Below, in pieces: positions 1 to 64,000 of a stretch of 64,000 bases of DNA. This DNA comes from Bacteroidetes bacterium GWF2_43_63 (lineage in GTDB: Bacteria > Bacteroidota > Bacteroidia > Bacteroidales > DTU049). Position numbers and translations under genes: made by a program. The notes below the pieces were generated by a model. The model worked only from the letters and a program-made list of their open reading frames with translations. It searched no databases and had not been told where the DNA came from. The stretch lies in contig MEOQ01000022.1 of assembly GCA_001769275.1 (NCBI GenBank), forward strand, positions 62,001 to 126,000, given 5' to 3'. Within the stretch, counting starts at the first letter, position 1, and every line of letters starts with the position of its first letter.

Positions 1-167
1 ATCATGCCGGACAAAAGTTCAGAAAAACAGCCCCGACATAACACCAAATGACACAACAAATGCAGATATACAAATGTGTTATTTACCTGTTATTGATATT
101 GAGCTCTCTGAGGAGCCTGTTATTGCTTTCCCTGACTCAAATAAGATTGATAAAAAATAATACAGGT

Positions 168-482
168 ATGAATATAGTCATTCAGCGTTTTTTATACGGC
201 ATCGGAAAAATCACCGGCTGGCGCTGGCTTTCGCTGATGGCTGGCGTGGCACTGATTACTGCCTGCAGTGGTAAGACCGATAAAAACAAGGTGAGCACCG
301 ACACTGTAAATGATACTGAAAGAGTCACATGCTATGAGCCGGTTGCCGATACCTCGCGAAAAACCGCTGTATATCCGGACAGTGCAGTTGATAACAACTC
401 TCAACCAGGGAAGGATAGTGTTGAAAAAGAGAAAATGGTACCGCTGCACCCCTGTTATGTTCCGGTAAAACCAAAAGAATAA
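168..482 (+). CDS. small lipoprotein with Cys-Tyr motifs, putative radical SAM substrate
   Basis: This 104-residue protein has a hydrophobic N-terminus ending in a lipobox (LITAC, Cys33), so it should be a lipoprotein. The mature part is polar and carries two Cys-Tyr motifs: CYEPVADT at residues 55-62 and CYVPVKPKE at 96-104, the latter being the very C-terminus. An in-frame ATG exists at 48, but it would put 40 extra hydrophobic residues before the signal, so I prefer 168. The next gene starts one base after the stop and has the same plan; a radical SAM enzyme follows. From memory, a 'radical SAM/lipoprotein system' has been defined in Bacteroidota (TIGR04133/TIGR04134), and this may belong to it or be a relative. 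That it is a substrate of the enzyme is inferred from position and motif repetition. Confidence 0.75.
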   Translation: MNIVIQRFLYGIGKITGWRWLSLMAGVALITACSGKTDKNKVSTDTVNDTERVTCYEPVADTSRKTAVYPDSAVDNNSQPGKDSVEKEKMVPLHPCYVPVKPKE

Positions 483-483
483 A

Positions 484-861
484 ATGAAGAAAGGATTGAA
501 CAGAATAGCCGTTCGTATGTTGCTGGGCTTTATCAGTGTGATTCCGCCCCGCACGGCTTTTTCCGTTTTTCTGTTTGGCATTGCAACCATGCTGATGACG
601 ACCACTACCTCGTGCGGGCCGCGTGTCAGCTGCTATGAGGCGGCTGTGGATTCAACAGGCACCGTTCAGATGGACTCGGCTGTGAAAAAGGACAGTACTG
701 TTCAATCGTCTGTGAACAATCAAGCGAACAGCAACAACGTTACCGACTGCTATGATATCGCCATTCCGATTGACCAGGTGGAGATTGACTCAAATATTAA
801 TGTAAACAGGCCGGATAATCCGCCCAAAACGTGCTATGCGCCTGTCCGGAATCCTGAATAA
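484..861 (+). CDS. second small Cys-Tyr lipoprotein, putative radical SAM substrate
   Basis: This 125-residue protein has a long hydrophobic leader ending in TTTTSC, so Cys44 is the likely lipidated residue. The mature part is polar, rich in Asp, Ser, Val and Asn, and holds three Cys-Tyr motifs: CYEAAVDS (50-57), CYDIAIPID (89-97) and CYAPVRNPE (117-125, the C-terminus). The final motif is nearly identical to the end of the preceding protein (CYVPVKPKE), so the two are paralogues that keep little else in common. Only one base separates it from the upstream stop, and the radical SAM gene starts 8 bases after its own stop, which indicates one transcript. I recognise no catalytic domain. A role as modified surface peptide carrier is inference. 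Confidence 0.75.
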   Translation: MKKGLNRIAVRMLLGFISVIPPRTAFSVFLFGIATMLMTTTTSCGPRVSCYEAAVDSTGTVQMDSAVKKDSTVQSSVNNQANSNNVTDCYDIAIPIDQVEIDSNINVNRPDNPPKTCYAPVRNPE

Positions 862-869
862 TCCAATTG

Positions 870-1916
870 ATGAAAAAAGATAAGACAGCCCTTCCGCATA
901 TTTCGTTCGAAACCGAAACACGCTGCAACCTGCAGTGTCGCTACTGCTACAATATATGGAAAATGCCGGGTGGGGAATTTCCGGGCGAGGTTACTTATCG
1001 CAAAGCAAAAAAAGTTTTAAAGAAATTGTATCGTCGGGCGAAAGTCGATCACTTCACTTTCACAGGTGGAGAGCCGCTTCTGTTCGATCGTCTGGCCGAG
1101 CTGGTTTTATTTGTCCGCTTGAAAGGAAGTACTGTGACATTGATCAGCAACGGCAACGCCGGTACTGAAGCCGATTTCAAGATGCTGATAAAATTGGGTG
1201 TGGGACTTTTTGAATTTCCTTTTCACAGCATTGATCCTGAAATACACGACCGGATGGCCGGTGTAGAAGGTGCGCATGAAAAATCGAAAGCGACCATCGA
1301 CATGGTGCAGCGCCTTGGCGGCCGTGTGGTGGCTGTGATTGTGCTGACGAAACACAATATCCCGACATTAAAGGAAACCTTGCTGCGACTGAAAGAAATG
1401 AAGGTTGCATCGATTATGCTCAACCGTTTCAATATTGGCGGAGCCGGCATTCAGTGGGCCGAAGATCTGATGCCTTCGCTGCAGGAACTGCGCGATGCAT
1501 TTGCGTTGGTGGAGAAAACCATTGTTGAACATAAAATATCTTTGACATCGAATGTGTGTACCCCAATCTGTGTGCTGAATCCCAAAGATTATCCACATAT
1601 CGGATTCGGACATTGCAGCTCGGATCCGAAGCTGAAACCCATCACACTCGATCATCACGGGAATATTCGCTTGTGCAATCACAGTCCGGTATATGCGGGA
1701 AACATCATGGAGAACAGTTTCGAGGAAATATTCTCCAACGATTATGTAAAAAGCTGGGATGAGAAAGAGCCCGAATTCTGCACCGGATGTGCCCTGTATG
1801 CCGATTGCTTTGCCGGCTGCCGCGCAGCTGCCGAGCAGATGGGACGTACGATTCGCGGCGCCGATCCTGTGCTGGAGATGGTTGGAGCGGAGCGGCCGGT
1901 AGAATATTTAATTTGA
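870..1916 (+). CDS. radical SAM/SPASM peptide-modifying enzyme
   Basis: This 348-residue enzyme has the radical SAM CX3CX2C motif (Cys19, Cys23, Cys26 in RCNLQCRYCYN), which binds the SAM-reducing 4Fe-4S cluster, and the GGEP motif at 66-69. The C-terminal third is SPASM-like, with Cys249, Cys269, Cys304, Cys307, Cys313 and Cys317 in the spacing used to hold auxiliary Fe-S clusters (FCTGCALYADCFAGC). SPASM enzymes commonly modify ribosomal peptides or proteins through thioether, C-C or related bonds. A TTG codon lies directly before the ATG at 870; I chose the ATG. It follows two Cys-Tyr lipoprotein genes with almost no spacing, which are the obvious candidate substrates. The reaction cannot be predicted from sequence alone. 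Confidence 0.88.
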   Translation: MKKDKTALPHISFETETRCNLQCRYCYNIWKMPGGEFPGEVTYRKAKKVLKKLYRRAKVDHFTFTGGEPLLFDRLAELVLFVRLKGSTVTLISNGNAGTEADFKMLIKLGVGLFEFPFHSIDPEIHDRMAGVEGAHEKSKATIDMVQRLGGRVVAVIVLTKHNIPTLKETLLRLKEMKVASIMLNRFNIGGAGIQWAEDLMPSLQELRDAFALVEKTIVEHKISLTSNVCTPICVLNPKDYPHIGFGHCSSDPKLKPITLDHHGNIRLCNHSPVYAGNIMENSFEEIFSNDYVKSWDEKEPEFCTGCALYADCFAGCRAAAEQMGRTIRGADPVLEMVGAERPVEYLI

Positions 1917-2013
1917 AATTTGAGTCGCGACCAGTATCGCGTTGTGGTTTTCGAAATACACGTACTTTACCACCTTGCGTTTTCGTTCATATAATATTCA
2001 AAAAACCGGCACA

Positions 2014-2436
2014 ATGAAAATTCTCCATCAGACAGGTCTGTTCCTCGTTTTATCTTTCTGTTCGGTGACAGCACTACCGCAGATAGAATTTTTCATGAAC
2101 GACACCCTCGTTGATATCGGAAATTCTTTTACGGTATACATAATTGAGTCGGGCGATACGGTTTATGCCTATGAAGGGAAAACGCCTACTGACTTTTATA
2201 AATTCAATGATGATTCCAACGAAGTAAAGCTGATGTTTGTTTATAATGGAATTGCTCTGAAATTCGTGATTTCGGCAACGGCCGTTGAGTGTATTAAAAT
2301 GATTTCTTCATTCAGTATTCATTACTACACCAAAGCATCTGAATCGTGGCATGAATATATCCGTAGCCGCAATTTTGCGATTATGACTTGCCGGTGCTGC
2401 AATCTTTCTTTTATCTATGATCTGGAAAAGGAGTGA
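2014..2436 (+). CDS. secreted protein of unknown function
   Basis: The ATG at 2014 gives a 140-residue protein with a clean signal peptide (MKILHQTGLFLVLSFCSVTA). An upstream in-frame ATG at 1942 would bury that signal, so I reject it. The mature part is mixed alpha/beta with several aromatic residues and a Cys pair near the end (TCRCC). I recognise no family. It follows the radical SAM gene by about 100 bases on the same strand and could belong to the same transcript, but nothing in its sequence resembles the Cys-Tyr lipoproteins. Confidence 0.6.
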   Translation: MKILHQTGLFLVLSFCSVTALPQIEFFMNDTLVDIGNSFTVYIIESGDTVYAYEGKTPTDFYKFNDDSNEVKLMFVYNGIALKFVISATAVECIKMISSFSIHYYTKASESWHEYIRSRNFAIMTCRCCNLSFIYDLEKE

Positions 2437-2549
2437 CCCCACTTTGTAATAAATCATGACCATCCGTAACGGTTGCCTTGCTTTCATCGCGCCGCCTTCA
2501 AAAATAAATAAGTTCGCACGTGTCCGGAGTGCATGAAAACACGCACACA

Positions 2550-2598
2550 GTGTAAGTTTTCCATAATTCCTACTAATCAAACGTGTACAAACTTACAC
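2550..2598. repeat. 10-bp inverted repeat between convergent genes
   Basis: GTGTAAGTTT at 2550-2559 is the exact reverse complement of AAACTTACAC at 2589-2598, with a 29-base loop. It lies between the convergent ends of the secreted unknown gene and hsp20. There is no U-tract, so it is not a standard terminator. Function unknown. Confidence 0.4.
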
Positions 2599-2611
2599 TT
2601 TGCTGCAAAAC

Positions 2612-2640
2612 AAAAAAAGAGAAGACTTGCGCCTTCTCTT
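2612..2640 (-). terminator. rho-independent terminator after hsp20
   Basis: Read on the minus strand, a 7-bp stem (AGAGAAG / CTTCTCT, 8-base loop) is followed by a run of T residues. It sits 26 bases after the hsp20 stop. Confidence 0.7.
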
Positions 2641-2665
2641 CAAACCACCTATGAAAACTCAGTTG

Positions 2666-3085
2666 TTACTGAATATTGATTACCCGTGCTAATTTTTCTT
2701 CGGCTTCTTTTTTCGGAATAGTCACATCGAGGATTCCGTTTTTGTAAGCCGCTTCAATTTTGCCGCTGTCGGCAACGTCGGGCAGGATGAAGCTGCGCGA
2801 GAAGCTGCACTGGCTGAATTCGCGGCGCGAGTAGTTTTTGCCTTCTTCATTCTTTTCTTCTTTTTTCTCTCTGCTGATCACCAGCACGTCGTCTTTCACT
2901 TCGATTTTGAAATCGTCCTTTTCCATTCCAGGAACAGCCAACTCAATCTGGTACGATTTCTCATTTTCAGCAACATTTACTTTCGGCATCCAGCGCGGTG
3001 CAGCAGAGCGTAACGCCGGAACATCGTTGAAAAATTCGTCAAGTACTGACGGAAAAAAGCGGTTGTTTCTGATCATTGGTAACAT
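2666..3085 (-). CDS. small heat shock protein, Hsp20/alpha-crystallin family
   Basis: This 139-residue chaperone has an alpha-crystallin domain from about residue 34 to 130 (PKVNVAENEKSYQIELAVPG, the A-x-x-x-n-G-v-L-type stretch AYKNGILDVTIPK) and the C-terminal I-x-I tail (VINIQ) that docks into a neighbouring subunit. It is expected to hold unfolded proteins in the cytoplasm in an ATP-independent way. AGGAGG lies 8 bases before the ATG at 3085, a strong Shine-Dalgarno site, which is uncommon in this phylum and supports this start over the Met codon three residues later. The gene is divergent from the acyl-CoA synthetase gene, and the shared upstream region holds a palindrome and direct repeats. 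Confidence 0.93.
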   Translation of the reverse strand: MLPMIRNNRFFPSVLDEFFNDVPALRSAAPRWMPKVNVAENEKSYQIELAVPGMEKDDFKIEVKDDVLVISREKKEEKNEEGKNYSRREFSQCSFSRSFILPDVADSGKIEAAYKNGILDVTIPKKEAEEKLARVINIQ

Positions 3086-3093
3086 AGTTTTGT

Positions 3094-3099
3094 CCTCCT
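3094..3099 (-). promoter_or_regulatory. strong Shine-Dalgarno site of hsp20
   Basis: AGGAGG on the minus strand, 8 bases before the ATG. Most genes in the window have no such site, so this suggests high or special translation of hsp20. Confidence 0.7.
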
Positions 3100-3250
3100 A
3101 TTATTTTGTTTTTTTTTGATTTCGATCCGGCCTTGTCAAATCGAAGGCCAAACGAATTTATTTTTATAGCCGCATATTTAAAGTGCACAAAAACAGTTTG
3201 TTAGCAAATTTGCATCAATGACAAAATGGCGTGTTTTGCGATTTAGTGGC

Positions 3251-3327
3251 TGTCAAAATGACATTTTAACTGTCAATCTGTGCGAAATACATACGTCGCT
3301 GTGCGAAGTAGTTTACAGCTGTGCGAA
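3251..3327. promoter_or_regulatory. palindrome plus three phased direct repeats, possible operators
   Basis: The 13-base palindrome TGTCAAAATGACA is at 3251-3263. Three copies of CTGTGCGAA follow at 3278, 3299 and 3319, spaced 21 and 20 bases, or about two helical turns each. All lie between the divergent hsp20 and acyl-CoA synthetase genes, the last copy 36 bases before the synthetase ATG. The phasing suits a regulator binding one face of the DNA; that role is inferred. Confidence 0.4.
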
Positions 3328-3362
3328 GTTTCCTAACTTCGCGACCAGATACAACGCACCAT

Positions 3363-5282
3363 ATGAATACAATTACAGAGCTTTTTTATTCATCAGTCGC
3401 GCATTTCGGCAATAATCCGCTGATTTGGGAAAAAGTAGATGGTGAATATACAGCAACCACATATTCCGAAGCATCGGTTCTGATGGAGCATCTGGCCGGA
3501 GGCCTTGTGAGTATTGGGCTCAAGCCTGATGACAAAGTAGTTCTCTACAGCGAAGGCCGCACTTGGTGGCTGCTCTCGGAGCTTGCCGTAATTGCCTGCG
3601 GTGCTATCAGTGTGCCGGTTTCTACGCGGATTGAAGAAGCGGAGGAAATGCTTTTTCGCATGAAGCACAGCGAAAGCAATTACATAATCATCTCGGCCCG
3701 CTTTATCGAATTTGTTCGCCGCATAAAAGCCGATTTCGGTCAGAAGCAAAAAGTAATTATCCTCGATCTGCCGAACCCGGTCAGTGTCGATTTGCAGAAA
3801 GACGAATATCTGCTTAGTGAACTTGTTGCTGCAGGCACTGAGCGTGAAGCCGCCACAAAAGCGGAATTGAAGAAGATTGCCTCCAGTGTTTCCCCCGACG
3901 ATGTGGTGAATATTTGTTACACTTCGGGCACCACAGCCGATCCGAAGGGAATCTTGCTGACACACAAAAACTACCTCACCAATGTGAATCAGTCCGAAGC
4001 CATGTTTGACGTGACGCCGGATTTCATCACGCTGCTCATGCTGCCGTGGGATCACTCGTTCGGACACACAGTCGGTTTATACACACTCATTCTGAAAGGC
4101 GCATCCATGGCGGCTGTCGATGGTGGCAAGTCTCCAATGGAAGCACTTCGCAATGCACCAATCAATATAAAGGAAATCAGACCGTATTTTCTACTGAGCG
4201 TTCCGGCATTGGCGAAAAACTTTAAAGCCAACATCGAAAAAGGAATTTCTGACAAAGGAAAAGTTGCAGCTGTGTTGTTTAGTTTCTTTTTGAACATCAG
4301 CATTCGCTATCACGCCGACGGCTACAATAAAGGTCGTGGACTCAAAATATTGCTGAAGCCGCTGGTATGGCTGGGCGATAAATTGCTGTTCAGCAAAGTA
4401 CGTATGGCTTTTGGAGGGCGTCTTCGTTATTTTGTTGGCGGGGGCGCATTGCTCGATGCCGATATTCAGCGCTTTTTCAATGCCATTGGCGTCCCGATGT
4501 ATCAGGGCTATGGGCTCAGTGAGGCTTCGCCGGTTATTTCATCGAACAGCCCTCACGTATTTAAAATCGGATCGTCGGGCAAGCCGGTGCCGATGATGGA
4601 AATATTTATTGCAGACGAAAACGGGAAGCCGCTTCCCGTTGGGCAATCGGGCGAAATCGTCATCAAAGGCGGTAACGTGATGAAAGGGTATTGGAAAAAC
4701 GACCAGGCCACTCAGGATACGATTGTTGATGGCTGGTTGCACACCGGCGATCTTGGCTATCTCGACACTGACGGATTTCTGTTTGTAAAAGGCCGATACA
4801 AAAGTTTGCTGATTGCCAACGACGGAGAAAAGTACAGCCCTGAATTGCTCGAAGAGGCCATGATTTCCCATTCACCTATCATCAGCCAGATTTATTTACA
4901 CAACAATCAGAATCCGTTTACTACTGCGCTGGTGTTTATAAATTCGGAAAAATTGAGACACAAGCTCGCTATATCAGTGCTATCGGTTGCCAATCCGGAG
5001 CATCGTGCAGGAATACTTGATATTGTTACAAAAGAACTCTACCTGTTGCGCACCGACCCTGTTTTGAGTAAACAGTATCCGGCACGCTGGCTTCCCAGCA
5101 TTTTCTGTATTCTGGAAGAAGGATTCAACGAAAAAAATCACTTGCTCAACAGCACCATGAAAATCGTCAGACCTAAAATAGAAACAGCGTTTTCCCCGTT
5201 ATTTGAAATGATGTATGGACCAGAGGGCAAGAAGAAAACCGAAGAATATAACATCGGAATGTTGGAAAAAACGCTAAAGTAG
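3363..5282 (+). CDS. long-chain acyl-CoA synthetase (AMP-forming)
   Basis: This 639-residue enzyme belongs to the ANL adenylating superfamily. It shows the phosphate-binding motif YTSGTTADPKG (about residues 198-208), the GYGLSEASP motif that contacts AMP, the GWLHTGDLG motif, and the FVKGRYKSLLIANDGEKYSP hinge region in the form typical of long-chain acyl-CoA synthetases. It should activate fatty acids with ATP and CoA. The ATG at 3363 removes 14 residues of an upstream reading frame that overlaps the direct-repeat region. The C-terminus is longer than in short-chain synthetases. It stands alone as an operon, with possible operator repeats just upstream. The exact chain-length preference cannot be read from sequence. 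Confidence 0.9.
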   Translation: MNTITELFYSSVAHFGNNPLIWEKVDGEYTATTYSEASVLMEHLAGGLVSIGLKPDDKVVLYSEGRTWWLLSELAVIACGAISVPVSTRIEEAEEMLFRMKHSESNYIIISARFIEFVRRIKADFGQKQKVIILDLPNPVSVDLQKDEYLLSELVAAGTEREAATKAELKKIASSVSPDDVVNICYTSGTTADPKGILLTHKNYLTNVNQSEAMFDVTPDFITLLMLPWDHSFGHTVGLYTLILKGASMAAVDGGKSPMEALRNAPINIKEIRPYFLLSVPALAKNFKANIEKGISDKGKVAAVLFSFFLNISIRYHADGYNKGRGLKILLKPLVWLGDKLLFSKVRMAFGGRLRYFVGGGALLDADIQRFFNAIGVPMYQGYGLSEASPVISSNSPHVFKIGSSGKPVPMMEIFIADENGKPLPVGQSGEIVIKGGNVMKGYWKNDQATQDTIVDGWLHTGDLGYLDTDGFLFVKGRYKSLLIANDGEKYSPELLEEAMISHSPIISQIYLHNNQNPFTTALVFINSEKLRHKLAISVLSVANPEHRAGILDIVTKELYLLRTDPVLSKQYPARWLPSIFCILEEGFNEKNHLLNSTMKIVRPKIETAFSPLFEMMYGPEGKKKTEEYNIGMLEKTLK

Positions 5283-5328
5283 TGCGTTTGATGCGTTCTA
5301 ATTCGTATTTTTGATCTCAAATTATACT

Positions 5329-5868
5329 ATGAGAAAAGTCGTTTTCCTGCCGCTGATTATGGTTGCACTCATGCAGATGCTGATTTCATGCGGTAATCAG
5401 AAACAAACGGATGCTGAGGACAACTTTGAAGTTGTTGCCGACACCATGGATTCGAAGGTAACGCCAAAAATTCTGGGCACCATAACCGATTATGAAAAGC
5501 TGTTTACCGAAGGAGAATCAAAAACTTTAGCGGCCCGTTGTGCTGATTTTGAAAAAAAGAATGCCATTCCGATTGGTGTTTTTACCAGTGAAAATATAGG
5601 CGATTACAATAATTTTACTGAGTATGCCGATGCTGTTTCCGAAAAATGGAATGGTTGTAAAGATAATCAGGGACTGTTGTTCGTGATATCAAACAAACTG
5701 GGTGAAATCAGAATGATTTCGTGCCCGGCTACTGAAAACCGAATCAGCGACAAAGACTTTGATTATGTAATAAACACAGTGATTTTCGATTCTTTCCGGA
5801 AAAATCAGTTTTTCGATGGGATCATAAATGCGCTGGAATATTTGGACCTGAAAATAAAAAAGCAATAA
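5329..5868 (+). CDS. TPM-domain lipoprotein
   Basis: This 179-residue protein begins with a signal peptide and lipobox (MLISCGN), so it should be a lipoprotein. The rest matches the TPM (YgcG) fold: a tail-like linker, then ITDYEKLFTEGESKTLAARC, the IGVFTSENIGDY strand and the QGLLFVISNKLGEIRM core. TPM domains are found in envelope proteins, some linked to membrane-protein quality control or phosphatase activity. The ATG at 5329 is preferred to one six codons upstream because it starts the signal peptide. A TATTTTTG sequence at 5306-5313 resembles a Bacteroidota -7 box. Its stop overlaps the next ATG by one base, and the four following genes are similarly coupled. Confidence 0.75.
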   Translation: MRKVVFLPLIMVALMQMLISCGNQKQTDAEDNFEVVADTMDSKVTPKILGTITDYEKLFTEGESKTLAARCADFEKKNAIPIGVFTSENIGDYNNFTEYADAVSEKWNGCKDNQGLLFVISNKLGEIRMISCPATENRISDKDFDYVINTVIFDSFRKNQFFDGIINALEYLDLKIKKQ

Positions 5869-6164
5869 TGCCGACAAAAGTTTTTTTCAATGAACCGCCC
5901 GAGCCGCTTGTGATTTTGAATTATTCAGAAGATCTTAGTTTGTTGCGGGTTTCAATCAGCCACGAAGATCATGCGGCACCGGTAGAACTTTTCAGCACCG
6001 GCTGCGGAAAAGACATAACAGAGGAATTGCAGTCAAAAGAAGGGTTTTCTGTTTATATGGAAGGTTGTAAGAGAATAAATTTGCGATATCGCCGTTTTCT
6101 TTTCAGAAAAAAGTGGAAAGTAATGTATCAGGATGTTGAATTATCAGGAATAGAAGTTTCATGA
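5868..6164 (+). CDS. small protein of unknown function
   Basis: A 98-residue basic protein without signal peptide or membrane segment. It shares one base with the upstream stop (TAATG) and four with the next start (ATGA), so it is very likely real and translated by coupling. The sequence is beta-rich and holds two separated Cys residues (STGCGK, MEGCKR) and a basic patch (RYRRFLFRKKWK) near the C-terminus. I recognise no family. Its place between a lipoprotein and a membrane protein suggests a cytoplasmic partner of this envelope cluster. Confidence 0.7.
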   Translation: MPTKVFFNEPPEPLVILNYSEDLSLLRVSISHEDHAAPVELFSTGCGKDITEELQSKEGFSVYMEGCKRINLRYRRFLFRKKWKVMYQDVELSGIEVS

Positions 6165-6856
6165 GAGTTTTTGCAATACAAATAGTTTTTTTGCTCGGTG
6201 TTTTCTTTCATCCGGTTTTGGCTCAGGATAAAGGTTTCAAATGTCCGTGGGACGAAGTTGACTGTCCAGGAAAATGCGGTCGTTATTTCGATGCCGATGG
6301 TGATGGCTTTTGTGATTATGGTCTGCTTTCAAAGGTTGTAAAAAAGGACACTGTAGTAAGAAAAGATACGGCTGCCATTAAGCAAGTGAACTCAAATAAA
6401 CAGGTTAATCCATCTACACAAAATGGAAACGCAGATGTCGAAGGACCTGGTTCCGACAGCATGAACGCTGATACTGCTGTGGTTGAATTGAAAAATGACA
6501 CACCAAAACCATCCAAAGCCCGTTCATACAGCTTACTACTCATCAGTTTGCTTTGTTTTGGATTGTATGGTTTCACTTCGTTTTTGTATGAACTAAAAAT
6601 ATATCGAAAATTTGTGCATCGCCGCATCTGGAATGTTTTGTTATTGCTCACATTTCTGACAACAGCGGTACTCGGGATCATTCTTGTTGTCCTAATCAAC
6701 TATCAACTTGACTCAACGCTGATCCGTGATTATCTGTACTGGCATGTCCAGTTTGGAATAGCAATGACAGTGATAGCCTTGATTCACATTGTGTGGCACT
6801 GGAAATATTTTTTCCGGTTGTTTTCGAAAAAAAGCAAATCCGACTGCATCAGCTAA
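6161..6856 (+). CDS. membrane protein with Cys-rich periplasmic part and haem-type His motif
   Basis: This 231-residue protein has a signal peptide, then a Cys-rich segment with four Cys and an Asp-rich loop (CPGKCGRYFDADGDGFCDYG) that resembles a metal-binding or calcium-type repeat, then a low-complexity Asp/Val/Thr linker. The C-terminal half has three membrane segments. The last two contain His residues in the arrangement HVQFGIAMTVIALIHIVWHW, similar to the di-haem binding pattern of DUF4405-type cytochrome b-like proteins. A redox or electron-transfer role is plausible but not proven. The start overlaps the previous gene and its stop overlaps the next ATG by one base, so it belongs to the coupled cluster 5329-7965. 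Confidence 0.65.
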   Translation: MRVFAIQIVFLLGVFFHPVLAQDKGFKCPWDEVDCPGKCGRYFDADGDGFCDYGLLSKVVKKDTVVRKDTAAIKQVNSNKQVNPSTQNGNADVEGPGSDSMNADTAVVELKNDTPKPSKARSYSLLLISLLCFGLYGFTSFLYELKIYRKFVHRRIWNVLLLLTFLTTAVLGIILVVLINYQLDSTLIRDYLYWHVQFGIAMTVIALIHIVWHWKYFFRLFSKKSKSDCIS

Positions 6857-7965
6857 TGAGATTACTGAACGCAATATCCGCTGTAGTATGTTTGCTGTTT
6901 ATGGCAACAGGAGTGGATTTGTGCGCTCAAAATCTTGTTCCAAACGGATCATTTGACGACACACGGGGAACCCGTCCGTCGATGAAACCATGGAAAAAAG
7001 TAAACACGGTCGATTTTTTTGTAAACGCTGAAGATCGAAGATACAAAGAGGTAAATGCCGCAAAAAACGACAGAAATTATATTTTACGTAAACCCCGTTC
7101 CGGACATGCATACGTAGGTTTGCGGATTTGGCCAAAGTACAATGAATATCTGCAGGTTCAGCTCAGACGCCCGCTTACAGAAGGCAAGGCCTATTCTTTT
7201 GAAATGTATATTACGCCGTCGAGATATTCCAACTGTTATCTGAAAAAAATTGGGGCCAGTTTTTACAGTCACCGCCCGCCATATACAACGCGCGCCGGGA
7301 GAGAAGATTTTCCCGCACAAGTGGAAACGTACAAACCTTTTGGAGTCCGCGATACGGCTGAATGGTTCCGCGTCAATGGGGTTTTTATTGCCAAAGGCGG
7401 TGAAAAAATCATGACCATTGGAAATTTTTCAACAACACCCAACGATAAATTTAAACGAAAAAAAATATCATTTAAAAAGCGCGAGGCCTATTATTATATT
7501 GATGATATTGCAGTGTACGAGCTCGATGACAAAGGAGTTCCAATTGTTGATTCGCTCGCTTACGCTTTAGCCATGCAGGATTCGCTCGACAATGATTCGA
7601 CTGATTTACTTGCATCGTCGTTTGCTGGGCTCGACAGCAATATCACTAATATTTATTTTGAAGAAAACAGTTCCAGACTCGATGAAGCCGGTTACAAAAA
7701 GCTTGGAATTATTACGGAGTTCCTTTTCGAAAACACGGAAGCAACCATAAGAGTGGACACATATGCATCGCCTGGTGAAATGGATGGACAGGAATTGAAA
7801 TTGTCCGAAAAGCGGGCGAAATCGGTTCATATTTTCCTTACCGGAAACAAAATTGAGAAGAGTCGCATAGTGCTTCACCCGGTTGGAAACAGCTGTGAGT
7901 TTTACAAAGCAGGCGACCCGAAACGCAGATTCTGCCGTAAAGCAGAAATCATTATCATGAATTAA
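6856..7965 (+). CDS. OmpA-family outer membrane protein with N-terminal jelly-roll-like domain
   Basis: This 369-residue protein starts at the ATG that shares one base with the upstream stop; that start opens a signal peptide (MRLLNAISAVVCLLFMATG). Residues about 25-230 form a beta-sandwich-like domain (NLVPNGSFDDTRG, typical of carbohydrate-binding-like modules). The C-terminal 110 residues are OmpA-like: IYFEENSSRLDEAGYKKL, then VDTYASPGEMDGQELKLSEK and RAKSVHIFL, expected to hold peptidoglycan. No transmembrane barrel is evident between the two. It is the fourth gene of the coupled cluster and is followed 14 bases later by a C1 protease gene. Confidence 0.78.
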   Translation: MRLLNAISAVVCLLFMATGVDLCAQNLVPNGSFDDTRGTRPSMKPWKKVNTVDFFVNAEDRRYKEVNAAKNDRNYILRKPRSGHAYVGLRIWPKYNEYLQVQLRRPLTEGKAYSFEMYITPSRYSNCYLKKIGASFYSHRPPYTTRAGREDFPAQVETYKPFGVRDTAEWFRVNGVFIAKGGEKIMTIGNFSTTPNDKFKRKKISFKKREAYYYIDDIAVYELDDKGVPIVDSLAYALAMQDSLDNDSTDLLASSFAGLDSNITNIYFEENSSRLDEAGYKKLGIITEFLFENTEATIRVDTYASPGEMDGQELKLSEKRAKSVHIFLTGNKIEKSRIVLHPVGNSCEFYKAGDPKRRFCRKAEIIIMN

Positions 7966-7979
7966 TCAACGACAATCCA

Positions 7980-9041
7980 ATGAAGAAATTAGTTATTGTT
8001 GCCATCATCATATTTTTTGCTGTTGCCACGCAAGCACAGGAAAAATTTAAAATTGTTAAAGACGTTCCGCACACATCGGTGAAAAATCAGCAACATGCCG
8101 GAACCTGCTGGAGCTTTGCGACTACATCATTTATAGAATCGGAGTTGATCCGAAGCGGTTCAGGCGAGTTTGATTTGTCCGAACTTTTCTTTGTGTATTA
8201 TGCATATCTGATGAAGACTGATAATTTCATCCGGCTCAGAGGCGTGGCCAACTTTAGTCAGGGCGGACAGGCACACGACGTGTTTGCAGTCATGGATAAA
8301 TATGGCGCAGTGACTGAAGAATTTTTCACAGGTTATGCTCCTGGAGATACGATCTACGACCATACTGAAATGGAAAAAATTCTGAGTGCGATGGCAAAGG
8401 TGTGGACCGGAATTGATGGGGTAGGACGTCATTGGAAAGGCGCTTCCAGAGCTATTCTTGATGAATATATGGGTGAGATGCCCAATGAAATGGCATTTCG
8501 TAAAAAGACTTACACGCCGATGGAATTTCGCCAGGCATACCTGCCTAAATCTTCGGATTATGTAGAGCTAACAAGCTTTTCGCATCACCCGTGGTATGAG
8601 CCCTTCCGTCTAGAAATTCCTGACAACTGGCTTGGAGCACAGTATTACAATTTGCCGGTGGATGAATTGATGGAAGTGATTAACTATGCACTTGAAAATG
8701 GTTATAGTATTTGTTGGGATGGCGATGTAAGCGAGCCGGAATTCAAACACCGCCAGAATTATGCGCGTATTGAAGACGAGAATATGAAATTGACTCAAGC
8801 TGCTCGCCAGGATGGATTCGACGATTTCAGCACGAGCGATGATCACCTGATGCATATGACCGGCCTTTCGGAAGATTCGCTGGGAAACCGGCATTACATT
8901 ATAAAAAACAGCTGGGGCGACTCCAATAGCGAGCATGGTTATCTGCACATGAGCAAAGGCTTTGTTTATATGAAGACTGTTGCCATTCTGATTCACAAGA
9001 ATGCCATACCGGAAAAGATCCGGAAGAAGCTGAGTTTGTAG
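7980..9041 (+). CDS. secreted papain-like cysteine protease (C1B, bleomycin-hydrolase type)
   Basis: This 353-residue protein has a signal peptide (ending near TQAQ) and the full papain-type catalytic set: an oxyanion Gln in VKNQQHAGTCWSF, the nucleophile Cys43, the His in DDHLMHMTGL (about residue 284) and the Asn in IIKNSWG (about residue 308). The long insert between Cys and His and the overall match point to the C1B (PepC/bleomycin hydrolase) branch, here exported rather than cytoplasmic. It starts 14 bases after the OmpA-like gene and probably ends that operon. The substrate is unknown. Confidence 0.85.
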   Translation: MKKLVIVAIIIFFAVATQAQEKFKIVKDVPHTSVKNQQHAGTCWSFATTSFIESELIRSGSGEFDLSELFFVYYAYLMKTDNFIRLRGVANFSQGGQAHDVFAVMDKYGAVTEEFFTGYAPGDTIYDHTEMEKILSAMAKVWTGIDGVGRHWKGASRAILDEYMGEMPNEMAFRKKTYTPMEFRQAYLPKSSDYVELTSFSHHPWYEPFRLEIPDNWLGAQYYNLPVDELMEVINYALENGYSICWDGDVSEPEFKHRQNYARIEDENMKLTQAARQDGFDDFSTSDDHLMHMTGLSEDSLGNRHYIIKNSWGDSNSEHGYLHMSKGFVYMKTVAILIHKNAIPEKIRKKLSL

Positions 9042-9060
9042 GGCAACAGCTTATTTATAA

Positions 9061-9246
9061 GAGTCTGTCTCAAAACTAATAATCGTTACGATATTCCATC
9101 GTTCCGGCCGATTTGAATTTGAATATAATATTTCGGCCGGAATATGGAATCGTCGTAACACCTTCAAAAGCAACGATTCCATATCCGCCAGCCGGCGGAC
9201 GATGGAATATTGTTTTTGACGATGCATTGTGTTTTGAGACAGACTC
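9061..9246. repeat. inverted-repeat intergenic element, copy 1 (MITE-like)
   Basis: A 186-bp element bounded by perfect 16-bp inverted repeats: GAGTCTGTCTCAAAAC at 9061-9076 and its complement at 9231-9246. Inside are further inverted segments around ATTCCATCGT and CGATTCCATAT, and a CCGGCCG palindrome. The second element at 48611-48783 is its reverse complement with divergence. It lies 20 bases after the C1 protease stop and encodes no protein. No clear target duplication is visible. Confidence 0.75.
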
Positions 9247-9414
9247 GTGATAATGTGAAATTTCTGCGAAAAAGAAAAACAGATTTGATTTATTTTGTTA
9301 AAAAAGTGTCTACAGCCATGATTTAATGCGGGTTCTGGATTGTTAATAAAATCGTCCTATCACATTCAACTTTTGTGAATTTGTAAAGTCAAAGAAATTC
9401 ACAAGTCCTGACCC
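9247..9414. other. AT-rich intergenic region
   Basis: No gene or clear regulatory site is visible here. It separates the repeat element from the PKD-domain gene and probably holds that gene's promoter. Confidence 0.4.
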
Positions 9415-10257
9415 ATGAGAGTTTTATATATTTTCTGCTTTTCATTGATGGTTATTTTATTGCAGGCGCAGAACTCAAAGCCTGTTGCCTCGTTTACGTT
9501 ATCCGACAATATAATTTGCGCAAACAGTTCCATCACTGTTTCAGATCAATCGACAGGTAATATCGCTTACTGGAACTGGAGTTTCCAAGGTGGGAACCCG
9601 GCATCATCGGAAAACAAAGATCCAGGAAATATCATTTTTAGTAATCCGGGCATCTATAAAATTATTCTTACGGTTACCTTTGAGAACGGCGATGTTGATA
9701 CAGAATCACAAACTATTAACGTTGGTGCTTTCACTCCTGCAGTTTTCAATGTGGCACCTACACAGGGAATAGCTCCTTTGAATGTTCAGCTCAGCACAAA
9801 TGTCCCGGCAGGACAGTGTAAGTGGTATGTTGGAGGAATGTCTTTTACTGACATGTCGGCGTTTAGTCATATCTACCAGAATGCCGGAACTTTTGACATC
9901 TGTCTGGTCACCAAAAACCAACTTGGGTGTAAGGATTCCGCATGTATTGATGTAATTGTCTGGGAACAGACTGCACAGGATTCATCTTTTCTGATTACAC
10001 CCAATGTCTTTACACCAAACAATGATTTACAGAATGATATTTTCAGGACAACAAGTCGCAATATTGTTGAATGGGACTCACGTATCTATAACCGCTGGGG
10101 GCAGCTGGTTTATAATTCATCGGCACCCGATGTGGCATGGGATGGCATGTACAATGGCAACGCATGCGAAGTGGGTGTTTATGTTTATATAATAAAAGCT
10201 GTAGGCGGCGACGGTAAACCTTACGATATTTCCGGAACCCTGACCCTGTTTCGGTAA
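9415..10257 (+). CDS. PKD-domain protein with type B T9SS sorting domain
   Basis: This 280-residue exported protein has a signal peptide (to LLQAQ) and one or two PKD-like beta-sandwich domains (YWNWSFQGGNPASSENKDPG then FSNPGIYKIILTVT). The C-terminal 90 residues match the CHU_C or type B sorting domain: TPNVFTPNNDLQNDIF, IYNRWGQLVY, WDGMYNGNACEVGVYVYII. That domain sends proteins through the type IX secretion system to the cell surface or medium, often with gliding. It stands alone, between the repeat element and a terminator. No catalytic domain is present, so an adhesive or structural surface role is likely. Confidence 0.88.
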   Translation: MRVLYIFCFSLMVILLQAQNSKPVASFTLSDNIICANSSITVSDQSTGNIAYWNWSFQGGNPASSENKDPGNIIFSNPGIYKIILTVTFENGDVDTESQTINVGAFTPAVFNVAPTQGIAPLNVQLSTNVPAGQCKWYVGGMSFTDMSAFSHIYQNAGTFDICLVTKNQLGCKDSACIDVIVWEQTAQDSSFLITPNVFTPNNDLQNDIFRTTSRNIVEWDSRIYNRWGQLVYNSSAPDVAWDGMYNGNACEVGVYVYIIKAVGGDGKPYDISGTLTLFR

Positions 10258-10289
10258 TTCTCAGCAATTTAATTAAACCCAGCCTAAAG

Positions 10290-10318
10290 GAGGTCTGATT
10301 TTTCAGGCCTCTTTTTTT
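10290..10318 (+). terminator. rho-independent terminator
   Basis: GAGGTCTGA pairs with TCAGGCCTC (one G-T pair, 4-base loop), followed by seven T residues. It ends the PKD-domain gene. Confidence 0.8.
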
Positions 10319-10346
10319 AATCTTTTTCCAGTAATCGGGAAGACTC

Positions 10347-11324
10347 TTAGTATTTCAAAGCATTTTCAATAATAATATCATACAGCTCAGATTCCTGTAT
10401 TCCTGCAGCACGGGCTTGTTGCGGGACTATGCTGGCCGATGACATTCCGGGAATAGTGTTTACTTCGAGAAACACCGGATGAGTTCCATTGTGGATATAA
10501 TCGAATCGCACAACACCCCGGCAATTTAGTTTTTCGTATAACATCTTTGAAGTCTTGACAACTTCATCAATTTTCTTTTGATCGACGGGAGCAGGCGTGA
10601 TTTCATCGCTCATGCCCTGGGTGTATTTGGCTTCGAAGTCGAAAAAATCTTTTTTGCTTTTAACAAGCGTAACAGGCAACGCAGTTATTTCGCCATTGAT
10701 GCGCAGAACGCCGCAAGTGAGCTCATCACCCTGTGTAAACTCTTCAACAAGAACTTCCTTGTCTTCCTGAAACGCTTTTTCCAATGCTTGTGCTACTTCT
10801 TCGGCTGTTTTCACCTTGCTCATTCCGATGCTGGATCCGCCACTGTTGGGTTTGACGAAAACCGGAAAGTTGAGATGTGTCCAAACCTCTTCGGGTTGAG
10901 CTGTTGATGCATTGTTGAAATATACCGAACGGCCTACGATAACGCCCAAAGCTTTTACAAGTTGTATAGTGTAGAATTTATTGAAGGTTACGTTCGAAAC
11001 CATCGCATTGCAAGTGGTATGTGGTATTCCCAGCAATTCGAAATAGCTTTGCATCAATCCGTTCTCACCCGGTGTTCCGTGAATCATGATAAAAGCAACA
11101 TCGAAATGCACTGTGCCATCAGGCAATGGCAGCGAAAAATCATGTCGATTTATATGAACTGTACCATTTTCGCTTTTCCATGTCCAATTTTCTTTGCCGA
11201 TTTCAATTAAAAAGACATTGTATTTATCGCGGTCTATTTTCTGAGCAATTACGCCTGCGCTTTGTACTGAAATGACCGATTCGCCTGAATATCCACCGGC
11301 AAGAAGAGCAATGTTGAGTTTCAT
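10347..11324 (-). CDS. ddl: D-alanine--D-alanine ligase
   Basis: This 325-residue ATP-grasp enzyme joins two D-Ala molecules for peptidoglycan synthesis in the cytoplasm. Seen in the sequence: N-terminal GGYSGESVISVQSA, the FVKPNSGGSSIGMSKV ATP-grasp loop, the VLVEEFTQGDELTCGVL segment, and the C-terminal metal-binding stretch FLEVNTIPGMSSASIVPQQA. The ATG at 11324 (MKLNIALLAGG) matches the usual Ddl start; the 17 residues upstream in frame do not. Length agrees with the family. It stands alone and converges with the PKD-domain gene. Confidence 0.95.
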   Translation of the reverse strand: MKLNIALLAGGYSGESVISVQSAGVIAQKIDRDKYNVFLIEIGKENWTWKSENGTVHINRHDFSLPLPDGTVHFDVAFIMIHGTPGENGLMQSYFELLGIPHTTCNAMVSNVTFNKFYTIQLVKALGVIVGRSVYFNNASTAQPEEVWTHLNFPVFVKPNSGGSSIGMSKVKTAEEVAQALEKAFQEDKEVLVEEFTQGDELTCGVLRINGEITALPVTLVKSKKDFFDFEAKYTQGMSDEITPAPVDQKKIDEVVKTSKMLYEKLNCRGVVRFDYIHNGTHPVFLEVNTIPGMSSASIVPQQARAAGIQESELYDIIIENALKY

Positions 11325-11445
11325 ATATGGATTTTTCAATTCAAAAGTAGCAATATTCAGCGGTTTGGGGATCAAAAAAAATTAAAAAATCAAACACATT
11401 CAGAAAAATGTGTCTACTTTTATAACTGATTTCGAAATACAAAGG

Positions 11446-12171
11446 ATGGCAAAATATAATAAATGGGTTTTTGGTGCGCTGGGTTGGGCTTTTGGAGGTC
11501 CCATCGGCGGTTTATTCGGATTTATTCTGGGCTCATATTTCGATTATGCCTCTCACTCAAAAATCAGAACAAATATTGAAGGAGAGACTACTCCCGGCGA
11601 TTTCAGACTTGCGTTGCTGGCCTTGCTTGCGGCCGTGATGAAAGTTGACCGGAAAAATCTCAAGGTCGAACTGGATTTTATTAAACAGGTTTTTACGAAC
11701 ACTTTTGGCGGACAATTTACAAAGCAATCAATGCCTCTGTTGAAGGAATTGCTTGAAAAGGACATCCCTGTCCGTGACATATGCCTTCAGATTCGCTCGC
11801 ATATGGATCATGCTGCCAGGCTTGAACTCGTCAATGTGTTGTTTTCTCTTTCTATGATAGATAAAGAGCTGCATCCAGCCGAGGATGATTTAATGAAAAG
11901 GATTGCGATGTGGCTTGGAATCACAGAAAAGGATTATAATTCCATGCATTCGGTGCACATCCCTGATGCCGGCTGGGCCTATAAAGTTCTCGAAGTTAGC
12001 TCTGATGCAAGCGATGATGAAGTCCGTAAGGCATATCGCCGAATGGCAATGAAATATCACCCTGACCGCGTAGCTCACCTTGGTGACGATGTGGCTAAAA
12101 CAGCCGGAGAAAAATTCAAAGCGGTCAACAAAGCATGGGAAGAAATTAAAAAAGAAAGGAAGATAAATTGA
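11446..12171 (+). CDS. TerB/J-domain protein (DjlA-like)
   Basis: This 241-residue protein starts with a short Gly-rich hydrophobic segment ([19 protein letters not shown]) that can insert in the membrane, then a TerB-like helical domain (about 50-165) with acidic motifs ([23 protein letters not shown]). The C-terminal 65 residues are a J domain with the essential HPD triad (KYHPDRV), so it should recruit and stimulate DnaK. This is the architecture of DjlA. The ATG at 11446 opens directly into the hydrophobic segment; an earlier ATG at 11410 is less likely. Confidence 0.88.
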
Positions 12172-12233
12172 AATCATATACAGACCTTTAAAATATTTAG
12201 TACTTTGGCTTAAATTTTCAGAAACCTCTCTGC

Positions 12234-15200
12234 ATGCGTAAAGTTTTCATCATATGCATTTTTGTTTTTTCAGTTCTTTCTGTTGTCAGGGCTGATGAAC
12301 TCAGGGGAGGACTGCCATTTTTCTTCAATTATCACCCCAGTGAGTACCACGGCTATTCTCAGAATTGGGTAATTACCAGCAACTCCAAAGGTTTTCTGTT
12401 TGTTGGAAACGGCGATGGAATCCTGATGTATAACAGCAGAAGCTGGTCAAAGTTTCTACTGGCAAACAGTGCCACCCCTTCAAGTTTTTACTGCGACGAA
12501 AACGATGTAGTCTGGGTCGGCGCTCAGTCTGAGCTTGGATGCTTTCTTCCGGACAATTTAGATGGATATCGTTATGTTTCTCTAACGCATCTTGTAAAGA
12601 GCAAATTCAGAGAATTTGGGTTTGTGTTTTCAATAAATAAAACCACCGACGGAATTTATTTCAGGACGGCAGAAAATATTTTCAGGCTCATTCCTCAAGG
12701 AATGTTTACTATTCCGATTGAACGTGGTTCCAATTTATTTGAATTCCGGCACACACTTTTTTTGTATGAACCATCCACAGGTTTTTCGGTTGTAAGTGGC
12801 AATAAGTTGTTACGCGTATTTTGCGAATTACCGCCGCTAATGGTGATACGTAAAGTAATTCCGCTGGGCCGTGACTCAGCTTTGATTGTCGATTCAAGGG
12901 CTGGTTTGCACAAGGCGTTTTTTGACTTCACAAACCGCTACGCAATTAAAATGTCGGTTCAGCCAATGGCGGAATCAGTCAATGAGTTCCTTGTAACAAA
13001 CGAGGTTTTTCATGCTATCCGGATGACCAATGGAAAATATGGTTTTGCTACTTCGAGGAACGGAACAATTGTTACCGATTCGGCTTTCAGAATACTTTAC
13101 CATCTCTCCCGCGAAGCTGGAGTGATGAACGAGACGCATACGTTTTTGTACGAGGACAAACAGCACAATATGTGGATTGCCATGGATAATGGAATCTGCA
13201 AAGTGAATGCGCAGTCTCCATTATGTAATTTCAATGATTACCAGGGCCTGAAGGGCAGTGTGCTCGATGTTGTTCGTTGCTTTGATCAGATTTTCGTTGC
13301 CACCTGGCAAGGGGTTTTTTATCAGAACACGGCATCCGAAAAAACAAAACGCGAAATATTTCTGCCAATTTCTCAAATTGCCTCGCAATCGTGGGACCTT
13401 GAATCGGTGAATATTTCTGGCAAAAATTATCTGCTTGCAGCAACTTCGGACGGAATGTTCATTATTGACAGCACGTTGAAAACAACCATGGTTTCGGATG
13501 GTAATTTCAATTATGTGAAAGCCAGAGCCGACAACAATGCGCTGGTTTATGCCGGTGGTCCGCTTATTATTAAATTCATCGATTTTACCAAAAGCATTTT
13601 AAATCCGGCTGAGACGCAGGTGCCAAATCTCGAAAGTCGTATTATTAATGCAGTTCTTTCGAGTAAAAATGAACTTTTTGTTGGCACTGCCCGTGATGGT
13701 GTGTTTGTTTTTTCAGCGGTTCCGTTATCTGAATCAACAGATGATATTGTTTTTGAAATGAGTCAGATCGGTATAAAGAATGGCTTACCTCAGTCGGATC
13801 AATACAGTGTATTTCTGTTTCACAATCAGATTCTTGTCAGTACTCAAAGTGGTTTATTCAGGCTTGTGAAAACAAACAACCAATATGTGGCAAAGCCCTT
13901 CGACAGGGAGTTTCTGGCCTTTTACAATAAATCCCAGTTCATCAATATTATTAAGGAAGATCACAATGGGGATATGTGGTTTCAGACCAATTCGAAATTG
14001 TCGGGACAAAAAAGCCTGTATTACGTAAAATGGAAAGGCAATAAAAAAGAGTTCATCAGCGCACCATTTCAGGCATTTCCTGATCTGGAATTTTATTCCA
14101 TAACACCTGAAGGAGATTCGGTTGTTTGGCTGGGAAGTGATGACGGAGTGTTTTGTTTCGACTGGAGTATAAGTAATTCCTTCAGTTTCAATGAGTCATT
14201 TACTACAGCACTTCAGAAAGTTTCGTTGAATGGAGAAACAATTTTCAGCAATGTTTCCCGCAATTATCTGGTTTCAGAACCAGATCTGATTTCATTTAAA
14301 AAAGGTAACATCCGGTTTGACTTTTCAGCAGGGTATTACATTTATGAAACGCAGGTTCAATTTTCATATATGCTCGAGGGGTTTGATGATAAGTGGTCTG
14401 AGCCCTCGTCGGAAAACTACAAGGAGTACACGAATCTTCCGCCCGGGGAATACACATTTCATGTGAAAGCAATCAATCCATTTGGGGCAGAAGGCGTTTC
14501 AGCCGATTTTTCCTTTGTAATTCCGGCGCCGTGGTACAACAAGTGGTGGGCATGGGCAATCGCAATTCTTTGTGTTGCTGCAATTGTCTTTGGCATTGTT
14601 ACCTATTTCAACCGACGGCTTATCAAAGCAAAATTAAGACTGGAAAACATTGTTCACAGCCGCACGCTTGAAATACAGAATCAGAAAAAAGCCATTGAAA
14701 TTGAAAAGGAGAAAGCAGACAAACTGTTGCTCAACATCCTGCCAGTGAGAATTGCAGATGAATTGAAATCAACCGGCCGTTGTCAGACAGAGTTTTACCA
14801 GTCTGTCACGGTTTTATTTACTGATATCAGCGGCTTCACATCGATTTCCGAGTTAATGGATCCGGAGGAACTGGTCTCGAAACTGGATGAAATATTCACT
14901 CAGTTTGATGATATTTGTTCGCGAAATAAACTTGAGAAGATTAAGACCATCGGCGATTCGCACATGAGCGCCGGAGGTATTCCAGTCCGCAATCGGACAC
15001 ATGCGGTGGATGCAACGTTGTCGGCTATGGAAATGCAGCAGTTTATGGATAAGATGCGCAAGCGAAACCCAGCTGACAGCATCTGGAAACTCAGAATAGG
15101 CATCAATACCGGCGAACTTACAGCAGGAGTTGTAGGCAAACGAAAATTTGCTTTCGATATATGGGGTGACACAGTGAACACGGCAAGCCGATTACAGGAT

Positions 15201-15434
15201 GCCGGTGAATCTGGAAAGATTAATGTTTCGAGCCGGACAGCCGAGTTGGTCTCCTCGTTTTTCGATTTGACTTATAGGGGAAAGAAACCCATTAAGCACA
15301 AGGGAGAAGTGGACATGTTTTTTGTTGATGGCATAAAACCAGAACTTAGTGTTGACGGTAAAATGCTGAGGCCCAACCGAGCTTTCTGGGAGAAATACAA
15401 TGAATTGCTGGAACTTAAGTTTTTAAATTTCTGA
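12234..15434 (+). CDS. propeller/Y_Y_Y sensor with adenylate cyclase output
   Basis: This 1,066-residue protein has a signal peptide, a long periplasmic beta-propeller region of the two-component-regulator type, a Y_Y_Y-like module (about 690-760, GFDDKWSEPSSENYKEYTNL), one membrane span (about 771-793), a short coiled coil and a class III cyclase domain (about 850-1040). The cyclase keeps both metal-binding Asp (FTDISGF and KTIGDS), the adenine-specifying Lys and Asp (EKIKTIGD, FDIWGD) and the transition-state Asn/Arg (NTASR). It should make cAMP in response to an outside ligand. In most relatives of the periplasmic part the output is a histidine kinase. The HD-domain gene follows after two bases. 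Confidence 0.88.
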   Translation: MRKVFIICIFVFSVLSVVRADELRGGLPFFFNYHPSEYHGYSQNWVITSNSKGFLFVGNGDGILMYNSRSWSKFLLANSATPSSFYCDENDVVWVGAQSELGCFLPDNLDGYRYVSLTHLVKSKFREFGFVFSINKTTDGIYFRTAENIFRLIPQGMFTIPIERGSNLFEFRHTLFLYEPSTGFSVVSGNKLLRVFCELPPLMVIRKVIPLGRDSALIVDSRAGLHKAFFDFTNRYAIKMSVQPMAESVNEFLVTNEVFHAIRMTNGKYGFATSRNGTIVTDSAFRILYHLSREAGVMNETHTFLYEDKQHNMWIAMDNGICKVNAQSPLCNFNDYQGLKGSVLDVVRCFDQIFVATWQGVFYQNTASEKTKREIFLPISQIASQSWDLESVNISGKNYLLAATSDGMFIIDSTLKTTMVSDGNFNYVKARADNNALVYAGGPLIIKFIDFTKSILNPAETQVPNLESRIINAVLSSKNELFVGTARDGVFVFSAVPLSESTDDIVFEMSQIGIKNGLPQSDQYSVFLFHNQILVSTQSGLFRLVKTNNQYVAKPFDREFLAFYNKSQFINIIKEDHNGDMWFQTNSKLSGQKSLYYVKWKGNKKEFISAPFQAFPDLEFYSITPEGDSVVWLGSDDGVFCFDWSISNSFSFNESFTTALQKVSLNGETIFSNVSRNYLVSEPDLISFKKGNIRFDFSAGYYIYETQVQFSYMLEGFDDKWSEPSSENYKEYTNLPPGEYTFHVKAINPFGAEGVSADFSFVIPAPWYNKWWAWAIAILCVAAIVFGIVTYFNRRLIKAKLRLENIVHSRTLEIQNQKKAIEIEKEKADKLLLNILPVRIADELKSTGRCQTEFYQSVTVLFTDISGFTSISELMDPEELVSKLDEIFTQFDDICSRNKLEKIKTIGDSHMSAGGIPVRNRTHAVDATLSAMEMQQFMDKMRKRNPADSIWKLRIGINTGELTAGVVGKRKFAFDIWGDTVNTASRLQDAGESGKINVSSRTAELVSSFFDLTYRGKKPIKHKGEVDMFFVDGIKPELSVDGKMLRPNRAFWEKYNELLELKFLNF

Positions 15435-15436
15435 CC

Positions 15437-16021
15437 ATGGATTTTGACAGGGTGAAAGAATATATGATGCAGCGGTTAGGGAGGGGACTGGCACCCAATC
15501 TCTATTATCACGGTATTCATCACACTATTGACGTAATGCGGGCAACAGAAGCTATTGCCGCTTCTGAAAGAATTCAGGGAATGGACAAACTCATTCTGAT
15601 GACAGCTGCTCTGTTTCACGATGTAGGATTCTTAATTCGTTACAAGGAAAATGAGGATATCTCTGCAGGTATGTGCTGGAATATTCTTCCAAGATTCAAT
15701 TACACACAGTCTGAAATAATGATGATTGCTCATATCATAATGTCCACATCGATTCCGCAAAAACCGGTCGATAAACTGGACAGCATTATGTGTGACGCCG
15801 ACCTGGACTATCTGGGTCGCGATGACTTTTTCATTATCGGCTGTAATCTACGCAGGGAATGGAAAGAGTACGGCCGAGAACTGACCGTAAAGGAGTGGTA
15901 TTATCAACAGATTGACTTTCTCTCTCAACATCATTATTTTACTAAAACAGCCACATTGCAACGGGAAGAAAAAAAATTACGACACCTGGAATATTTAATC
16001 CGGCTGGTCAATAAAAAGTAG
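15437..16021 (+). CDS. HD-domain phosphohydrolase
   Basis: This 194-residue protein has the HD-superfamily metal set: YYHGIHHTIDVM near the start, the central LFHDVGFL doublet, and MCDADLDYLG, in the expected order. HD enzymes hydrolyse phosphomonoesters or diesters, often of nucleotides. It starts two bases after the adenylate cyclase stop and is surely co-transcribed, so a role in turning over the cyclase product or a related nucleotide is attractive, though the sequence does not define the substrate. It has no signal peptide and should be cytoplasmic, on the same side as the cyclase domain. Confidence 0.8.
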   Translation: MDFDRVKEYMMQRLGRGLAPNLYYHGIHHTIDVMRATEAIAASERIQGMDKLILMTAALFHDVGFLIRYKENEDISAGMCWNILPRFNYTQSEIMMIAHIIMSTSIPQKPVDKLDSIMCDADLDYLGRDDFFIIGCNLRREWKEYGRELTVKEWYYQQIDFLSQHHYFTKTATLQREEKKLRHLEYLIRLVNKK

Positions 16022-16040
16022 AATTTGTCGTTCCTTTTCA

Positions 16041-16048
16041 TATCTTTG
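16041..16048 (+). promoter_or_regulatory. putative -7 box of the usp gene
   Basis: TATCTTTG matches the Bacteroidota TAnnTTTG -7 element, 35 bases before the ATG. The TTTG upstream is nearer than usual, so only the -7 box is convincing. Confidence 0.5.
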
Positions 16049-16083
16049 CAAAAAACAGTATAATCCTTTAACTCACAAATATT

Positions 16084-16938
16084 ATGGAATCGAGAAACAA
16101 AATTGTTATTGTTCCTTTTGATTTTACCGATGTTGCCGAATGTGCCGTAAATCATGCTGCAGGGCTTGCTAAACATCAGGGCTGGGCAGTTCAGCTGCTT
16201 CACATAATCAACCGTGACACCAGAGCTCTTCTCAATGTGTACAAAGTTACCGATGAACTTGTGAAAGAGCGTCTTCAGGAAAAAATAGAAGAATATTCCA
16301 ATAAATACGGAGTTCCTTTCTCATTCGAGGCTAAGGAAGGCAGTATTTTCACCGATATCGGCAAAACAGCCGAAGATGTTGGCGCCAGCTTTATTGTTAT
16401 GGGTACCCATGGAAAACAAGGTATTCAGCATATTTTTGGTTCCTACGCTCATAAAGTGATCACTTCAACCCGAATTCCTTTCATTATTGTTCAGAAGCGC
16501 GAATACAGAGATGGCTACAACCGCATTCTTATTCCGATTGACGACACACTTGAATCGCGTCAGAAAATTAAATGGGCCATTTATATCGCCAAGCAGTTCG
16601 ACGCCACCATCCATGTTAAAGCTATGTTTCTCAACGATGAGTTGTACAAAGCTAAGATCCGCGCCGTCCTCAACAAAGTGGTCGAAGTTTTCGAAAAGAA
16701 TGGGGTGAAATATGAAGCTGAAATAGTTCCTGAAACCGGAAGTTTTGCAAAACAGGTAATTGACTATGCCCGCAAAATCGATGCAGACATGCTTCTTGTT
16801 ATGACAAATACCGATTCGAGTATTGTTCCTAATTTCATTCTAAATCCATGGGATGAGCAGATTATTTTCAACGATGCTTTTATTCCTGTTATGGCCATCA
16901 ATCCGCGTGAAATTAACATCACCGTGGTTGGCCTTTAA
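16084..16938 (+). CDS. tandem universal stress protein (UspA family)
   Basis: This 284-residue protein has two Usp domains (about 1-140 and 147-284). The first keeps a close match to the ATP-binding loop (MGTHGKQGIQHIFGS, one residue shorter than the usual spacing) after VPFDFTDVAECAV; the second begins ILIPIDDTLESRQK and has a less regular loop (MTNTDSSIVPN). Such proteins are cytoplasmic and accumulate in stress or slow growth; the molecular role is usually unknown. It has its own -7 box and its own terminator, so it is a single-gene unit. Confidence 0.9.
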   Translation: MESRNKIVIVPFDFTDVAECAVNHAAGLAKHQGWAVQLLHIINRDTRALLNVYKVTDELVKERLQEKIEEYSNKYGVPFSFEAKEGSIFTDIGKTAEDVGASFIVMGTHGKQGIQHIFGSYAHKVITSTRIPFIIVQKREYRDGYNRILIPIDDTLESRQKIKWAIYIAKQFDATIHVKAMFLNDELYKAKIRAVLNKVVEVFEKNGVKYEAEIVPETGSFAKQVIDYARKIDADMLLVMTNTDSSIVPNFILNPWDEQIIFNDAFIPVMAINPREINITVVGL

Positions 16939-16955
16939 CGATAATTAGTAATTTC

Positions 16956-16987
16956 AGCCGGTTGAATCCAACACTCAACCGGCTTTT
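16956..16987 (+). terminator. rho-independent terminator
   Basis: A perfect 10-bp stem AGCCGGTTGA / TCAACCGGCT with a short loop and a T-tract, 18 bases after the usp stop. Confidence 0.9.
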
Positions 16988-17008
16988 TCATTTCTGAAAT
17001 TCCAATAT

Positions 17009-18544
17009 ATGACATCAAAATCCACTTTTTCAGCTTCCGACAAAAAACAGATTGAAGAACATGGACTGACAATAGCAGCCATTGAAAATCAACTGGCTGA
17101 TTTCAGACGCGGCTTTCAACCAGCAGCCATTAATGCTGCAGCTACAACCAGCAATGGAATTGTATCATTTATCCAGCGACAACAACAATCGCTGGTGAAT
17201 TTGTTTGATGAAAGTGCATCGGATTATTTGATAGCCCGGTTTATTCCTGCTTCAGGGGCGGCAACCCGAATGTTTCGCGACTTGTTTTCAGCTGTTGAAG
17301 CCATTAAAAATGGCTGGGATATTCCTGCACCTGCCGAAAAATTTCTGAAGAATCTAAAGCAGTTTGCTTTTTATGATGAGTTGAAGGCCGCGATTAAGAA
17401 GAATAGTCATGATCTGGATAAACTACTTGCGAAGGCTGACTGGTTGCCGGTTTTAGAGGCTGTGCTTAATAAGAAAGGATTGAATTTTGCATCAAAACCT
17501 AAAGCATTCATACCGTTTCATCGCTATAAAGAATTCACACGAACAGCGCTTGAGGAGCAGATCTACGAAGGTCTAACTCATGCTGTGGGGAATAATAACA
17601 CTTTAAATATTCATTTCACAATAAGCCCGGAGCATGAAAAGGAATTTAAAGCGCTCACAAAAGAAATTCTGGCAGAGTTAAAACAGAAATGCGACATAAC
17701 TGTAAAAGTTACGCATTCGTTTCAGTTGAAAAGCACCGATACCATTGCCGTTGACATGGATAATAATCCTGTGCGCGATCGCAACGGAAAACTGGTTTTC
17801 AGGCCGGGCGGACACGGTGCACTTTTGCAGAATCTCAACGATATTAAAACGGAAATGGTGTTTTTGAAAAACATCGACAATATTGTTCCCGACTGGCACC
17901 GCGATGATACCATCTGGTTTAAAAAAGTATTGGGCGGCTACCTTATGCAGTTGGTGAACGACATTCACGCCTACCTGATCATGCTCGATGACGGCAATGT
18001 GGAGGACGAAGACCTGAATGGAATGATTTCGTATGCCAAGGAAAAATTATTTATTGAAATCCCCGAGTGGCTTGAAGAAAGCGACTCTCTGGAAAAAATT
18101 GATTTTCTTTTTGGTGTATTCAACCGGCCCGTGCGTGTTTGCGGCATGGTGAAGAATGAGGGTGAGCCCGGTGGTGGACCGTTTTTCGTTGAAGACAAAA
18201 ATGGAAATGTTTCGCTGCAGATTGTGGAATCATCGCAGATTGATACATCAGATGTAGCTCAAAAGAAAATCCTGCATTCGTCAACGCATTTCAATCCTGT
18301 TGACATTGTCTGCTGGAAAAACGATTTCAATGGCCAGGCATTTGATCTGAATGATTTTTGCGATCCGGAAACTGGCTTTATTGCGAAAAAAAGTTTTGAA
18401 GGAAAAGATATCAAAGCCATGGAGCTGCCCGGATTGTGGAATGGAGCTATGGCCGATTGGATCACGATGTTTGTGGAAGTTCCGTTAAGCACATTCAATC
18501 CGGTAAAGGAAATAAATGACCTTTTGAGAAAAATGCATCAATAG
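17009..18544 (+). CDS. DUF4301 family protein
   Basis: This 511-residue cytoplasmic protein resembles the DUF4301 family of Bacteroidota, known only as conserved and uncharacterised. Visible features include FIPASGAATRMFRDLF near residue 80, which looks like the nucleotide-binding start of a sugar nucleotidyltransferase fold, FRPGGHGALLQNLND near 265, and VCGMVKNEGEPGGGPFFV near 375. The Gly-rich segments and order suggest a nucleotide- or sugar-phosphate-binding enzyme, but I cannot assign a reaction. It is followed after 10 bases by a small secreted protein gene, likely co-transcribed. Confidence 0.75.
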   Translation: MTSKSTFSASDKKQIEEHGLTIAAIENQLADFRRGFQPAAINAAATTSNGIVSFIQRQQQSLVNLFDESASDYLIARFIPASGAATRMFRDLFSAVEAIKNGWDIPAPAEKFLKNLKQFAFYDELKAAIKKNSHDLDKLLAKADWLPVLEAVLNKKGLNFASKPKAFIPFHRYKEFTRTALEEQIYEGLTHAVGNNNTLNIHFTISPEHEKEFKALTKEILAELKQKCDITVKVTHSFQLKSTDTIAVDMDNNPVRDRNGKLVFRPGGHGALLQNLNDIKTEMVFLKNIDNIVPDWHRDDTIWFKKVLGGYLMQLVNDIHAYLIMLDDGNVEDEDLNGMISYAKEKLFIEIPEWLEESDSLEKIDFLFGVFNRPVRVCGMVKNEGEPGGGPFFVEDKNGNVSLQIVESSQIDTSDVAQKKILHSSTHFNPVDIVCWKNDFNGQAFDLNDFCDPETGFIAKKSFEGKDIKAMELPGLWNGAMADWITMFVEVPLSTFNPVKEINDLLRKMHQ

Positions 18545-18554
18545 TTTTGTACAA

Positions 18555-19034
18555 ATGTCCAGAATAATTTCAATATTGGTTCTTGTGTTCGCAGCTGGAA
18601 TTTCCGTTGCACAGACAGGTACAGTGGAATTTCATAATAAAATTGTTTCGCAACTATCAAGGATTGATATTGCTGTAAGCCGCTTCAACCAAGGGATTGT
18701 GATGTATGACGGCGATACTATTCTCGCCACTTACAAAAATCTGCTATCGGAAACAGAAGCAACAATTGCCGAAACGGAAAAAATATCCATTGCAGCGGGT
18801 GGGGAAGAATATCACAAAGCCGCGCTTGAACTGTTCCGGTTTTATTTGCGAACATTTGAAAATGATTATTACGCTGCGGTTGCCATCATGTATCGCATTC
18901 CAATAACAGATGCCGATATTGAAGAAATGGAGCGGCTTTTCGATCACATTGAACTAAAGGAATCCATTTTTCTGAATGCATTTTTCAATGAGCAGATTGA
19001 ATTCTGCGAAGCTGCGGGAATTGAAATGCAGTAG
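18555..19034 (+). CDS. small secreted helical protein of unknown function
   Basis: This 159-residue protein has a signal peptide (MSRIISILVLVFAAGISVAQ) and a mature part that is almost fully helical, with acidic residues and regularly spaced aromatic residues (ELFRFYLRTFENDYYAAVAI). It may be a four-helix bundle. I recognise no family with confidence. It follows the DUF4301 gene by 10 bases, and converges with a T9SS-cargo gene only 5 bases from its stop. Confidence 0.65.
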   Translation: MSRIISILVLVFAAGISVAQTGTVEFHNKIVSQLSRIDIAVSRFNQGIVMYDGDTILATYKNLLSETEATIAETEKISIAAGGEEYHKAALELFRFYLRTFENDYYAAVAIMYRIPITDADIEEMERLFDHIELKESIFLNAFFNEQIEFCEAAGIEMQ

Positions 19035-19039
19035 AGATT

Positions 19040-20608
19040 TTATTGCTTTACAATCCGGGCAATACCCGTTGAATCTCCGCTCTTAAGCTTTAGCAGATAC
19101 ATACCGTTTTCGAGCGAAGAAATATCAATCCCGCTTTCAGAATATTGTCCATGAAGCAGCAATTTTCCCTGCATATCGAATACTTCGAATTGAGCAATGT
19201 CGCTGGAATTAATATCGCCAATCTTGATAATATTGTCAGCAGGATTGGGATAAACACTGAGCTGCAGTTGCGATGCTTCGGGTACCGACAAATGCTGCAC
19301 TTCGATGATGCTGAGCCACACATCCATCATTCCGTGAAAATCGGGAGCCAGCGTAATAGAGCGGGTATTGGTGCAGAATGCAATCTGATTACTTCCGGTC
19401 CGGACGGCTTTCGCAGTTTTCTCATTGAAAAAGTCAACGCCATCTATATCCGAGCCACCCATAAAATATGCATTAAAATCTGTAATACCATTGAAGTCGG
19501 CAATAAAAATATCTGAAAGCCCATGATTCTGGTCGTTGCATAAAGCAATTGAATCAGATTCTGTTATACCAAATGCCACCGCATGGTTTGCACTGTCAAC
19601 AACAGCATCAGTAAACGTCATATCCGCATTGTCCAATGTGGCCACTGATCCGGCATGCAGATAATTCCCATTATCGTCAATCACGTAATAAAACCCATAA
19701 TAATACATCAATTTATCTTCGCGAAACATGAAATCGCCATCATTGCTGTTTGAGTTCCCGATAAAGACAAAAGTTGAATCATTCAGCATTTTCGCTTCTT
19801 TAATAATATCCGTTGAAGAACCGCCATAGGTCTTTGTCCATAACGTGTCACCCATTGAATTGAGCTTCATCACAAAAACATCATTGTTGCCATTGTTACC
19901 ATGTACATCAAAATTATTGGATAGTGTAGTCCCAAAAACCATAATATTCCCATCAATGAGCTGGTAAGCTGCAATACCGCGGTCTTCGCCGCTACCGCCG
20001 TAATGCCGGCTCCAGGCAATTGCAAGATTAGATTGCAGACTCATGATCCAGATGTCACTTGATCCGTAATTTCCACTCAGATTTCCATCAGAAGAAGCAG
20101 TGCTGCCGGCAAAAATATAACCACCTGCATTTTTAGGTGTAATTCGACTGGCCTGATCGTACAATGATCCTCCGAATGGTGCTCCTGCACTAAGGCCTGC
20201 AGTGAAATCATATCCTTTGATCCAGACATCATTACTACCGTGCCCGCCGGCAAAGCCATTATCTGTTGACATGCTTTCCATCAGCAAAACATAATTGGTG
20301 CTGGTCACTTCCAAGAAGTCCTTCAGATAATCATCGCTGGTGCCCCCGAATACTGCCGAGTGCACGGAGTCTCCGCTGGCATCAACTTTCATGAACCAAG
20401 CATCATCGCCTCCAATAACGGATGGAATATTTCCTCCGGCGGCTTTTGTATACCCACACCAGTAAAATCCACCATCGGATGACTGATAAAAGCGGTACAT
20501 TTGTTCATATCCCGGGCCGCCATAGTTGCGGCTGAGCGTAGTGTTGATCTGCGAGAACGACGTAAACCCTGTTGTCAGCAAAACGAACAATAATAATAAA
20601 GCTTTCAT
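19040..20608 (-). CDS. T9SS type A cargo with beta-propeller-like repeats
   Basis: This 522-residue protein has a signal peptide (to TTGFTSFSQ), then repeated units built around YGG and D-x-x-W (NYGGPGYEQMYR, VFGGTSDDYLKD, HYGGSGEDRGIA, TYGGSSTDIIKE) that should fold as a beta-propeller. The last 75 residues are a type A sorting domain (VYPNPADNIIKI, FDMQGKLLL, ENGMYLLKL), so it is exported through the type IX system and anchored or released at the surface. No catalytic residues are evident. A -7 box lies 24 bases upstream of the ATG. Such proteins are common in environmental Bacteroidota, and their function is unknown. Confidence 0.85.
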   Translation of the reverse strand: MKALLLLFVLLTTGFTSFSQINTTLSRNYGGPGYEQMYRFYQSSDGGFYWCGYTKAAGGNIPSVIGGDDAWFMKVDASGDSVHSAVFGGTSDDYLKDFLEVTSTNYVLLMESMSTDNGFAGGHGSNDVWIKGYDFTAGLSAGAPFGGSLYDQASRITPKNAGGYIFAGSTASSDGNLSGNYGSSDIWIMSLQSNLAIAWSRHYGGSGEDRGIAAYQLIDGNIMVFGTTLSNNFDVHGNNGNNDVFVMKLNSMGDTLWTKTYGGSSTDIIKEAKMLNDSTFVFIGNSNSNDGDFMFREDKLMYYYGFYYVIDDNGNYLHAGSVATLDNADMTFTDAVVDSANHAVAFGITESDSIALCNDQNHGLSDIFIADFNGITDFNAYFMGGSDIDGVDFFNEKTAKAVRTGSNQIAFCTNTRSITLAPDFHGMMDVWLSIIEVQHLSVPEASQLQLSVYPNPADNIIKIGDINSSDIAQFEVFDMQGKLLLHGQYSESGIDISSLENGMYLLKLKSGDSTGIARIVKQ

Positions 20609-20631
20609 GATGTTGGGGATTTTATTATTTA

Positions 20632-20639
20632 CAAATATA
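20632..20639 (-). promoter_or_regulatory. putative -7 box of the T9SS cargo gene
   Basis: TATATTTG on the minus strand, 23 bases before the ATG at 20608. The -33 element is not clear. Confidence 0.4.
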
Positions 20640-20778
20640 GTAAAAAATTAAATCTGCTCATGAATACATCAGGAATGAGTCTCTGTCCAATAATTTCATC
20701 CGTGTAGCGAAATATAAATAGAAAAAGAACAAATCGTAACGTAGAGTTAAAAAAAAAGTATAATTTGGCTGTGAATTT

Positions 20779-20862
20779 ATGAACAGGTCATTTTGTTTTA
20801 TATCACTTTATGTAAAAGCAAGCTTTGTGTTTCTGAACATCAAGCGGCGTGACGATTTTTAG
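20779..20862 (+). other. short ORF in the tryptophanase leader (27 codons)
   Basis: The 362-base region before tnaA has no larger gene. It holds an ATG-initiated 27-codon frame rich in Phe and basic residues, ending in IKRRDDF, 108 bases before tnaA. A TATAATTTGG sequence that resembles a -7 box lies 10 bases upstream of it. The peptide has no Trp, so it is not a copy of the E. coli TnaC leader. It may be chance. Confidence 0.25.
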
Positions 20863-20970
20863 CCAGATTGTTTATTCATTTATTGCTGAAAATTTTCTTC
20901 AGCCGGAGTTACCGTATAAGGAAATTCCATTTTCAAATTTTCAAATTACCAAATATTCAAATCAGAAGTT

Positions 20971-22347
20971 ATGAACTTACCATACGCAGAACCGTATAAA
21001 ATCAAAATGGTTGAATCCATCCATATCAGCACCCGCGAAGAACGCGAGAAATGGATTTCCGAAGCACATTTCAACTTGTTTAATCTCCGTAGTGAACAGG
21101 TTTTTGTCGACTTGCTCACCGACAGCGGAACCGGCGCCATGAGCGACCGCCAGTGGGGCGCCATTATGACCGGCGACGAAAGTTATGCAGGAAGCCGCTC
21201 GTATTATCGTCTGAAGGATACCATTCACGAAATACTTGGATTTCCTTATTTTATGCCAACCCATCAGGGACGTGCTGCCGAAAATGTTTTGTTTTCAGCA
21301 TTGGTAAAAGAAGGTGATATTGTTCCCGGGAACTCGCATTTCGACACAACAAAGGGACATATTGAATTCCGTAAGGCACATGCCATCGATTGTACCATCG
21401 ATGAAGCTTTCGATACCGAAAACCTGCATCCATTCAAAGGAAACGTCGATATCAATAAACTGAAAAAAGTTTTTGAAATGCATCCGCACGACAAAATTCC
21501 CTTTATTATTGTTACTGTTACCAACAACACCGCTGGCGGACAGCCAGTGAGTCTTGAAAACCTGCGTGCCGTCAAGGAATTTGCAAAGAGTGTAAACAAG
21601 CCGGTGTTGTTCGACAGTGCACGGTATGCCGAAAATGCTTACTTCATCAAAGTGCGCGAAAACGCTTGTGCCAGCATGAGCATTCGCGAAATTGTACGCG
21701 AAATGTACAAGTGCGCTGACATGATGACCATGAGCTCGAAGAAAGATGCCATTGTGAATATCGGTGGCTTCATTGCCATGAACAGCGAAGAACTCTGGCA
21801 GAAAGTCAGCGTGTTCAACATCATGTTCGAAGGTTATGTGACTTATGGCGGAATGGCCGGCCGTGACATGGAAGCACTGGCTGTTGGTCTGGCAGAAGGT
21901 ACCGATTTCGAATATCTGAAAAGCCGCATTTCGCAGGTTGAGTACCTGGGAAATCAGTTGATTGAGTACGGAATCCCAATCCAGAAGCCTATTGGAGGAC
22001 ATGCCGTGTTTATCGATGCCCTGAAGTTTTTACCTGCACTTCCGCGAGAACAATACGTAGCGCAAACATTGGCAATTGAGCTGTATCTCGAGGCTGGTGT
22101 ACGTGGTGTTGAAATTGGAACACTGCTGGCCGACCGCGACCCGGAAACCCGCCTGGATCGTTTCCCCGCGCTGGAACTCGTTCGTCTTGCCCTCCCACGA
22201 AGAACATATACCAACAATCATATGGATGTGGTGGCAGCAGCACTCAAAAATCTTTGGGATCGCCGCAACGGCATAACCAAAGGATTGAAAATCGATTATG
22301 AAGCACCTATCATGCGTCATTTTACAGTTAAGATGAGCAGGGTGTAA
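20971..22347 (+). CDS. tnaA: tryptophanase
   Basis: This 458-residue PLP enzyme splits tryptophan to indole, pyruvate and ammonia. It is collinear with E. coli TnaA: LLTDSGTGAMSD, GDESYAGSRSYY, PTHQGRAAE, FDSARYAENAYF, and the PLP Lys in SSKKDAIVNIGG. I favour tryptophanase over tyrosine phenol-lyase because the substrate-site segment reads VRGVEIGTL (lyase: MERG) and HFDTTKGH has Asp where the lyase has Thr; the His in MRHFTVKM matches TnaA His463. It is a single-gene unit with a long leader and a strong terminator. Indole is a likely product and signal. Confidence 0.93.
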   Translation: MNLPYAEPYKIKMVESIHISTREEREKWISEAHFNLFNLRSEQVFVDLLTDSGTGAMSDRQWGAIMTGDESYAGSRSYYRLKDTIHEILGFPYFMPTHQGRAAENVLFSALVKEGDIVPGNSHFDTTKGHIEFRKAHAIDCTIDEAFDTENLHPFKGNVDINKLKKVFEMHPHDKIPFIIVTVTNNTAGGQPVSLENLRAVKEFAKSVNKPVLFDSARYAENAYFIKVRENACASMSIREIVREMYKCADMMTMSSKKDAIVNIGGFIAMNSEELWQKVSVFNIMFEGYVTYGGMAGRDMEALAVGLAEGTDFEYLKSRISQVEYLGNQLIEYGIPIQKPIGGHAVFIDALKFLPALPREQYVAQTLAIELYLEAGVRGVEIGTLLADRDPETRLDRFPALELVRLALPRRTYTNNHMDVVAAALKNLWDRRNGITKGLKIDYEAPIMRHFTVKMSRV

Positions 22348-22363
22348 TTGCATATTATCCTCA

Positions 22364-22400
22364 AAAAGCCGCTGACGAGTAATCGTTTGCGGCTTTTTTT
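22364..22400 (+). terminator. rho-independent terminator of tnaA
   Basis: AAAGCCGC pairs with GCGGCTTT across a 15-base loop and runs into eight T residues, 17 bases after the stop. Confidence 0.8.
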
Positions 22401-22438
22401 TAGCCCACTCTGTTCAATTTTCTCTTTTTTAAATTCCT

Positions 22439-22446
22439 TACCTTTG
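22439..22446 (+). promoter_or_regulatory. putative -7 box of the secreted EEP gene
   Basis: TACCTTTG matches TAnnTTTG and lies 42 bases before the ATG at 22488, which supports that start over the ATG at 22455. Confidence 0.5.
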
Positions 22447-22487
22447 ACTCCATTTTGGCGGGCGGTATTATTAAATGGTTTCCTGTT

Positions 22488-23771
22488 ATGAAAAAACTAC
22501 TTCTTCTTTTGTCTTTTTCCTTTTGTCTTTTGTCTTTCGCAAAAGCGCAAACTGACACGCTTACAGTGATGCAGTACAACCTGCTTAACTATAATAATTA
22601 CACAAGTTATTGCACAGCCGCAAACAACAATGTTTCAAACAAAGATGCGTATCTCAAGACTATTGTTGATTACGTGCTGCCCGATATTTTCACGGTTTGC
22701 GAAATGAACCAGTTGCAGACTTCGGTTGACCGCGTGCTGACAAATGTGATGAACACCAGTGGCAGAAGCAATTATGCGAAAGGTCCAAGAACAAATTATT
22801 CTTCTTCAGATATGGTAAACATGGTGTATTACAACACTAATAAACTTGTTTATCACAGCTACACCGCATATCCAACCGATATTCGTGATATAAACGTATA
22901 TACATTTTATTACAAAGATCCTGCTATAGCTGTAACCAATGACACCGCCTGGATTACCTGCATCATTATGCATCTTAAAGCGGGCAGCTACGAAGCAGAT
23001 GCGGCAGAGCGACTGGCAGAGGTTACTATTTTGATGAATCAGCTCAATGCATTGAACAAACCTGGAAATTATCTCGCAATGGGCGATTTCAATACATACA
23101 CATCGACTGAAGAATGCTACGATTTACTTTTAAATCACACCAATCCGAATATTCGCTTTTACGATCCAATTACAAAACCCGGCGACTGGAACAACAACTG
23201 CTCATTTGCCTCATATCATACACAATCGACACACAACGATTACAACAATGATTGCTTTGCTGCAGGCGGACTTGATGATCGTTTCGACCACATTATGGCA
23301 TCGCTTGATGTTATGTCGGGTGGAAAGAACGTGAAATATATCAGTGGGTCTTATACAGCTCTTGGAAATGATGGCAACCATTGCAACGACTCAATCAATC
23401 AAGGCACGAACACATCGGTTCCTGCAAATGTTTTGGCCGCACTCATGGGCAACAGCGACCATTTACCGGTGATTCTGAAATTACAGATTGACGTGGCTAC
23501 CGGCATTAACGATGAAGTAAAAGTTCCATTTGATTTTTATATTCCTTCTAATTCTGCTGATGACAATGGTATTCTGGTGTCGCATTGCAACGGAGAATTT
23601 AGCATTGAAGTAATGAATGTTACCGGAAGTCTGGTATACCGTTTTCAAACAAATGCTGCCACAGGCTATAACACAATAAATTTGTCCGATATTCCGAAAA
23701 CTGCGTCCATAGCCTTTTTCCGCATCACCGATCCGGATGGCAATGTGAAAGTTTATCGGACATTACGGTAG
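22488..23771 (+). CDS. secreted endonuclease/exonuclease/phosphatase-fold protein
   Basis: This 427-residue protein has a signal peptide (to SFAKAQ) and an EEP fold: LTVMQYNLLNYNN with the metal-site Asn, VCEMNQL with the Glu, MGDFNTYTS with Asp and Asn, and the C-terminal NSDHLPVIL with the Asp-His pair. It should be an extracellular nuclease or phosphoesterase. The last 80 residues (KVPFDFYIPSNS, IEVMNVTGSLVYRF, FRITDPDGNVKVYRTLR) look like a degenerate T9SS sorting domain. The DNA of the signal peptide is an oddly repetitive run of CTTTTGTC units. It is a single-gene unit with its own -7 box. Confidence 0.83.
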   Translation: MKKLLLLLSFSFCLLSFAKAQTDTLTVMQYNLLNYNNYTSYCTAANNNVSNKDAYLKTIVDYVLPDIFTVCEMNQLQTSVDRVLTNVMNTSGRSNYAKGPRTNYSSSDMVNMVYYNTNKLVYHSYTAYPTDIRDINVYTFYYKDPAIAVTNDTAWITCIIMHLKAGSYEADAAERLAEVTILMNQLNALNKPGNYLAMGDFNTYTSTEECYDLLLNHTNPNIRFYDPITKPGDWNNNCSFASYHTQSTHNDYNNDCFAAGGLDDRFDHIMASLDVMSGGKNVKYISGSYTALGNDGNHCNDSINQGTNTSVPANVLAALMGNSDHLPVILKLQIDVATGINDEVKVPFDFYIPSNSADDNGILVSHCNGEFSIEVMNVTGSLVYRFQTNAATGYNTINLSDIPKTASIAFFRITDPDGNVKVYRTLR

Positions 23772-23915
23772 TAGCCATTTGTCGGTTATGAGTTGTGAGT
23801 GAATGATTTAACTCGCACCTGGTTACTGACGACTAAATTTTTTTTATCGCGCGCGTATCCAGACTCGTGACTTTGATATGAATCAGACTATGCGATTACT
23901 TTAATAAATCTCCAT

Positions 23916-25094
23916 TTAGTTCCTGATTATTTTATATCGTTTTCGCTGGGTTTCTAAAATGTATACGCCTGATGCAAGATTACTGATGTCAATTTGTTCT
24001 CTTTTCTTGTCACTTTTTGTTTGTAAAGCGACCTGCCCTATATAATCAACAATGGTGATATCGCCCAGGACAGAAGAGGATTCAATAATAATGTTATCAA
24101 ATGTTGGAACCGGGTAAATTATCACCTCGTCCGGATTGTTGATTGTTGTAATGGACGATACGCTATCGTTTTCCCATTGAATACCATACAAATTGTTTTT
24201 GATATTGTCGTAAGAAATGCTGTGTATATTGGATCCATTGCTTATTGGAATTGAATTATTTGAAACTAAATTCCCGGTAGCAATATCCATTGTAGCTAAA
24301 TAGGTTGCTGTTCCGCCAGTTGTATAGTTGTAAAAATATTGTTGATTGAGTTGGTCAATAGTAGAAGTGCCATCACCATTACCAAAAGTAGTTCCTGATC
24401 CAATTCTTGTTATAACGCCAGTCGTAGTATTTATTGAGATTAATGTATAAATCTGTGTGAGGCTGTTGTGTATAAGTCCGTTTAAAGTATCCAGTGCAGT
24501 ATTATAGTAAAAATGGAGGAGATGTTCATCAGCGGTCAAACTCATTATTGGGCTTGAGATTAAAGCTCCTGTTATTGCGTCAATTGAAAATATCTGATTG
24601 CTTTCTAATGCAAAATAACGATGATGATTCTCGTCAAATGCTGTTACTCCCTGAAGAGTGCTTCCCAGTCCAGATATGGGATTGGTGCCTATCTGAGTAT
24701 GCAAGCCATTAGTAGGATTTACAGAAGCAAGAAAAAACTGAGCGCCGTCCCAGTATAAACCATAAAGCAAGTCGTTCGTATTGTCGTATTTCAGCTCTCT
24801 TACCGTTGAGCCAGTAATCGAAAAAAATGGATTAGAGATAATTGAGCCGTTTGTAACATCTATTGAATAGAGATGGTCAGGATCGGGATCTCCGCCTTGA
24901 AAAATATATGAGCCGTGCGTTTCATCATAGCATTTGACGTTTGGATATACCCACCTTATTCCAGCTATGGCAGCACCAATTTTATTATAAGAACCGGTTG
25001 CCGGGTCAATTTGAATCAGGTATTCCCCTTGTGAAAATGAAAGTAGCGAAATAAAAGAAGCAACTAACGCCAAGATTGTTGTATAAGTTTTCAT
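23916..25094 (-). CDS. T9SS type A cargo, propeller-like
   Basis: This 392-residue protein has a signal peptide (to LLSFSQ) and about five repeats of the form Ile-D-x-x-T-G-x-(h) (YLIQIDPATGSYNK, LYSIDVTNGSI, LASVNPTNGLHT, IFSIDAITGALI, TLISINTTTGVIT), as in PQQ-like or WD-type propellers. The last 70 residues form a type A sorting domain (VIIYPVPTFDNIII, VDYIGQVAL, LASGVYILE), so it leaves by the type IX system. It is similar in plan to the cargo at 19040 but not closely related in sequence. Function unknown; a surface-binding role is plausible. Confidence 0.82.
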   Translation of the reverse strand: MKTYTTILALVASFISLLSFSQGEYLIQIDPATGSYNKIGAAIAGIRWVYPNVKCYDETHGSYIFQGGDPDPDHLYSIDVTNGSIISNPFFSITGSTVRELKYDNTNDLLYGLYWDGAQFFLASVNPTNGLHTQIGTNPISGLGSTLQGVTAFDENHHRYFALESNQIFSIDAITGALISSPIMSLTADEHLLHFYYNTALDTLNGLIHNSLTQIYTLISINTTTGVITRIGSGTTFGNGDGTSTIDQLNQQYFYNYTTGGTATYLATMDIATGNLVSNNSIPISNGSNIHSISYDNIKNNLYGIQWENDSVSSITTINNPDEVIIYPVPTFDNIIIESSSVLGDITIVDYIGQVALQTKSDKKREQIDISNLASGVYILETQRKRYKIIRN

Positions 25095-25315
25095 GATTGT
25101 TGATTTTTAATGGTTTTATGTCCGTATTGTCGAAACAAGTCTGGTTGCATTTTATTTCAGTATATACACCCATTCTTTTAATATAAACCCACATATGTTA
25201 GTCTGGTTGTCTGGCAAATATTTTGATCATAAAACATTAACGAATATTTAAGGTCTGCTGAAAAACGCAATGGAATTATATTAAGAGAATATGTTGCGGC
25301 GAAGTAAAATCAGCA

Positions 25316-25780
25316 CTATTGTTTCAGTTTCTTAATGAGCATCTCAATCGACTTCCCAATGCGGTTTTTGCGCGTTTCTGTTTTTTTCGAAGAAGCAATC
25401 CATTCCACATATTCGCGGCGATGGGTGAACGACATTTTTTCGAAAATTTCTTTAGCTGTTTTATTTTTATTCAGTGCTGCTGAAAAATCGGCAGGGACAT
25501 CAACTACGCGTTCTGCAGTATCTTCCATAATGACAACATCCACGGTATCGCCGGGACCTTTCCCAATGGCGTCGCGCACTTTTTTATTCAATCCGATGAT
25601 ATGACACGGATGGCCCATGCGGACCAACGATCCGCGATATTCAAATCCATCGAAATACGCTTTCACTTTTATTTGTCCTTTGCGCCCAAACTCTTTTTCA
25701 GCATCGTACGGGAATTCGATATAGCCCGAATCTACGGTTGGGTTTTTTATGATTTTTGTGGTGAAGCGGTATTCTTTCAT
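25316..25780 (-). CDS. DUF1905/YdeI-like protein
   Basis: This 154-residue cytoplasmic protein has an N-terminal DUF1905 beta-barrel (about 1-90: YIEFPYDAEKEFGRKGQI, GLNKKVRDAIGKGPGDTVDV) and a C-terminal helical segment of the YdeI/OmdA type (ADFSAALNKNKTAKEIFEKM, THRREYVEWI, ETRKNRIGKSIEML). The pairing is common in Bacteroidota. YdeI-like proteins have been linked to resistance against peptides, but the function here is not known. It stands alone with no close neighbours. Confidence 0.85.
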   Translation of the reverse strand: MKEYRFTTKIIKNPTVDSGYIEFPYDAEKEFGRKGQIKVKAYFDGFEYRGSLVRMGHPCHIIGLNKKVRDAIGKGPGDTVDVVIMEDTAERVVDVPADFSAALNKNKTAKEIFEKMSFTHRREYVEWIASSKKTETRKNRIGKSIEMLIKKLKQ

Positions 25781-25941
25781 TGCGCTCGTTTTATTAAAAA
25801 TAAATGTATGAATTTTTATAACACCATACGAAAATATAAAATCAAAAACCCTCTTGTTCCGTTTAAAAACACGGAATGTTATTAAATCAGCTCTTCTCCC
25901 TTCAGATCAAAAATCAAAAATCTCAAATCTGACATCTTATA

Positions 25942-26571
25942 TCAAATGGTCCACTCATCATGCACCACGGCCACCATCACAGCTTTTCCTTCAACAATTC
26001 GGAACACGATGCGAATCGCTTTCCAGTCTATTCCGTCATATTCGGGTTTCTCACCATTGATTAAGAAATCGACATAGGCGCAACCAGGATATGCTTCTTT
26101 AATATTATTGGTGGTATTGCCACGCTGAGTAAATTCATTCACGGTCACTTCCCCTTTTTTCAGAAAATCGGTGTCGTAAACAAAGTCTGCGAAATATTTT
26201 TCAATGGTCATTTTTATCGGTTCTCCTGAGCCATCGAATTCTCCCCATTGAAGGACTTCTTTTGATGTCGCTGCGTTGCGGATTTGCTGTGCGCTCAGCA
26301 CATTGTCTTTGCTCGTATCGATGAAGGCATACGGCGAAAAGCGCACTCCTTGAGGCCCGACGTATTCTGCCAGCTGGTTGTATTCTTTGTTTTTGAAATG
26401 TTGCAGAATCATTTTGGCATCCTGCACGAGTTGCTCATCCGAAACGGAATCTTTCAATGAAACAGTCGTGCTGTCAGTCTTCTGTTCCTGATCAGAATTG
26501 TTTTTTGATTTATTGTTGCAGGCGACTGCAAGTACTGAAACGATAAAAAGCAACAAAAAAATATTTTTCAT
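25942..26571 (-). CDS. lipoprotein of unknown function
   Basis: Starting at the ATG at 26571, this 209-residue protein has a signal peptide and lipobox (VLAVACNN), then a Lys/Asn/Ser linker and a globular alpha/beta domain that starts near AKMILQHFKNKEYNQLAEYV and looks like an NTF2/SnoaL-type or DUF-type fold found in secreted Bacteroidota proteins. An upstream in-frame stretch to 26691 has no signal and is rejected. No catalytic motif is visible. Confidence 0.7.
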   Translation of the reverse strand: MKNIFLLLFIVSVLAVACNNKSKNNSDQEQKTDSTTVSLKDSVSDEQLVQDAKMILQHFKNKEYNQLAEYVGPQGVRFSPYAFIDTSKDNVLSAQQIRNAATSKEVLQWGEFDGSGEPIKMTIEKYFADFVYDTDFLKKGEVTVNEFTQRGNTTNNIKEAYPGCAYVDFLINGEKPEYDGIDWKAIRIVFRIVEGKAVMVAVVHDEWTI

Positions 26572-26949
26572 AATGCTGGAAATTGTGCCGGCAAATTTAA
26601 TGAGATAATCAATATGTCTGCGACATCGTTTCGCTGTGACCTGAGACCACCAACGCTGCGCGCCTCGCAACCCAAATAAAAAATGACACAAAAGCTGCTG
26701 TCACGCTGAGCCCCGCCGCTGTCATGCTGAGCGGAGTCGAAGTATGAACAGCGGGATAACCTCCGTCGAAGCGTCGGCAGCGAAAATAAAAAAAGAAAGA
26801 CTGATGTATAGAATGAGATCCCGGCTTCCACCGGCAGAGCTTGTGGACACGCGGTGGCCGGGAACTTGATTCGACTTCTTTTGTTGATTTTCAATTATTG
26901 TATCAACCTGATTGGGAGCCCCTGTTTTCCTCGCCAAATCTTAAATTCA
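26572..26949. repeat. intergenic region with a CTGAGCGGAGTCGAAG repeat
   Basis: No gene is visible in this stretch. It holds GTCATGCTGAGCGGAGTCGA at 26721-26740, a member of the same short repeat family as 29784-29809, 29885-29908 and 56475-56494. Such repeats are scattered between genes in many Bacteroidota and other genomes; their role is unclear. Confidence 0.5.
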
Positions 26950-26978
26950 TTGTTATTATTATTTTATGCGTATCTTTG
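26950..26978 (+). promoter_or_regulatory. promoter of the DEAD-box helicase gene
   Basis: TTG at 26950-26952, an 18-base spacer and TATCTTTG at 26971-26978 match the Bacteroidota consensus. Transcription would begin near 26984, giving a leader of about 75 bases. Confidence 0.6.
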
Positions 26979-27057
26979 CAGCAACATAATTACAGGGATT
27001 CTGATTTCTTAAAACAATATGTAGACAGAGCTCACAGTGCCTCACTAAAAACATTTC

Positions 27058-28395
27058 ATGACATTTGACGATTTCAATCTCATAGAGCCGATCAAGAAGG
27101 CTCTGATAACCGAAGGTTACACCACTCCAACCCCCATACAAACCGAAGCTATCCCAATCGCACTGCAGGGCAGAGACATTCTCGGCTGTGCTCAGACCGG
27201 CACAGGAAAAACAGCTGCATTTGCGATTCCAATTTTACAGCTGCTCAATCAGCAGCACCAGAGCGGTGTTGATAGAAAAACAATTAAAGTACTTATTGTA
27301 ACTCCAACGCGCGAACTCGCGATACAGATTGGCGAGAGTTTTACCGCCTACGGAGCCAATCTTAATATTAAACATACGGTGATTTTTGGCGGTGTTCCGC
27401 AAAACGCTCAGGTAAACGCTTTGCAACGTGGTGTCGAAATTCTGATTGCCACTCCCGGACGTTTACTTGACCTGATGAATCAAAAATTTATCAGTCTGAA
27501 AAACATTAACATTCTTGTACTTGATGAAGCCGACCGAATGCTTGACATGGGATTTATTCACGATGTGAAAAAAATTCTCGCGGCCGTTCCACAGAAAAGA
27601 CAAACGTTGTTTTTCTCGGCCACCATGCCGCCTGAAATTGTAAAACTTTCATCATCCATTCTTCACCAACCTGTCAAAATTGAGGTTACGCCGCAGTCTT
27701 CGACGGTTGATGTTATTGAACAATCAGTTTGTTTTGTTTCAAAAGCGGACAAACCGATGTTGCTGATGCACTTTCTGAAAGAACCTGCACTTGAAACAGT
27801 GCTCGTTTTTACACGCACCAAACACGGTGCAGACAAAGTTGTACGTATTCTGAATAAATGCAACGTAAAAGCGGAAGCGATTCATGGCAATAAAACACAA
27901 AATAATCGCCAGCGTGCTTTGAATAATTTCAAAACAAAAGCCATTCGGGTGCTTGTTGCATCTGATATTGCCGCACGCGGAATCGATATTGAAGAATTGT
28001 CGTGTGTGGTTAATCTCGACATTCCGAATATTCCTGAAACATACGTTCATCGTATCGGACGTACTGGCCGCGCCGGTTCCGAAGGTATTGCCATTTCATT
28101 TTGCGATGTCGATGAAAAGCCATTTCTGAAGGATATTGAAAAACTGATCGGGAAGAAAATACCGGTAGTGACCAACCAGCCCTATCCGCTCGATCCGAAT
28201 GCAAAAATTGAACGTACTGAACGTCCGCAGCGTCCTGAGCGCAATCAGCGGTCGGACAGAAGGCCACAGCAGGAGAAGAAAAAGCAGTCATCGCATGAAA
28301 CGAGACCATCCAGAGAACAAGGACAGAAGCGCCCTGAGGGATTTCGCAAACAAAGCGATAATCACAGTGGACAGCGCGTTCTTGTGAAACGATAA
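27058..28395 (+). CDS. DEAD-box RNA helicase, RhlE-like
   Basis: This 445-residue ATP-dependent RNA helicase has all family motifs: the Q motif ([10 protein letters not shown]), [11 protein letters not shown] (Walker A), [19 protein letters not shown] (DEAD box), [17 protein letters not shown] and [10 protein letters not shown]. The core ends near residue 375. The remaining 70 residues are a basic, Arg/Lys/Gln-rich tail ([25 protein letters not shown]), typical of RhlE- and CsdA-like enzymes that bind structured RNA in ribosome assembly or cold adaptation. A clear promoter precedes it, with a leader of about 75 bases. Confidence 0.93.
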
Positions 28396-28550
28396 TTGAT
28401 ATCCGTTGAAAGACAACGTTAGATAAGTTGTCAAAAATTCGTACTTCTAAAATCTTATCGCGACATCGATCTGATCCGCCGCTACGGATTCCTTGGTCAT
28501 GATTCAATGTTCAGATGTTTGTATTTCTTTCTTCTTTCCTTGTTCGTTGT

Positions 28551-28684
28551 TCATGATTCTTTATTCACTTCTTCCTTCCTTGTTCCTTGTTCATGATTCT
28601 TTATTCACTTCTTCCTTCCTTGTTCCTTGTTCATGATTCTTTATTCACTTCTTCCTTCCTTGTTCCTTGTTCATGATTCTTTAT
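28551..28684. repeat. 40-bp tandem repeat at the corA 3' end
   Basis: Three full copies of a 40-bp unit (beginning TCATGATTCTTTATTCACTT) run head to tail from 28551 to 28670, nearly identical, and a fourth partial copy continues to 28684, inside the last codons of corA. A degenerate partial copy lies before 28551. The corA stop codon is the TCA at 28671, so each copy carries a duplicate of the gene's own stop region. There are no spacers, so this is not a CRISPR array. Confidence 0.85.
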
Positions 28685-29666
28685 CCTGCCCCTGAAGCCA
28701 TCGATAGCTCAGAATACCAATAATGGTAAGTACAATTACAAGGATCAAATATGCAATCCGCCAGTTTGCAGGACCCGTCATCATTGAATATTCCGACATG
28801 CCTCCAATGCCGGCGATAAGTGTCAGAGGCATGAAGATGGTTGTGATGAAGGTAAGGCGACGAATAGTTTTATTGGTGTTTTCCGAAGCAATAGCCATTT
28901 GATTATTAGCCATGGCAAGATGAAGCTCTATAAGGTTCTTCACAGTTTCGCGGCAGGACTCGGTGAGTTCATATAGCCGAACCACATGGTCATATACATC
29001 GCGATAGAGGTAGGCCGCTTTATTATCGATAAAATCGTGGTCATCGTGAATGATCCTGTTCAGAATTTCCCGCTCATGAAACAGACTTTTGCGCAGCAAT
29101 TGAAAGGCATATCGGAGTTTCTGAATTTTCGCAAAATCAATGTCTCCAGACCTTGACAAAAGGAGATCTTCGATTGAATCCGTTTCATCTTCAAGTGCTT
29201 CAAGTGCATCCATTTTTTCATCCACGATTTTATCGATGATGTAATGCAGCAGCCACCCAGGCCCGTTGCGCCATAGCCCGTTGTTCGATTCAGACATTTT
29301 TTTCGTCAGTGCCATAATCGATTCATTGAGCCTTTCAGAGCGCGTAACGGTAATGATAAATTTATCTCCGATAAAAAGATTCACTTCCTCAGCATGAATA
29401 TCTTCGTTGTGATAGTTGAATGTATTGAAGATGAGATGCGTGTTTTTTGGAAATGATTCCATTTTCGGGATCTGATCATCGTCCATGCAATCTTCGATGG
29501 CGAGCGGATGCAGCCCATATTCTTCGGGCAGCTTTTTCAGTTCTTCTTCAGTCGGCTGATAGAAATGATGCCAGATGTATAAGCTTTCGGAATCAAGTTC
29601 CGGAGCTGCCGGAAGCAGCTCGACTTTTCCGTTTGACGAAACATGCATTGCAAATGAAGAGCTCAT
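28671..29666 (-). CDS. CorA-family divalent cation transporter (variant GMS signature)
   Basis: This 331-residue inner-membrane protein has the CorA plan: a long cytoplasmic alpha/beta funnel, a long stalk helix and two C-terminal membrane helices (TFITTIFMPLTLIAGIGG and NWRIAYLILVIVLTIIGILS). The loop between them reads IGGMSEYSMMTG, where classic CorA has YGMNFE: the conserved Asn of GMN is Ser. It is likely a Mg2+, Ni2+, Co2+ or Zn2+ channel; the change could alter ion choice. The gene ends inside a 40-bp tandem repeat. It is a single-gene unit facing away from the exporter operon. Confidence 0.9.
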   Translation of the reverse strand: MSSSFAMHVSSNGKVELLPAAPELDSESLYIWHHFYQPTEEELKKLPEEYGLHPLAIEDCMDDDQIPKMESFPKNTHLIFNTFNYHNEDIHAEEVNLFIGDKFIITVTRSERLNESIMALTKKMSESNNGLWRNGPGWLLHYIIDKIVDEKMDALEALEDETDSIEDLLLSRSGDIDFAKIQKLRYAFQLLRKSLFHEREILNRIIHDDHDFIDNKAAYLYRDVYDHVVRLYELTESCRETVKNLIELHLAMANNQMAIASENTNKTIRRLTFITTIFMPLTLIAGIGGMSEYSMMTGPANWRIAYLILVIVLTIIGILSYRWLQGQDKES

Positions 29667-30060
29667 GGGTGGAAAATTTTATTAAAGGTAAAGGATTGTT
29701 TGAAATATGAATTTCTTTTTTGAAAATTGTTGTGTGATATTCAAACAATTTCAATCAAAAATCCATTCTGAATATTCTTCATCTGTCATCCTGAGCGGAG
29801 TCGAAGGATTGGACAGATGATAGCAGTGACACTCGAAGCACTGAAAAATAATGACACTTCACGGCGTTTATCCCGCTATCGACATTTCGACTCCGCTCAG
29901 AGTGACAGAAGCTTTGCTCCGTATGGATACTACGCTCAGAGTGACAGTAGTAATTCTTATTTAATTAGACATTTTTCATTTTCCAAAATCATTTAACAAA
30001 ATAAATTTGCGTACCGTTAATAAATGTATTTAATTTGCAGCTTTAATAAAGCTATTAAAC
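29667..30060. repeat. intergenic region with inverted CTGAGCGGAGTCGAAG repeats
   Basis: TGTCATCCTGAGCGGAGTCG begins at 29784. An inverted copy (TTTCGACTCCGCTCAGAGTG) lies at 29885-29904, and a truncated one (TACGCTCAGAGTGACAG) at 29931-29947. The first two could form a long stem-loop between the divergent corA and tetR genes. AT-rich sequence after 29950 probably holds the tetR promoter. No gene is visible. Confidence 0.6.
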
Positions 30061-30723
30061 ATGTCAGTTAACAACGAACAAAACATGGAGAAAACCATTC
30101 TGGAGGCGGCCGAGAAGCTGTTTTTAGAGAAAGGTTTTGCCATGGTTTCTACCACCCAAATTGCCAAAGCAGCCGGCTGCAATCAGGCACTTGTACATTA
30201 TTATTACCGGACAAAAGACCGCCTGTTCGAAGCCATTTTTGCCGACAAGCTGAAAACTTTTTTCTCCGTGATTTTTCAGACACATGATGAATCACTGACA
30301 TTTGAAGAGAAGCTGAAAAAGTATATCGGCGCTCACTTCGATATGCTGATGGCCAATCCAAAACTGCCATTTCTTGTCGTTAATGAACTTACCACAAATC
30401 CATCACGGATAGATTCTTTGAAAGAAATGCTCGGGCCAACCATCAACCATGCGTATGAACCTTTTCAAAAAGAACTCGATGTCGAAATTGAGGCTGGGCG
30501 CGTCAGACCAATATCCATCCCCGATATTATTTATTCAATGGTAGCGCTCAATGTGATGGTTTTTATCGGCACGCCCATCATGAAAAAAATCCTGTTTCTT
30601 GACGAATCGCATTTTAATTATATGTTGCAATATCGGAAAGAGGAAAACATCCGGATTATTCTAAGCAGTCTGAAGCCTGATGCAGAAACAGAAAAAATCG
30701 CAAAATCAAAAAAACGAAAATAG
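30061..30723 (+). CDS. TetR-family regulator of the exporter operon
   Basis: This 220-residue protein has a TetR N-terminus (about 8-60): ILEAAEKLFLEKGFAMVSTTQIAKAAGCNQ is split into helix 1 and the helix-turn-helix, followed by LVHYYYRTKDRLFEAIF. The C-terminal ligand-binding domain is divergent, as usual. It starts the gene row that encodes a TolC protein, a membrane-fusion protein and an ABC exporter, with only 2 bases to the next start, so it most likely represses this operon and responds to an exported compound. The basic tail (KSKKRK) is unremarkable. Confidence 0.9.
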   Translation: MSVNNEQNMEKTILEAAEKLFLEKGFAMVSTTQIAKAAGCNQALVHYYYRTKDRLFEAIFADKLKTFFSVIFQTHDESLTFEEKLKKYIGAHFDMLMANPKLPFLVVNELTTNPSRIDSLKEMLGPTINHAYEPFQKELDVEIEAGRVRPISIPDIIYSMVALNVMVFIGTPIMKKILFLDESHFNYMLQYRKEENIRIILSSLKPDAETEKIAKSKKRK

Positions 30724-30725
30724 TC

Positions 30726-31985
30726 ATGTCAACACGACTTTTATTACTCTTGTTGTTGATTGCGTCAATACCGGCAACGTCGCACGCACAGCTGACTTTG
30801 GAGCAGTGCTACGAAAAGGCACGCAACAACTATCCTTTGGTGAGTCAGTACGGGCTCATTGAAAAATCCGAAGCATACAATCTTTCAAACGCTGCGAAAG
30901 CCTGGTTGCCGCAGCTTTCATTTTCGGCCAAAGCCACCTGGCAATCCGAGGTTATTGAATTGCCTTTTACCATGCCGGGCGTCGGCGAAATGGATCATGA
31001 TCAGTATCAGGCCACGCTTGAACTGAGCCAGACTGTGTGGGACGGTGGTGCAACAGGTGCGCGCCGCGAAATGTACAAAGCCTCTTCGGAACTGGAAAAA
31101 CAGAAGTACGAAGTGGATTTGTACACCATTAAAGAAAGAGTAAATCAATTGTATTTCGGAATTCTTTTATTGAATGAACAATTGAATCTGAACGCAGTTT
31201 TACTGAAGGATCTCGAAACGAATTACAATCGCGTTGAAGCTTCGATGAACAACGGAATGGCTTCGCAGGCCGATCTCGATGCTGTTCGTGTTGAACAGCT
31301 CAAAGCCGGACAAATGAAAGCAGAATTGCTGGCTTCGGAAAAATCATTTATTGAAATGCTGTCGGCATTTACCGGCGAAAATATTTCTATTGAAACAGTA
31401 TTTGTCAAGCCCGATGCTTCTCTCATTTCGCAGGAGACAAATTCAATTCTTCGTCCTGAGGTGCAGCTGTTCGATGCGCAAAGCAATTTGTTTGCAAGTC
31501 AGCAGAAAATGGTTCGGGCCGGAACGATGCCTAAGCTGGGACTATTTGCGCAGGGCGGGTATGGAAAGCCCGGATTGAATATGCTGAGTAATGAATTAAA
31601 TCCGTTTTTTATTGGCGGGGTGAGGCTCAGCTGGAATATCAGCGGATTTTATACGCAAAGCAACGAGATACAATTATTGAAAATAAATCAGCGTGGAGCC
31701 GATATTCAGAAACAGACTTTTTTGTTCAACACCAACATGAAGATTGCACAGCAACGCAACGAAATTGCAAAATTTCAGGAGCTGCTGAAATCGGACGATG
31801 AGATTATCCGGCTGCGGCAGGGAATACAGCACACTACCGAAGTGCGTGTTGAAAACGGCACAGCGACAGCGTCGGATCTGATCCGCGATCTGAATGCAGT
31901 GAACCGTTCCATGCTTGACAAAGCCATGCATGAAATGCAAATGCTCAGTGCCATGTACAATTTAAAGAATTCAACAAACCAATAA
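30726..31985 (+). CDS. TolC-family outer membrane channel
   Basis: This 419-residue protein has a signal peptide (to ATSHAQ) and the repeat plan of TolC family proteins, with long coiled-coil helices and LTLEQCYEKARNNYPLVSQY near the start, and GLFAQGGYGKPGLNML and GVRLSWNIS in the second half. It should form the trimeric outer-membrane duct for the exporter encoded downstream. It is co-transcribed with the regulator and the fusion protein (2 and 12 bases between). Confidence 0.92.
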   Translation: MSTRLLLLLLLIASIPATSHAQLTLEQCYEKARNNYPLVSQYGLIEKSEAYNLSNAAKAWLPQLSFSAKATWQSEVIELPFTMPGVGEMDHDQYQATLELSQTVWDGGATGARREMYKASSELEKQKYEVDLYTIKERVNQLYFGILLLNEQLNLNAVLLKDLETNYNRVEASMNNGMASQADLDAVRVEQLKAGQMKAELLASEKSFIEMLSAFTGENISIETVFVKPDASLISQETNSILRPEVQLFDAQSNLFASQQKMVRAGTMPKLGLFAQGGYGKPGLNMLSNELNPFFIGGVRLSWNISGFYTQSNEIQLLKINQRGADIQKQTFLFNTNMKIAQQRNEIAKFQELLKSDDEIIRLRQGIQHTTEVRVENGTATASDLIRDLNAVNRSMLDKAMHEMQMLSAMYNLKNSTNQ

Positions 31986-31997
31986 AAAAACTGTCCA

Positions 31998-32900
31998 ATG
32001 AAAACCGTAAAATATTTCCTTTTATCTCTGTTGATTTTCTCCGTAACCTCGTGTGGAAGCAGCAATGGTGAAACTGACGCGACTGGCGTTTTCGAAGCCA
32101 CCGAAATCATTGTGTCTTCCGAAGCCAATGGGAAAATCATTGAGCTGAATGTAAACGAAGGCGATGAGTTGAAAAAAGATCAGCGGATTGCCATTATCGA
32201 CAGCACGCAATTGTATTTGAAAAAACTCCAGTTGCAGGCCAGCGCAAAAGGCGTCAGAAGCCGGAATCCGAATGTGCGGGTGCAGATTGCCGCCACGCAG
32301 CAGCAGCTCGAAACAGCTCGTTCGGAAAAGAAGCGCATCCAAAATCTGGTGAATGCAAATGCTGCCAACAGCAAACAACTCGACGATATAAATGCACAAA
32401 TTCTTGTACTCGAAAAACAAATGGCGGCACAGAAGGAAACACTCGAAAACACCAGTTCGGGCGTTGGCAGCGAATCCGACGCACTAGAAATTCAGATTGC
32501 ACAAATCGAGGATCAGTTGCTCAAATGCAAAGTGCTGAGTCCGATTGCAGGAACCGTTCTGGTGAAGTTTGCCGAACAAGGCGAATTTGCTTCAACCGGT
32601 AAACCTATTCTTAAAATGGCAGATACTGATCACATGTTTCTGCGTGCTTATGTGACGGCCGATCAGCTTACAAAAATCAAAGTCGGGCAAAAAGTAAAGG
32701 TGCTTGCAGAATCCGGTCAGGACGATAATCGTGAATTTGAAGGAACAGTGACATGGATTTCGGATAAATCGGAATTCACGCCAAAGACCATTCAAACGCA
32801 GGATGAGCGCGCCAATCTGGTGTATGCGGTGAAAGTCGCTGTAAAGAATGATGGGTTTTTGAAGATCGGCATGTATGGCGGAATCATTTTAGGGGAATAA
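31998..32900 (+). CDS. HlyD-type membrane-fusion lipoprotein
   Basis: This 300-residue protein has a lipobox (SVTSCGSS), a lipoyl-like half (IIVSSEANGKIIELNVNEGD), a coiled-coil hairpin (about 80-165) and the second half-motif (LSPIAGTVLVKFAEQGEF), then beta-barrel domains. It joins the inner-membrane ABC transporter to the TolC channel. It resembles YbhG-type fusion proteins. The next gene starts four bases after its stop. Confidence 0.9.
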   Translation: MKTVKYFLLSLLIFSVTSCGSSNGETDATGVFEATEIIVSSEANGKIIELNVNEGDELKKDQRIAIIDSTQLYLKKLQLQASAKGVRSRNPNVRVQIAATQQQLETARSEKKRIQNLVNANAANSKQLDDINAQILVLEKQMAAQKETLENTSSGVGSESDALEIQIAQIEDQLLKCKVLSPIAGTVLVKFAEQGEFASTGKPILKMADTDHMFLRAYVTADQLTKIKVGQKVKVLAESGQDDNREFEGTVTWISDKSEFTPKTIQTQDERANLVYAVKVAVKNDGFLKIGMYGGIILGE

Positions 32901-32904
32901 TAAA

Positions 32905-33813
32905 ATGTCAGTACTTGTCGAAAATATCTGCAAAAAATACGGTGCTGTTCAGGCATTAAATGGCGTCAGTTTTTCCGCCGAAAAAGGAGAAATATTTGGC
33001 ATCATCGGACCCGACGGAGCTGGGAAGACCACTTTGTTCCGAATACTCACCACGTTGATTCTTGCAGACAGCGGAACCGCTCTGGTAGATGGTTTTGATG
33101 TAGTGAAAGACTACAAGAAAATCCGGCATCTGGCCGGGTACATGCCCGGACGTTTCTCGTTGTATCAGGACCTGACTGTTGAAGAAAATCTAAAAGTATT
33201 TGCCAGTGTTTTCAATACCAACATTGCTGAAAACTACAATTTGATCCGCGACATATACCAACAGATTGAACCATTTAAAAAACGCCGGGCAGGAGCATTG
33301 TCAGGCGGAATGAAACAAAAACTCGCCCTGAGTTGTGCACTGATTCATAAACCATCGGTGTTGTTTCTCGATGAGCCCACTACCGGTGTGGATCCCGTTT
33401 CGCGCAAAGAATTCTGGGAGATGCTGAAGAAATTGAAAGTTGAAGGAATCACCATTCTTGTATCGACCCCATATATGAATGAAGCTGCCATGTGCGACCG
33501 CATCGCCCTGATTCAGTCGGGAAAGATTTTCAAAACCGATACACCGGATAACATAGTAAAGGATTTTGGCGAAATCATCTGGGCAGTCAGAAGCCGCAAC
33601 ATGTCAAAGCTGCTGACTGATCTGAGAAACCATCCTTCCACCGGCATCTGTTATGCTTTCGGAGATGCGCACCATGTCCTTATTGAAGATGCTGCGCTGA
33701 CAACCGAAGAACTGAAAATGTCTCTAACTGCACAAGGTCACGAAATGGTTGATGCCTTTCCGATTGAGGCAGGAATTGAAGATTGTTTTATTCACTTAAG
33801 CACCAAAAAATAA
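32905..33813 (+). CDS. ABC exporter ATPase 1, degenerate own ATP site
   Basis: This 302-residue ATPase has Walker A (GPDGAGKTT), a canonical signature (LSGGMKQK) and Walker B (VLFLDEPTTGVDP). Two usual catalytic residues are missing: the Q-loop reads YMPGRFSLY (Gln replaced by Gly) and the H-loop reads VSTPYMNEA (His replaced by Pro). The second ATPase is complementary, so the two probably form a heterodimer in which only one site hydrolyses ATP. A C-terminal extension of about 80 residues is typical of this pair (YbhF-like halves). The stop overlaps the next start by one base. Confidence 0.9.
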   Translation: MSVLVENICKKYGAVQALNGVSFSAEKGEIFGIIGPDGAGKTTLFRILTTLILADSGTALVDGFDVVKDYKKIRHLAGYMPGRFSLYQDLTVEENLKVFASVFNTNIAENYNLIRDIYQQIEPFKKRRAGALSGGMKQKLALSCALIHKPSVLFLDEPTTGVDPVSRKEFWEMLKKLKVEGITILVSTPYMNEAAMCDRIALIQSGKIFKTDTPDNIVKDFGEIIWAVRSRNMSKLLTDLRNHPSTGICYAFGDAHHVLIEDAALTTEELKMSLTAQGHEMVDAFPIEAGIEDCFIHLSTKK

Positions 33814-34553
33814 TGAAGGACGTAATTGTTGCCGATCAGCTGACCAAAAAATTCGGATCTTTCACTGCGGTCGATCACCTTACTTTCACCGTGAAGCAAG
33901 GGGAGATTTTTGGTTTCCTGGGTGCCAACGGAGCAGGAAAAACCACCGCCATGCGAATGCTGTGCGGATTGAGCAAACCAACGTCAGGAACGGGATTGGT
34001 AGCGGGTTTTGATATAGCTCACCAAAGCGAGCAGGTGAAAAAAAGCATTGGATACATGAGTCAGAAATTTGCTTTGTACGAAGATTTGAAAGTGTGGGAA
34101 AATATTCGTTTGTATGCCGGGATTTATGGAGTGCCGGATAAGGAAATTGCTCCGCGCACCGACGAGATGCTTTCGTCCATTGATTTTCTTTCAGAGAAAA
34201 ACACGCTGGTAAAATCGTTGCCCCTTGGATGGAAACAGAAGCTGGCTTTTTCGATTTCGATTTTTCACCGGCCGCAAATTGTATTTCTGGATGAGCCCAC
34301 CAGTGGTGTTGATCCGGTAGTGCGACGACAATTCTGGGAATTAATTTATAAATCATCCGATGAGGGCATCACGGTTTTTGTTACCACCCATTATCTCGAC
34401 GAAGCCGAATATTGCAACCGTGTTTCAATAATGGTGGATGGAAAAATGGCTGCACTTGATACGCCGTCGGAATTGAAAAAAGCAGCAGGAGTCGATTCTA
34501 TGGAAAATGTTTTTCATCAGCTCACGAGAGGTGCCAACCGTAAAGCAGATTGA
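33813..34553 (+). CDS. ABC exporter ATPase 2, degenerate signature
   Basis: This 246-residue ATPase has Walker A (GANGAGKTT), Q-loop (YMSQKFALY), Walker B (IVFLDEPTSGVDP) and H-loop His (VTTHYLDEA), all intact, but its signature reads LPLGWKQK instead of LSGGQ. It thus lacks the part needed by the partner's site, and has the parts that site 2 needs. The ATG at 33813 overlaps the upstream stop; an earlier in-frame ATG at 33783 is inside the previous gene. It is the second half of the YbhF-type ATPase, encoded here as a separate protein. Confidence 0.9.
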   Translation: MKDVIVADQLTKKFGSFTAVDHLTFTVKQGEIFGFLGANGAGKTTAMRMLCGLSKPTSGTGLVAGFDIAHQSEQVKKSIGYMSQKFALYEDLKVWENIRLYAGIYGVPDKEIAPRTDEMLSSIDFLSEKNTLVKSLPLGWKQKLAFSISIFHRPQIVFLDEPTSGVDPVVRRQFWELIYKSSDEGITVFVTTHYLDEAEYCNRVSIMVDGKMAALDTPSELKKAAGVDSMENVFHQLTRGANRKAD

Positions 34554-34554
34554 T

Positions 34555-35661
34555 ATGAGACAGTTTTGGATATTTACTCAGAAAGAATTTTATCACATCC
34601 TTCGTGACCGATGGACCATGATAATTTTGTTGGTGCTGCCCGTTGTTATGCTCATTCTTTTCGGCTATGCCATCACCACCGAAATCCGCAATTCCCATTT
34701 TGTTGTGTTTGACCCTTCGCGCGATGTTGCAACACAGGGCATCGTAAACAAACTCGAAACCAGCGAGTATTTTGTATTCGACGGATATGTAAACAGTCCC
34801 CAGGAAGCAGAACAAATTTTCCAACAAGGCGATATTGGAATGTTTATCATTTTCGGAGAGAACTTTTACAACAGCATGCTGCATACCGGAGATGCGCAGG
34901 TGAGAATTGTTACCGACGGGTCTGATCCAAATACTGCGAATACGCTCACGCTGTATGCACAGAATCTGATGCTCTCGTACCAGCAGGATATTTTCAAATC
35001 GGCAGCAGTTCCGTATCAGATTGAACCGGAGATCAGACTGCTGTATAATCCCACCATGAAAGGATTGTACAATACGGTGCCTGGGGTGATGGGCATGCTC
35101 ATCATGCTTGTTTGCGCCATGATGACATCCGTTTCTATTGTGCGTGAAAAAGAAAAGGGCAATATGGAAATTCTGCTTGTTTCGCCCATGAAACCCATCA
35201 GTATTATTCTGGCGAAAGTGGTTCCGTTTTTCATGATATCGTTGTTGAATTTTGCCACCATCATTTTTATAGCCACTGTTATTATGGGGGTGCCGGTAAA
35301 CGGAAGCTGGTTATTACTGATTGCCGTTTCACTGCTTTTCATTTTTGTATCGCTGGCCATTGGCATTCTGATTTCCACTCTCGTCAGCAGGCAGATGGTT
35401 GCTTTGCTCGCCTCGGCAATGGGGTTGCTGTTACCTGCCGTTTTATTGTCGGGACTGATATTTCCTGTTTCAAGCATGCCGTTTGCGTTGCAAATGGTTG
35501 CGCAGATTTTACCGGTGAAGTGGTATATCGAAGCAACACGCGCGATTATGATCATGGGTGTTGGATTTTCCGCTATAGCTACACAGGTGGTCGTATTGTC
35601 AACTATGGCCATTTTACTTCTTGTTCTTAGTTTGCGAAATTTCAAAATCAGACTGGATTAA
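34555..35661 (+). CDS. ABC-2 type permease 1
   Basis: This 368-residue inner-membrane protein is an ABC-2 type permease: one N-terminal membrane helix (MIILLVLPVVMLILFGYAIT), a large periplasmic domain, then five helices, with the conserved EKEKGNMEILLVSPM sequence between them. It is like YbhS/YhhJ. Start is one base after the ATPase stop. It pairs with the next gene, which follows after two bases. Confidence 0.92.
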   Translation: MRQFWIFTQKEFYHILRDRWTMIILLVLPVVMLILFGYAITTEIRNSHFVVFDPSRDVATQGIVNKLETSEYFVFDGYVNSPQEAEQIFQQGDIGMFIIFGENFYNSMLHTGDAQVRIVTDGSDPNTANTLTLYAQNLMLSYQQDIFKSAAVPYQIEPEIRLLYNPTMKGLYNTVPGVMGMLIMLVCAMMTSVSIVREKEKGNMEILLVSPMKPISIILAKVVPFFMISLLNFATIIFIATVIMGVPVNGSWLLLIAVSLLFIFVSLAIGILISTLVSRQMVALLASAMGLLLPAVLLSGLIFPVSSMPFALQMVAQILPVKWYIEATRAIMIMGVGFSAIATQVVVLSTMAILLLVLSLRNFKIRLD

Positions 35662-35663
35662 TT

Positions 35664-36776
35664 ATGCTGAAATACCTGCTCGAAAAAGAGTTCAAACAGT
35701 TTTTCCGGAACAAGGCGCTTCCGAAAATGATGATTATTATGCCGCTGGTAGCCGTTTTGATTTTCCCCCTGGCGGCTGATTTCGAAATCAAAAATATCAA
35801 TCTGAGTATTGTCGATCACGACAAATCATCGTATTCGCGTTTGCTCATTCAGCATGTGCAGGCATCGGAATATTTCAAAGTGACCAACGTCTCGGAAACG
35901 TTTTCCGGTGCTTTGCAATCGGTCGAAAAAGGGAAGTCGGACATGATTCTGGAAATTCCAACCGGCTTCGAAAAAGACCTTGTGAAGGAACAGAAAACAC
36001 AGGTTTTGATTGCTGCCAACACCGTGAACGGAATGAAAGGAGGCATAGGCAGTTCGTATCTTGCAAGCATCATCCGGAGCTTCAGTTCCGAAGTGAGAGC
36101 TGAATGGTTTTCGGGAAGCAGCAGATTGAATGCGCCCCGATTTGAAATCATTCCCGACTATCGTTTCAATCCGCAATTGTTGTATCGGGTGACGATGATA
36201 CCGGCCATTATGATTATGATTCTGGCTATGGTTTCCGGCTTTTTGCCCGCATTGAATATTGTCGGAGAAAAAGAAGACGGAAGCATCGAACAGATGAATG
36301 TAACTCCCGTAAAAAAGTTGTATTTCATTTTGTCGAAGCTTATACCATACTGGGCACTTGGGTTTGTAGTAATCAGTATTTCATTTTTAGTCGCCTATAT
36401 TGCCTATGGGTTAGTACCGGCCGGAAATCTGCTTGTAATCTACGTTTACGCCTCATTGTTCGTATTTGCATTTTCTGGTTTTGGGTTGGTGATTTCCAAT
36501 TATGCACAGACCATTCAGCAGGCAATTTTCATGATGTTCTTTTTTGTGATCACATTTATTTTTCTGAGTGGGCTATATACCCCGGTCGAAAATATGCCGG
36601 GCTGGGCACAAGTCATCAGCAACTTCAGTCCGTTGAAATATATGATACAGGTGTTGCGTCTGGTTTACCTGAAGGGAAGCGGCTTTGCAGAGTTGACGAC
36701 TCAGCTTGTAGCTCTGATTTCATTCGCGGTTTTTTTCAATGGATGGGCAGTTTTAAGTTACCGGAAAAGCAGCTGA
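35664..36776 (+). CDS. ABC-2 type permease 2
   Basis: This 370-residue permease has the same plan as the previous one: an N-terminal helix (ALPKMMIIMPLVAVLIFPLA), a periplasmic domain with DHDKSSYSRLLIQHV, and five C-terminal helices with GEKEDGSIEQMNVTPVKK. It is like YbhR. It forms the membrane heterodimer of the exporter. A terminator follows. Confidence 0.92.
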   Translation: MLKYLLEKEFKQFFRNKALPKMMIIMPLVAVLIFPLAADFEIKNINLSIVDHDKSSYSRLLIQHVQASEYFKVTNVSETFSGALQSVEKGKSDMILEIPTGFEKDLVKEQKTQVLIAANTVNGMKGGIGSSYLASIIRSFSSEVRAEWFSGSSRLNAPRFEIIPDYRFNPQLLYRVTMIPAIMIMILAMVSGFLPALNIVGEKEDGSIEQMNVTPVKKLYFILSKLIPYWALGFVVISISFLVAYIAYGLVPAGNLLVIYVYASLFVFAFSGFGLVISNYAQTIQQAIFMMFFFVITFIFLSGLYTPVENMPGWAQVISNFSPLKYMIQVLRLVYLKGSGFAELTTQLVALISFAVFFNGWAVLSYRKSS

Positions 36777-36845
36777 ATTTTTCAATTTGAGTTCCGGAAT
36801 TTTCCGGGAGCATCCTTTTTTTCTTTTTTCTTTTTTTCTTGGGTT

Positions 36846-36883
36846 AACCGGATACGATTCCAAAATCAGTGTCCGGTTTTTTT
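36846..36883 (+). terminator. terminator of the exporter operon
   Basis: AACCGGA pairs with TCCGGTT across a loop and runs into seven or more T residues, 70 bases after the last stop. Confidence 0.8.
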
Positions 36884-36974
36884 GTGCATCGATGAAAAGC
36901 GCTGTTCATGCGGGTATACAAGAATTGATGTGTAAGAAGAAACGACTTTTAATTGCAAATGCAGTTTAATCGAA

Positions 36975-37014
36975 AATTTATTTTTTGCGACTTGAATTTA
37001 TTTTTTGCGACTTG
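36975..37014 (+). repeat. 20-bp tandem duplication upstream of the PPDK promoter
   Basis: AATTTATTTTTTGCGACTTG occurs twice head to tail (36975-36994 and 36995-37014), about 275 bases upstream of the PPDK promoter. The rest of this 574-base, AT-rich region (36777-37350) holds only the terminator and promoter noted; no gene is convincing. Confidence 0.6.
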
Positions 37015-37288
37015 AAATAATTTATGCTGTTTTATGCGTCCATTTTTCATCAGCATAATGAAAATAGTAGTATTTATGCGGGTTACATAATGCAACAATG
37101 TTGATTGATTTTGCGTAAAAAGTTCTGATTACAGGTGAAATATTTTTAAGCGTCAAATACTTTTCAAACGGGAATTGTGAATAACTCCGACACGTGTTTT
37201 CGAAAAACCTAGTGTTCATGCAATGTTTCGCATGTTTTTTAATTTTCAGATTTGTTGATAAAAAACAATTGCTAATAAATGAAAAATG

Positions 37289-37317
37289 TTGCATTGAATA
37301 AAAAATGATTATTTTTG
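37289..37317 (+). promoter_or_regulatory. promoter of the PPDK gene
   Basis: TTG at 37289-37291, an 18-base spacer and TATTTTTG at 37310-37317 fit the consensus. The start site near 37323 lies downstream of the first ATG-like codons of the longer frame and so supports the ATG at 37351. Confidence 0.65.
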
Positions 37318-37350
37318 CTGCGAATAAAAAAAGTTTTGAAAAAGAATTTT

Positions 37351-40300
37351 ATGGCATCGAAGAAACGCGTTTACATTTTTGGAAACAAAAAAGCAGAAGG
37401 AAAAGCAGATATGAAAAATCTGCTTGGCGGCAAAGGAGCAAACCTTGCTGAAATGAACCTCATCGGACTTCCGGTTCCTGCCGGCCTTACAATCACCACC
37501 GAAGTGTGTAATGAATATTACGCCATTGGTGAAAAGAAGATGAAGGATGTCCTGGGAAAAGAAATGAAAGACGGATTAAATTTCATTGCGAAAGTAATGA
37601 ACGCCGGTTTTGGCGACAAAAAAAATCCGCTGCTGTTATCCGTTCGTTCAGGTGCTCGTGCATCGATGCCTGGAATGATGGAAACAATTTTGAATGTTGG
37701 TTTGAATAATGAAACGCGCGAAGCGTTGATTGCAAAAACAAACAATCCTCGTTTTGTTTACGATAGTCAGCGTCGCCTTATTCAAATGTATTCGGATGTG
37801 GTGATGGAAAAAGCTGCCGGTATTGAACCTGCCGAAGGAAAAGGAATCCGTCATCAGCTGGAAAAAGAACTTCAGAAAGTAAAAGACCAACGTGGTGTGA
37901 AATTGGACACTGACCTTTCTGCTGACGATCTTAAAAATCTCATTGAAGTCTATAAATATAAGGTAAAGGAAGTTTTAGGTAAGCCTTTCCCGGAAGATCC
38001 CATGGAACAATTATGGGGTGCTGTCTTTGCTGTATTCCGCAGCTGGAACGGAAAGCGTGCTATCAGTTATCGCGCTATCGAAAACATTCCCGAAGCTTGG
38101 GGAACCGCTGTAAACGTCCAGGCGATGGTGTTCGGAAACATGGGTGATTCATCTGCAACAGGTGTTGCTTTCACCCGTAATCCTGCAACCGGCGACAATT
38201 ATTTTTATGGTGAATGGTTAGCCAATGCACAGGGCGAAGATGTTGTTGCTGGTATTCGTACCCCAAACCCCATCAACGAAGTTGGTAAAAACGAGCACAA
38301 CAAACATCAGGTGAGTCTTGAAAAAGGTATGCCGGTTGTGTACAAAGAACTCGATGCCATTCAGAAAAAACTGGAAAAGCATTATAAAGATATGCTTGAC
38401 ATCGAATTCACTATTCAGGACGGACGTTTGTGGATGCTTCAGTGCCGCGTTGGAAAACGCAATGGTACTGCGGCTGTTCGCATGGCGCTGGATATGGCCG
38501 ATAGTAAAATCATCACCGAAAAAGAAGCAATTCTTCGTGTCCAGCCTTCGCAGCTTGACGAACTTTTGCACCCGATTCTTGATGCCAATGCTGAGAAAAA
38601 AGCAAAGATCATTACCAAAGGTCTTCCTGCAGGTCCTGGTGGTGCAGTTGGAAAAATTGCCTTCACATCGAAAGATGCCATTGAATTTGCAAAGAAAAAC
38701 ATCAACTGCATTCTGGTTCGTGAAGAAACAAATCCCGAAGACATTGATGGTATGCGCGCTGCAGTTGCTATTCTTACTGCCCGAGGTGGTATGACCAGTC
38801 ATGCTGCTCTTGTTGCCCGCGGTTGGGGAAAATGCTGCATCGTTGGTGCTGGTGAAGTGAAAATTGATGCTCACAAAAAAACCATGATTGCTGGTAACAC
38901 CACATATCATGAAGGCGATGTGATTTCACTTAACGGTAGCAAAGGTCATGTGTATGAAGGTGCAATCGGAATGGTGAGTGCCGCTGAAAATCTATTTTTC
39001 ATTCGTTTCATGAAGCTGGTTGATAAATACCGCACCATGAAAGTCCGCACCAATGCTGATACTCCTGATGATGCAAAGAAAGCTTTGGAATTTGGCGCCG
39101 AAGGTATTGGTCTTTTCCGCACCGAGCATATGTTCTACGGACGTGGCAGCGAAAATGCATTGTTCTCACTTCGCAAAATGATTATTTCAAATACAAAAGA
39201 AGAACGTCAGAAAGCCATTGACGAATTGTATTCATTTGTAAAGAAAGACATCAAAGGCACACTGGAAGCTATGAACGGTTATCCCGTAACCATTCGTACG
39301 CTTGATCCGCCGCTTCACGAATTTGTTCCTCAACAGGAAGCTGCCCGTGCCGAACTTGCAAAAAGTCTGAACATTTCGATGGACGAATTCTGCAGACGTG
39401 CTGATCTTCTTCACGAGAACAATCCAATGATGGGACACCGTGGAGTTCGTTTGGGAATTACCTATCCTGAAGTTACCGAGATGCAGGTACGTGCTATTTT
39501 CGATGCAGCTGCCGAACTGATCAAAGCAGGCAAGAAGCCTTATCCTGAAATCATGATTCCTGTTACATGTATTGAAACGGAGCTTGCTCATCAATATGCG
39601 ATAATTAATAAGGTATATTCCGAAGTTCTTAAGAAACATAATCTGAAAGATATTCCTCATCTTGTAGGAACGATGATCGAAATTCCACGTGCTGCGCTGA
39701 ATGCAGATAAATTGGCAAAGTATGCACAGTTCTTCAGTTTCGGCACCAACGACCTTACACAGATGACCTTCGGTTTTTCACGTGACGATATCGGCGGATT
39801 CCTGCCCGATTATCTTGACCAGAAAATTCTGCCGGTAGATCCTTTCCAGGTTATTGACCGCAACAGTGTGGGTGAATTGATGAAAATTGCGTGTGAACGT
39901 GGTCGTCAAACCAGAAAAGAAATTAAACTGGGTATTTGTGGTGAGCATGGTGGCGAACCCAATTCTGTAGAATTCTGCTACAGTCTTGGAATGGCCTATG
40001 TGAGCTGCAGCCCGTTCCGTGTTCCGATCGCCCGCCTGGCTGCTGCACAGGCTGCTCTCAAAACAGAAAAAGCAGCAAAAGAGAAAAAAGGAAACCCAAT
40101 TAAAAACGCAAATAAAATGGAAAAAGCAACCCCGAAAAAAAAGGTAGTAGCTAAAAAAGCCGCTCCAAAAAAAGCAACTGCTGTGAAAGCAAAAGCTGCC
40201 CCGAAAAAAGCTGTAGCTAAAAAAGCTGTAGCTCCTAAAAAAGCTGCTGCTAAAAAAGTTGTAGCTAAGAAAGTTGTAGCTAAAAAAGCTGTAGCTAAAA

Positions 40301-40665
40301 AAGTTGTAGCTAAAAAAGCCGTAGCTAAAAAAGTTGTAGCTAAGAAAGCCGTAGCTAAAAAAGTTGTAGCTAAGAAAGCCGTAGCTAAGAAAGTTGTAGC
40401 TAAAAAAGCCGCTCCAAAAAAAGCTGCTGCAAAAAAAGTTGTAGCTAAGAAAGTCGTGAAAAAAGCTGCTCCAAAAAAAGCCGTAGCTAAAAAAGTTGTA
40501 GCTAAGAAAGTAGTGAAAAAAGCTGCTCCAAAAAAAGCCGTAGCTAAAAAAGTTGTTGCTAAGAAAGTTGCTCCTAAGAAAGCTGCTGTGAAAAAAGTAG
40601 TGAAAAAAGCAGTGAAAAAAGTTGCTGCTCCTAAAGCTGCTCCAGTTGTAGCTAGCAAAAAGTAA
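37351..40665 (+). CDS. ppdK: pyruvate phosphate dikinase with histone-H1-like C-terminal tail
   Basis: Residues 1 to about 905 are a full PPDK: the N-terminal nucleotide domain ([29 protein letters not shown]), the phosphohistidine domain with the catalytic His near 484 ([13 protein letters not shown]), and the PEP/pyruvate TIM barrel with the catalytic Cys near LGICGEHGG. The enzyme interconverts pyruvate, ATP and Pi with PEP, AMP and PPi. Normal PPDK ends near residue 875-910. Here the frame runs on through a polar linker, reaches Met923, then 182 residues almost only of Lys, Ala, Val and Pro in [12 protein letters not shown]-type repeats, as in histone-H1-like proteins. The full length is 1,104 residues. 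A promoter lies just upstream. Confidence 0.93.
40117..40665 (+). repeat. H1-like Lys/Ala repeat segment, with an in-frame internal ATG
   Basis: An ATG at 40117 is in frame with PPDK and opens exactly the low-complexity tail ([14 protein letters not shown]). The tail is 182 residues: about 40% Lys, with Ala, Val and Pro, built of a near-exact 30-base unit repeated many times (mainly GTAGCTAAGAAAGCC and GTAGCTAAAAAAGTT). It could be read as a separate H1-like protein. Sequence before this ATG (aaaacgcaaataaa) is AT-rich like a normal 5' leader here. Confidence 0.65.
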
Positions 40666-40685
40666 ATCGTAGATTATTCTGCATA

Positions 40686-40714
40686 AAGCCCGCTGCGAAG
40701 CGGGCTTTTTTTTT
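40686..40714 (+). terminator. terminator of the PPDK gene
   Basis: AAGCCCGCT pairs with AGCGGGCTT around a 4-base loop and runs into nine T residues, 20 bases after the stop. Confidence 0.9.
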
Positions 40715-40753
40715 AGCTGGTGCGCGAATAAATCGCGCACCAGCTAAAAAAAA
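40706..40753. terminator. bidirectional hairpin terminator
   Basis: AGCTGGTGCGCGA and its exact complement flank a 5-base loop (ATAAA), and the stem is flanked by T9 and A8, so it can pair over 21 bp and terminate transcription from both sides. Confidence 0.75.
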
Positions 40754-40756
40754 TAC

Positions 40757-40785
40757 GTTCCCGCGCGATTCAATCGCGCGGGAAC
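40757..40785. repeat. GC-rich palindrome next to the O-methyltransferase stop
   Basis: GTTCCCGCGCGATT and its complement with one base between: a 14-bp perfect palindrome ending 3 bases before the stop codon of the minus-strand gene. It shares the core GCGCGA...TCGCGC with the hairpin before it. Confidence 0.7.
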
Positions 40786-40787
40786 AA

Positions 40788-41438
40788 TTATTTAATTCCA
40801 AAAAACAATCCGTCGCCAACTGGAATAATGGTGCGGCTGTGCCAGGGCAGGGCAGCGGCATCGCTGAGAAAAGTCTTTACGCCGGTGCTTTCTTTGGTGG
40901 GTTTTGTATTTTCATCAAACATCTTTCCACCCCAGAAAACATTGTCGGCCAACAGCACGCCGCCCGGCCTCAGAAGCGGGTATGTTAGATTCAAATATGC
41001 CGAATAATTTTCCTTGTCGGCATCGATATAAATAATATCAAATGATGCTATATTACTTGAAAATTCTTTTTGAATTATTTCGGTGGCATCGCCAATATGA
41101 AGTTCTGTTTTTTCGGTCAGCAAAGCGGAAGCAATATTGTTTCGGATTCTGCTTTCCAGTTCTGCGTTTTTCTCAATGGTAATGATCTTTCCGACATCGG
41201 TTAATCCCGAAGCCAGACATAGGGTCCCATAGCCCGTAAACGTCCCTATTTCGAGAATGCGATGCGGTTTTGAAAGCACCGAGATCATGCTCAGCAATTG
41301 TCCCTGCAGCTCATTGGTAATCATCTGCGGATACATCACATTCACCCAGGTGTCGCGAAACACGGCTTTCAGTACATCGCCCGAAGGCGTGCTGTTGTTC
41401 AGACAGAATTTTTCTATGGCATCGCTGAGTGTACTCAT
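40788..41438 (-). CDS. SAM-dependent O-methyltransferase
   Basis: This 216-residue enzyme matches the catechol/caffeoyl-CoA-type O-methyltransferase family: LEIGTFTGYGTLCLA (SAM-binding motif I), IITIEKNAELESRIRNN (motif II), the metal-binding DIIYIDADKENYSAYL, and LLRPGGVLLADNVFWGG. It is soluble and Mg2+-dependent in known members. Its start overlaps the stop of the upstream M16 gene by four bases (ATGA on the minus strand), so the two are translationally coupled. Substrate unknown. Confidence 0.92.
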   Translation of the reverse strand: MSTLSDAIEKFCLNNSTPSGDVLKAVFRDTWVNVMYPQMITNELQGQLLSMISVLSKPHRILEIGTFTGYGTLCLASGLTDVGKIITIEKNAELESRIRNNIASALLTEKTELHIGDATEIIQKEFSSNIASFDIIYIDADKENYSAYLNLTYPLLRPGGVLLADNVFWGGKMFDENTKPTKESTGVKTFLSDAAALPWHSRTIIPVGDGLFFGIK

Positions 41439-42655
41439 TTTTTTTCGATGGAAATGCGGCTGAATTTTTCGAAGTCCAGCATTTTTGCAGCGACCCTATT
41501 TATTGATTCGCGTTTGGTTTTTCCAAGCTCTTTCATCAGGTCGGGGATTTGGACAATCTGATTGAAATACTGATAAAATTTCGCATGATACATGGCTTCA
41601 TTCAGCGCTGGTTCAAAGAACATGGTGTATTGACTTTTCGTCATTCGTATCAGCGTGTCGAATTCATCTTTTGTCAGGCCGTTGTTCCGGTAATGATCAA
41701 ATATATCAGCGATAACTTGCATTGCTTTCCAGGTGCGCTGTTTGTCGCAGGTGAAATAGGTAAAGAAAAGTCCTTTGTCGCGATAGCTTTGCAATGATGC
41801 TTCAACGGTGTACGAAATACCTCTTTTTTCACGCATTTCCATATTCAACACTGAGCTCATGGCGCTGCCTCCAAGGAACGATGACAACAGATAAACAGGC
41901 AACTGATCGTCGTGCGTAAAATGAGGCCCAATGCGGCCAAGAATAATATGTGCCTGACTGACATCGTCGTTCAGGACTTTGATTTTTGGTTTATCTTCCC
42001 GTATGAGTTTTGTGAGATTAATCGCACGTGTGCTCTTCACTTTTGATGTAAAATGCTTTGCTATGATTTTTTTTATCTGATCTTTTGTGCGGCTGCTTAC
42101 AACAGAGATCTGGAAATCGCTACGTACCGTTTTGTAAAGTTTTTTCAAGTCCCCAAGTGTCATGCGATTTACCGACGCTGCTGTTCCAAGAATCGGATGA
42201 CTTAGCCCGTTGCCTGTAAGCATCAACCGCTCCCACTCATCGTAAATAAATTCTTCCGGCGTATCACGGTACGATTTTATTTCATCGCAGATGACCTGTT
42301 TTTCCTTTTTCAGTTCCTTTTCATCGAACACAGAATTATTGACAATGTCGGAAAGTATCAGGCAAATTTCATCCATGTATTGATCAGGGTAGGAGACATG
42401 AAGGATCATGTTTTCCTTGGTAGTAAAGGCGTTGAGGTCGGCTCCGAGATGTTCGATGCCACAGATAAGATCAAAATAGTTGCGGGTTTTTGTTCCTTTG
42501 AAAAGCATGTGTTCGAGCAGATGTACTGCGCCCTGCAGCTTTTCGGGATCGGAGGATGAGCCACGGTTGAAGTGAATAACCATATGGCCGATCTTCTGAT
42601 TACGCTGGATGTAAATCAGCGGTAATCCGGTTTTTAGAATTTGCAGTTCTGCCAT
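41435..42655 (-). CDS. M16 metallopeptidase, single-unit
   Basis: This 406-residue protein is a processing-peptidase-like M16 enzyme with the inverted zinc motif HLLEH (HXXEH) at about residues 44-48 and the third ligand in EKQVICDEIKSYRD, as well as the R/Y-type second half. It has no signal peptide from the ATG at 42655; earlier in-frame residues to 42727 are not likely to be translated. M16 enzymes cut small proteins and peptides. It is coupled to the O-methyltransferase gene. Confidence 0.9.
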   Translation of the reverse strand: MAELQILKTGLPLIYIQRNQKIGHMVIHFNRGSSSDPEKLQGAVHLLEHMLFKGTKTRNYFDLICGIEHLGADLNAFTTKENMILHVSYPDQYMDEICLILSDIVNNSVFDEKELKKEKQVICDEIKSYRDTPEEFIYDEWERLMLTGNGLSHPILGTAASVNRMTLGDLKKLYKTVRSDFQISVVSSRTKDQIKKIIAKHFTSKVKSTRAINLTKLIREDKPKIKVLNDDVSQAHIILGRIGPHFTHDDQLPVYLLSSFLGGSAMSSVLNMEMREKRGISYTVEASLQSYRDKGLFFTYFTCDKQRTWKAMQVIADIFDHYRNNGLTKDEFDTLIRMTKSQYTMFFEPALNEAMYHAKFYQYFNQIVQIPDLMKELGKTKRESINRVAAKMLDFEKFSRISIEKK

Positions 42656-42734
42656 TTCAACTTGTGCTTTTTGCGAATTGATTGCAAATGTACGTGTTTG
42701 CCCGAAACAGTGAACAAAATAGCACATTGTTTTC

Positions 42735-42764
42735 TTTGCATATGGCTGAAATTCTATACTTTTG
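42735..42764 (+). promoter_or_regulatory. promoter of the FkbM gene
   Basis: TTTG at 42735-42738, an 18-base spacer and TACTTTTG at 42757-42764 match the consensus; the ATG lies 38 bases on. Confidence 0.6.
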
Positions 42765-42801
42765 CCCGTTGTCCCAACCTGCGATTCACATACATATTTG
42801 A

Positions 42802-43572
42802 ATGAAAAAGATATTCAAAACTTTCTCGTTTGCTGTCCGGCGTTTTCTTGCTCAACACTGCAAACCAATATTAAGATGTTATTATAAGCATCTGTGGAAG
42901 CCCGCCGCTGGCTCTCTTGCTGCACATATAGATGCATTTTCAAAATCGCTGAATTCGGTTCGCTTTATCCAGGTCGGCAGCAATGATGGCATTCAGCATG
43001 ATCCTTTGCATAAATTCATTATCCGTGATCGTTGGAGCGGAATACTCACAGAGCCACAACCAGAGGCCTATCAATTGCTCAAAAAACTTTATTATGGAAT
43101 GGACATCATGCCGCTCAATGCAGCAGTAGATAGTCATGTTTCAGGCAGAATTCTATACCGGATTTCTTTTACGCGACAGCGCTGGGCGACTGGATTGAGC
43201 TCATTCAACAGGTCCCAGATTGAAAAAGTAATTGAGTCGGGATACGTAGATAAACGCTGCAAAAAGGAAGGGGTTACGCCACCTGCTGACAAGAAGGATT
43301 ATATTGAAGAAATCAAGGTCAAATGCATGAGCTTCTCTGAAATATTGGGCAGGTGGCCGGTTGAAGAAGGTATTGATTTGCTGCACGTCGATACAGAAGG
43401 GTATGATTACGAAATACTGAAACAATTTGATTTCAATCGAAGCAAGCCCGGCATGGTGATTTTTGAGCATTCGCATCTGAGCGAAGCCGATTATGCTGCC
43501 GCTGTTTCTATGCTTGAGTCATTCGGATACAAGTCAACCCGACTATCTTCGGATACGGTTGCAACGAAATAG
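42802..43572 (+). CDS. FkbM-family methyltransferase
   Basis: This 256-residue protein matches the FkbM methyltransferase domain: FIQVGSNDGIQHDPLHKFII (SAM site), TEPQPEAYQLL, LNAAVDSHVSG, and IDLLHVDTEGYDYEIL, a hallmark of the family. It should methylate a hydroxyl of a sugar or natural product. It is a single-gene unit with its own promoter, and the polysaccharide genes often beside such enzymes are absent here. Confidence 0.85.
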   Translation: MKKIFKTFSFAVRRFLAQHCKPILRCYYKHLWKPAAGSLAAHIDAFSKSLNSVRFIQVGSNDGIQHDPLHKFIIRDRWSGILTEPQPEAYQLLKKLYYGMDIMPLNAAVDSHVSGRILYRISFTRQRWATGLSSFNRSQIEKVIESGYVDKRCKKEGVTPPADKKDYIEEIKVKCMSFSEILGRWPVEEGIDLLHVDTEGYDYEILKQFDFNRSKPGMVIFEHSHLSEADYAAAVSMLESFGYKSTRLSSDTVATK

Positions 43573-43575
43573 TGT

Positions 43576-43674
43576 ACGGTTTGACGTAGTCAAAAAAAAT
43601 TCGGTTGAAATATGCTGGGCTTAGTTTGGAAGCTAAGCCCAACCGAAAATATTTTTTTGACCACGTCAAACCGT
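43576..43674. repeat. near-perfect 99-bp palindrome
   Basis: The outer arms ACGGTTTGACGT...GTCAAAAAAA and their complement, and inner arms GGGCTTAG / CTAAGCCC around TTTGGAAG, form a very long hairpin just after the FkbM stop, between convergent genes. It can serve as a bidirectional terminator, or is a mobile-element remnant. Confidence 0.75.
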
Positions 43675-43776
43675 TATTCAGTCTACATTTCAAAGCATCC
43701 ATCTCCAATCTGATAAATTGCCTTTATGAACTTTATAAACTTTTTATTTTACAAACTTAATCGGATCTATTGAAGC

Positions 43777-44589
43777 TTATTTATCCCTCTTAGATAGTTT
43801 CAGTTTAAACAAAGCCGGCCTGTGGAGCGGATTTCCTTCAGACGAAATATAGATTTCTTCGGTGCTGACAATCACAACAGCTTCGGTTTGCAAGGCTGGC
43901 CTGAGCCAGAACGTGCGTCGCTTAAATGGGCGGCGGAGCGCTTCCGAGGGTTCGGTATTTCTATTTACGATCACAAAAGGAATGTACCAGCGATAACCGG
44001 TCATGACCAGCAGTTTGTTTTTTGTATCGTAATCGGCTCCTGTAATCTGGCCCCGGATGCGGGCTGAGTCGATGGGTGTAATTTTATTTAGTTCATAATT
44101 GATTTCAACCCGAAACAGGTATGTGTATTTTTCGCCGTGATTTTTCGTGATCAGAAACATACTATCGTTTGCAAAAAACATGGCTTCGAAATCGAAGGGA
44201 GCCAGCGGATGATCGCATACAAACTGCGTTTCCATCCTTTCTTCAGACAGGGTATCGAAAAATTGTTTGTATATCGTTAGCGTATCGCGATTGCGCAGAT
44301 TGTTGCCGATATCGCCAATGAAATATGCATCACTGTCGTTGGCCATTGCTTCCCAGTCAATGTTGGTCCTGTGAATGAAATCCCAGCATTCAAGGTAATT
44401 TCCGTTTTTGTTTATTTCATAAACGAAGGGACCGTTTCCACTGTCTTCGATAGTATATAATTTATTACTGTCATCAGAAACAGCCAGCCCTGAAGTCTCA
44501 ACTGCGCATTTAAGAAATTTTTTATCATGCAATCTGATTGCGCACGACGATGCAATGAATGTCAGCAGCAGAATAAACAGTGCACGCAT
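43777..44589 (-). CDS. propeller-like lipoprotein of unknown function
   Basis: This 270-residue protein has a lipobox (FIASSCAIR) and a beta-rich domain with D-x-x-N/W repeats (GLAVSDDSNKLYTIEDSGNG, DFEAMFFANDSMFLITKN) like a SdiA-regulated or esterase-like propeller. No active-site residues stand out. The ATG is 2 bases after the stop of the TrmH gene, so these two are co-transcribed. Confidence 0.7.
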   Translation of the reverse strand: MRALFILLLTFIASSCAIRLHDKKFLKCAVETSGLAVSDDSNKLYTIEDSGNGPFVYEINKNGNYLECWDFIHRTNIDWEAMANDSDAYFIGDIGNNLRNRDTLTIYKQFFDTLSEERMETQFVCDHPLAPFDFEAMFFANDSMFLITKNHGEKYTYLFRVEINYELNKITPIDSARIRGQITGADYDTKNKLLVMTGYRWYIPFVIVNRNTEPSEALRRPFKRRTFWLRPALQTEAVVIVSTEEIYISSEGNPLHRPALFKLKLSKRDK

Positions 44590-44591
44590 CG

Positions 44592-45335
44592 TCAGATGAT
44601 TTTTGAAACCACCGACATAATGATGGCTGCAGCCACCGCTGCATTGAGCGATTCCGGGCGATCATTGTTGTTGGAGGCCGGAATCGAAATGCGGCGCTGT
44701 ACCAGCGATTCGAGACTTACAATCCCATGTGCTTCGCTCCCGATAATCACAGCAAGCGGAGCATTTATTTCTGCTGTAAAAATACTTTCTCCATCCATGA
44801 AAGTTCCGAAAATGCAGGTTCTTTCATCAAGCATGGACGCGATTTCTTCGGATGAGCGGTAAAAAACATTTACACGAGCCAGGCTTCCCATCGTGCTTTG
44901 CACCACTTTGGGATTATAAATGTCGACGCCGTTTTGAGTACAAAGTATGTTTTTTATTCCGAACCAGTGCGTCGAACGCAGGATGGTGCCCATGTTTCCG
45001 GGATCGCTGATGTTGTCGAGAATTAAAGTGACGTATTGTTGTTCGAATTTATTTTCTTCAGGAATTCCGAAAACGGCGCAGACATCATGGGGCTGTTTAA
45101 GAAGCGAAAGTCGCTCCAACTCTTTGTTTGAAACGCCTTCGATATTTAATTGCGGATATTTTTTCTGCCATTCAGTGGTGCAATTGTGTAGTGTGTAAAT
45201 GTTTTTTGCATACAGACCGCTTGCAATCAGATCAGAAACCACCTTGGGCGTTTCAGCGACAAAAAGATTGTGTTCTTCGCGCGAAGACTTGTCTTTGAGT
45301 GAACGAAATAATTTTATTTCTGAAGCAGAAGGCAT
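44592..45335 (-). CDS. SpoU/TrmH-family RNA 2'-O-methyltransferase
   Basis: This 247-residue enzyme has an N-terminal L30-like substrate-binding part (LFRSLKDKSSREEHNLFVAE) and the knotted SPOUT domain with LILDNISDPGNMGTILRSTHWFG (motif 1), LAVIIGSEAHGI (motif 2) and RISIPASNNNDRPESLNAAVA (motif 3, given in short form). It should methylate a ribose 2'-OH in rRNA or tRNA, close to RlmB or TsnR. It lies in a row with the beta-barrel gene and the lipoprotein gene. Confidence 0.9.
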   Translation of the reverse strand: MPSASEIKLFRSLKDKSSREEHNLFVAETPKVVSDLIASGLYAKNIYTLHNCTTEWQKKYPQLNIEGVSNKELERLSLLKQPHDVCAVFGIPEENKFEQQYVTLILDNISDPGNMGTILRSTHWFGIKNILCTQNGVDIYNPKVVQSTMGSLARVNVFYRSSEEIASMLDERTCIFGTFMDGESIFTAEINAPLAVIIGSEAHGIVSLESLVQRRISIPASNNNDRPESLNAAVAAAIIMSVVSKII

Positions 45336-45379
45336 GTGACAAAGGTAGTGAAATCTGGTATTTTGTGTAACCCGAATTC

Positions 45380-45979
45380 TCAGAACGAAGCACCGACTCC
45401 AATCGAGAACAAACTAAAGGACGGTTTTTCGCCCGTCAGTCCTTTGAATCCATAAATAGCGGCATTTCCGGCGGCCATTTCAACCAGGTCTGTTGATCCA
45501 AACATTAGAATTGAAGAGCCAGTGAACCCGACATGAAAGAACACGCCACCTTTGGGTTTTTGATAGCGGTAATGCATGCTGAAAGTGCTTGTCGGTACTG
45601 CATAATGTTTTGTAACACCATCCTCTTCGGAAAAATAATTTCCATAATGTCCGGCCCAGCCGATTCCCATTTCGAACAGATGGGCAGAACGCCCGAAAAT
45701 GAAGGTGCATTCGGCGGTTCCGTTTATTATGGTTAGTTTATCAAGTTTTGGCAGATTAATAAAAAATCCGCCTATCTTGGTGCCGATATTCAAAACGCCA
45801 TTTTTAGTCCAGATGCGTTCATAATTGAGTGATCCGGGTATGGTTGGTCCAAGCACATTAATATAAAAGCTATTGGAGCTGGAGCGCACGCCTTTCTGGC
45901 GTTTGGTTTCGTCGGTTTGTGCAAAGGAAACCGTTGCTGACAGGAAAAGGATCAGAAGAGTCAGTACAATTTTATTCAT
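45380..45979 (-). CDS. outer-membrane beta-barrel protein of unknown function
   Basis: This 199-residue protein has a signal peptide (MNKIVLTLLILFLSATVSFAQ) and alternating amphipathic strands ending in Phe (IGVGASF), as in outer-membrane barrels. A promoter lies just before the ATG at 45979, so the frame upstream is not used. No family name is clear. It may be in one transcript with the TrmH and lipoprotein genes. Confidence 0.7.
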   Translation of the reverse strand: MNKIVLTLLILFLSATVSFAQTDETKRQKGVRSSSNSFYINVLGPTIPGSLNYERIWTKNGVLNIGTKIGGFFINLPKLDKLTIINGTAECTFIFGRSAHLFEMGIGWAGHYGNYFSEEDGVTKHYAVPTSTFSMHYRYQKPKGGVFFHVGFTGSSILMFGSTDLVEMAAGNAAIYGFKGLTGEKPSFSLFSIGVGASF

Positions 45980-45996
45980 GGGTGGATGTTTGAGTG

Positions 45997-46028
45997 CAAA
46001 AATAATAATTATGAGTACGGAATGCAAA
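45997..46028 (-). promoter_or_regulatory. promoter of the beta-barrel gene
   Basis: On the minus strand, TTTG (46025-46028), a 20-base spacer and TATTTTTG (45997-46004), with the ATG 18 bases on. Confidence 0.6.
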
Positions 46029-46112
46029 TTTGCGTTAGGAAAGGAAAGCGCACGGATTACAAATCCGCGTGAGGTGTAGAGTTGTAATTGCAAATTCGCG
46101 CGAGGAAAGGCA
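46024..46112. repeat. three short repeats TGCAAATYYGCG...AGGAAAGG
   Basis: Related copies at 46024-46046, 46059-46077 and 46090-46112 lie between the beta-barrel promoter and the rplI terminator. The first overlaps the -33 box. Confidence 0.5.
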
Positions 46113-46114
46113 AT

Positions 46115-46150
46115 AAAAAAAGCTGCTCACGATTAATGAACAGCTTTTTC
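46115..46150 (-). terminator. terminator of the ribosomal protein operon
   Basis: Minus-strand hairpin AAAAAGCTG / CAGCTTTTT with additional pairs, followed by a T-tract, just after rplI. Confidence 0.8.
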
Positions 46151-46166
46151 GAAATAGAATAAAGGA

Positions 46167-46619
46167 TTATTCTTCGCCGACCACCTCGATGGTGATTTCG
46201 GCTTTGATGTCCTTATACAAGTTCACTTTTGCCGTATAGGTTCCGGTTTCCTTGATGGTATCGTTGGCAACCTCAATTTTCTTGCGGTCAACATCGAAAT
46301 TGTGTTGTTCTTTGAGCGCTTCAGCAACCTGAATATTATTGACGCTTCCGTAGATTTTGCCTGTAGCAGCGGCTTTTGTTTTAATGACGAGTTTCACGTC
46401 TTTCAGTTTTTCAGCCAAAGCTTCGGCTTCTTTGCGGATTTTATCTTCTTTGAATGCGCGCTGTTTCAGATTTTCAGCAAGAACTTTCCTGGCGGACTCG
46501 GTAGCTATAATAGCCATTCCGCGGGGGATAAGAAAATTGCGGCCGTATCCGGGACGAACTTTTACGCAGTCGTCTTTGTATCCTAGATTTTTCACGTCTT
46601 GTGTGAGTATGACTTCCAT
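46167..46619 (-). CDS. rplI: 50S ribosomal protein L9
   Basis: This 150-residue protein is bacterial L9: MEVILTQDVKNLGYKDD, VKVRPGYGRNFLIPRGMA and the long central helix linking the two domains, with the C-terminal NIQVAEALKEQHNFDVDRKK domain. It binds 23S rRNA and helps keep frame. AGGAGGG lies 7 bases before the ATG (46627-46633), a clear ribosome-binding site, as in hsp20. It is the last gene of the rpsF-rpsR-rplI operon. Confidence 0.97.
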   Translation of the reverse strand: MEVILTQDVKNLGYKDDCVKVRPGYGRNFLIPRGMAIIATESARKVLAENLKQRAFKEDKIRKEAEALAEKLKDVKLVIKTKAAATGKIYGSVNNIQVAEALKEQHNFDVDRKKIEVANDTIKETGTYTAKVNLYKDIKAEITIEVVGEE

Positions 46620-46635
46620 AATTTATCCCTCCTGG

Positions 46636-46905
46636 TTATTTTAAAAGGTCAGTAACAAAAGGCAGCAGAGCAAGATGACGAGCGCGTTTGATGGCGCGTG
46701 AAATCTTTTTCTGGAATTTGGTTGAAGTGCCGGTGATGCGACGGGGCAGAATTTTACCCTGGTCGTTCACGAATTTGATCAGGAATTCAGCATCTTTATA
46801 ATCGATATATTTGATGCGGGCCTTCTTGAAACGACAGTATTTTTTCTTCTTCGTTTCAATGTTGATCGGCGTTAAATAGCGGATATCATTTCCTTGTTGT
46901 GCCAT
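46636..46905 (-). CDS. rpsR: 30S ribosomal protein S18
   Basis: This 89-residue protein is S18: [70 protein letters not shown]. It pairs with S6 on the platform of the small subunit. It has a single Cys, so the zinc-ribbon form is absent. It is the middle gene of the operon. Confidence 0.97.
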
Positions 46906-46926
46906 TTTCGTTGATTTTTTTCAGGG

Positions 46927-47298
46927 TTAAACTTCGGGTTCTTTTTTACCTTCTTCTTTGGCTTTGTCGGCTTTCAGCCTGCGGCGTTTTTCCACAAACT
47001 CAACTCCGTACTTGTCCAATGAAACAGTCAGGAAACGAATCACGCGCTCGTCGCGTTTGTAATTCACTTCAAGTTCTGAAACCACGGTGCCTTCAGCTTC
47101 AAATTCTATCAAACGATAAAATCCGGTGGTTTTTTTCTGAATCGGGTAGGCTAACTTTTTTAACCCCCAGTCCTCTTCGTGCCTAATCTGAGCACCCTTG
47201 TCGGTGAGGAGCTTTCTGAATTTCTGTACCGTTTCCTTTGCCTGTTCATCAGACAAAACGGGAGTCATAATGAAAACGGTTTCGTAACGTCTTACCAT
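46927..47298 (-). CDS. rpsF: 30S ribosomal protein S6
   Basis: This 123-residue protein is S6: [59 protein letters not shown]-type strand, followed by a charged tail of about 25 residues ([15 protein letters not shown]). It is the first gene of the operon, with a promoter upstream. The charged tail is common in this phylum. Confidence 0.97.
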
Positions 47299-47344
47299 TT
47301 TGTGTGTTTTTTTAATTGGTTACTTCGTTTATTTAAACGGGGTG

Positions 47345-47375
47345 CAAAGGTAGAAATTTATTTTGAAACCGCCAA
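47345..47375 (-). promoter_or_regulatory. promoter of the rpsF operon
   Basis: On the minus strand, TTG (47373-47375), a 20-base spacer and TACCTTTG (47345-47352). The leader of about 41 bases holds the palindrome GTTTAAATAAAC. Confidence 0.6.
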
Positions 47376-47450
47376 GTGGCTGACCAAAAGAAATTTACTT
47401 CAGCCGTCGTTATTTATAAAATGTAGATAATCAACATATTAGCACTACGC

Positions 47451-47867
47451 TCATTGAGCAAAATCAGCCGAAATGCCCGAATAGTAGTTTATTTCTTCAT
47501 CGTAATCATAGTCTTCGTCCCACCAATAGGCATCTTCATCATACCATATATGTTCATTCAGGTCACAGTACTTAACCAGAAACCGCTTTCCAATGTTTAT
47601 AGCGGTATCGTCTCCTTCTTTCATTCCTTTGTTCAATAAAAGATTATTGGCGAATCGGTAGGAATAATGCTTAAATGTGAACAAATCACCATCAGCATGG
47701 CGGAATGTAAACTCCCAGTGCGCGGTTGAATCCGAATCTTTGATGTATTCAGCTTTTTCGTAGGTCGTGGTGTACTGAAAACTTGCAATGGTGTCGTATT
47801 CGGAAAACTGTGAGAATACGGAGCCCGCTAAAAGCAAACTGAATATGAGCACAAATACTGTTTTCAT
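47451..47867 (-). CDS. small secreted acidic protein of unknown function
   Basis: This 138-residue protein has a signal peptide (to AGSVFSQ) and a mature part rich in aromatic residues. The C-terminal 30 residues are highly acidic, with Tyr and Trp (WYDEDAYWWDEDYDYDEE). It may bind metal or another surface protein. I recognise no family. It is single and is followed by the S6 operon promoter region. Confidence 0.65.
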   Translation of the reverse strand: MKTVFVLIFSLLLAGSVFSQFSEYDTIASFQYTTTYEKAEYIKDSDSTAHWEFTFRHADGDLFTFKHYSYRFANNLLLNKGMKEGDDTAINIGKRFLVKYCDLNEHIWYDEDAYWWDEDYDYDEEINYYSGISADFAQ

Positions 47868-47950
47868 GCTTAAATTATTTTAGTTCACGAAAAAATTATT
47901 AGTGCAAATATACAACTTCCAAGTATGAAAATTCTTCATACCTTAGTGCT

Positions 47951-48598
47951 ATGAAAAGATATTACCTGATTTTTCTGCTTGCCATTTCTGTGTTTTCATG
48001 CAAAAAAGATCCTGACACCATCACCCTCAGCGGGCGTGTGCTGGATCCATATCAAAACATTCCGGTTGCCGGCGTGAAAGTGACACTGCAGGCCAATGGA
48101 GTCGTTGAAGGCGTCTATAATTCATCGTTTGTTACCATTGCCACTATTACCACAAACGCTGCCGGTGAATTTGAATTTATCATTGAAGAGAGTGCGTATG
48201 ATTCGTTCCGCTTCTTATTGTTGAAAGACGGTTATTACTCTGCGCAGAAAACTGTATCAGCAGGCAGTATCAGTCCTGAAGATCCATATGATGAAGTGTT
48301 TGATTTTCCATCTGAAGCAACACTAAAAATGCATATCAAAAACGCAACGCCTTTCGACAGCAACGACAAGCTGATTGCCTATTTCACAAATAATCCCATC
48401 AGCAGCTTCGACTGCTGTAGCTCAACACCAGTCTCCTACGATGGAATGACCGTTGACACCACTTTTTATTGCAAGTCGGTGGGTGGATTTGATCTGATGT
48501 TTTTCAAATCGCTTACGAAAAACAATGCGGTTACATACGATTCCGATACGCTTCACACCATTCCGGGCGATACGCTGGAGGTGGAAGTTTTATATTGA
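47951..48598 (+). CDS. lipoprotein with carboxypeptidase-regulatory-like domain
   Basis: This 215-residue protein has a lipobox (ISVFSCKKD) and a CarboxypepD_reg-like beta-sandwich (ITLSGRVLDPYQNIPVAGVK, ATITTNAAGEFEFII, LLKDGYYSAQKTV), a module often found at the surface of Bacteroidota. The C-terminal 90 residues have a CC pair (SSFDCCSSTP) and one more Cys. No catalytic site. It stands alone, just before the second inverted-repeat element. Confidence 0.7.
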   Translation: MKRYYLIFLLAISVFSCKKDPDTITLSGRVLDPYQNIPVAGVKVTLQANGVVEGVYNSSFVTIATITTNAAGEFEFIIEESAYDSFRFLLLKDGYYSAQKTVSAGSISPEDPYDEVFDFPSEATLKMHIKNATPFDSNDKLIAYFTNNPISSFDCCSSTPVSYDGMTVDTTFYCKSVGGFDLMFFKSLTKNNAVTYDSDTLHTIPGDTLEVEVLY

Positions 48599-48610
48599 TG
48601 TGAATACTAT

Positions 48611-48783
48611 CGAGGATGTCTCAAAACATCATCTTCTTCAAAAACAATATTCCATCGTCCGAATGCGACGTAGAAGCGTGAGGATATGGAATCGTTGCTT
48701 TTGAAGTTGTTACGACGATTCCATATCCGCCTGCTGGCGGACGATGGAATATCGTAACGATTTTTAATTTTGAGACATCCTCG
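48611..48783. repeat. inverted-repeat intergenic element, copy 2 (MITE-like)
   Basis: A 173-bp element with perfect 16-bp inverted ends (CGAGGATGTCTCAAAA at 48611-48626, its complement at 48768-48783). Its inner parts match the reverse complement of the element at 9061-9246. The ends differ from that copy at two positions on one side and by the paired bases on the other. It lies between convergent genes, 12 and 10 bases from their stops. Confidence 0.75.
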
Positions 48784-48793
48784 TTTTTCAATT

Positions 48794-51562
48794 TCAATAC
48801 GCATACAAATCATAACTCAGTCCGAACTGAAACTGCCACTCATTGGCAGGTTGCATATAGTATTCTGAGAATACAAGCCGGACCGGAGTGTATAGCCGCA
48901 GGAAATGCACATCGGTCATAAGGTGAATGCCGGCCGATGAAAATTCTTCATTTTCGGGCGATAGTGCATAATCATAGCTCACCATTGCTGAAATTCTTTT
49001 CAGAAAAACAAGCGATCCAAGGTGAATATCGGGGTAGAGCAGGGGACATGCATATTCTGCTGAAACGAAGGATTGGACAGTGTTTTCAATCAGGTTGTAA
49101 CAACGGGGCGCCGACATCATGGTGCTAAAAGGCAGAGCAAGCGTATCGCGCATTTCGTATCCGGCGCGAATGCGAAAACCATCGTGACGGAAAGCACCAG
49201 GAAGCCACATTCCGCCTATGCCCGCCAGCAATGTGCCCTGATGATTATCGAAGTCCTGCCACAGTGTTCCACCACCGAAAAACACACCCAGCTTGGGATA
49301 CAGGTTTACACTGTTTGTATATTTATAGGCAGAAAGCGATAAATATCCGGCATGTCTTGAATAATCCAGCATGCCGTCACCAGTGTCAACAGCGCACCAG
49401 GGGCGCGTTTCCAGCTGCGGTGTTATCCGGAATGTCCATGCGTTTTTCGAATAAATCAAGGGCAGTGATGCCGATAAATTCAGATCGTTGTAAGAATAGT
49501 TCACGGTTCCGTTAACAAAAGGAAGATAATTGGTGTAGCCGAGCGATATGACCGGATACCAGCCATGATAGTTGAGTCGCAGACCTGATTCAATGGTAGC
49601 CGTAGAAAGATTGTAACCGCTGAAAACTGAGCCAGACAGCGTACTAAGCATGTTTTGCGAATCGAACTGAAATCCCGGATTGATTGTGCCAGCCGATGGG
49701 TCGATGGACAGCGGTCCCCATGAATGAATGTTGATAAGATGTTTGCCTTTGGAATAGGGCTTTGAATTTGCAATTTCAACACTTGTTACAGAAACGGAAT
49801 CACACATTTTTTGTGTTTGCAAGCTGAGTGTATCAGCAAGTTCATACATGAATTCCCATCTCGAAGCTGGCTCTACAGGCTTAATTTCGTCAATATGCCG
49901 TAGCTGATATCCACTGGAAGTCATCTCACTGAAATACAAACCTGATCTGCCATCCGACACTGGATAACCCGCACCAAAAGCTGTGTTTGTGATGCATTCT
50001 GGTTTTCCGCCAGTTACTGAAATCCGCCATATTTCTTCGTTCCCATTCAGCGTTGAATTGAAATACAGGTAATCGTCAATAATCACAAGGTTGCTGAAAT
50101 TTTCATGACTAGACGATAGCAGCACCTGAGCTTGTTTCGAAGTACCGCTATATTTCACAATCCGGCGTTCTGAAACGGTTTGCTGTATGATGAATAAATT
50201 AGTTGTCGCATCATCAAATGCAATTGTCATTGGCTGTTCGTTGTATGGAAATTCGGCCCAGCCCAGTGTTTGACCATTGTTCAGATCCATAATCGAAATC
50301 AAATATGTTCCATCGTTTCTGTAAGCGCAGGTTGCCAGTGCTTTTCCGTTGGTGCTGACAGCTGGAATCAATTCTTTGTACGTAACCGATAAGTTTTCAA
50401 TTTTTCCAGTTTCAACATCGAGGCGCATTGTTCTCGAAAAGTCCACCATTTCCCATCTTTCATGAGGTCTGTATTCTGAAAAATAAATATAGCGGCCATC
50501 AAAGCCAAATGCGTCATCGTGTACATAACCAGTGTATCGGATTACACTTTCGTGTTGATCTTTTCCGATCGAAACAAAGCAGGGCTCGCCGTGCAATGAT
50601 TTTCTAAAGGCAATCACATTTCCCGAAGAATCGCACCCGAGCGGCCGGTAGTTGAGGTAGTCTTTTGTATTGGTGACAAAATTCGTGATGGAAAGTGGCA
50701 CCGATGACAATTCGTCTTTTACTGATTTATTAATCCATTGCAGCGTTGAATCATGAAACATTCTCAGTGGTGTGCGACCGGGTACTTTTTGCTTGAATGT
50801 GCGCGGAAACATTCCGAAATTGCTTTTCATAAATGCTTCGGCATAAATGTTTGGCCAGAAATGAGCGCCGAATCGCTGCTGGCCGGCAGCAACCATCCAG
50901 TATCCATACAAATATCTGTCAGGGCTGTAATTCAAATCTGAACCAAGCATACAACGATCATAATCCGGCAGTTTTTTTCGATTGTTGAGCCAGGCGAAAT
51001 AGGGCGTTGAAAATGAAGGGGAGCGGCCGCGACCAGTTGTCAGAAAAGCTGTTTCCGATGCAGTGGCATCGCCCTCAATATACCAGGAGGGAATTACGAT
51101 TCCCATCATTCCAACGGTGATGTATTCACCAAAGACCCATCCGATGCGCTTTTTCAGCTGTTGGTGTGCAACTGAGTACTGAGCGAAATGCCGCATTTCG
51201 TGCCATGCCAATTGCTGAGGCCAGAAACCGGGATAAAAATCACGGGCCGGAACTGTGAAAAGCTCACTTCTTGCGGGAGCCCATGCTACAAAGCCATTCG
51301 AAATAAGCGTATTTGGATGAAGGACAATATTAAGTTTGCGTGGCTCGGTAAGTAGTGTGTGCGTCTGATATACAATGGCCGAATCGAAATATGGAATAAA
51401 TAGCGAATCGGCTTTGAACGAAGATGGCGAAATCACGTTCAGGTGCGGTGTTGAGCGCTCTTTCCATTTCAGGATGGGCTCATTTCCCCAGCTGAAATAC
51501 TGGGCTGAAGCCATCTGTACACTCAGCCACACAATAAAAAATATGAAGCAATGTCGGTTCAT
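48794..51562 (-). CDS. metalloprotease-propeller-outer-membrane-barrel protein
   Basis: This 922-residue protein has a signal peptide (to QMASAQ). Residues about 20-280 contain a gluzincin-type zinc site: HEMRH at 121-125 (HExxH) and WYIEGDA at 160-166, whose Glu would be the third ligand. Residues about 290-620 hold TolB-like WD-type repeats (GKALATCAYRNDGTYLISIM, LYFNSTLNGNEEIWRISV, GLYFSEMTSSGYQLRHID). Residues about 660-922 alternate in polarity and end in the aromatic residue Tyr (FQFGLSYDLYAY), like an outer-membrane barrel. I have not seen this order named. It may be a cell-surface protease anchored by its own barrel. Confidence 0.7.
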   Translation of the reverse strand: MNRHCFIFFIVWLSVQMASAQYFSWGNEPILKWKERSTPHLNVISPSSFKADSLFIPYFDSAIVYQTHTLLTEPRKLNIVLHPNTLISNGFVAWAPARSELFTVPARDFYPGFWPQQLAWHEMRHFAQYSVAHQQLKKRIGWVFGEYITVGMMGIVIPSWYIEGDATASETAFLTTGRGRSPSFSTPYFAWLNNRKKLPDYDRCMLGSDLNYSPDRYLYGYWMVAAGQQRFGAHFWPNIYAEAFMKSNFGMFPRTFKQKVPGRTPLRMFHDSTLQWINKSVKDELSSVPLSITNFVTNTKDYLNYRPLGCDSSGNVIAFRKSLHGEPCFVSIGKDQHESVIRYTGYVHDDAFGFDGRYIYFSEYRPHERWEMVDFSRTMRLDVETGKIENLSVTYKELIPAVSTNGKALATCAYRNDGTYLISIMDLNNGQTLGWAEFPYNEQPMTIAFDDATTNLFIIQQTVSERRIVKYSGTSKQAQVLLSSSHENFSNLVIIDDYLYFNSTLNGNEEIWRISVTGGKPECITNTAFGAGYPVSDGRSGLYFSEMTSSGYQLRHIDEIKPVEPASRWEFMYELADTLSLQTQKMCDSVSVTSVEIANSKPYSKGKHLINIHSWGPLSIDPSAGTINPGFQFDSQNMLSTLSGSVFSGYNLSTATIESGLRLNYHGWYPVISLGYTNYLPFVNGTVNYSYNDLNLSASLPLIYSKNAWTFRITPQLETRPWCAVDTGDGMLDYSRHAGYLSLSAYKYTNSVNLYPKLGVFFGGGTLWQDFDNHQGTLLAGIGGMWLPGAFRHDGFRIRAGYEMRDTLALPFSTMMSAPRCYNLIENTVQSFVSAEYACPLLYPDIHLGSLVFLKRISAMVSYDYALSPENEEFSSAGIHLMTDVHFLRLYTPVRLVFSEYYMQPANEWQFQFGLSYDLYAY

Positions 51563-51632
51563 TGTGATCGTGGCTATTTAATAGAACTGCTTTTTACTCA
51601 CAAATGCAGTCATTAATTAATCACCCAAAGAT

Positions 51633-51666
51633 AAAAAAAAAGGCGGGCAGTTACGCTCGCCTTTTT
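51633..51666 (-). terminator. terminator after the large M16 gene
   Basis: Minus-strand stem AAAAGGCG / CGCCTTTT with a T-tract, 19 bases after the stop. Confidence 0.75.
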
Positions 51667-51684
51667 AAAAAAGTCACTATCGGT

Positions 51685-54633
51685 TTAGTAACCAAACAAT
51701 GTCTCAATTTTCACTTCTTTCACTTTGCCGTATTTTTTCAGCATTTTTAAAGGAAGCGATTTGCGGTCTCCCAGAATGAGATAAGTGTGAGGTTTATCTT
51801 TCATATAGGATGCCTGGAATTTTTTCAGATCTTCCATGGTCATTGTTGGAACTTTTGCATAGATGGCTTTGTTCAGATCTTCCGTAACGCCGATTTTTTT
51901 GTAGTCTTCGTATTTCCACAAAATATCGTCGCGGGTGGTGCGCGCTGTGCGGATTTGTTTAATGATTCCTTCTTGTGCAAGATTGAAAGCATTTTCCGAT
52001 TCCGGCATGGCATTCATCAGTTCAAGGAAAGCATCAATGGCAGTCTGCATCTTGTCGTATTGCGTGGCAATGTATGAAAGACTGTAGTAATATTCGGTGT
52101 TTTTTTCCGGCGTTTGATATAACGACATAGCCGTGTATGCCAACGCTCTTGCTTCGCGCATTTCCTGGAAGATGACAGAATTCATGCTGCCGCCGAAATA
52201 TTCATTAAACAGTCTGAGTGTTGGATTCAACGTCGCATTGAAGCCTTTTTCACCACGGTTAAGCATGATAATCTGAGATTGCGGTGTGTCGAAATGTGCC
52301 CAGTAAATGACATTCTTTTCAGTTGCTTGTTGTGTGTAAACGCGCTCAGCAGGTACATCTTTCAATGTTGCAGGAGCAAGATGTTTTTCGTTCAGCGTTT
52401 TTGAAAGTTCCTGCATCGTTATGTCGCCATAGAAAAGTACACGATGTTTGTAGCTAAGCAACGACTTGATAATATTCACAGCTTCGGCAGCAGTCATGGC
52501 TTTCAGCTCTTTTTCGGACAGCTGGTCGTTCATTGGATTTGTCGGACCATAGAGTCCATAACCAACCAGATAACTGAATACATATTGTAAATTTTTCTTG
52601 GCATCGGTGCGGGATTTCATTTCGTCGTTGACAAAATTTGTCCATGCTTCTTCGTTGGGAGTGGCGTGTGCAAGCAGGTCTTCAAATACATCGAGGCCTT
52701 CAATAAAATTATCGCTCAAACCGCTCAGCTGCACATATACCTGATCCGCTGAATTGAAAACATTGAATTCGCATCCAATGCTGTAGAATTTTTTACTCAG
52801 TTCTTCCGAAGAAAGTTTGTCGGTACCAATGAATTTCAGATAATCGATAGCGTAAGGAAGTTTTTTGTCATGATTGCTGCCCATGTCAAACACATAATAC
52901 ATGCTGAATGTTTCGTTTTCTTTATTCTGCACATAGTAAAGGGGAATGTTTGATTTGAGATTGGAAACAGTGATGTCTTTTTCGAAATCAACATAAACGG
53001 GTTCAATTTCATTTACTTTTGAAACTTTGACCTGTTTCAGCATTTCCGACTCCATGTCGCGGTTCATATCAAGCTTGGTAAGCTTGTTTTTTGAAATCTT
53101 TTTAATGGATTCGTCTTTGCCGGTTTCTTTGTAAACAATTACGTAGTTGTCTTTGAAATTGGCATTGGCAAAATCAACAATGTCTTGTTTGGTGAATTTG
53201 GCCATGCGATCGAGTTTCGAAATATATTTATCCCATGACTGTCCGAGGATAAATGCATCGACAAACGCGTCAGCGCGTGAACCATTGTCTTCGAAAGCCT
53301 TCACTTGTTTCAGTTTCAGGTCGTTGATGATCGCAGGCAGCAACCAGTCTTCGAATTCACCTTTTTTGATGGCGTCGATCTGTCCCAAAAGCAGGTCACG
53401 TACTTCCTGTAATGTCTGACCTTCTTTGGGTGTTCCATACAATAACTGAATAGAATAATCTTTCAGAACATAGCATCCGGAGCCGGCTTTCAGTGTTTTT
53501 TGCTTTTTAGTAAGATTGAGGTCAATCATACCGGCAGCACTGTTCGACAAAATCATATCAAGCAATTCGAGTTTCAGTGCGTCATCGGTACCTGATCCGG
53601 GGAAGCGGAAACCAATCATCAGATTAGCGGCATCAGGACCTAAAACAGTTTTCTCAACAGGGCTGGTAATGGGCTTTTCAACAGCAGGAACGAAAGCATT
53701 CATATTGCCCGGTTTCATGGAGCCGAAGTATTTGTCAATGACTTTAATGGCTTCATCCGGATTGAAATCACCGGAAAGCGCAATGGCCATATTGTTAGGT
53801 ACATAGTATTTTGCATGAAACTCGCGGATGTTTTTCATCGAAGGATTCTTGATGTGTTCCTGAGTTCCGATGGTTGTCTGGGTGCCATACTCATGAGTCG
53901 GGAACACGCCTTCGAGCAGAGCGGTGAAGACTTTGCGCGAATCCGAAGTCATGGTCATGTTTTTCTCTTCGTAAATGGTCTCAAGTTCGGTATGAAATCC
54001 ACGAAGAACTGGATTTGCAAAGCGGTCTGATTGAATAAGAGCCCAGTTTTCAAGCTGGTTTGAAGGAACATTTTCAACATAAACGGTTTGCTCGAACGAA
54101 GTATATGCATTGGTGCCTTCGGCTCCGATAGAAACCATCAGCTTGTCGTATTCGTTGGGAATGGCGTATTTTGATGCAGCAAAAGAAACACTGTCAATGA
54201 TTTTATACATGTCAGCTCTTTCCTTTTCATCGGTAAGGGTGCGATAGATTTCAAAAAGAGAATCCACCCTTGCGATCAGTACCGATTCTTTTGCATAATC
54301 AGAAGTACCGAAATTTGGTGTACCCTTGAACATCATGTGCTCGAAATAATGCGCAAGACCCGTAGTTTCATGCGGGTCATTTTTGCTACCTGCACCAACG
54401 GCAATGTAAGTCTGAATGCGGGGAACGTTTTTGTAAACGGTCATATACACTTTCAGCCCATTTTCGAGGGTGTATATTCTCGCGTTGAGCGGATCACCAG
54501 GTACCGTTTCATACTTGTAATGGCCGGTACTGCTTTGAGTTCCAGCGCCGGGGTTTGTTTCTTTCTGCGCAAAGCTCACCTGCATCAGGCTCATCGTGCA
54601 CAAAAAGGTCAATAATAAGGCAATTGTTTTCAT
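51685..54633 (-). CDS. large secreted M16 zinc peptidase (PqqL-like, two M16 units)
   Basis: This 982-residue protein has a signal peptide (to QVSFAQ). The N-terminal M16 unit has the inverted zinc motif HYFEH (about residues 95-99) and the third ligand in ETIYEEKNM. The second half (about 540-982) is an inactive M16-like unit without HXXEH. Such 'dumbbell' enzymes close around small substrates such as peptides or iron-bearing proteins. It starts 18 bases after the dnaX stop and is likely co-transcribed with it. The function in the envelope is not known. Confidence 0.9.
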   Translation of the reverse strand: MKTIALLLTFLCTMSLMQVSFAQKETNPGAGTQSSTGHYKYETVPGDPLNARIYTLENGLKVYMTVYKNVPRIQTYIAVGAGSKNDPHETTGLAHYFEHMMFKGTPNFGTSDYAKESVLIARVDSLFEIYRTLTDEKERADMYKIIDSVSFAASKYAIPNEYDKLMVSIGAEGTNAYTSFEQTVYVENVPSNQLENWALIQSDRFANPVLRGFHTELETIYEEKNMTMTSDSRKVFTALLEGVFPTHEYGTQTTIGTQEHIKNPSMKNIREFHAKYYVPNNMAIALSGDFNPDEAIKVIDKYFGSMKPGNMNAFVPAVEKPITSPVEKTVLGPDAANLMIGFRFPGSGTDDALKLELLDMILSNSAAGMIDLNLTKKQKTLKAGSGCYVLKDYSIQLLYGTPKEGQTLQEVRDLLLGQIDAIKKGEFEDWLLPAIINDLKLKQVKAFEDNGSRADAFVDAFILGQSWDKYISKLDRMAKFTKQDIVDFANANFKDNYVIVYKETGKDESIKKISKNKLTKLDMNRDMESEMLKQVKVSKVNEIEPVYVDFEKDITVSNLKSNIPLYYVQNKENETFSMYYVFDMGSNHDKKLPYAIDYLKFIGTDKLSSEELSKKFYSIGCEFNVFNSADQVYVQLSGLSDNFIEGLDVFEDLLAHATPNEEAWTNFVNDEMKSRTDAKKNLQYVFSYLVGYGLYGPTNPMNDQLSEKELKAMTAAEAVNIIKSLLSYKHRVLFYGDITMQELSKTLNEKHLAPATLKDVPAERVYTQQATEKNVIYWAHFDTPQSQIIMLNRGEKGFNATLNPTLRLFNEYFGGSMNSVIFQEMREARALAYTAMSLYQTPEKNTEYYYSLSYIATQYDKMQTAIDAFLELMNAMPESENAFNLAQEGIIKQIRTARTTRDDILWKYEDYKKIGVTEDLNKAIYAKVPTMTMEDLKKFQASYMKDKPHTYLILGDRKSLPLKMLKKYGKVKEVKIETLFGY

Positions 54634-54651
54634 ATTTGCTGTTTATTTTGT

Positions 54652-56322
54652 TTACAATTCTGGATTCAGATTCAATGTTTCAACGAAGAAAGAAATGCCG
54701 GGGTATTTTTCAATGGCTTCATTCAGTTTTTCCTGCGCAAGTCCTGTCACTTCTCCGGTTTTCACTTTCTCGGTCAGCGTTATTTGGAGCATGATTTCAT
54801 CGTTGCAAAGCATGCGTCGCATCGACTGTATGATATGATCGCGTTCTGCTTCAATCTCTGCCTTCTTCATTGGTCCATCAACGGTAATCTCTACATTCCC
54901 TTTTTCATTTTTATCAATGGTGGAGTTCACAAGGATGGAGTACAGATTAATTTTCGAAGCTTTGATTGATTCACAGTAATCGGCCCATACCGACAACATT
55001 TTTTTTCGGTCAAAAGGCTCACTTTTATGAACTGATCTGGAGTTCTTACTAAGTTCATCAATTTTTTGTTGAACATTAATTTTGTTGGGAGCTGGAATAT
55101 TTTTCCGTTCTTCCTCAGCTGTTTTTTTTACCGGAGCTGATGTGTATGCAGCTGCCTCTGGCTCTTTTATTGGATTGTCTTTCTCCGACTCAGCTATTTT
55201 TTTTTTTGCTTCGCCCTGATCGGCAAGTTTGGCAAGAATAAGGCTAAGCTGTAATATCAAATTCTCCAGAAAGAGACTTTTCACATTGCTTTGCCGGTAG
55301 TCGAACTCCGCGCCTGTAAGCATATCAAGCGATGTTGTCAGAAATGATTCCGGTGCTCTGCCAGCTTGATCGGTATATCGCTTCGACATCTGAACGCCTG
55401 CTTCAAGCAAGGATGCCGTTGCTGGATCACGCGCCATCAGCAGGTTTCGGATATGATTGCTCATTCCTGAAATAATATGTTGTCCGTCGAAACCACTGGA
55501 CGTAATATCACTGAGCAGCACCAAAGCTCCTCTGTAATCGCCTGTGATGAAGAAATCCGTGAACTGAAAATAATTATCGAAATCAAGAATATTCAGGTTT
55601 TCAATTACCGAACGGTAACTGATTTCTTTTCCGCTGAATGTGACCATCTGATCAAAAAGCGACAAAGCATCGCGCATGGCACCATCTGCTTTTTGTGCAA
55701 TAATGTGCAGTGCGTCTGATTCAGCTTCCACACCCTCACTTTCAGCAACATATTTCAGATAGCCGGCAATGTCTTCAACGGTAATGCGCTTGAAATTATA
55801 AATCTGACAGCGGGATAGAATGGTCGGTATTATTTTGTGACGCTCGGTGGTTGCCAGAATGAATTTGGCGTAGGCCGGCGGTTCTTCCAATGTCTTTAGA
55901 AACGCGTTGAATGCGGCCTGCGACAACATATGAACCTCATCGATGATGTAGATCTTATATTTGCCTTCCTGTGGCGGAACGCGCACCTGATCCACCAGAT
56001 TGCGGATATCTTCCACCGAATTGTTTGAGGCGGCATCGAGTTCATGAATATTGAAAGATGCAGAGCTGTTGAACGATTGACAAGAGTGACATTCATTACA
56101 AGCTTCGCCTTCGGGAGACAGATTTGTACAGTTGATGGTTTTGGCCATGATTCTGGCGCAGGTTGTTTTACCAATCCCTCGCGGTCCGGTAAACAGAAAG
56201 GCCTGTGCCAGATGATTGTTGGTGATGGCATTTTTCAGTGTCTTGACAATAGTATCCTGACCCACCACCATTTTAAATGATGCCGGGCGGTATTTTCGTG
56301 CAGAAACAACAAAAGAATCCAT
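54652..56322 (-). CDS. dnaX: DNA polymerase III subunit gamma/tau
   Basis: This 556-residue clamp-loader ATPase has GPRGIGKTT (Walker A), a zinc module with four Cys (CTNLSPEGEACNECHSC), IDEVHMLS (Walker B) and LSRCQIYNF (SRC). Domain III ends near residue 368. Next comes an A11 run in the mRNA sense (codons 372-376), after which the tau-specific part begins (about 376-556), with the C-terminal domain that should bind the polymerase. If the run slips, a gamma-like product of about 375 residues is made. A promoter lies just upstream. Confidence 0.95.
   Translation of the reverse strand: MDSFVVSARKYRPASFKMVVGQDTIVKTLKNAITNNHLAQAFLFTGPRGIGKTTCARIMAKTINCTNLSPEGEACNECHSCQSFNSSASFNIHELDAASNNSVEDIRNLVDQVRVPPQEGKYKIYIIDEVHMLSQAAFNAFLKTLEEPPAYAKFILATTERHKIIPTILSRCQIYNFKRITVEDIAGYLKYVAESEGVEAESDALHIIAQKADGAMRDALSLFDQMVTFSGKEISYRSVIENLNILDFDNYFQFTDFFITGDYRGALVLLSDITSSGFDGQHIISGMSNHIRNLLMARDPATASLLEAGVQMSKRYTDQAGRAPESFLTTSLDMLTGAEFDYRQSNVKSLFLENLILQLSLILAKLADQGEAKKKIAESEKDNPIKEPEAAAYTSAPVKKTAEEERKNIPAPNKINVQQKIDELSKNSRSVHKSEPFDRKKMLSVWADYCESIKASKINLYSILVNSTIDKNEKGNVEITVDGPMKKAEIEAERDHIIQSMRRMLCNDEIMLQITLTEKVKTGEVTGLAQEKLNEAIEKYPGISFFVETLNLNPEL
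55197..55207 (-). other. A11 slippery run in dnaX
   Basis: Eleven A residues in the mRNA sense, in GCAAAAAAAAAAATAGC. Loss of one gives TAG at once; gain of one gives AAT AGC TGA. Both yield a gamma-size product of 375 or 377 residues. Confidence 0.6.
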
Positions 56323-56342
56323 ATCAACAATATATCAACGTA

Positions 56343-56373
56343 CAAATGTAAAAGAAATCCGGAAAAGGACAAA
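56343..56373 (-). promoter_or_regulatory. promoter of dnaX
   Basis: On the minus strand, TTTG (56370-56373), a 19-base spacer and TACATTTG (56343-56350), 20 bases before the ATG. Confidence 0.6.
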
Positions 56374-56470
56374 TTGAAAGTTGTCAACAAAATAGTTGTG
56401 TTGGTTGAATGACTGCAAACCAGTTGATTTTCTATACAAATCAGAAGAAGATAAAAGATAAAAGGAGAAA

Positions 56471-56500
56471 GCTCTGTCCTGAGCCTGTCGAAGGGATAAA
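56471..56500. repeat. short repeat CTGTCCTGAGCCTGTCGAAG
   Basis: A variant of the intergenic TCCTGAGC...GTCGAAGG family, as at 26721, 29784 and 29885. Confidence 0.45.
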
Positions 56501-56527
56501 AGTAAAATAAAGCGCTGCAAAGCTTAC

Positions 56528-56750
56528 CGACATTTTAGCGTCAGCAAGAAAGCGTCGACAAAATAGCTTGCTGACCTGGAATCGTCGGAAAGATGGCTGA
56601 CATCACCCAACGATTCCGTGTCCACTCCCTTTCTCTATTCAGGTCGTTTGGACGACAAAATGTTGGGTGTACTTCGCGACATTTTAGCGTCAGCAAGAAT
56701 GGTTCGACAATACCACCTGCTGACCTGGAATCGTCGGGAAGACGACAGAA
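56528..56750. repeat. pair of structured intergenic repeats
   Basis: Two copies of a unit of about 73 bases (56528-56600 and 56678-56750) begin CGACATTTTAGCGTCAGCAA and end with CTGACCTGGAATCGTCGG. Each can form a stem: GTCAGCAAG / CTTGCTGAC in the first, and GTCAGCA / TGCTGAC plus an inner TGGT / ACCA in the second. They lie in the 623-base gap before dnaX, which holds no convincing gene. Confidence 0.65.
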
Positions 56751-56893
56751 TGCTGATTGCGCAGCCGACTCTTCCAGGTTTTTCATTGCATTTCAAACTC
56801 TGGAAGGTCGGGAGCAAATCAGACTTCGCAAATCAAATCTAAAATCAAAAAACCAAAATCTGATATCATATATCACTTGTTGTCCTTGTGGCA

Positions 56894-56925
56894 TAAAAAA
56901 ACCGCCCCATTGCTGAGGCGGTTTT
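56894..56925 (-). terminator. terminator of the giant T9SS gene
   Basis: Minus-strand stem AAAACCGCC / GGCGGTTTT with a T-tract, 21 bases after the stop. Confidence 0.85.
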
Positions 56926-56945
56926 GAAAAGAATGTCAGACAGGA

Positions 56946-59900
56946 TTATTCCTGAATGTTGAGGTAGTTGCGGAAACTGTTGTCGTTTCCGGTTACACTG
57001 ATTACATATGAACCAGCAGCAACATCCATCAGATTGACGGAGATCACTGTGCCATCATTGACAAGAATTTTGTCCATGACTTTTTGTCCCTGCATGTTGA
57101 GCAGTTCGAAGCGATAGTCGCCGGTTGGCAGTTCGCTCAGATCAAGATTCAACATGCCAGTAGCTGGATTCGGGTAAAAAGAGATGTGCATAGAAGGATC
57201 ATCAATGCCATCGCAAACAGTTACGGTTATGCCAACTGCATCGCTTCCGGTACAACCGGCAGCAGAGGTAACATCAACAGTAACGGTGTGTGTGCCGGCA
57301 CCAAGATCAGAGCCGAGGATAATTTCGGTCTGGCTGTTGCCACCGGTTGACCAAACATAGGTTGAACCAGGATTTCCTGCATTGAGTGTAATGGTTGTCG
57401 TGTCACAGAAAGTCTGATCTGTACCAAGGTCAACAACCGGGATCGGATTGACAGTCACGGTTACATCATCCGTTGTTACACAATTGAAGAAGTTTTCTGC
57501 TGCCACAGTATAAGTTGTGGTTGCGGCAGGAACAACTCCAGGCGCATTCTGCAAATTAGAGGTGAACCCTGCTGGCGATGAAGTCCAGCTGTAGGCTACG
57601 CTAGCGTCAAGTGTTTCGGTGAGGTTTACATCGTCGATATGGCAATCATTACCATAATCTGATGTAAAGAGGAAGCCGATGTAAAGAGTTGCCTGATTTT
57701 CGGCACCTACGGGCAATGCTGCATTTTGCAGAGTCCATGTATCAAGCGTGTCGTAGCGAAGAACTTCCATAAATGTAGACCATGTGGTTCCGTCGGTAGA
57801 ATACTGAACTGCAAGTGAGTCTGTGGCGGCTGAATATCCATCATCAACTGTCCATGCAAAGCTTAGGTCAAGACCAGTTTTTCCAACTGTCGAAACCGGT
57901 GCGCTGATTAAACGAGCTGAATTACCGTTTGATACTGAGAAGGAATTGAAACGTACGAAATACGTTCCGTCGTAAGCAGTAAATGAATTTGGATATGAGC
58001 TTGTAGTGACATAGTAAAATGTAGCACTGGTCGCATTTCCGTCAACATCAAGTTCAGATGTCCAGCCAATTGGGATGGCTCCACCATTTTCAAAGCTTTC
58101 GGAAAAAATGGTAGCGGTTGAAGGAACGTTTGCATCTGCCGAACTATAAAGATCAACAGGCAATCCGGCGCAGATTGAGCTATCGGAAGCCGAAGCTGTA
58201 ACAAGAATCGGGGATGGATTAACTGTAATCGACACAGAGTCGCTGATTACACAACCATCGTAAAGTCCACCAGTATTGTCTTCTGCAGTAACAACATAGG
58301 TTGTTGAGATCATAGGCGATCCAACAAGTGTTGATCCTGTTGCTGCACCAGGAGTCCAGCTGTAAGAATAATTAGGATCATTGGAACTGGTAACGCCCAG
58401 AGTCACATCATCATTCTGACAAATTGTGGTTGCTGAAGCAGTCAAAGTAATAGCCGGAGGTGTATTAACCATTGCAGTAACAGGTGTTAATGCCGACATA
58501 CAGCCAGTAGAAACTTTCCAGTTATACAAGTAATAATAATAACCACCCAAAGTCGAAGATGTCATCGTAATCAGGTTAGCGATTGTATATGGGAATGCGT
58601 CTCCACCTGAATTCCGGATGGTTCCGGGATTAGTGGACATAACCATTTTATAACCAGTACCGATTGGTAGATTGAAGTTTACGGGAACGGTCATAACAAC
58701 CGGAGCGCCTGTTGTGCCGCTGACGGTAGTGGTGCCAGAGTAGGTAGCAACAGGTGAACCTCCCTGCGAAACGGTGATAGTAAACGCAGATCCAACAACT
58801 GATGTAGGATAAATATCAACCGAATGAATAGTTGCGGTTGCTGCCGTTACATCGAAATTGATGCCAGCGGTTGTAGTTGTTTGTGAACTTACAGATGCTG
58901 AAACACCAGTATTGGGGGCTCCCAAAGATCCGCCGATGTAGTCAATTCCTGCACCGGTATAATAGGTGGTAGTAGCACTGATTACCGGTGTGGCAAAAGT
59001 ATTGCCTGTGGCGAGATATACAGCACCAGTTGCATCTTCGAACCAGAGAGCATCGGCACCTGCTGTAGCAGTAGCTGTCAGCATTGCTGAGCCTTCGCCG
59101 CAAATGGTGTCGTGAGCAAATGTCAAAAGAGACGGATTGTTAACATTGATAGTCACTACATTTGTCTCAGTGCAAACGGTAGCACCAAGTTCAACCACCA
59201 TTTTGTAGTACATGGTGTCGGTAATTACCGCGGTAGTGTAGCTGATTGCATTGGCAGCAACGATATCTCCAAAGGTAACATTGTCGGTTGAACTCATCCA
59301 CTGGAAAGTGGCAGTTCCATAGCCAGTGTTAGGACTAACTGAAATCACGGAGCTTCCGCTTACGCAGATTGCTTCGGGGCTTGCAGTTGCAACAGGAGCT
59401 GAAGGTAAAACGAGAACATTAACAGTATCAATGTCCGCACAACCAGTTCCTGAGTTAAATGCTGAACAAATATATTCTGAATTTCCGGCAGTCGTTGTTT
59501 TTGCATAAACAATATTTGAGCTGCTTCCACCTACATAAGGAACTGTACCTGCTGCATCGGTAAATAATCCGGTAGCAGGAGTCCATGTGTAACTGTCATA
59601 GTTGGCAAGAGTTGAAGTAACACTGAGTGTTGCAGCTGAATTGTTACAAACTACAGTGTCAGATGATATGCTGAACGCAGGAGCAGCTGCAACTGTAGCT
59701 ATAACTTCTGTAGCAGGGCTATAGCAGGCTGTATTGGCCGCAAATGAAACATGAGGTCTGTACTGATGTCTGACAAATGATCCTGAGCCCAAGGTTCCAC
59801 CTACAAAATCATGAACATATGTACCAGTCTGGCTGTCGATTTCCATGTATTGGCTGGCATACGTTGATTTTGAGTTATAGTATGAGCTAGATCCGGTGCT

Positions 59901-62900
59901 GGTTGTTGTACCATTACTCCAGCAAATAGAAACAATGATATTTGACGTACCATCCCAATTGTAAGGAGTGTCAAGTGTGATAAGGTTATCGCCTACAACC
60001 GGAGCCATGTTTGCAGTGTAATAAACCTGAGTCAGTCCTGCAGCCAATGAAACCGGAGTAGCAAATTCAGTCAAAGCCGTATTCCCAAGATCAATATAGA
60101 AATCAGGATACGTTGAAGCGGCTGTCGACATGTGCAGTGTGAGACTGGTAATGTTTCCGGGAGCAATACCCGCAGCAACCAATTCATTGGCGGTAAATAT
60201 CATTTGATATTTTGTTCCACCATAACCACCGTTGAATGGAGAATAGGTTGAAGATGCAGATGTTCCGGTTCCAAATTTAATTGTTCCCGGCGAGCTTGTC
60301 ATTGCAGCTACGTAGAAAGGAGTCGTTGCTGATAATACAGGTGTAGTAAACGGAGAACCTGTTCCAATGATTGAGCCGGCAATAGCGGCATCAAACCAGA
60401 CAATACTTGTTCCTGTTCCGGTTGCTGCAAGATCTACCGTACCTGTTCCGCAACGGGTAGCAGGTGTAGTGCCAGTGATGGAATTTGCAAAAGTAATCTG
60501 CAATGGAGTCGATGTTCCTGTGCTTGGACCATTCTGACAGGTAACCACACATTGGTAATACAGCGAAGCTGTAGGAATAATTGTATAAGTTGAATTGGTC
60601 TCACCCGTTACATCAGTAAAAGTAATACCATCGGTTGAGCTTTGCCACTGATAGCTGACTCCTGTGCCAGGAGTTGCGTTTGCTGTCGACAAAACAACCT
60701 GTTCACCAAAGCAAATTCCATTTGCTGTGGTTGTGGTGTTTCCGGGAACCGGAAGAGCACAGGTGAAAGCAGCCTGACCGTTGAATTCATCGGCGCCAAC
60801 ATCGGTGGCAGCACCAGTTCCGGTATAGCCAGTTTCGCCAAAACGAACATCATTGTCAAAGTCGGTTGTGATGGCCGGGGTTGTAATTTGCATTCCACCG
60901 CTTTCGCAACCGGTATTGATGGTTGTCTGCAAATGCAGATCATAAGGGGTAGCTGCTATGTTTACAAATGGAGGCATTTCGGTAAATGAACCTCCGTCAG
61001 CAGGAGTTACTCTGGTCTGGAATGCAGCCAAATCCTGATCCGTATTGGTTCCATCGTAGTAAATAACATTGGTGGCGCTGGGTGTTCCTGCATACCAGTC
61101 GTTGTTATTTGAAGTTGCTGCATAGGTTGTCAGGGTAGCTGATGACCTTCTGTATGCTGCAACCAGGCCGGTACCACTGGCTGTTGAATTATTAACAATG
61201 ATATTGTTTTTAAGTTCAACAGTGGGAGTTGAGCTTGCATAGATACCAGAGGTGCCGAAATCAACTCCAGAGCTGGCAGCATTTAAATAAATGGTGTTAT
61301 AGTACAAATTAATGGCTGTTCCACCACTAACATACATTCCAACTACAGCATTGGCTGCACTTGCAGAGGGTGCGTATAATTCTGAAACGAAGTTGTTGTA
61401 GTTATTGTTGGATGTACCTGCTGTGATATAAAAACCGTACACGGAAGGCGCTGCATTTGTTGAGGCAAGTCCCGTTACTTTATTGGAATAACAGGATGTT
61501 GTTCCTGTACCAGCGTTGTAAATGCCATAAAAGGTTGCACCTGATGTAGCACAAGCTGAAATAGTATTATTATAAACAACTGGAGCTGTACCTGTAAAAT
61601 ACAATCCATAGATGGTTCCGCCACTGGTAATTGTGGTAACCGAGTTGTGGTGAATCAAATTATTATTTGAGCTCAGGAAATACAACGGATAACAAGCGCC
61701 AGTGCCAACATTCAGGTTTGAAACCATGTTACCATAAGCAATTCTGTCCTGCGCGGTAGCTGTGTTTGAATATAGCCCGTACAAAGCGGATGAACCTGTT
61801 ACAGTTACGTTGCTGAAATTATTATTTACACAGGTTTCGGTTCCGCCAGTGGGCGTGCCAGTATTAGAGTAGAAGTAGAATGCTCCAACTCCGGTTTTGT
61901 TGATCGGTGCTGAAATAGAGTTTCCTTCCACTAAAATATCATTGGTGGCTGAACTGTTATATATTGCATAAGAGGCGGTAGTTGACGCAAAAGTACCATA
62001 GGTGAACGTATTGTTCAAAAAGGTTTTTGATGCAACGGTCTGGCCGTCATAAATACCATGAGCGGCAGATGTTCCCGACTCTCCAAGTGTGAAGTTATTT
62101 CCTATGTAACTAACAATTCCACTTCCGCTCTTAACAGAGTGAAAAACTCCATAAAGCGTTGAGGCATGATCAGTACCGCCGCCGCCCGCATTGTTAATAG
62201 TATTGTACTGAATGCTGATATTGGTCTGATAAATCATGTAAATACCCCAGGTAGAGGTGGCACTGCCACCGCCATAATTGACGATTGTGTTTCCGGCACC
62301 TGTTTGTCCGATTGCCAGGTTGTTGTCGCCAAAACCTGCAGCTGCAGCGCCTCTGGCATAAATACCTGCATGAACATTACTAATGGTGTTACCAATTATT
62401 GTGGTGTTTTCTGTCGCACCCGAAAGGGCTGTTACTGTAACGCCTGTTGAAGAACTAACCGATGTGGTGCCATTGGAAATATATATCCCAAAAACATATC
62501 CACTCGTGCCTTTGAACATTGTAATGTTGCTGTTTTTAATGGTCAGAAACTTACAGGCATCGGTGGCTGTTTTTGTAGTGAAGTAGCCGTACTCAATTGT
62601 CGAAACCGGTGCAGTAACATCAATACCATCAAAGGTAATGTAATCGCCTGCACTGATGGTTATCACAGCATCGCCAAGACCACCAGCCGTGCTTGTGGTG
62701 TTAACGCCGGCGTCGGTTCTTGTAATCAAAGGATTTGCACCAACTCCGGCCGGATCTTTTTGAAAAATGATCGGATCTGTTGCTGTTCCTGTTGCAGTAA
62801 CAACAATTTCCGCAGTAGTACTTTCCGTGTATCCGGCAGCAACATTAAAAGTTACACCGCCAGGGCCTACACCAACTGTGTTCAGGTCTGTAACGGCTGC

Positions 62901-63005
62901 CGTAATGGTGGCATAGTCACCCGGAATAGCCTTTATTCCGGATAGCTGACCGTAGGACATCCCGAATGTCCACAACGCCATGCAAAACAATAGTAGTTTT
63001 TTCAT
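56946..63005 (-). CDS. giant T9SS type A surface protein with beta-helix and Ig-like repeats
   Basis: This 2,019-residue protein has a signal peptide (to GMSYGQ). Residues about 30-700 are Thr/Ser/Gly/Asn-rich parallel beta-helix repeats (IIGNTISNVHAGIYARG, LIHHNSVTTITSGGTIYGL, NIIVNNSTASGTGLVAAY). The rest has Ig-like or PKD-like modules (SYQWQSSTDGITFTDVTGE, YSYSWTPGAATGSTL). The last 80 residues form a type A sorting domain (ISFYPNPATGMLNLDL, LLNMQGQKVMDKI, VAAGSYVISVTG). It is expected to be a surface or matrix adhesin. The sequence is unusually rich in Thr, Ser, Gly and Ala and poor in Lys, Arg, like other large T9SS cargo. Confidence 0.88.
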   Translation of the reverse strand: MKKLLLFCMALWTFGMSYGQLSGIKAIPGDYATITAAVTDLNTVGVGPGGVTFNVAAGYTESTTAEIVVTATGTATDPIIFQKDPAGVGANPLITRTDAGVNTTSTAGGLGDAVITISAGDYITFDGIDVTAPVSTIEYGYFTTKTATDACKFLTIKNSNITMFKGTSGYVFGIYISNGTTSVSSSTGVTVTALSGATENTTIIGNTISNVHAGIYARGAAAAGFGDNNLAIGQTGAGNTIVNYGGGSATSTWGIYMIYQTNISIQYNTINNAGGGGTDHASTLYGVFHSVKSGSGIVSYIGNNFTLGESGTSAAHGIYDGQTVASKTFLNNTFTYGTFASTTASYAIYNSSATNDILVEGNSISAPINKTGVGAFYFYSNTGTPTGGTETCVNNNFSNVTVTGSSALYGLYSNTATAQDRIAYGNMVSNLNVGTGACYPLYFLSSNNNLIHHNSVTTITSGGTIYGLYFTGTAPVVYNNTISACATSGATFYGIYNAGTGTTSCYSNKVTGLASTNAAPSVYGFYITAGTSNNNYNNFVSELYAPSASAANAVVGMYVSGGTAINLYYNTIYLNAASSGVDFGTSGIYASSTPTVELKNNIIVNNSTASGTGLVAAYRRSSATLTTYAATSNNNDWYAGTPSATNVIYYDGTNTDQDLAAFQTRVTPADGGSFTEMPPFVNIAATPYDLHLQTTINTGCESGGMQITTPAITTDFDNDVRFGETGYTGTGAATDVGADEFNGQAAFTCALPVPGNTTTTANGICFGEQVVLSTANATPGTGVSYQWQSSTDGITFTDVTGETNSTYTIIPTASLYYQCVVTCQNGPSTGTSTPLQITFANSITGTTPATRCGTGTVDLAATGTGTSIVWFDAAIAGSIIGTGSPFTTPVLSATTPFYVAAMTSSPGTIKFGTGTSASSTYSPFNGGYGGTKYQMIFTANELVAAGIAPGNITSLTLHMSTAASTYPDFYIDLGNTALTEFATPVSLAAGLTQVYYTANMAPVVGDNLITLDTPYNWDGTSNIIVSICWSNGTTTSTGSSSYYNSKSTYASQYMEIDSQTGTYVHDFVGGTLGSGSFVRHQYRPHVSFAANTACYSPATEVIATVAAAPAFSISSDTVVCNNSAATLSVTSTLANYDSYTWTPATGLFTDAAGTVPYVGGSSSNIVYAKTTTAGNSEYICSAFNSGTGCADIDTVNVLVLPSAPVATASPEAICVSGSSVISVSPNTGYGTATFQWMSSTDNVTFGDIVAANAISYTTAVITDTMYYKMVVELGATVCTETNVVTINVNNPSLLTFAHDTICGEGSAMLTATATAGADALWFEDATGAVYLATGNTFATPVISATTTYYTGAGIDYIGGSLGAPNTGVSASVSSQTTTTAGINFDVTAATATIHSVDIYPTSVVGSAFTITVSQGGSPVATYSGTTTVSGTTGAPVVMTVPVNFNLPIGTGYKMVMSTNPGTIRNSGGDAFPYTIANLITMTSSTLGGYYYYLYNWKVSTGCMSALTPVTAMVNTPPAITLTASATTICQNDDVTLGVTSSNDPNYSYSWTPGAATGSTLVGSPMISTTYVVTAEDNTGGLYDGCVISDSVSITVNPSPILVTASASDSSICAGLPVDLYSSADANVPSTATIFSESFENGGAIPIGWTSELDVDGNATSATFYYVTTSSYPNSFTAYDGTYFVRFNSFSVSNGNSARLISAPVSTVGKTGLDLSFAWTVDDGYSAATDSLAVQYSTDGTTWSTFMEVLRYDTLDTWTLQNAALPVGAENQATLYIGFLFTSDYGNDCHIDDVNLTETLDASVAYSWTSSPAGFTSNLQNAPGVVPAATTTYTVAAENFFNCVTTDDVTVTVNPIPVVDLGTDQTFCDTTTITLNAGNPGSTYVWSTGGNSQTEIILGSDLGAGTHTVTVDVTSAAGCTGSDAVGITVTVCDGIDDPSMHISFYPNPATGMLNLDLSELPTGDYRFELLNMQGQKVMDKILVNDGTVISVNLMDVAAGSYVISVTGNDNSFRNYLNIQE

Positions 63006-63065
63006 ATTTTAAAATTTAGTTAAGTATTCGCCGGTTATCCCCCCCTAGGGTTTTTGAGCGAAACG

Positions 63066-63073
63066 CAAAGATA
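63066..63073 (-). promoter_or_regulatory. -7 box of the giant T9SS gene
   Basis: TATCTTTG on the minus strand. The leader of about 55 bases holds a G7 run (C7 on the plus strand, near 63049-63055) next to CCCTAG. Confidence 0.5.
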
Positions 63074-63272
63074 ATGAATTTCGACTCTAATTAATATCCA
63101 TTTTTTACAAATAGTTTGTATTTCGTGTTAAAAATAGTAAACTACACTCTTTTTAACATAGCCTGTATGCAAATTTATATGCATTTTGCTCCAATACATC
63201 GAATTCAAATAAACTTTTTAACAATATGTTCAATACTTTACGTTTTATGCAACATTTAGTGTTTTTCGAAAA

Positions 63273-63309
63273 GCAAAAAGCGCATCAAACATTTTGCTGA
63301 TGCGCTTTT
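63273..63309 (-). terminator. terminator after the Omp28-related gene
   Basis: AAAAGCGCATCA pairs with TGATGCGCTTTT (12 bp) and a T-rich tail follows on the minus strand, 16 bases after the stop. Confidence 0.8.
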
Positions 63310-63324
63310 CGCAGCAAAACTGAT

Positions 63325-64000
63325 TTATTTCAGTTTTATTTCCTCGCTTTGAATTACTTCCAGTGTGACTGCATCATAAATGAAAACCACTATATGCATG
63401 TGATCCTTGTTCCAGGTCCCGTTTGTGATGGTGTAACTCAGTGGTTTGCTTACCTGAGAACCGGCTGTTACTCCCGCAGCTGTGAGCGTATCACCCCAGG
63501 TTCCGTTCATGGACCCACGAAGTACATGCATGTGCACATAATCTGCAATGTCCGGTGTTGTGCCGACTGCAGGATCATTGTTTTTCTGATAGTCAACAAT
63601 GCTGTCCTCGGTCAGATAAGCCGAAATCATTACTGGGTTTGAAAACTCTGAAAAGAAATCAACCTTAGCAGTCAAATCAATGGTGGAGGTGCCAGTGTTG
63701 AATGTTTTACTGATATTTATATCTGCATCTGGCGCCAGTGTCAGTAGCTCGGCAATTTTCGAAGCCCAGTCGTCGGGACCAACAACCCTCGAACCGCTGT
63801 ATTCCTTTCGGTTGATAGTCCCGTTCGGATTTCCAATCAAATCGACTCCAAAAAAAGTATTCAGGTCATTTCCGGTGGTGCATTTGAAATCGGTCATGAA
63901 ATTGGGCGAGGCAAAGCCGGCAAAGTAACCGGCGTGAACAGTCACCAGCGTGATCTTCCCGGGATAAAGCTCCATAAGCTGGTGCGCAAGAACTGCCGCT
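63325..64000 (-). CDS. Omp28-related outer membrane protein (5' part missing)
   Basis: The frame is open to the window end: AAVLAHQLMELYPGKITLVTVHAG precedes as residues (given in short: AHQLMELYPGK, LVTVHAGYFAG), which match the thioredoxin-like start of Omp28-related proteins; the Cys motif CxxC normally just before would lie outside the window. The second half is a beta-rich domain (VDFFSEFSNPVMISAYLTED, DHMHIVVFIYD, VIQSEEIKLK). Function unknown; often found near T9SS cargo. A terminator follows. Confidence 0.8.
   Translation of the reverse strand, partial: AAVLAHQLMELYPGKITLVTVHAGYFAGFASPNFMTDFKCTTGNDLNTFFGVDLIGNPNGTINRKEYSGSRVVGPDDWASKIAELLTLAPDADINISKTFNTGTSTIDLTAKVDFFSEFSNPVMISAYLTEDSIVDYQKNNDPAVGTTPDIADYVHMHVLRGSMNGTWGDTLTAAGVTAGSQVSKPLSYTITNGTWNKDHMHIVVFIYDAVTLEVIQSEEIKLK

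Follow-up and report, generated by a model that had tools for sequence, protein, structure and literature searches.

A radical SAM/SPASM enzyme conserved beside exported Cys-Tyr proteins in Bacteroidales, a candidate leader-guided maturase

What does a radical SAM/SPASM enzyme do when it is encoded directly behind small predicted lipoproteins whose cysteines are followed by tyrosine? The question is raised by one end of the window, the 64,000-nucleotide stretch of DNA analysed here (G000:C22:62001-126000), where the first-pass annotation had described three genes, two encoding lipoproteins with two and three Cys-Tyr (CY) sites and one encoding the enzyme. On re-reading, the three genes, the gaps of 1 and 8 bases between them, the five CY pairs and the C-termini (CYVPVKPKE and CYAPVRNPE) were all confirmed (Table 1). 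The claimed two-substrate pairing, with two sites in one and three in the other, is, in contrast, an effect of the window's left edge, which falls inside the operon. Reading the window together with its upstream flank led to the identification of five consecutive CY lipoprotein genes followed by the enzyme gene, with 2, 2, 1, 2 and 3 CY sites from the first lipoprotein to the fifth. The mature parts of these five proteins contain 10 cysteines other than the anchor and 13 tyrosines, and 10 out of the 10 cysteines stand in a CY pair; shuffling with composition preserved, repeated 200,000 times, yielded no total above 5 CY pairs, versus the 10 observed. A profile of the CY lipoproteins run on the whole 4-Mb genome matched exactly these five proteins, and no NCBIfam (up to E 1) or Pfam model matched the lipoproteins of the window. 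Further downstream the window encodes, by reading, a small heat-shock (Hsp20-like) protein (2666-3085, minus strand) and an AMP-binding acyl-CoA synthetase-like protein (3321-5282, plus strand), neither of which is kept beside the enzyme elsewhere.

Table 1 Features of the CY operon, numbered from the first base of the window, and TIGR04133/TIGR04134 features found elsewhere in the same genome.
Feature	Position	Strand	Remarks
CY lipoprotein 1	-604..-389 (upstream, outside window)		complete gene; flank reading
CY lipoprotein 2	-402..-109 (upstream, outside window)		complete gene; flank reading
CY lipoprotein 3, 3' part	1..160	+	open frame 2-160 (SCRTKVQ...MCYLPV); gene start at window -100, TTG
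CY lipoprotein 3, sites	5-7; 77-82		lipobox Cys; single CY site (MCYLPV)
CY lipoprotein 4, 104 aa	168..482	+	extended signal peptide
CY lipoprotein 4, sites	264-266; 330-335, 453-458		lipobox Cys; CY sites (TCYEPV, PCYVPV)
CY lipoprotein 5, 125 aa	484..861	+	extended signal peptide
CY lipoprotein 5, sites	613-615; 631-636, 748-753, 832-837		lipobox Cys; CY sites (SCYEAA, DCYDIA, TCYAPV)
Radical SAM/SPASM maturase (candidate), 348 aa	870..1916	+	ATG at 870
TIGR04133 enzyme, locus L089	G000:C12:157289-158338	-	five tandem lipoproteins upstream, repeated xYG[VP]P
TIGR04133 enzyme, locus L090	G000:C20:51363-52388		adjoining lipoprotein begins CYGAP
Only TIGR04134 match over cut-off in the genome, L088	G000:C18:49769-50098		signal peptide, AQYGAP, regulatory-like domain

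The enzyme carries both sequence signatures of the radical SAM/SPASM peptide maturases, the CxxxCxxC core and the SPASM pattern of the auxiliary clusters, which we searched as C-x(9-15)-G-x4-C ... CxxC-x5-C-x3-C. It matches the Pfam families Radical_SAM (PF04055, 81.5 bits) and SPASM (PF13186, 24.6 bits), its best NCBIfam profiles are GeoRSP (TIGR04303, 88 bits for a cut-off of 400) and PqqE (TIGR02109, 76 bits for a cut-off of 381), and its relatives align full-length. The core cysteines C19, C23 and C26 (window positions 924-947) are invariant in 30 of the 30 enzymes compared, as are the SPASM residues C234, C249, C269, C304, C307, C313, C317 and D332, spaced as C249-x14-G264-x4-C269 and C304xxC307x5C313x3C317. 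The canonical last SPASM cysteine is absent and the invariant D332 is found at the expected position; going by the alignment alone, D332 may be a ligand of the AuxII cluster, a role for which Asp has a precedent in PqqE. The AlphaFold2 model of the enzyme (pLDDT 83.6, pTM 0.85) begins directly with the barrel and has no RRE-like N-terminal domain. Comparison with solved structures by Foldseek and VIA-align over full-length matches gave SkfB (Z 24.9), anSME (24.2), SuiB (24.1), ChlB (23.9), CteB (22.8) and PqqE (21.8) as the closest folds. That the model resembles peptide-modifying SPASM enzymes most closely suggests a peptide maturase; a fold nearest to SkfB does not fix the reaction.

We then asked with which genes the enzyme is associated in other genomes. 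A first search for related loci gave 12 relatives. Enzyme matches at E 1e-50 or better were found in 25 of the 393 genomes of the order, with a patchy distribution, and in a sample of the phylum the enzyme was present in 3 of 395 genomes at E 1e-70. It was not found in G414, a genome of the same genus, and no relatives were found in viral contigs; absence from an incomplete genome is not proof of absence. The 28 orthologous loci retained for comparison score above 340 bits with readable flanks or, for L080, have the N-terminal half of the enzyme on a broken contig, L013 and L065 being left out because of contig ends. At all 28 loci the enzyme is adjoined by substrate genes, from one to eleven of them. 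The substrates carry CY sites at 27 loci and Cys-His (C-H) at the remaining one (L073, genome G453). The flanking genes differ from locus to locus and the conserved unit consists of the substrate or substrates and the enzyme alone, with no partner export, protease or regulator gene conserved beside the enzyme across the loci. The enzyme-substrate pairing is well supported. The earlier proposal that the CY motifs are sites linked to the enzyme thus agrees with every readable orthologous locus, and the conservation of CY among orthologues stands with the one exception of the C-H locus. The individual lipoproteins themselves are highly diverged between genomes, and whole CY sites have been gained or lost between homologues.

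The same survey bears on whether the sites are modified at all. Cys-rich linkers can bind metals, and the CY sites could be unmodified metal-binding, heme-binding or adhesive motifs while the enzyme acts on a small molecule or on another protein. This we consider quite improbable given that the enzyme and the CY proteins are the sole constant pair over 28 loci with unrelated neighbours, that motif and leader are common to three unrelated C-terminal architectures, and that the motif also occurs in a non-lipoprotein of Bacillota (both described below). Judged from these sequences, the enzyme very probably modifies the CY site, whatever bond is formed.

To describe the substrates we curated 69 of them. 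Out of 119 mature cysteines counted, a figure that omits most C-H sites of L073, 95 precede a tyrosine, and the listed exceptions lie within C-terminal domain regions. With the cysteine as position 0, the site consensus is T, M or S at -1, Y at +1, D, E, K or A at +2, P, V, I or M at +3, V, A or P at +4 and P at +6. The substrates fall into three architectures: (i) a short tail after the CY site, as in the window, (ii) a site followed by a TonB_C domain (PF03544, 60-130 bits) and (iii) an additional N-terminal membrane helix with a beta-sandwich of about 100 residues, for which the Foldseek matches were weak (TapA and Ig-like proteins, TM 0.2-0.4) and led to no assignment. The signal peptides in the window are long, with 25-43 residues ahead of the lipobox; the median signal length in a set of 15 control lipoproteins is 19. 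A leader motif, [KR][LIM]xxGxx[LIVM], opens the hydrophobic stretch of 51 of the 69 substrates versus none of the 15 controls, a small set chosen by a crude pattern. Signal peptides were called by eye and by pattern, and the lipobox counts of the 69-substrate survey are crude. In all five lipoproteins of the operon the hydrophobic stretch ends in a Cys that is separate from the CY sites. Several substrates of architectures (ii) and (iii) have no lipobox Cys (for example ...VVGNAQNN and ...SASGQE), which indicates that what the substrates have in common is export and not lipidation. The first-pass picture of surface-displayed, lipid-anchored products is thereby kept in part: the substrates are predicted to be Sec-exported and often lipid-anchored, but lipidation is not universal.

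The locus had also been linked to TIGR04133 and TIGR04134, a radical SAM enzyme and lipoprotein pair, and this link did not hold. The window enzyme scores 40.5 bits against TIGR04133 (rSAM_w_lipo), whose curated cut-off is 425, and the window lipoproteins are unmatched in NCBIfam, including TIGR04134 (lipo_with_rSAM; cut-off 39.8 bits). Two genuine TIGR04133 enzymes (488 and 457 bits) are encoded elsewhere in the genome (Table 1). No TIGR04133 enzyme was found on the C18 contig that bears the TIGR04134 match. Across the order, TIGR04133 was found in 32 of 149 genomes, and most of the TIGR04133 loci examined encode exported lipoproteins with an XYGxP motif (AEYGVP, CMYGTP, TKYGVP), some with a further domain after it. 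In a tree of 59 enzymes the CY and TIGR04133 enzymes form two clades, each supported at 100/100. The two systems share a common logic without recent shared ancestry. Membership of the window system in the described TIGR04133/TIGR04134 system, in which a SPASM enzyme likewise follows exported lipoproteins in tandem, is therefore highly improbable in view of the scores, the unmatched substrates, the separate clades and the presence in the same genome of true members with a different motif. As for TIGR04133 itself, one of its enzymes has TIGR04103 (136 bits), which we take to be the PlpX-type group, as its second-best NCBIfam profile. The XYGxP motif of the TIGR04133 system resembles the PlpXY splice site, LYGLP, an XYG site (PMC10533398). 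TIGR04133/TIGR04134, listed as a hypothetical family, appears to be an XYGxP system and may be a lipoprotein splicease.

Two groups of relatives show how far the site can vary. The C-H locus (L073, G453:C210) encodes five tandem short lipoproteins about 1.2 kb upstream of the enzyme, with the sites TSCHRF, HTCHKR, TTCHAP, PTCHMV and TSCHKA and a leader of the same kind as that of the CY substrates, and its enzyme is nested inside the CY clade of the tree. The switch at +1 comes from one metagenome-derived genome, and the enzyme did not turn up in any additional genome when the families around G453 and G366 were searched. The Bacillota locus (L016), from the one genome covered by the search around it, contains distant relatives, at 31% identity, in the form of two tandem enzymes (6001-8190) that are 63% identical to each other, together with a 150-residue protein (5404-5853) carrying five CY repeats (CYLPV, CYLPM, CYAPM, CYAPM and CYLAG; PPILCYAPMK). 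This protein is not a lipoprotein and has no evident signal peptide, indicating that the CY motif survives outside the lipoprotein context. Asn at position 188 (N188) is shared by the CY enzymes and the two Bacillota enzymes, with Ser in its place solely in the C-H enzyme, a single case that hints at a tie between this substitution and the C-H motif. Of note, more distant enzymes (about 200-250 bits; L081, L083, L084 and L086) follow one large lipoprotein of about 320-535 residues, which has a membrane-helix and lipobox leader and no usual CY sites. An enzyme at 174 bits (L087, genome G226) adjoins a non-lipoprotein with MCYCPAIPP followed by further, zinc-ribbon-like Cys pairs.

A dedicated SPASM enzyme, a short repeated site, a conserved leader and varied C-terminal domains are features of a leader-guided maturase, and since the enzyme has no signal peptide it must act ahead of Sec export. 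We infer from these sequence features, with moderate confidence, a dedicated leader-guided maturase of the neighbouring exported proteins, a reading that includes leader recognition, an order of steps and a C-S bond. The enzyme would recognise the unusually long signal peptide in the cytoplasm, this peptide doubling as a RiPP-type leader, and would act at each [TSM]-C-Y-x-x-[VAP] site within the flexible segment past the cleavage site. Modified proteins would exit by Sec, those with a lipobox also being lipidated by Lgt/LspA, and the modified segment would stay membrane-anchored, either as a tail or as a linker ahead of the TonB_C or beta-sandwich domain. At the site itself, a SPASM auxiliary cluster would hold the thiolate of the conserved Cys for formation of a C-S bond, the partner most probably being the Tyr next to it, or His in one lineage. 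An aromatic ring and a weak beta C-H are common to Tyr and His. Because the Cys is invariant, Tyr or His stands next to it and SPASM enzymes are considered to present a Cys thiolate to an auxiliary cluster (review PMC8326336), we favour a C-S bond to Tyr or His, but tentatively. Two points count against it. The profile scores place the enzyme no nearer to the thioether maturases than to PqqE or GeoRSP. Joining neighbouring residues through a thioether also calls for a small ring, and the known thioethers of sactipeptides and ranthipeptides are spaced.

Tyrosine follows cysteine at every counted site except in the C-H lineage, and this would also suit a splicease-like reaction in which, as with PlpXY, the tyramine equivalent of the Tyr is removed from C-Y-x and a Cys-derived alpha-keto-beta-amino residue is left. 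The XYGxP motif of the TIGR04133 system that this genome also encodes, close to the LYGLP of PlpXY (PMC10533398), speaks for it too. However, the residue after the Tyr is D, E, K, A or V, with no Gly consensus and so no XYG, the Tyr is replaced by His across one lineage while the Cys stays, and the enzyme is not close to TIGR04133 and has no PlpY-like partner conserved alongside. We therefore regard a splicease reaction as unlikely. Oxidation of the Cys only, converting that of CYxP into formylglycine or another oxidised residue in the manner of the anaerobic sulfatase-maturating enzymes, would leave the Tyr a role in recognition, and the invariant Cys, the common Pro at +3 and the place of anSME amongst the closest folds (Z 24) are consistent with it. 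Simple recognition need not, however, demand an almost invariant Tyr at +1, and the substrates have no sulfatase-like catalytic domain to use a formylglycine, so that this chemistry is equally unlikely in our view.

Returning to the leader-guided maturase, we give somewhat less than an even chance to its fullest form, a new radical-SAM modification at C-Y or C-H on Sec-exported envelope proteins, TonB_C proteins included, with the signal peptide as leader and an undescribed bond. If true, a single enzyme would act on as many as about eleven different substrates, the TIGR04133 XYGxP system would run in parallel on a related task within these cells, and a Cys-Tyr/His bond would be a chemistry undescribed for any RiPP enzyme. 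Radical SAM RiPP enzymes have mostly been studied as makers of secreted peptides. Here a conserved unit of enzyme and exported, membrane-anchored proteins, without protease, exporter or immunity gene, points to modified envelope proteins, which would be structural or functional components of the envelope and not a diffusible natural product. Material for the questions of bond and recognition is provided by the switch from CY to CH, by the modular domains that follow the site and by the five-repeat Bacillota non-lipoprotein.

No report of the CY system was found in the literature searched, lipoprotein substrates go unmentioned in the survey of Bacteroidales RiPPs (PMC10352776), and neither the enzyme nor the substrates are covered by a model in NCBIfam of June 2026. 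Amongst known systems, TIGR04133/TIGR04134 has in common with the window system its gene order, a SPASM enzyme encoded behind tandem substrates of the Sec/lipoprotein type, and the short, repeated motifs with Tyr in these substrates; it differs by XYGxP in place of [TSM]CY, by its leader and by its separate clade. The sactipeptide and ranthipeptide maturases SkfB, CteB, AlbA and PapB likewise combine a radical SAM core with SPASM clusters and a Cys substrate. They are however 16-18% identical to the window enzyme, whose model has no RRE and whose presumed acceptor stands beside the Cys, in substrates that are exported proteins without bacteriocin-type export or protease genes. The spliceases (PlpXY; spliceotides) are also radical SAM enzymes whose peptide or protein substrates contain a short motif with Tyr, but with XYG, two subunits and a -135 Da excision, and the window enzyme is not near them by profile. 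GeoRSP and PqqE provide its best profiles with full-length alignment, yet it scores far under their cut-offs and no PqqD-like partner is conserved beside it. The DAG-RiPPs are RiPP-lipoprotein hybrids shown in 2025 by the van der Donk laboratory for MNIO (DUF692) enzymes (DybA-DybH, NedA), an MNIO subfamily in which modified proteins above 30 kDa occur (PMC12636315). As there, the window system would have a cytosolic enzyme, a Cys motif in the mature part, lipidation at a separate lipobox Cys and large-protein substrates. In contrast, DAG-RiPPs use MNIO enzymes with the motifs CPACGMG or EGKCG and no radical SAM enzyme is mentioned; the MNIO enzyme reads a C-terminal motif (PMC12636315), whereas in the window system the conserved leader is suspected of this role. 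The window substrates have a predicted SPII lipobox separate from the motif and adjoin a RiPP-type enzyme, as RiPP-lipoprotein hybrids in the wide sense do. The best reading of the window system is a radical-SAM counterpart of the MNIO DAG-RiPPs.
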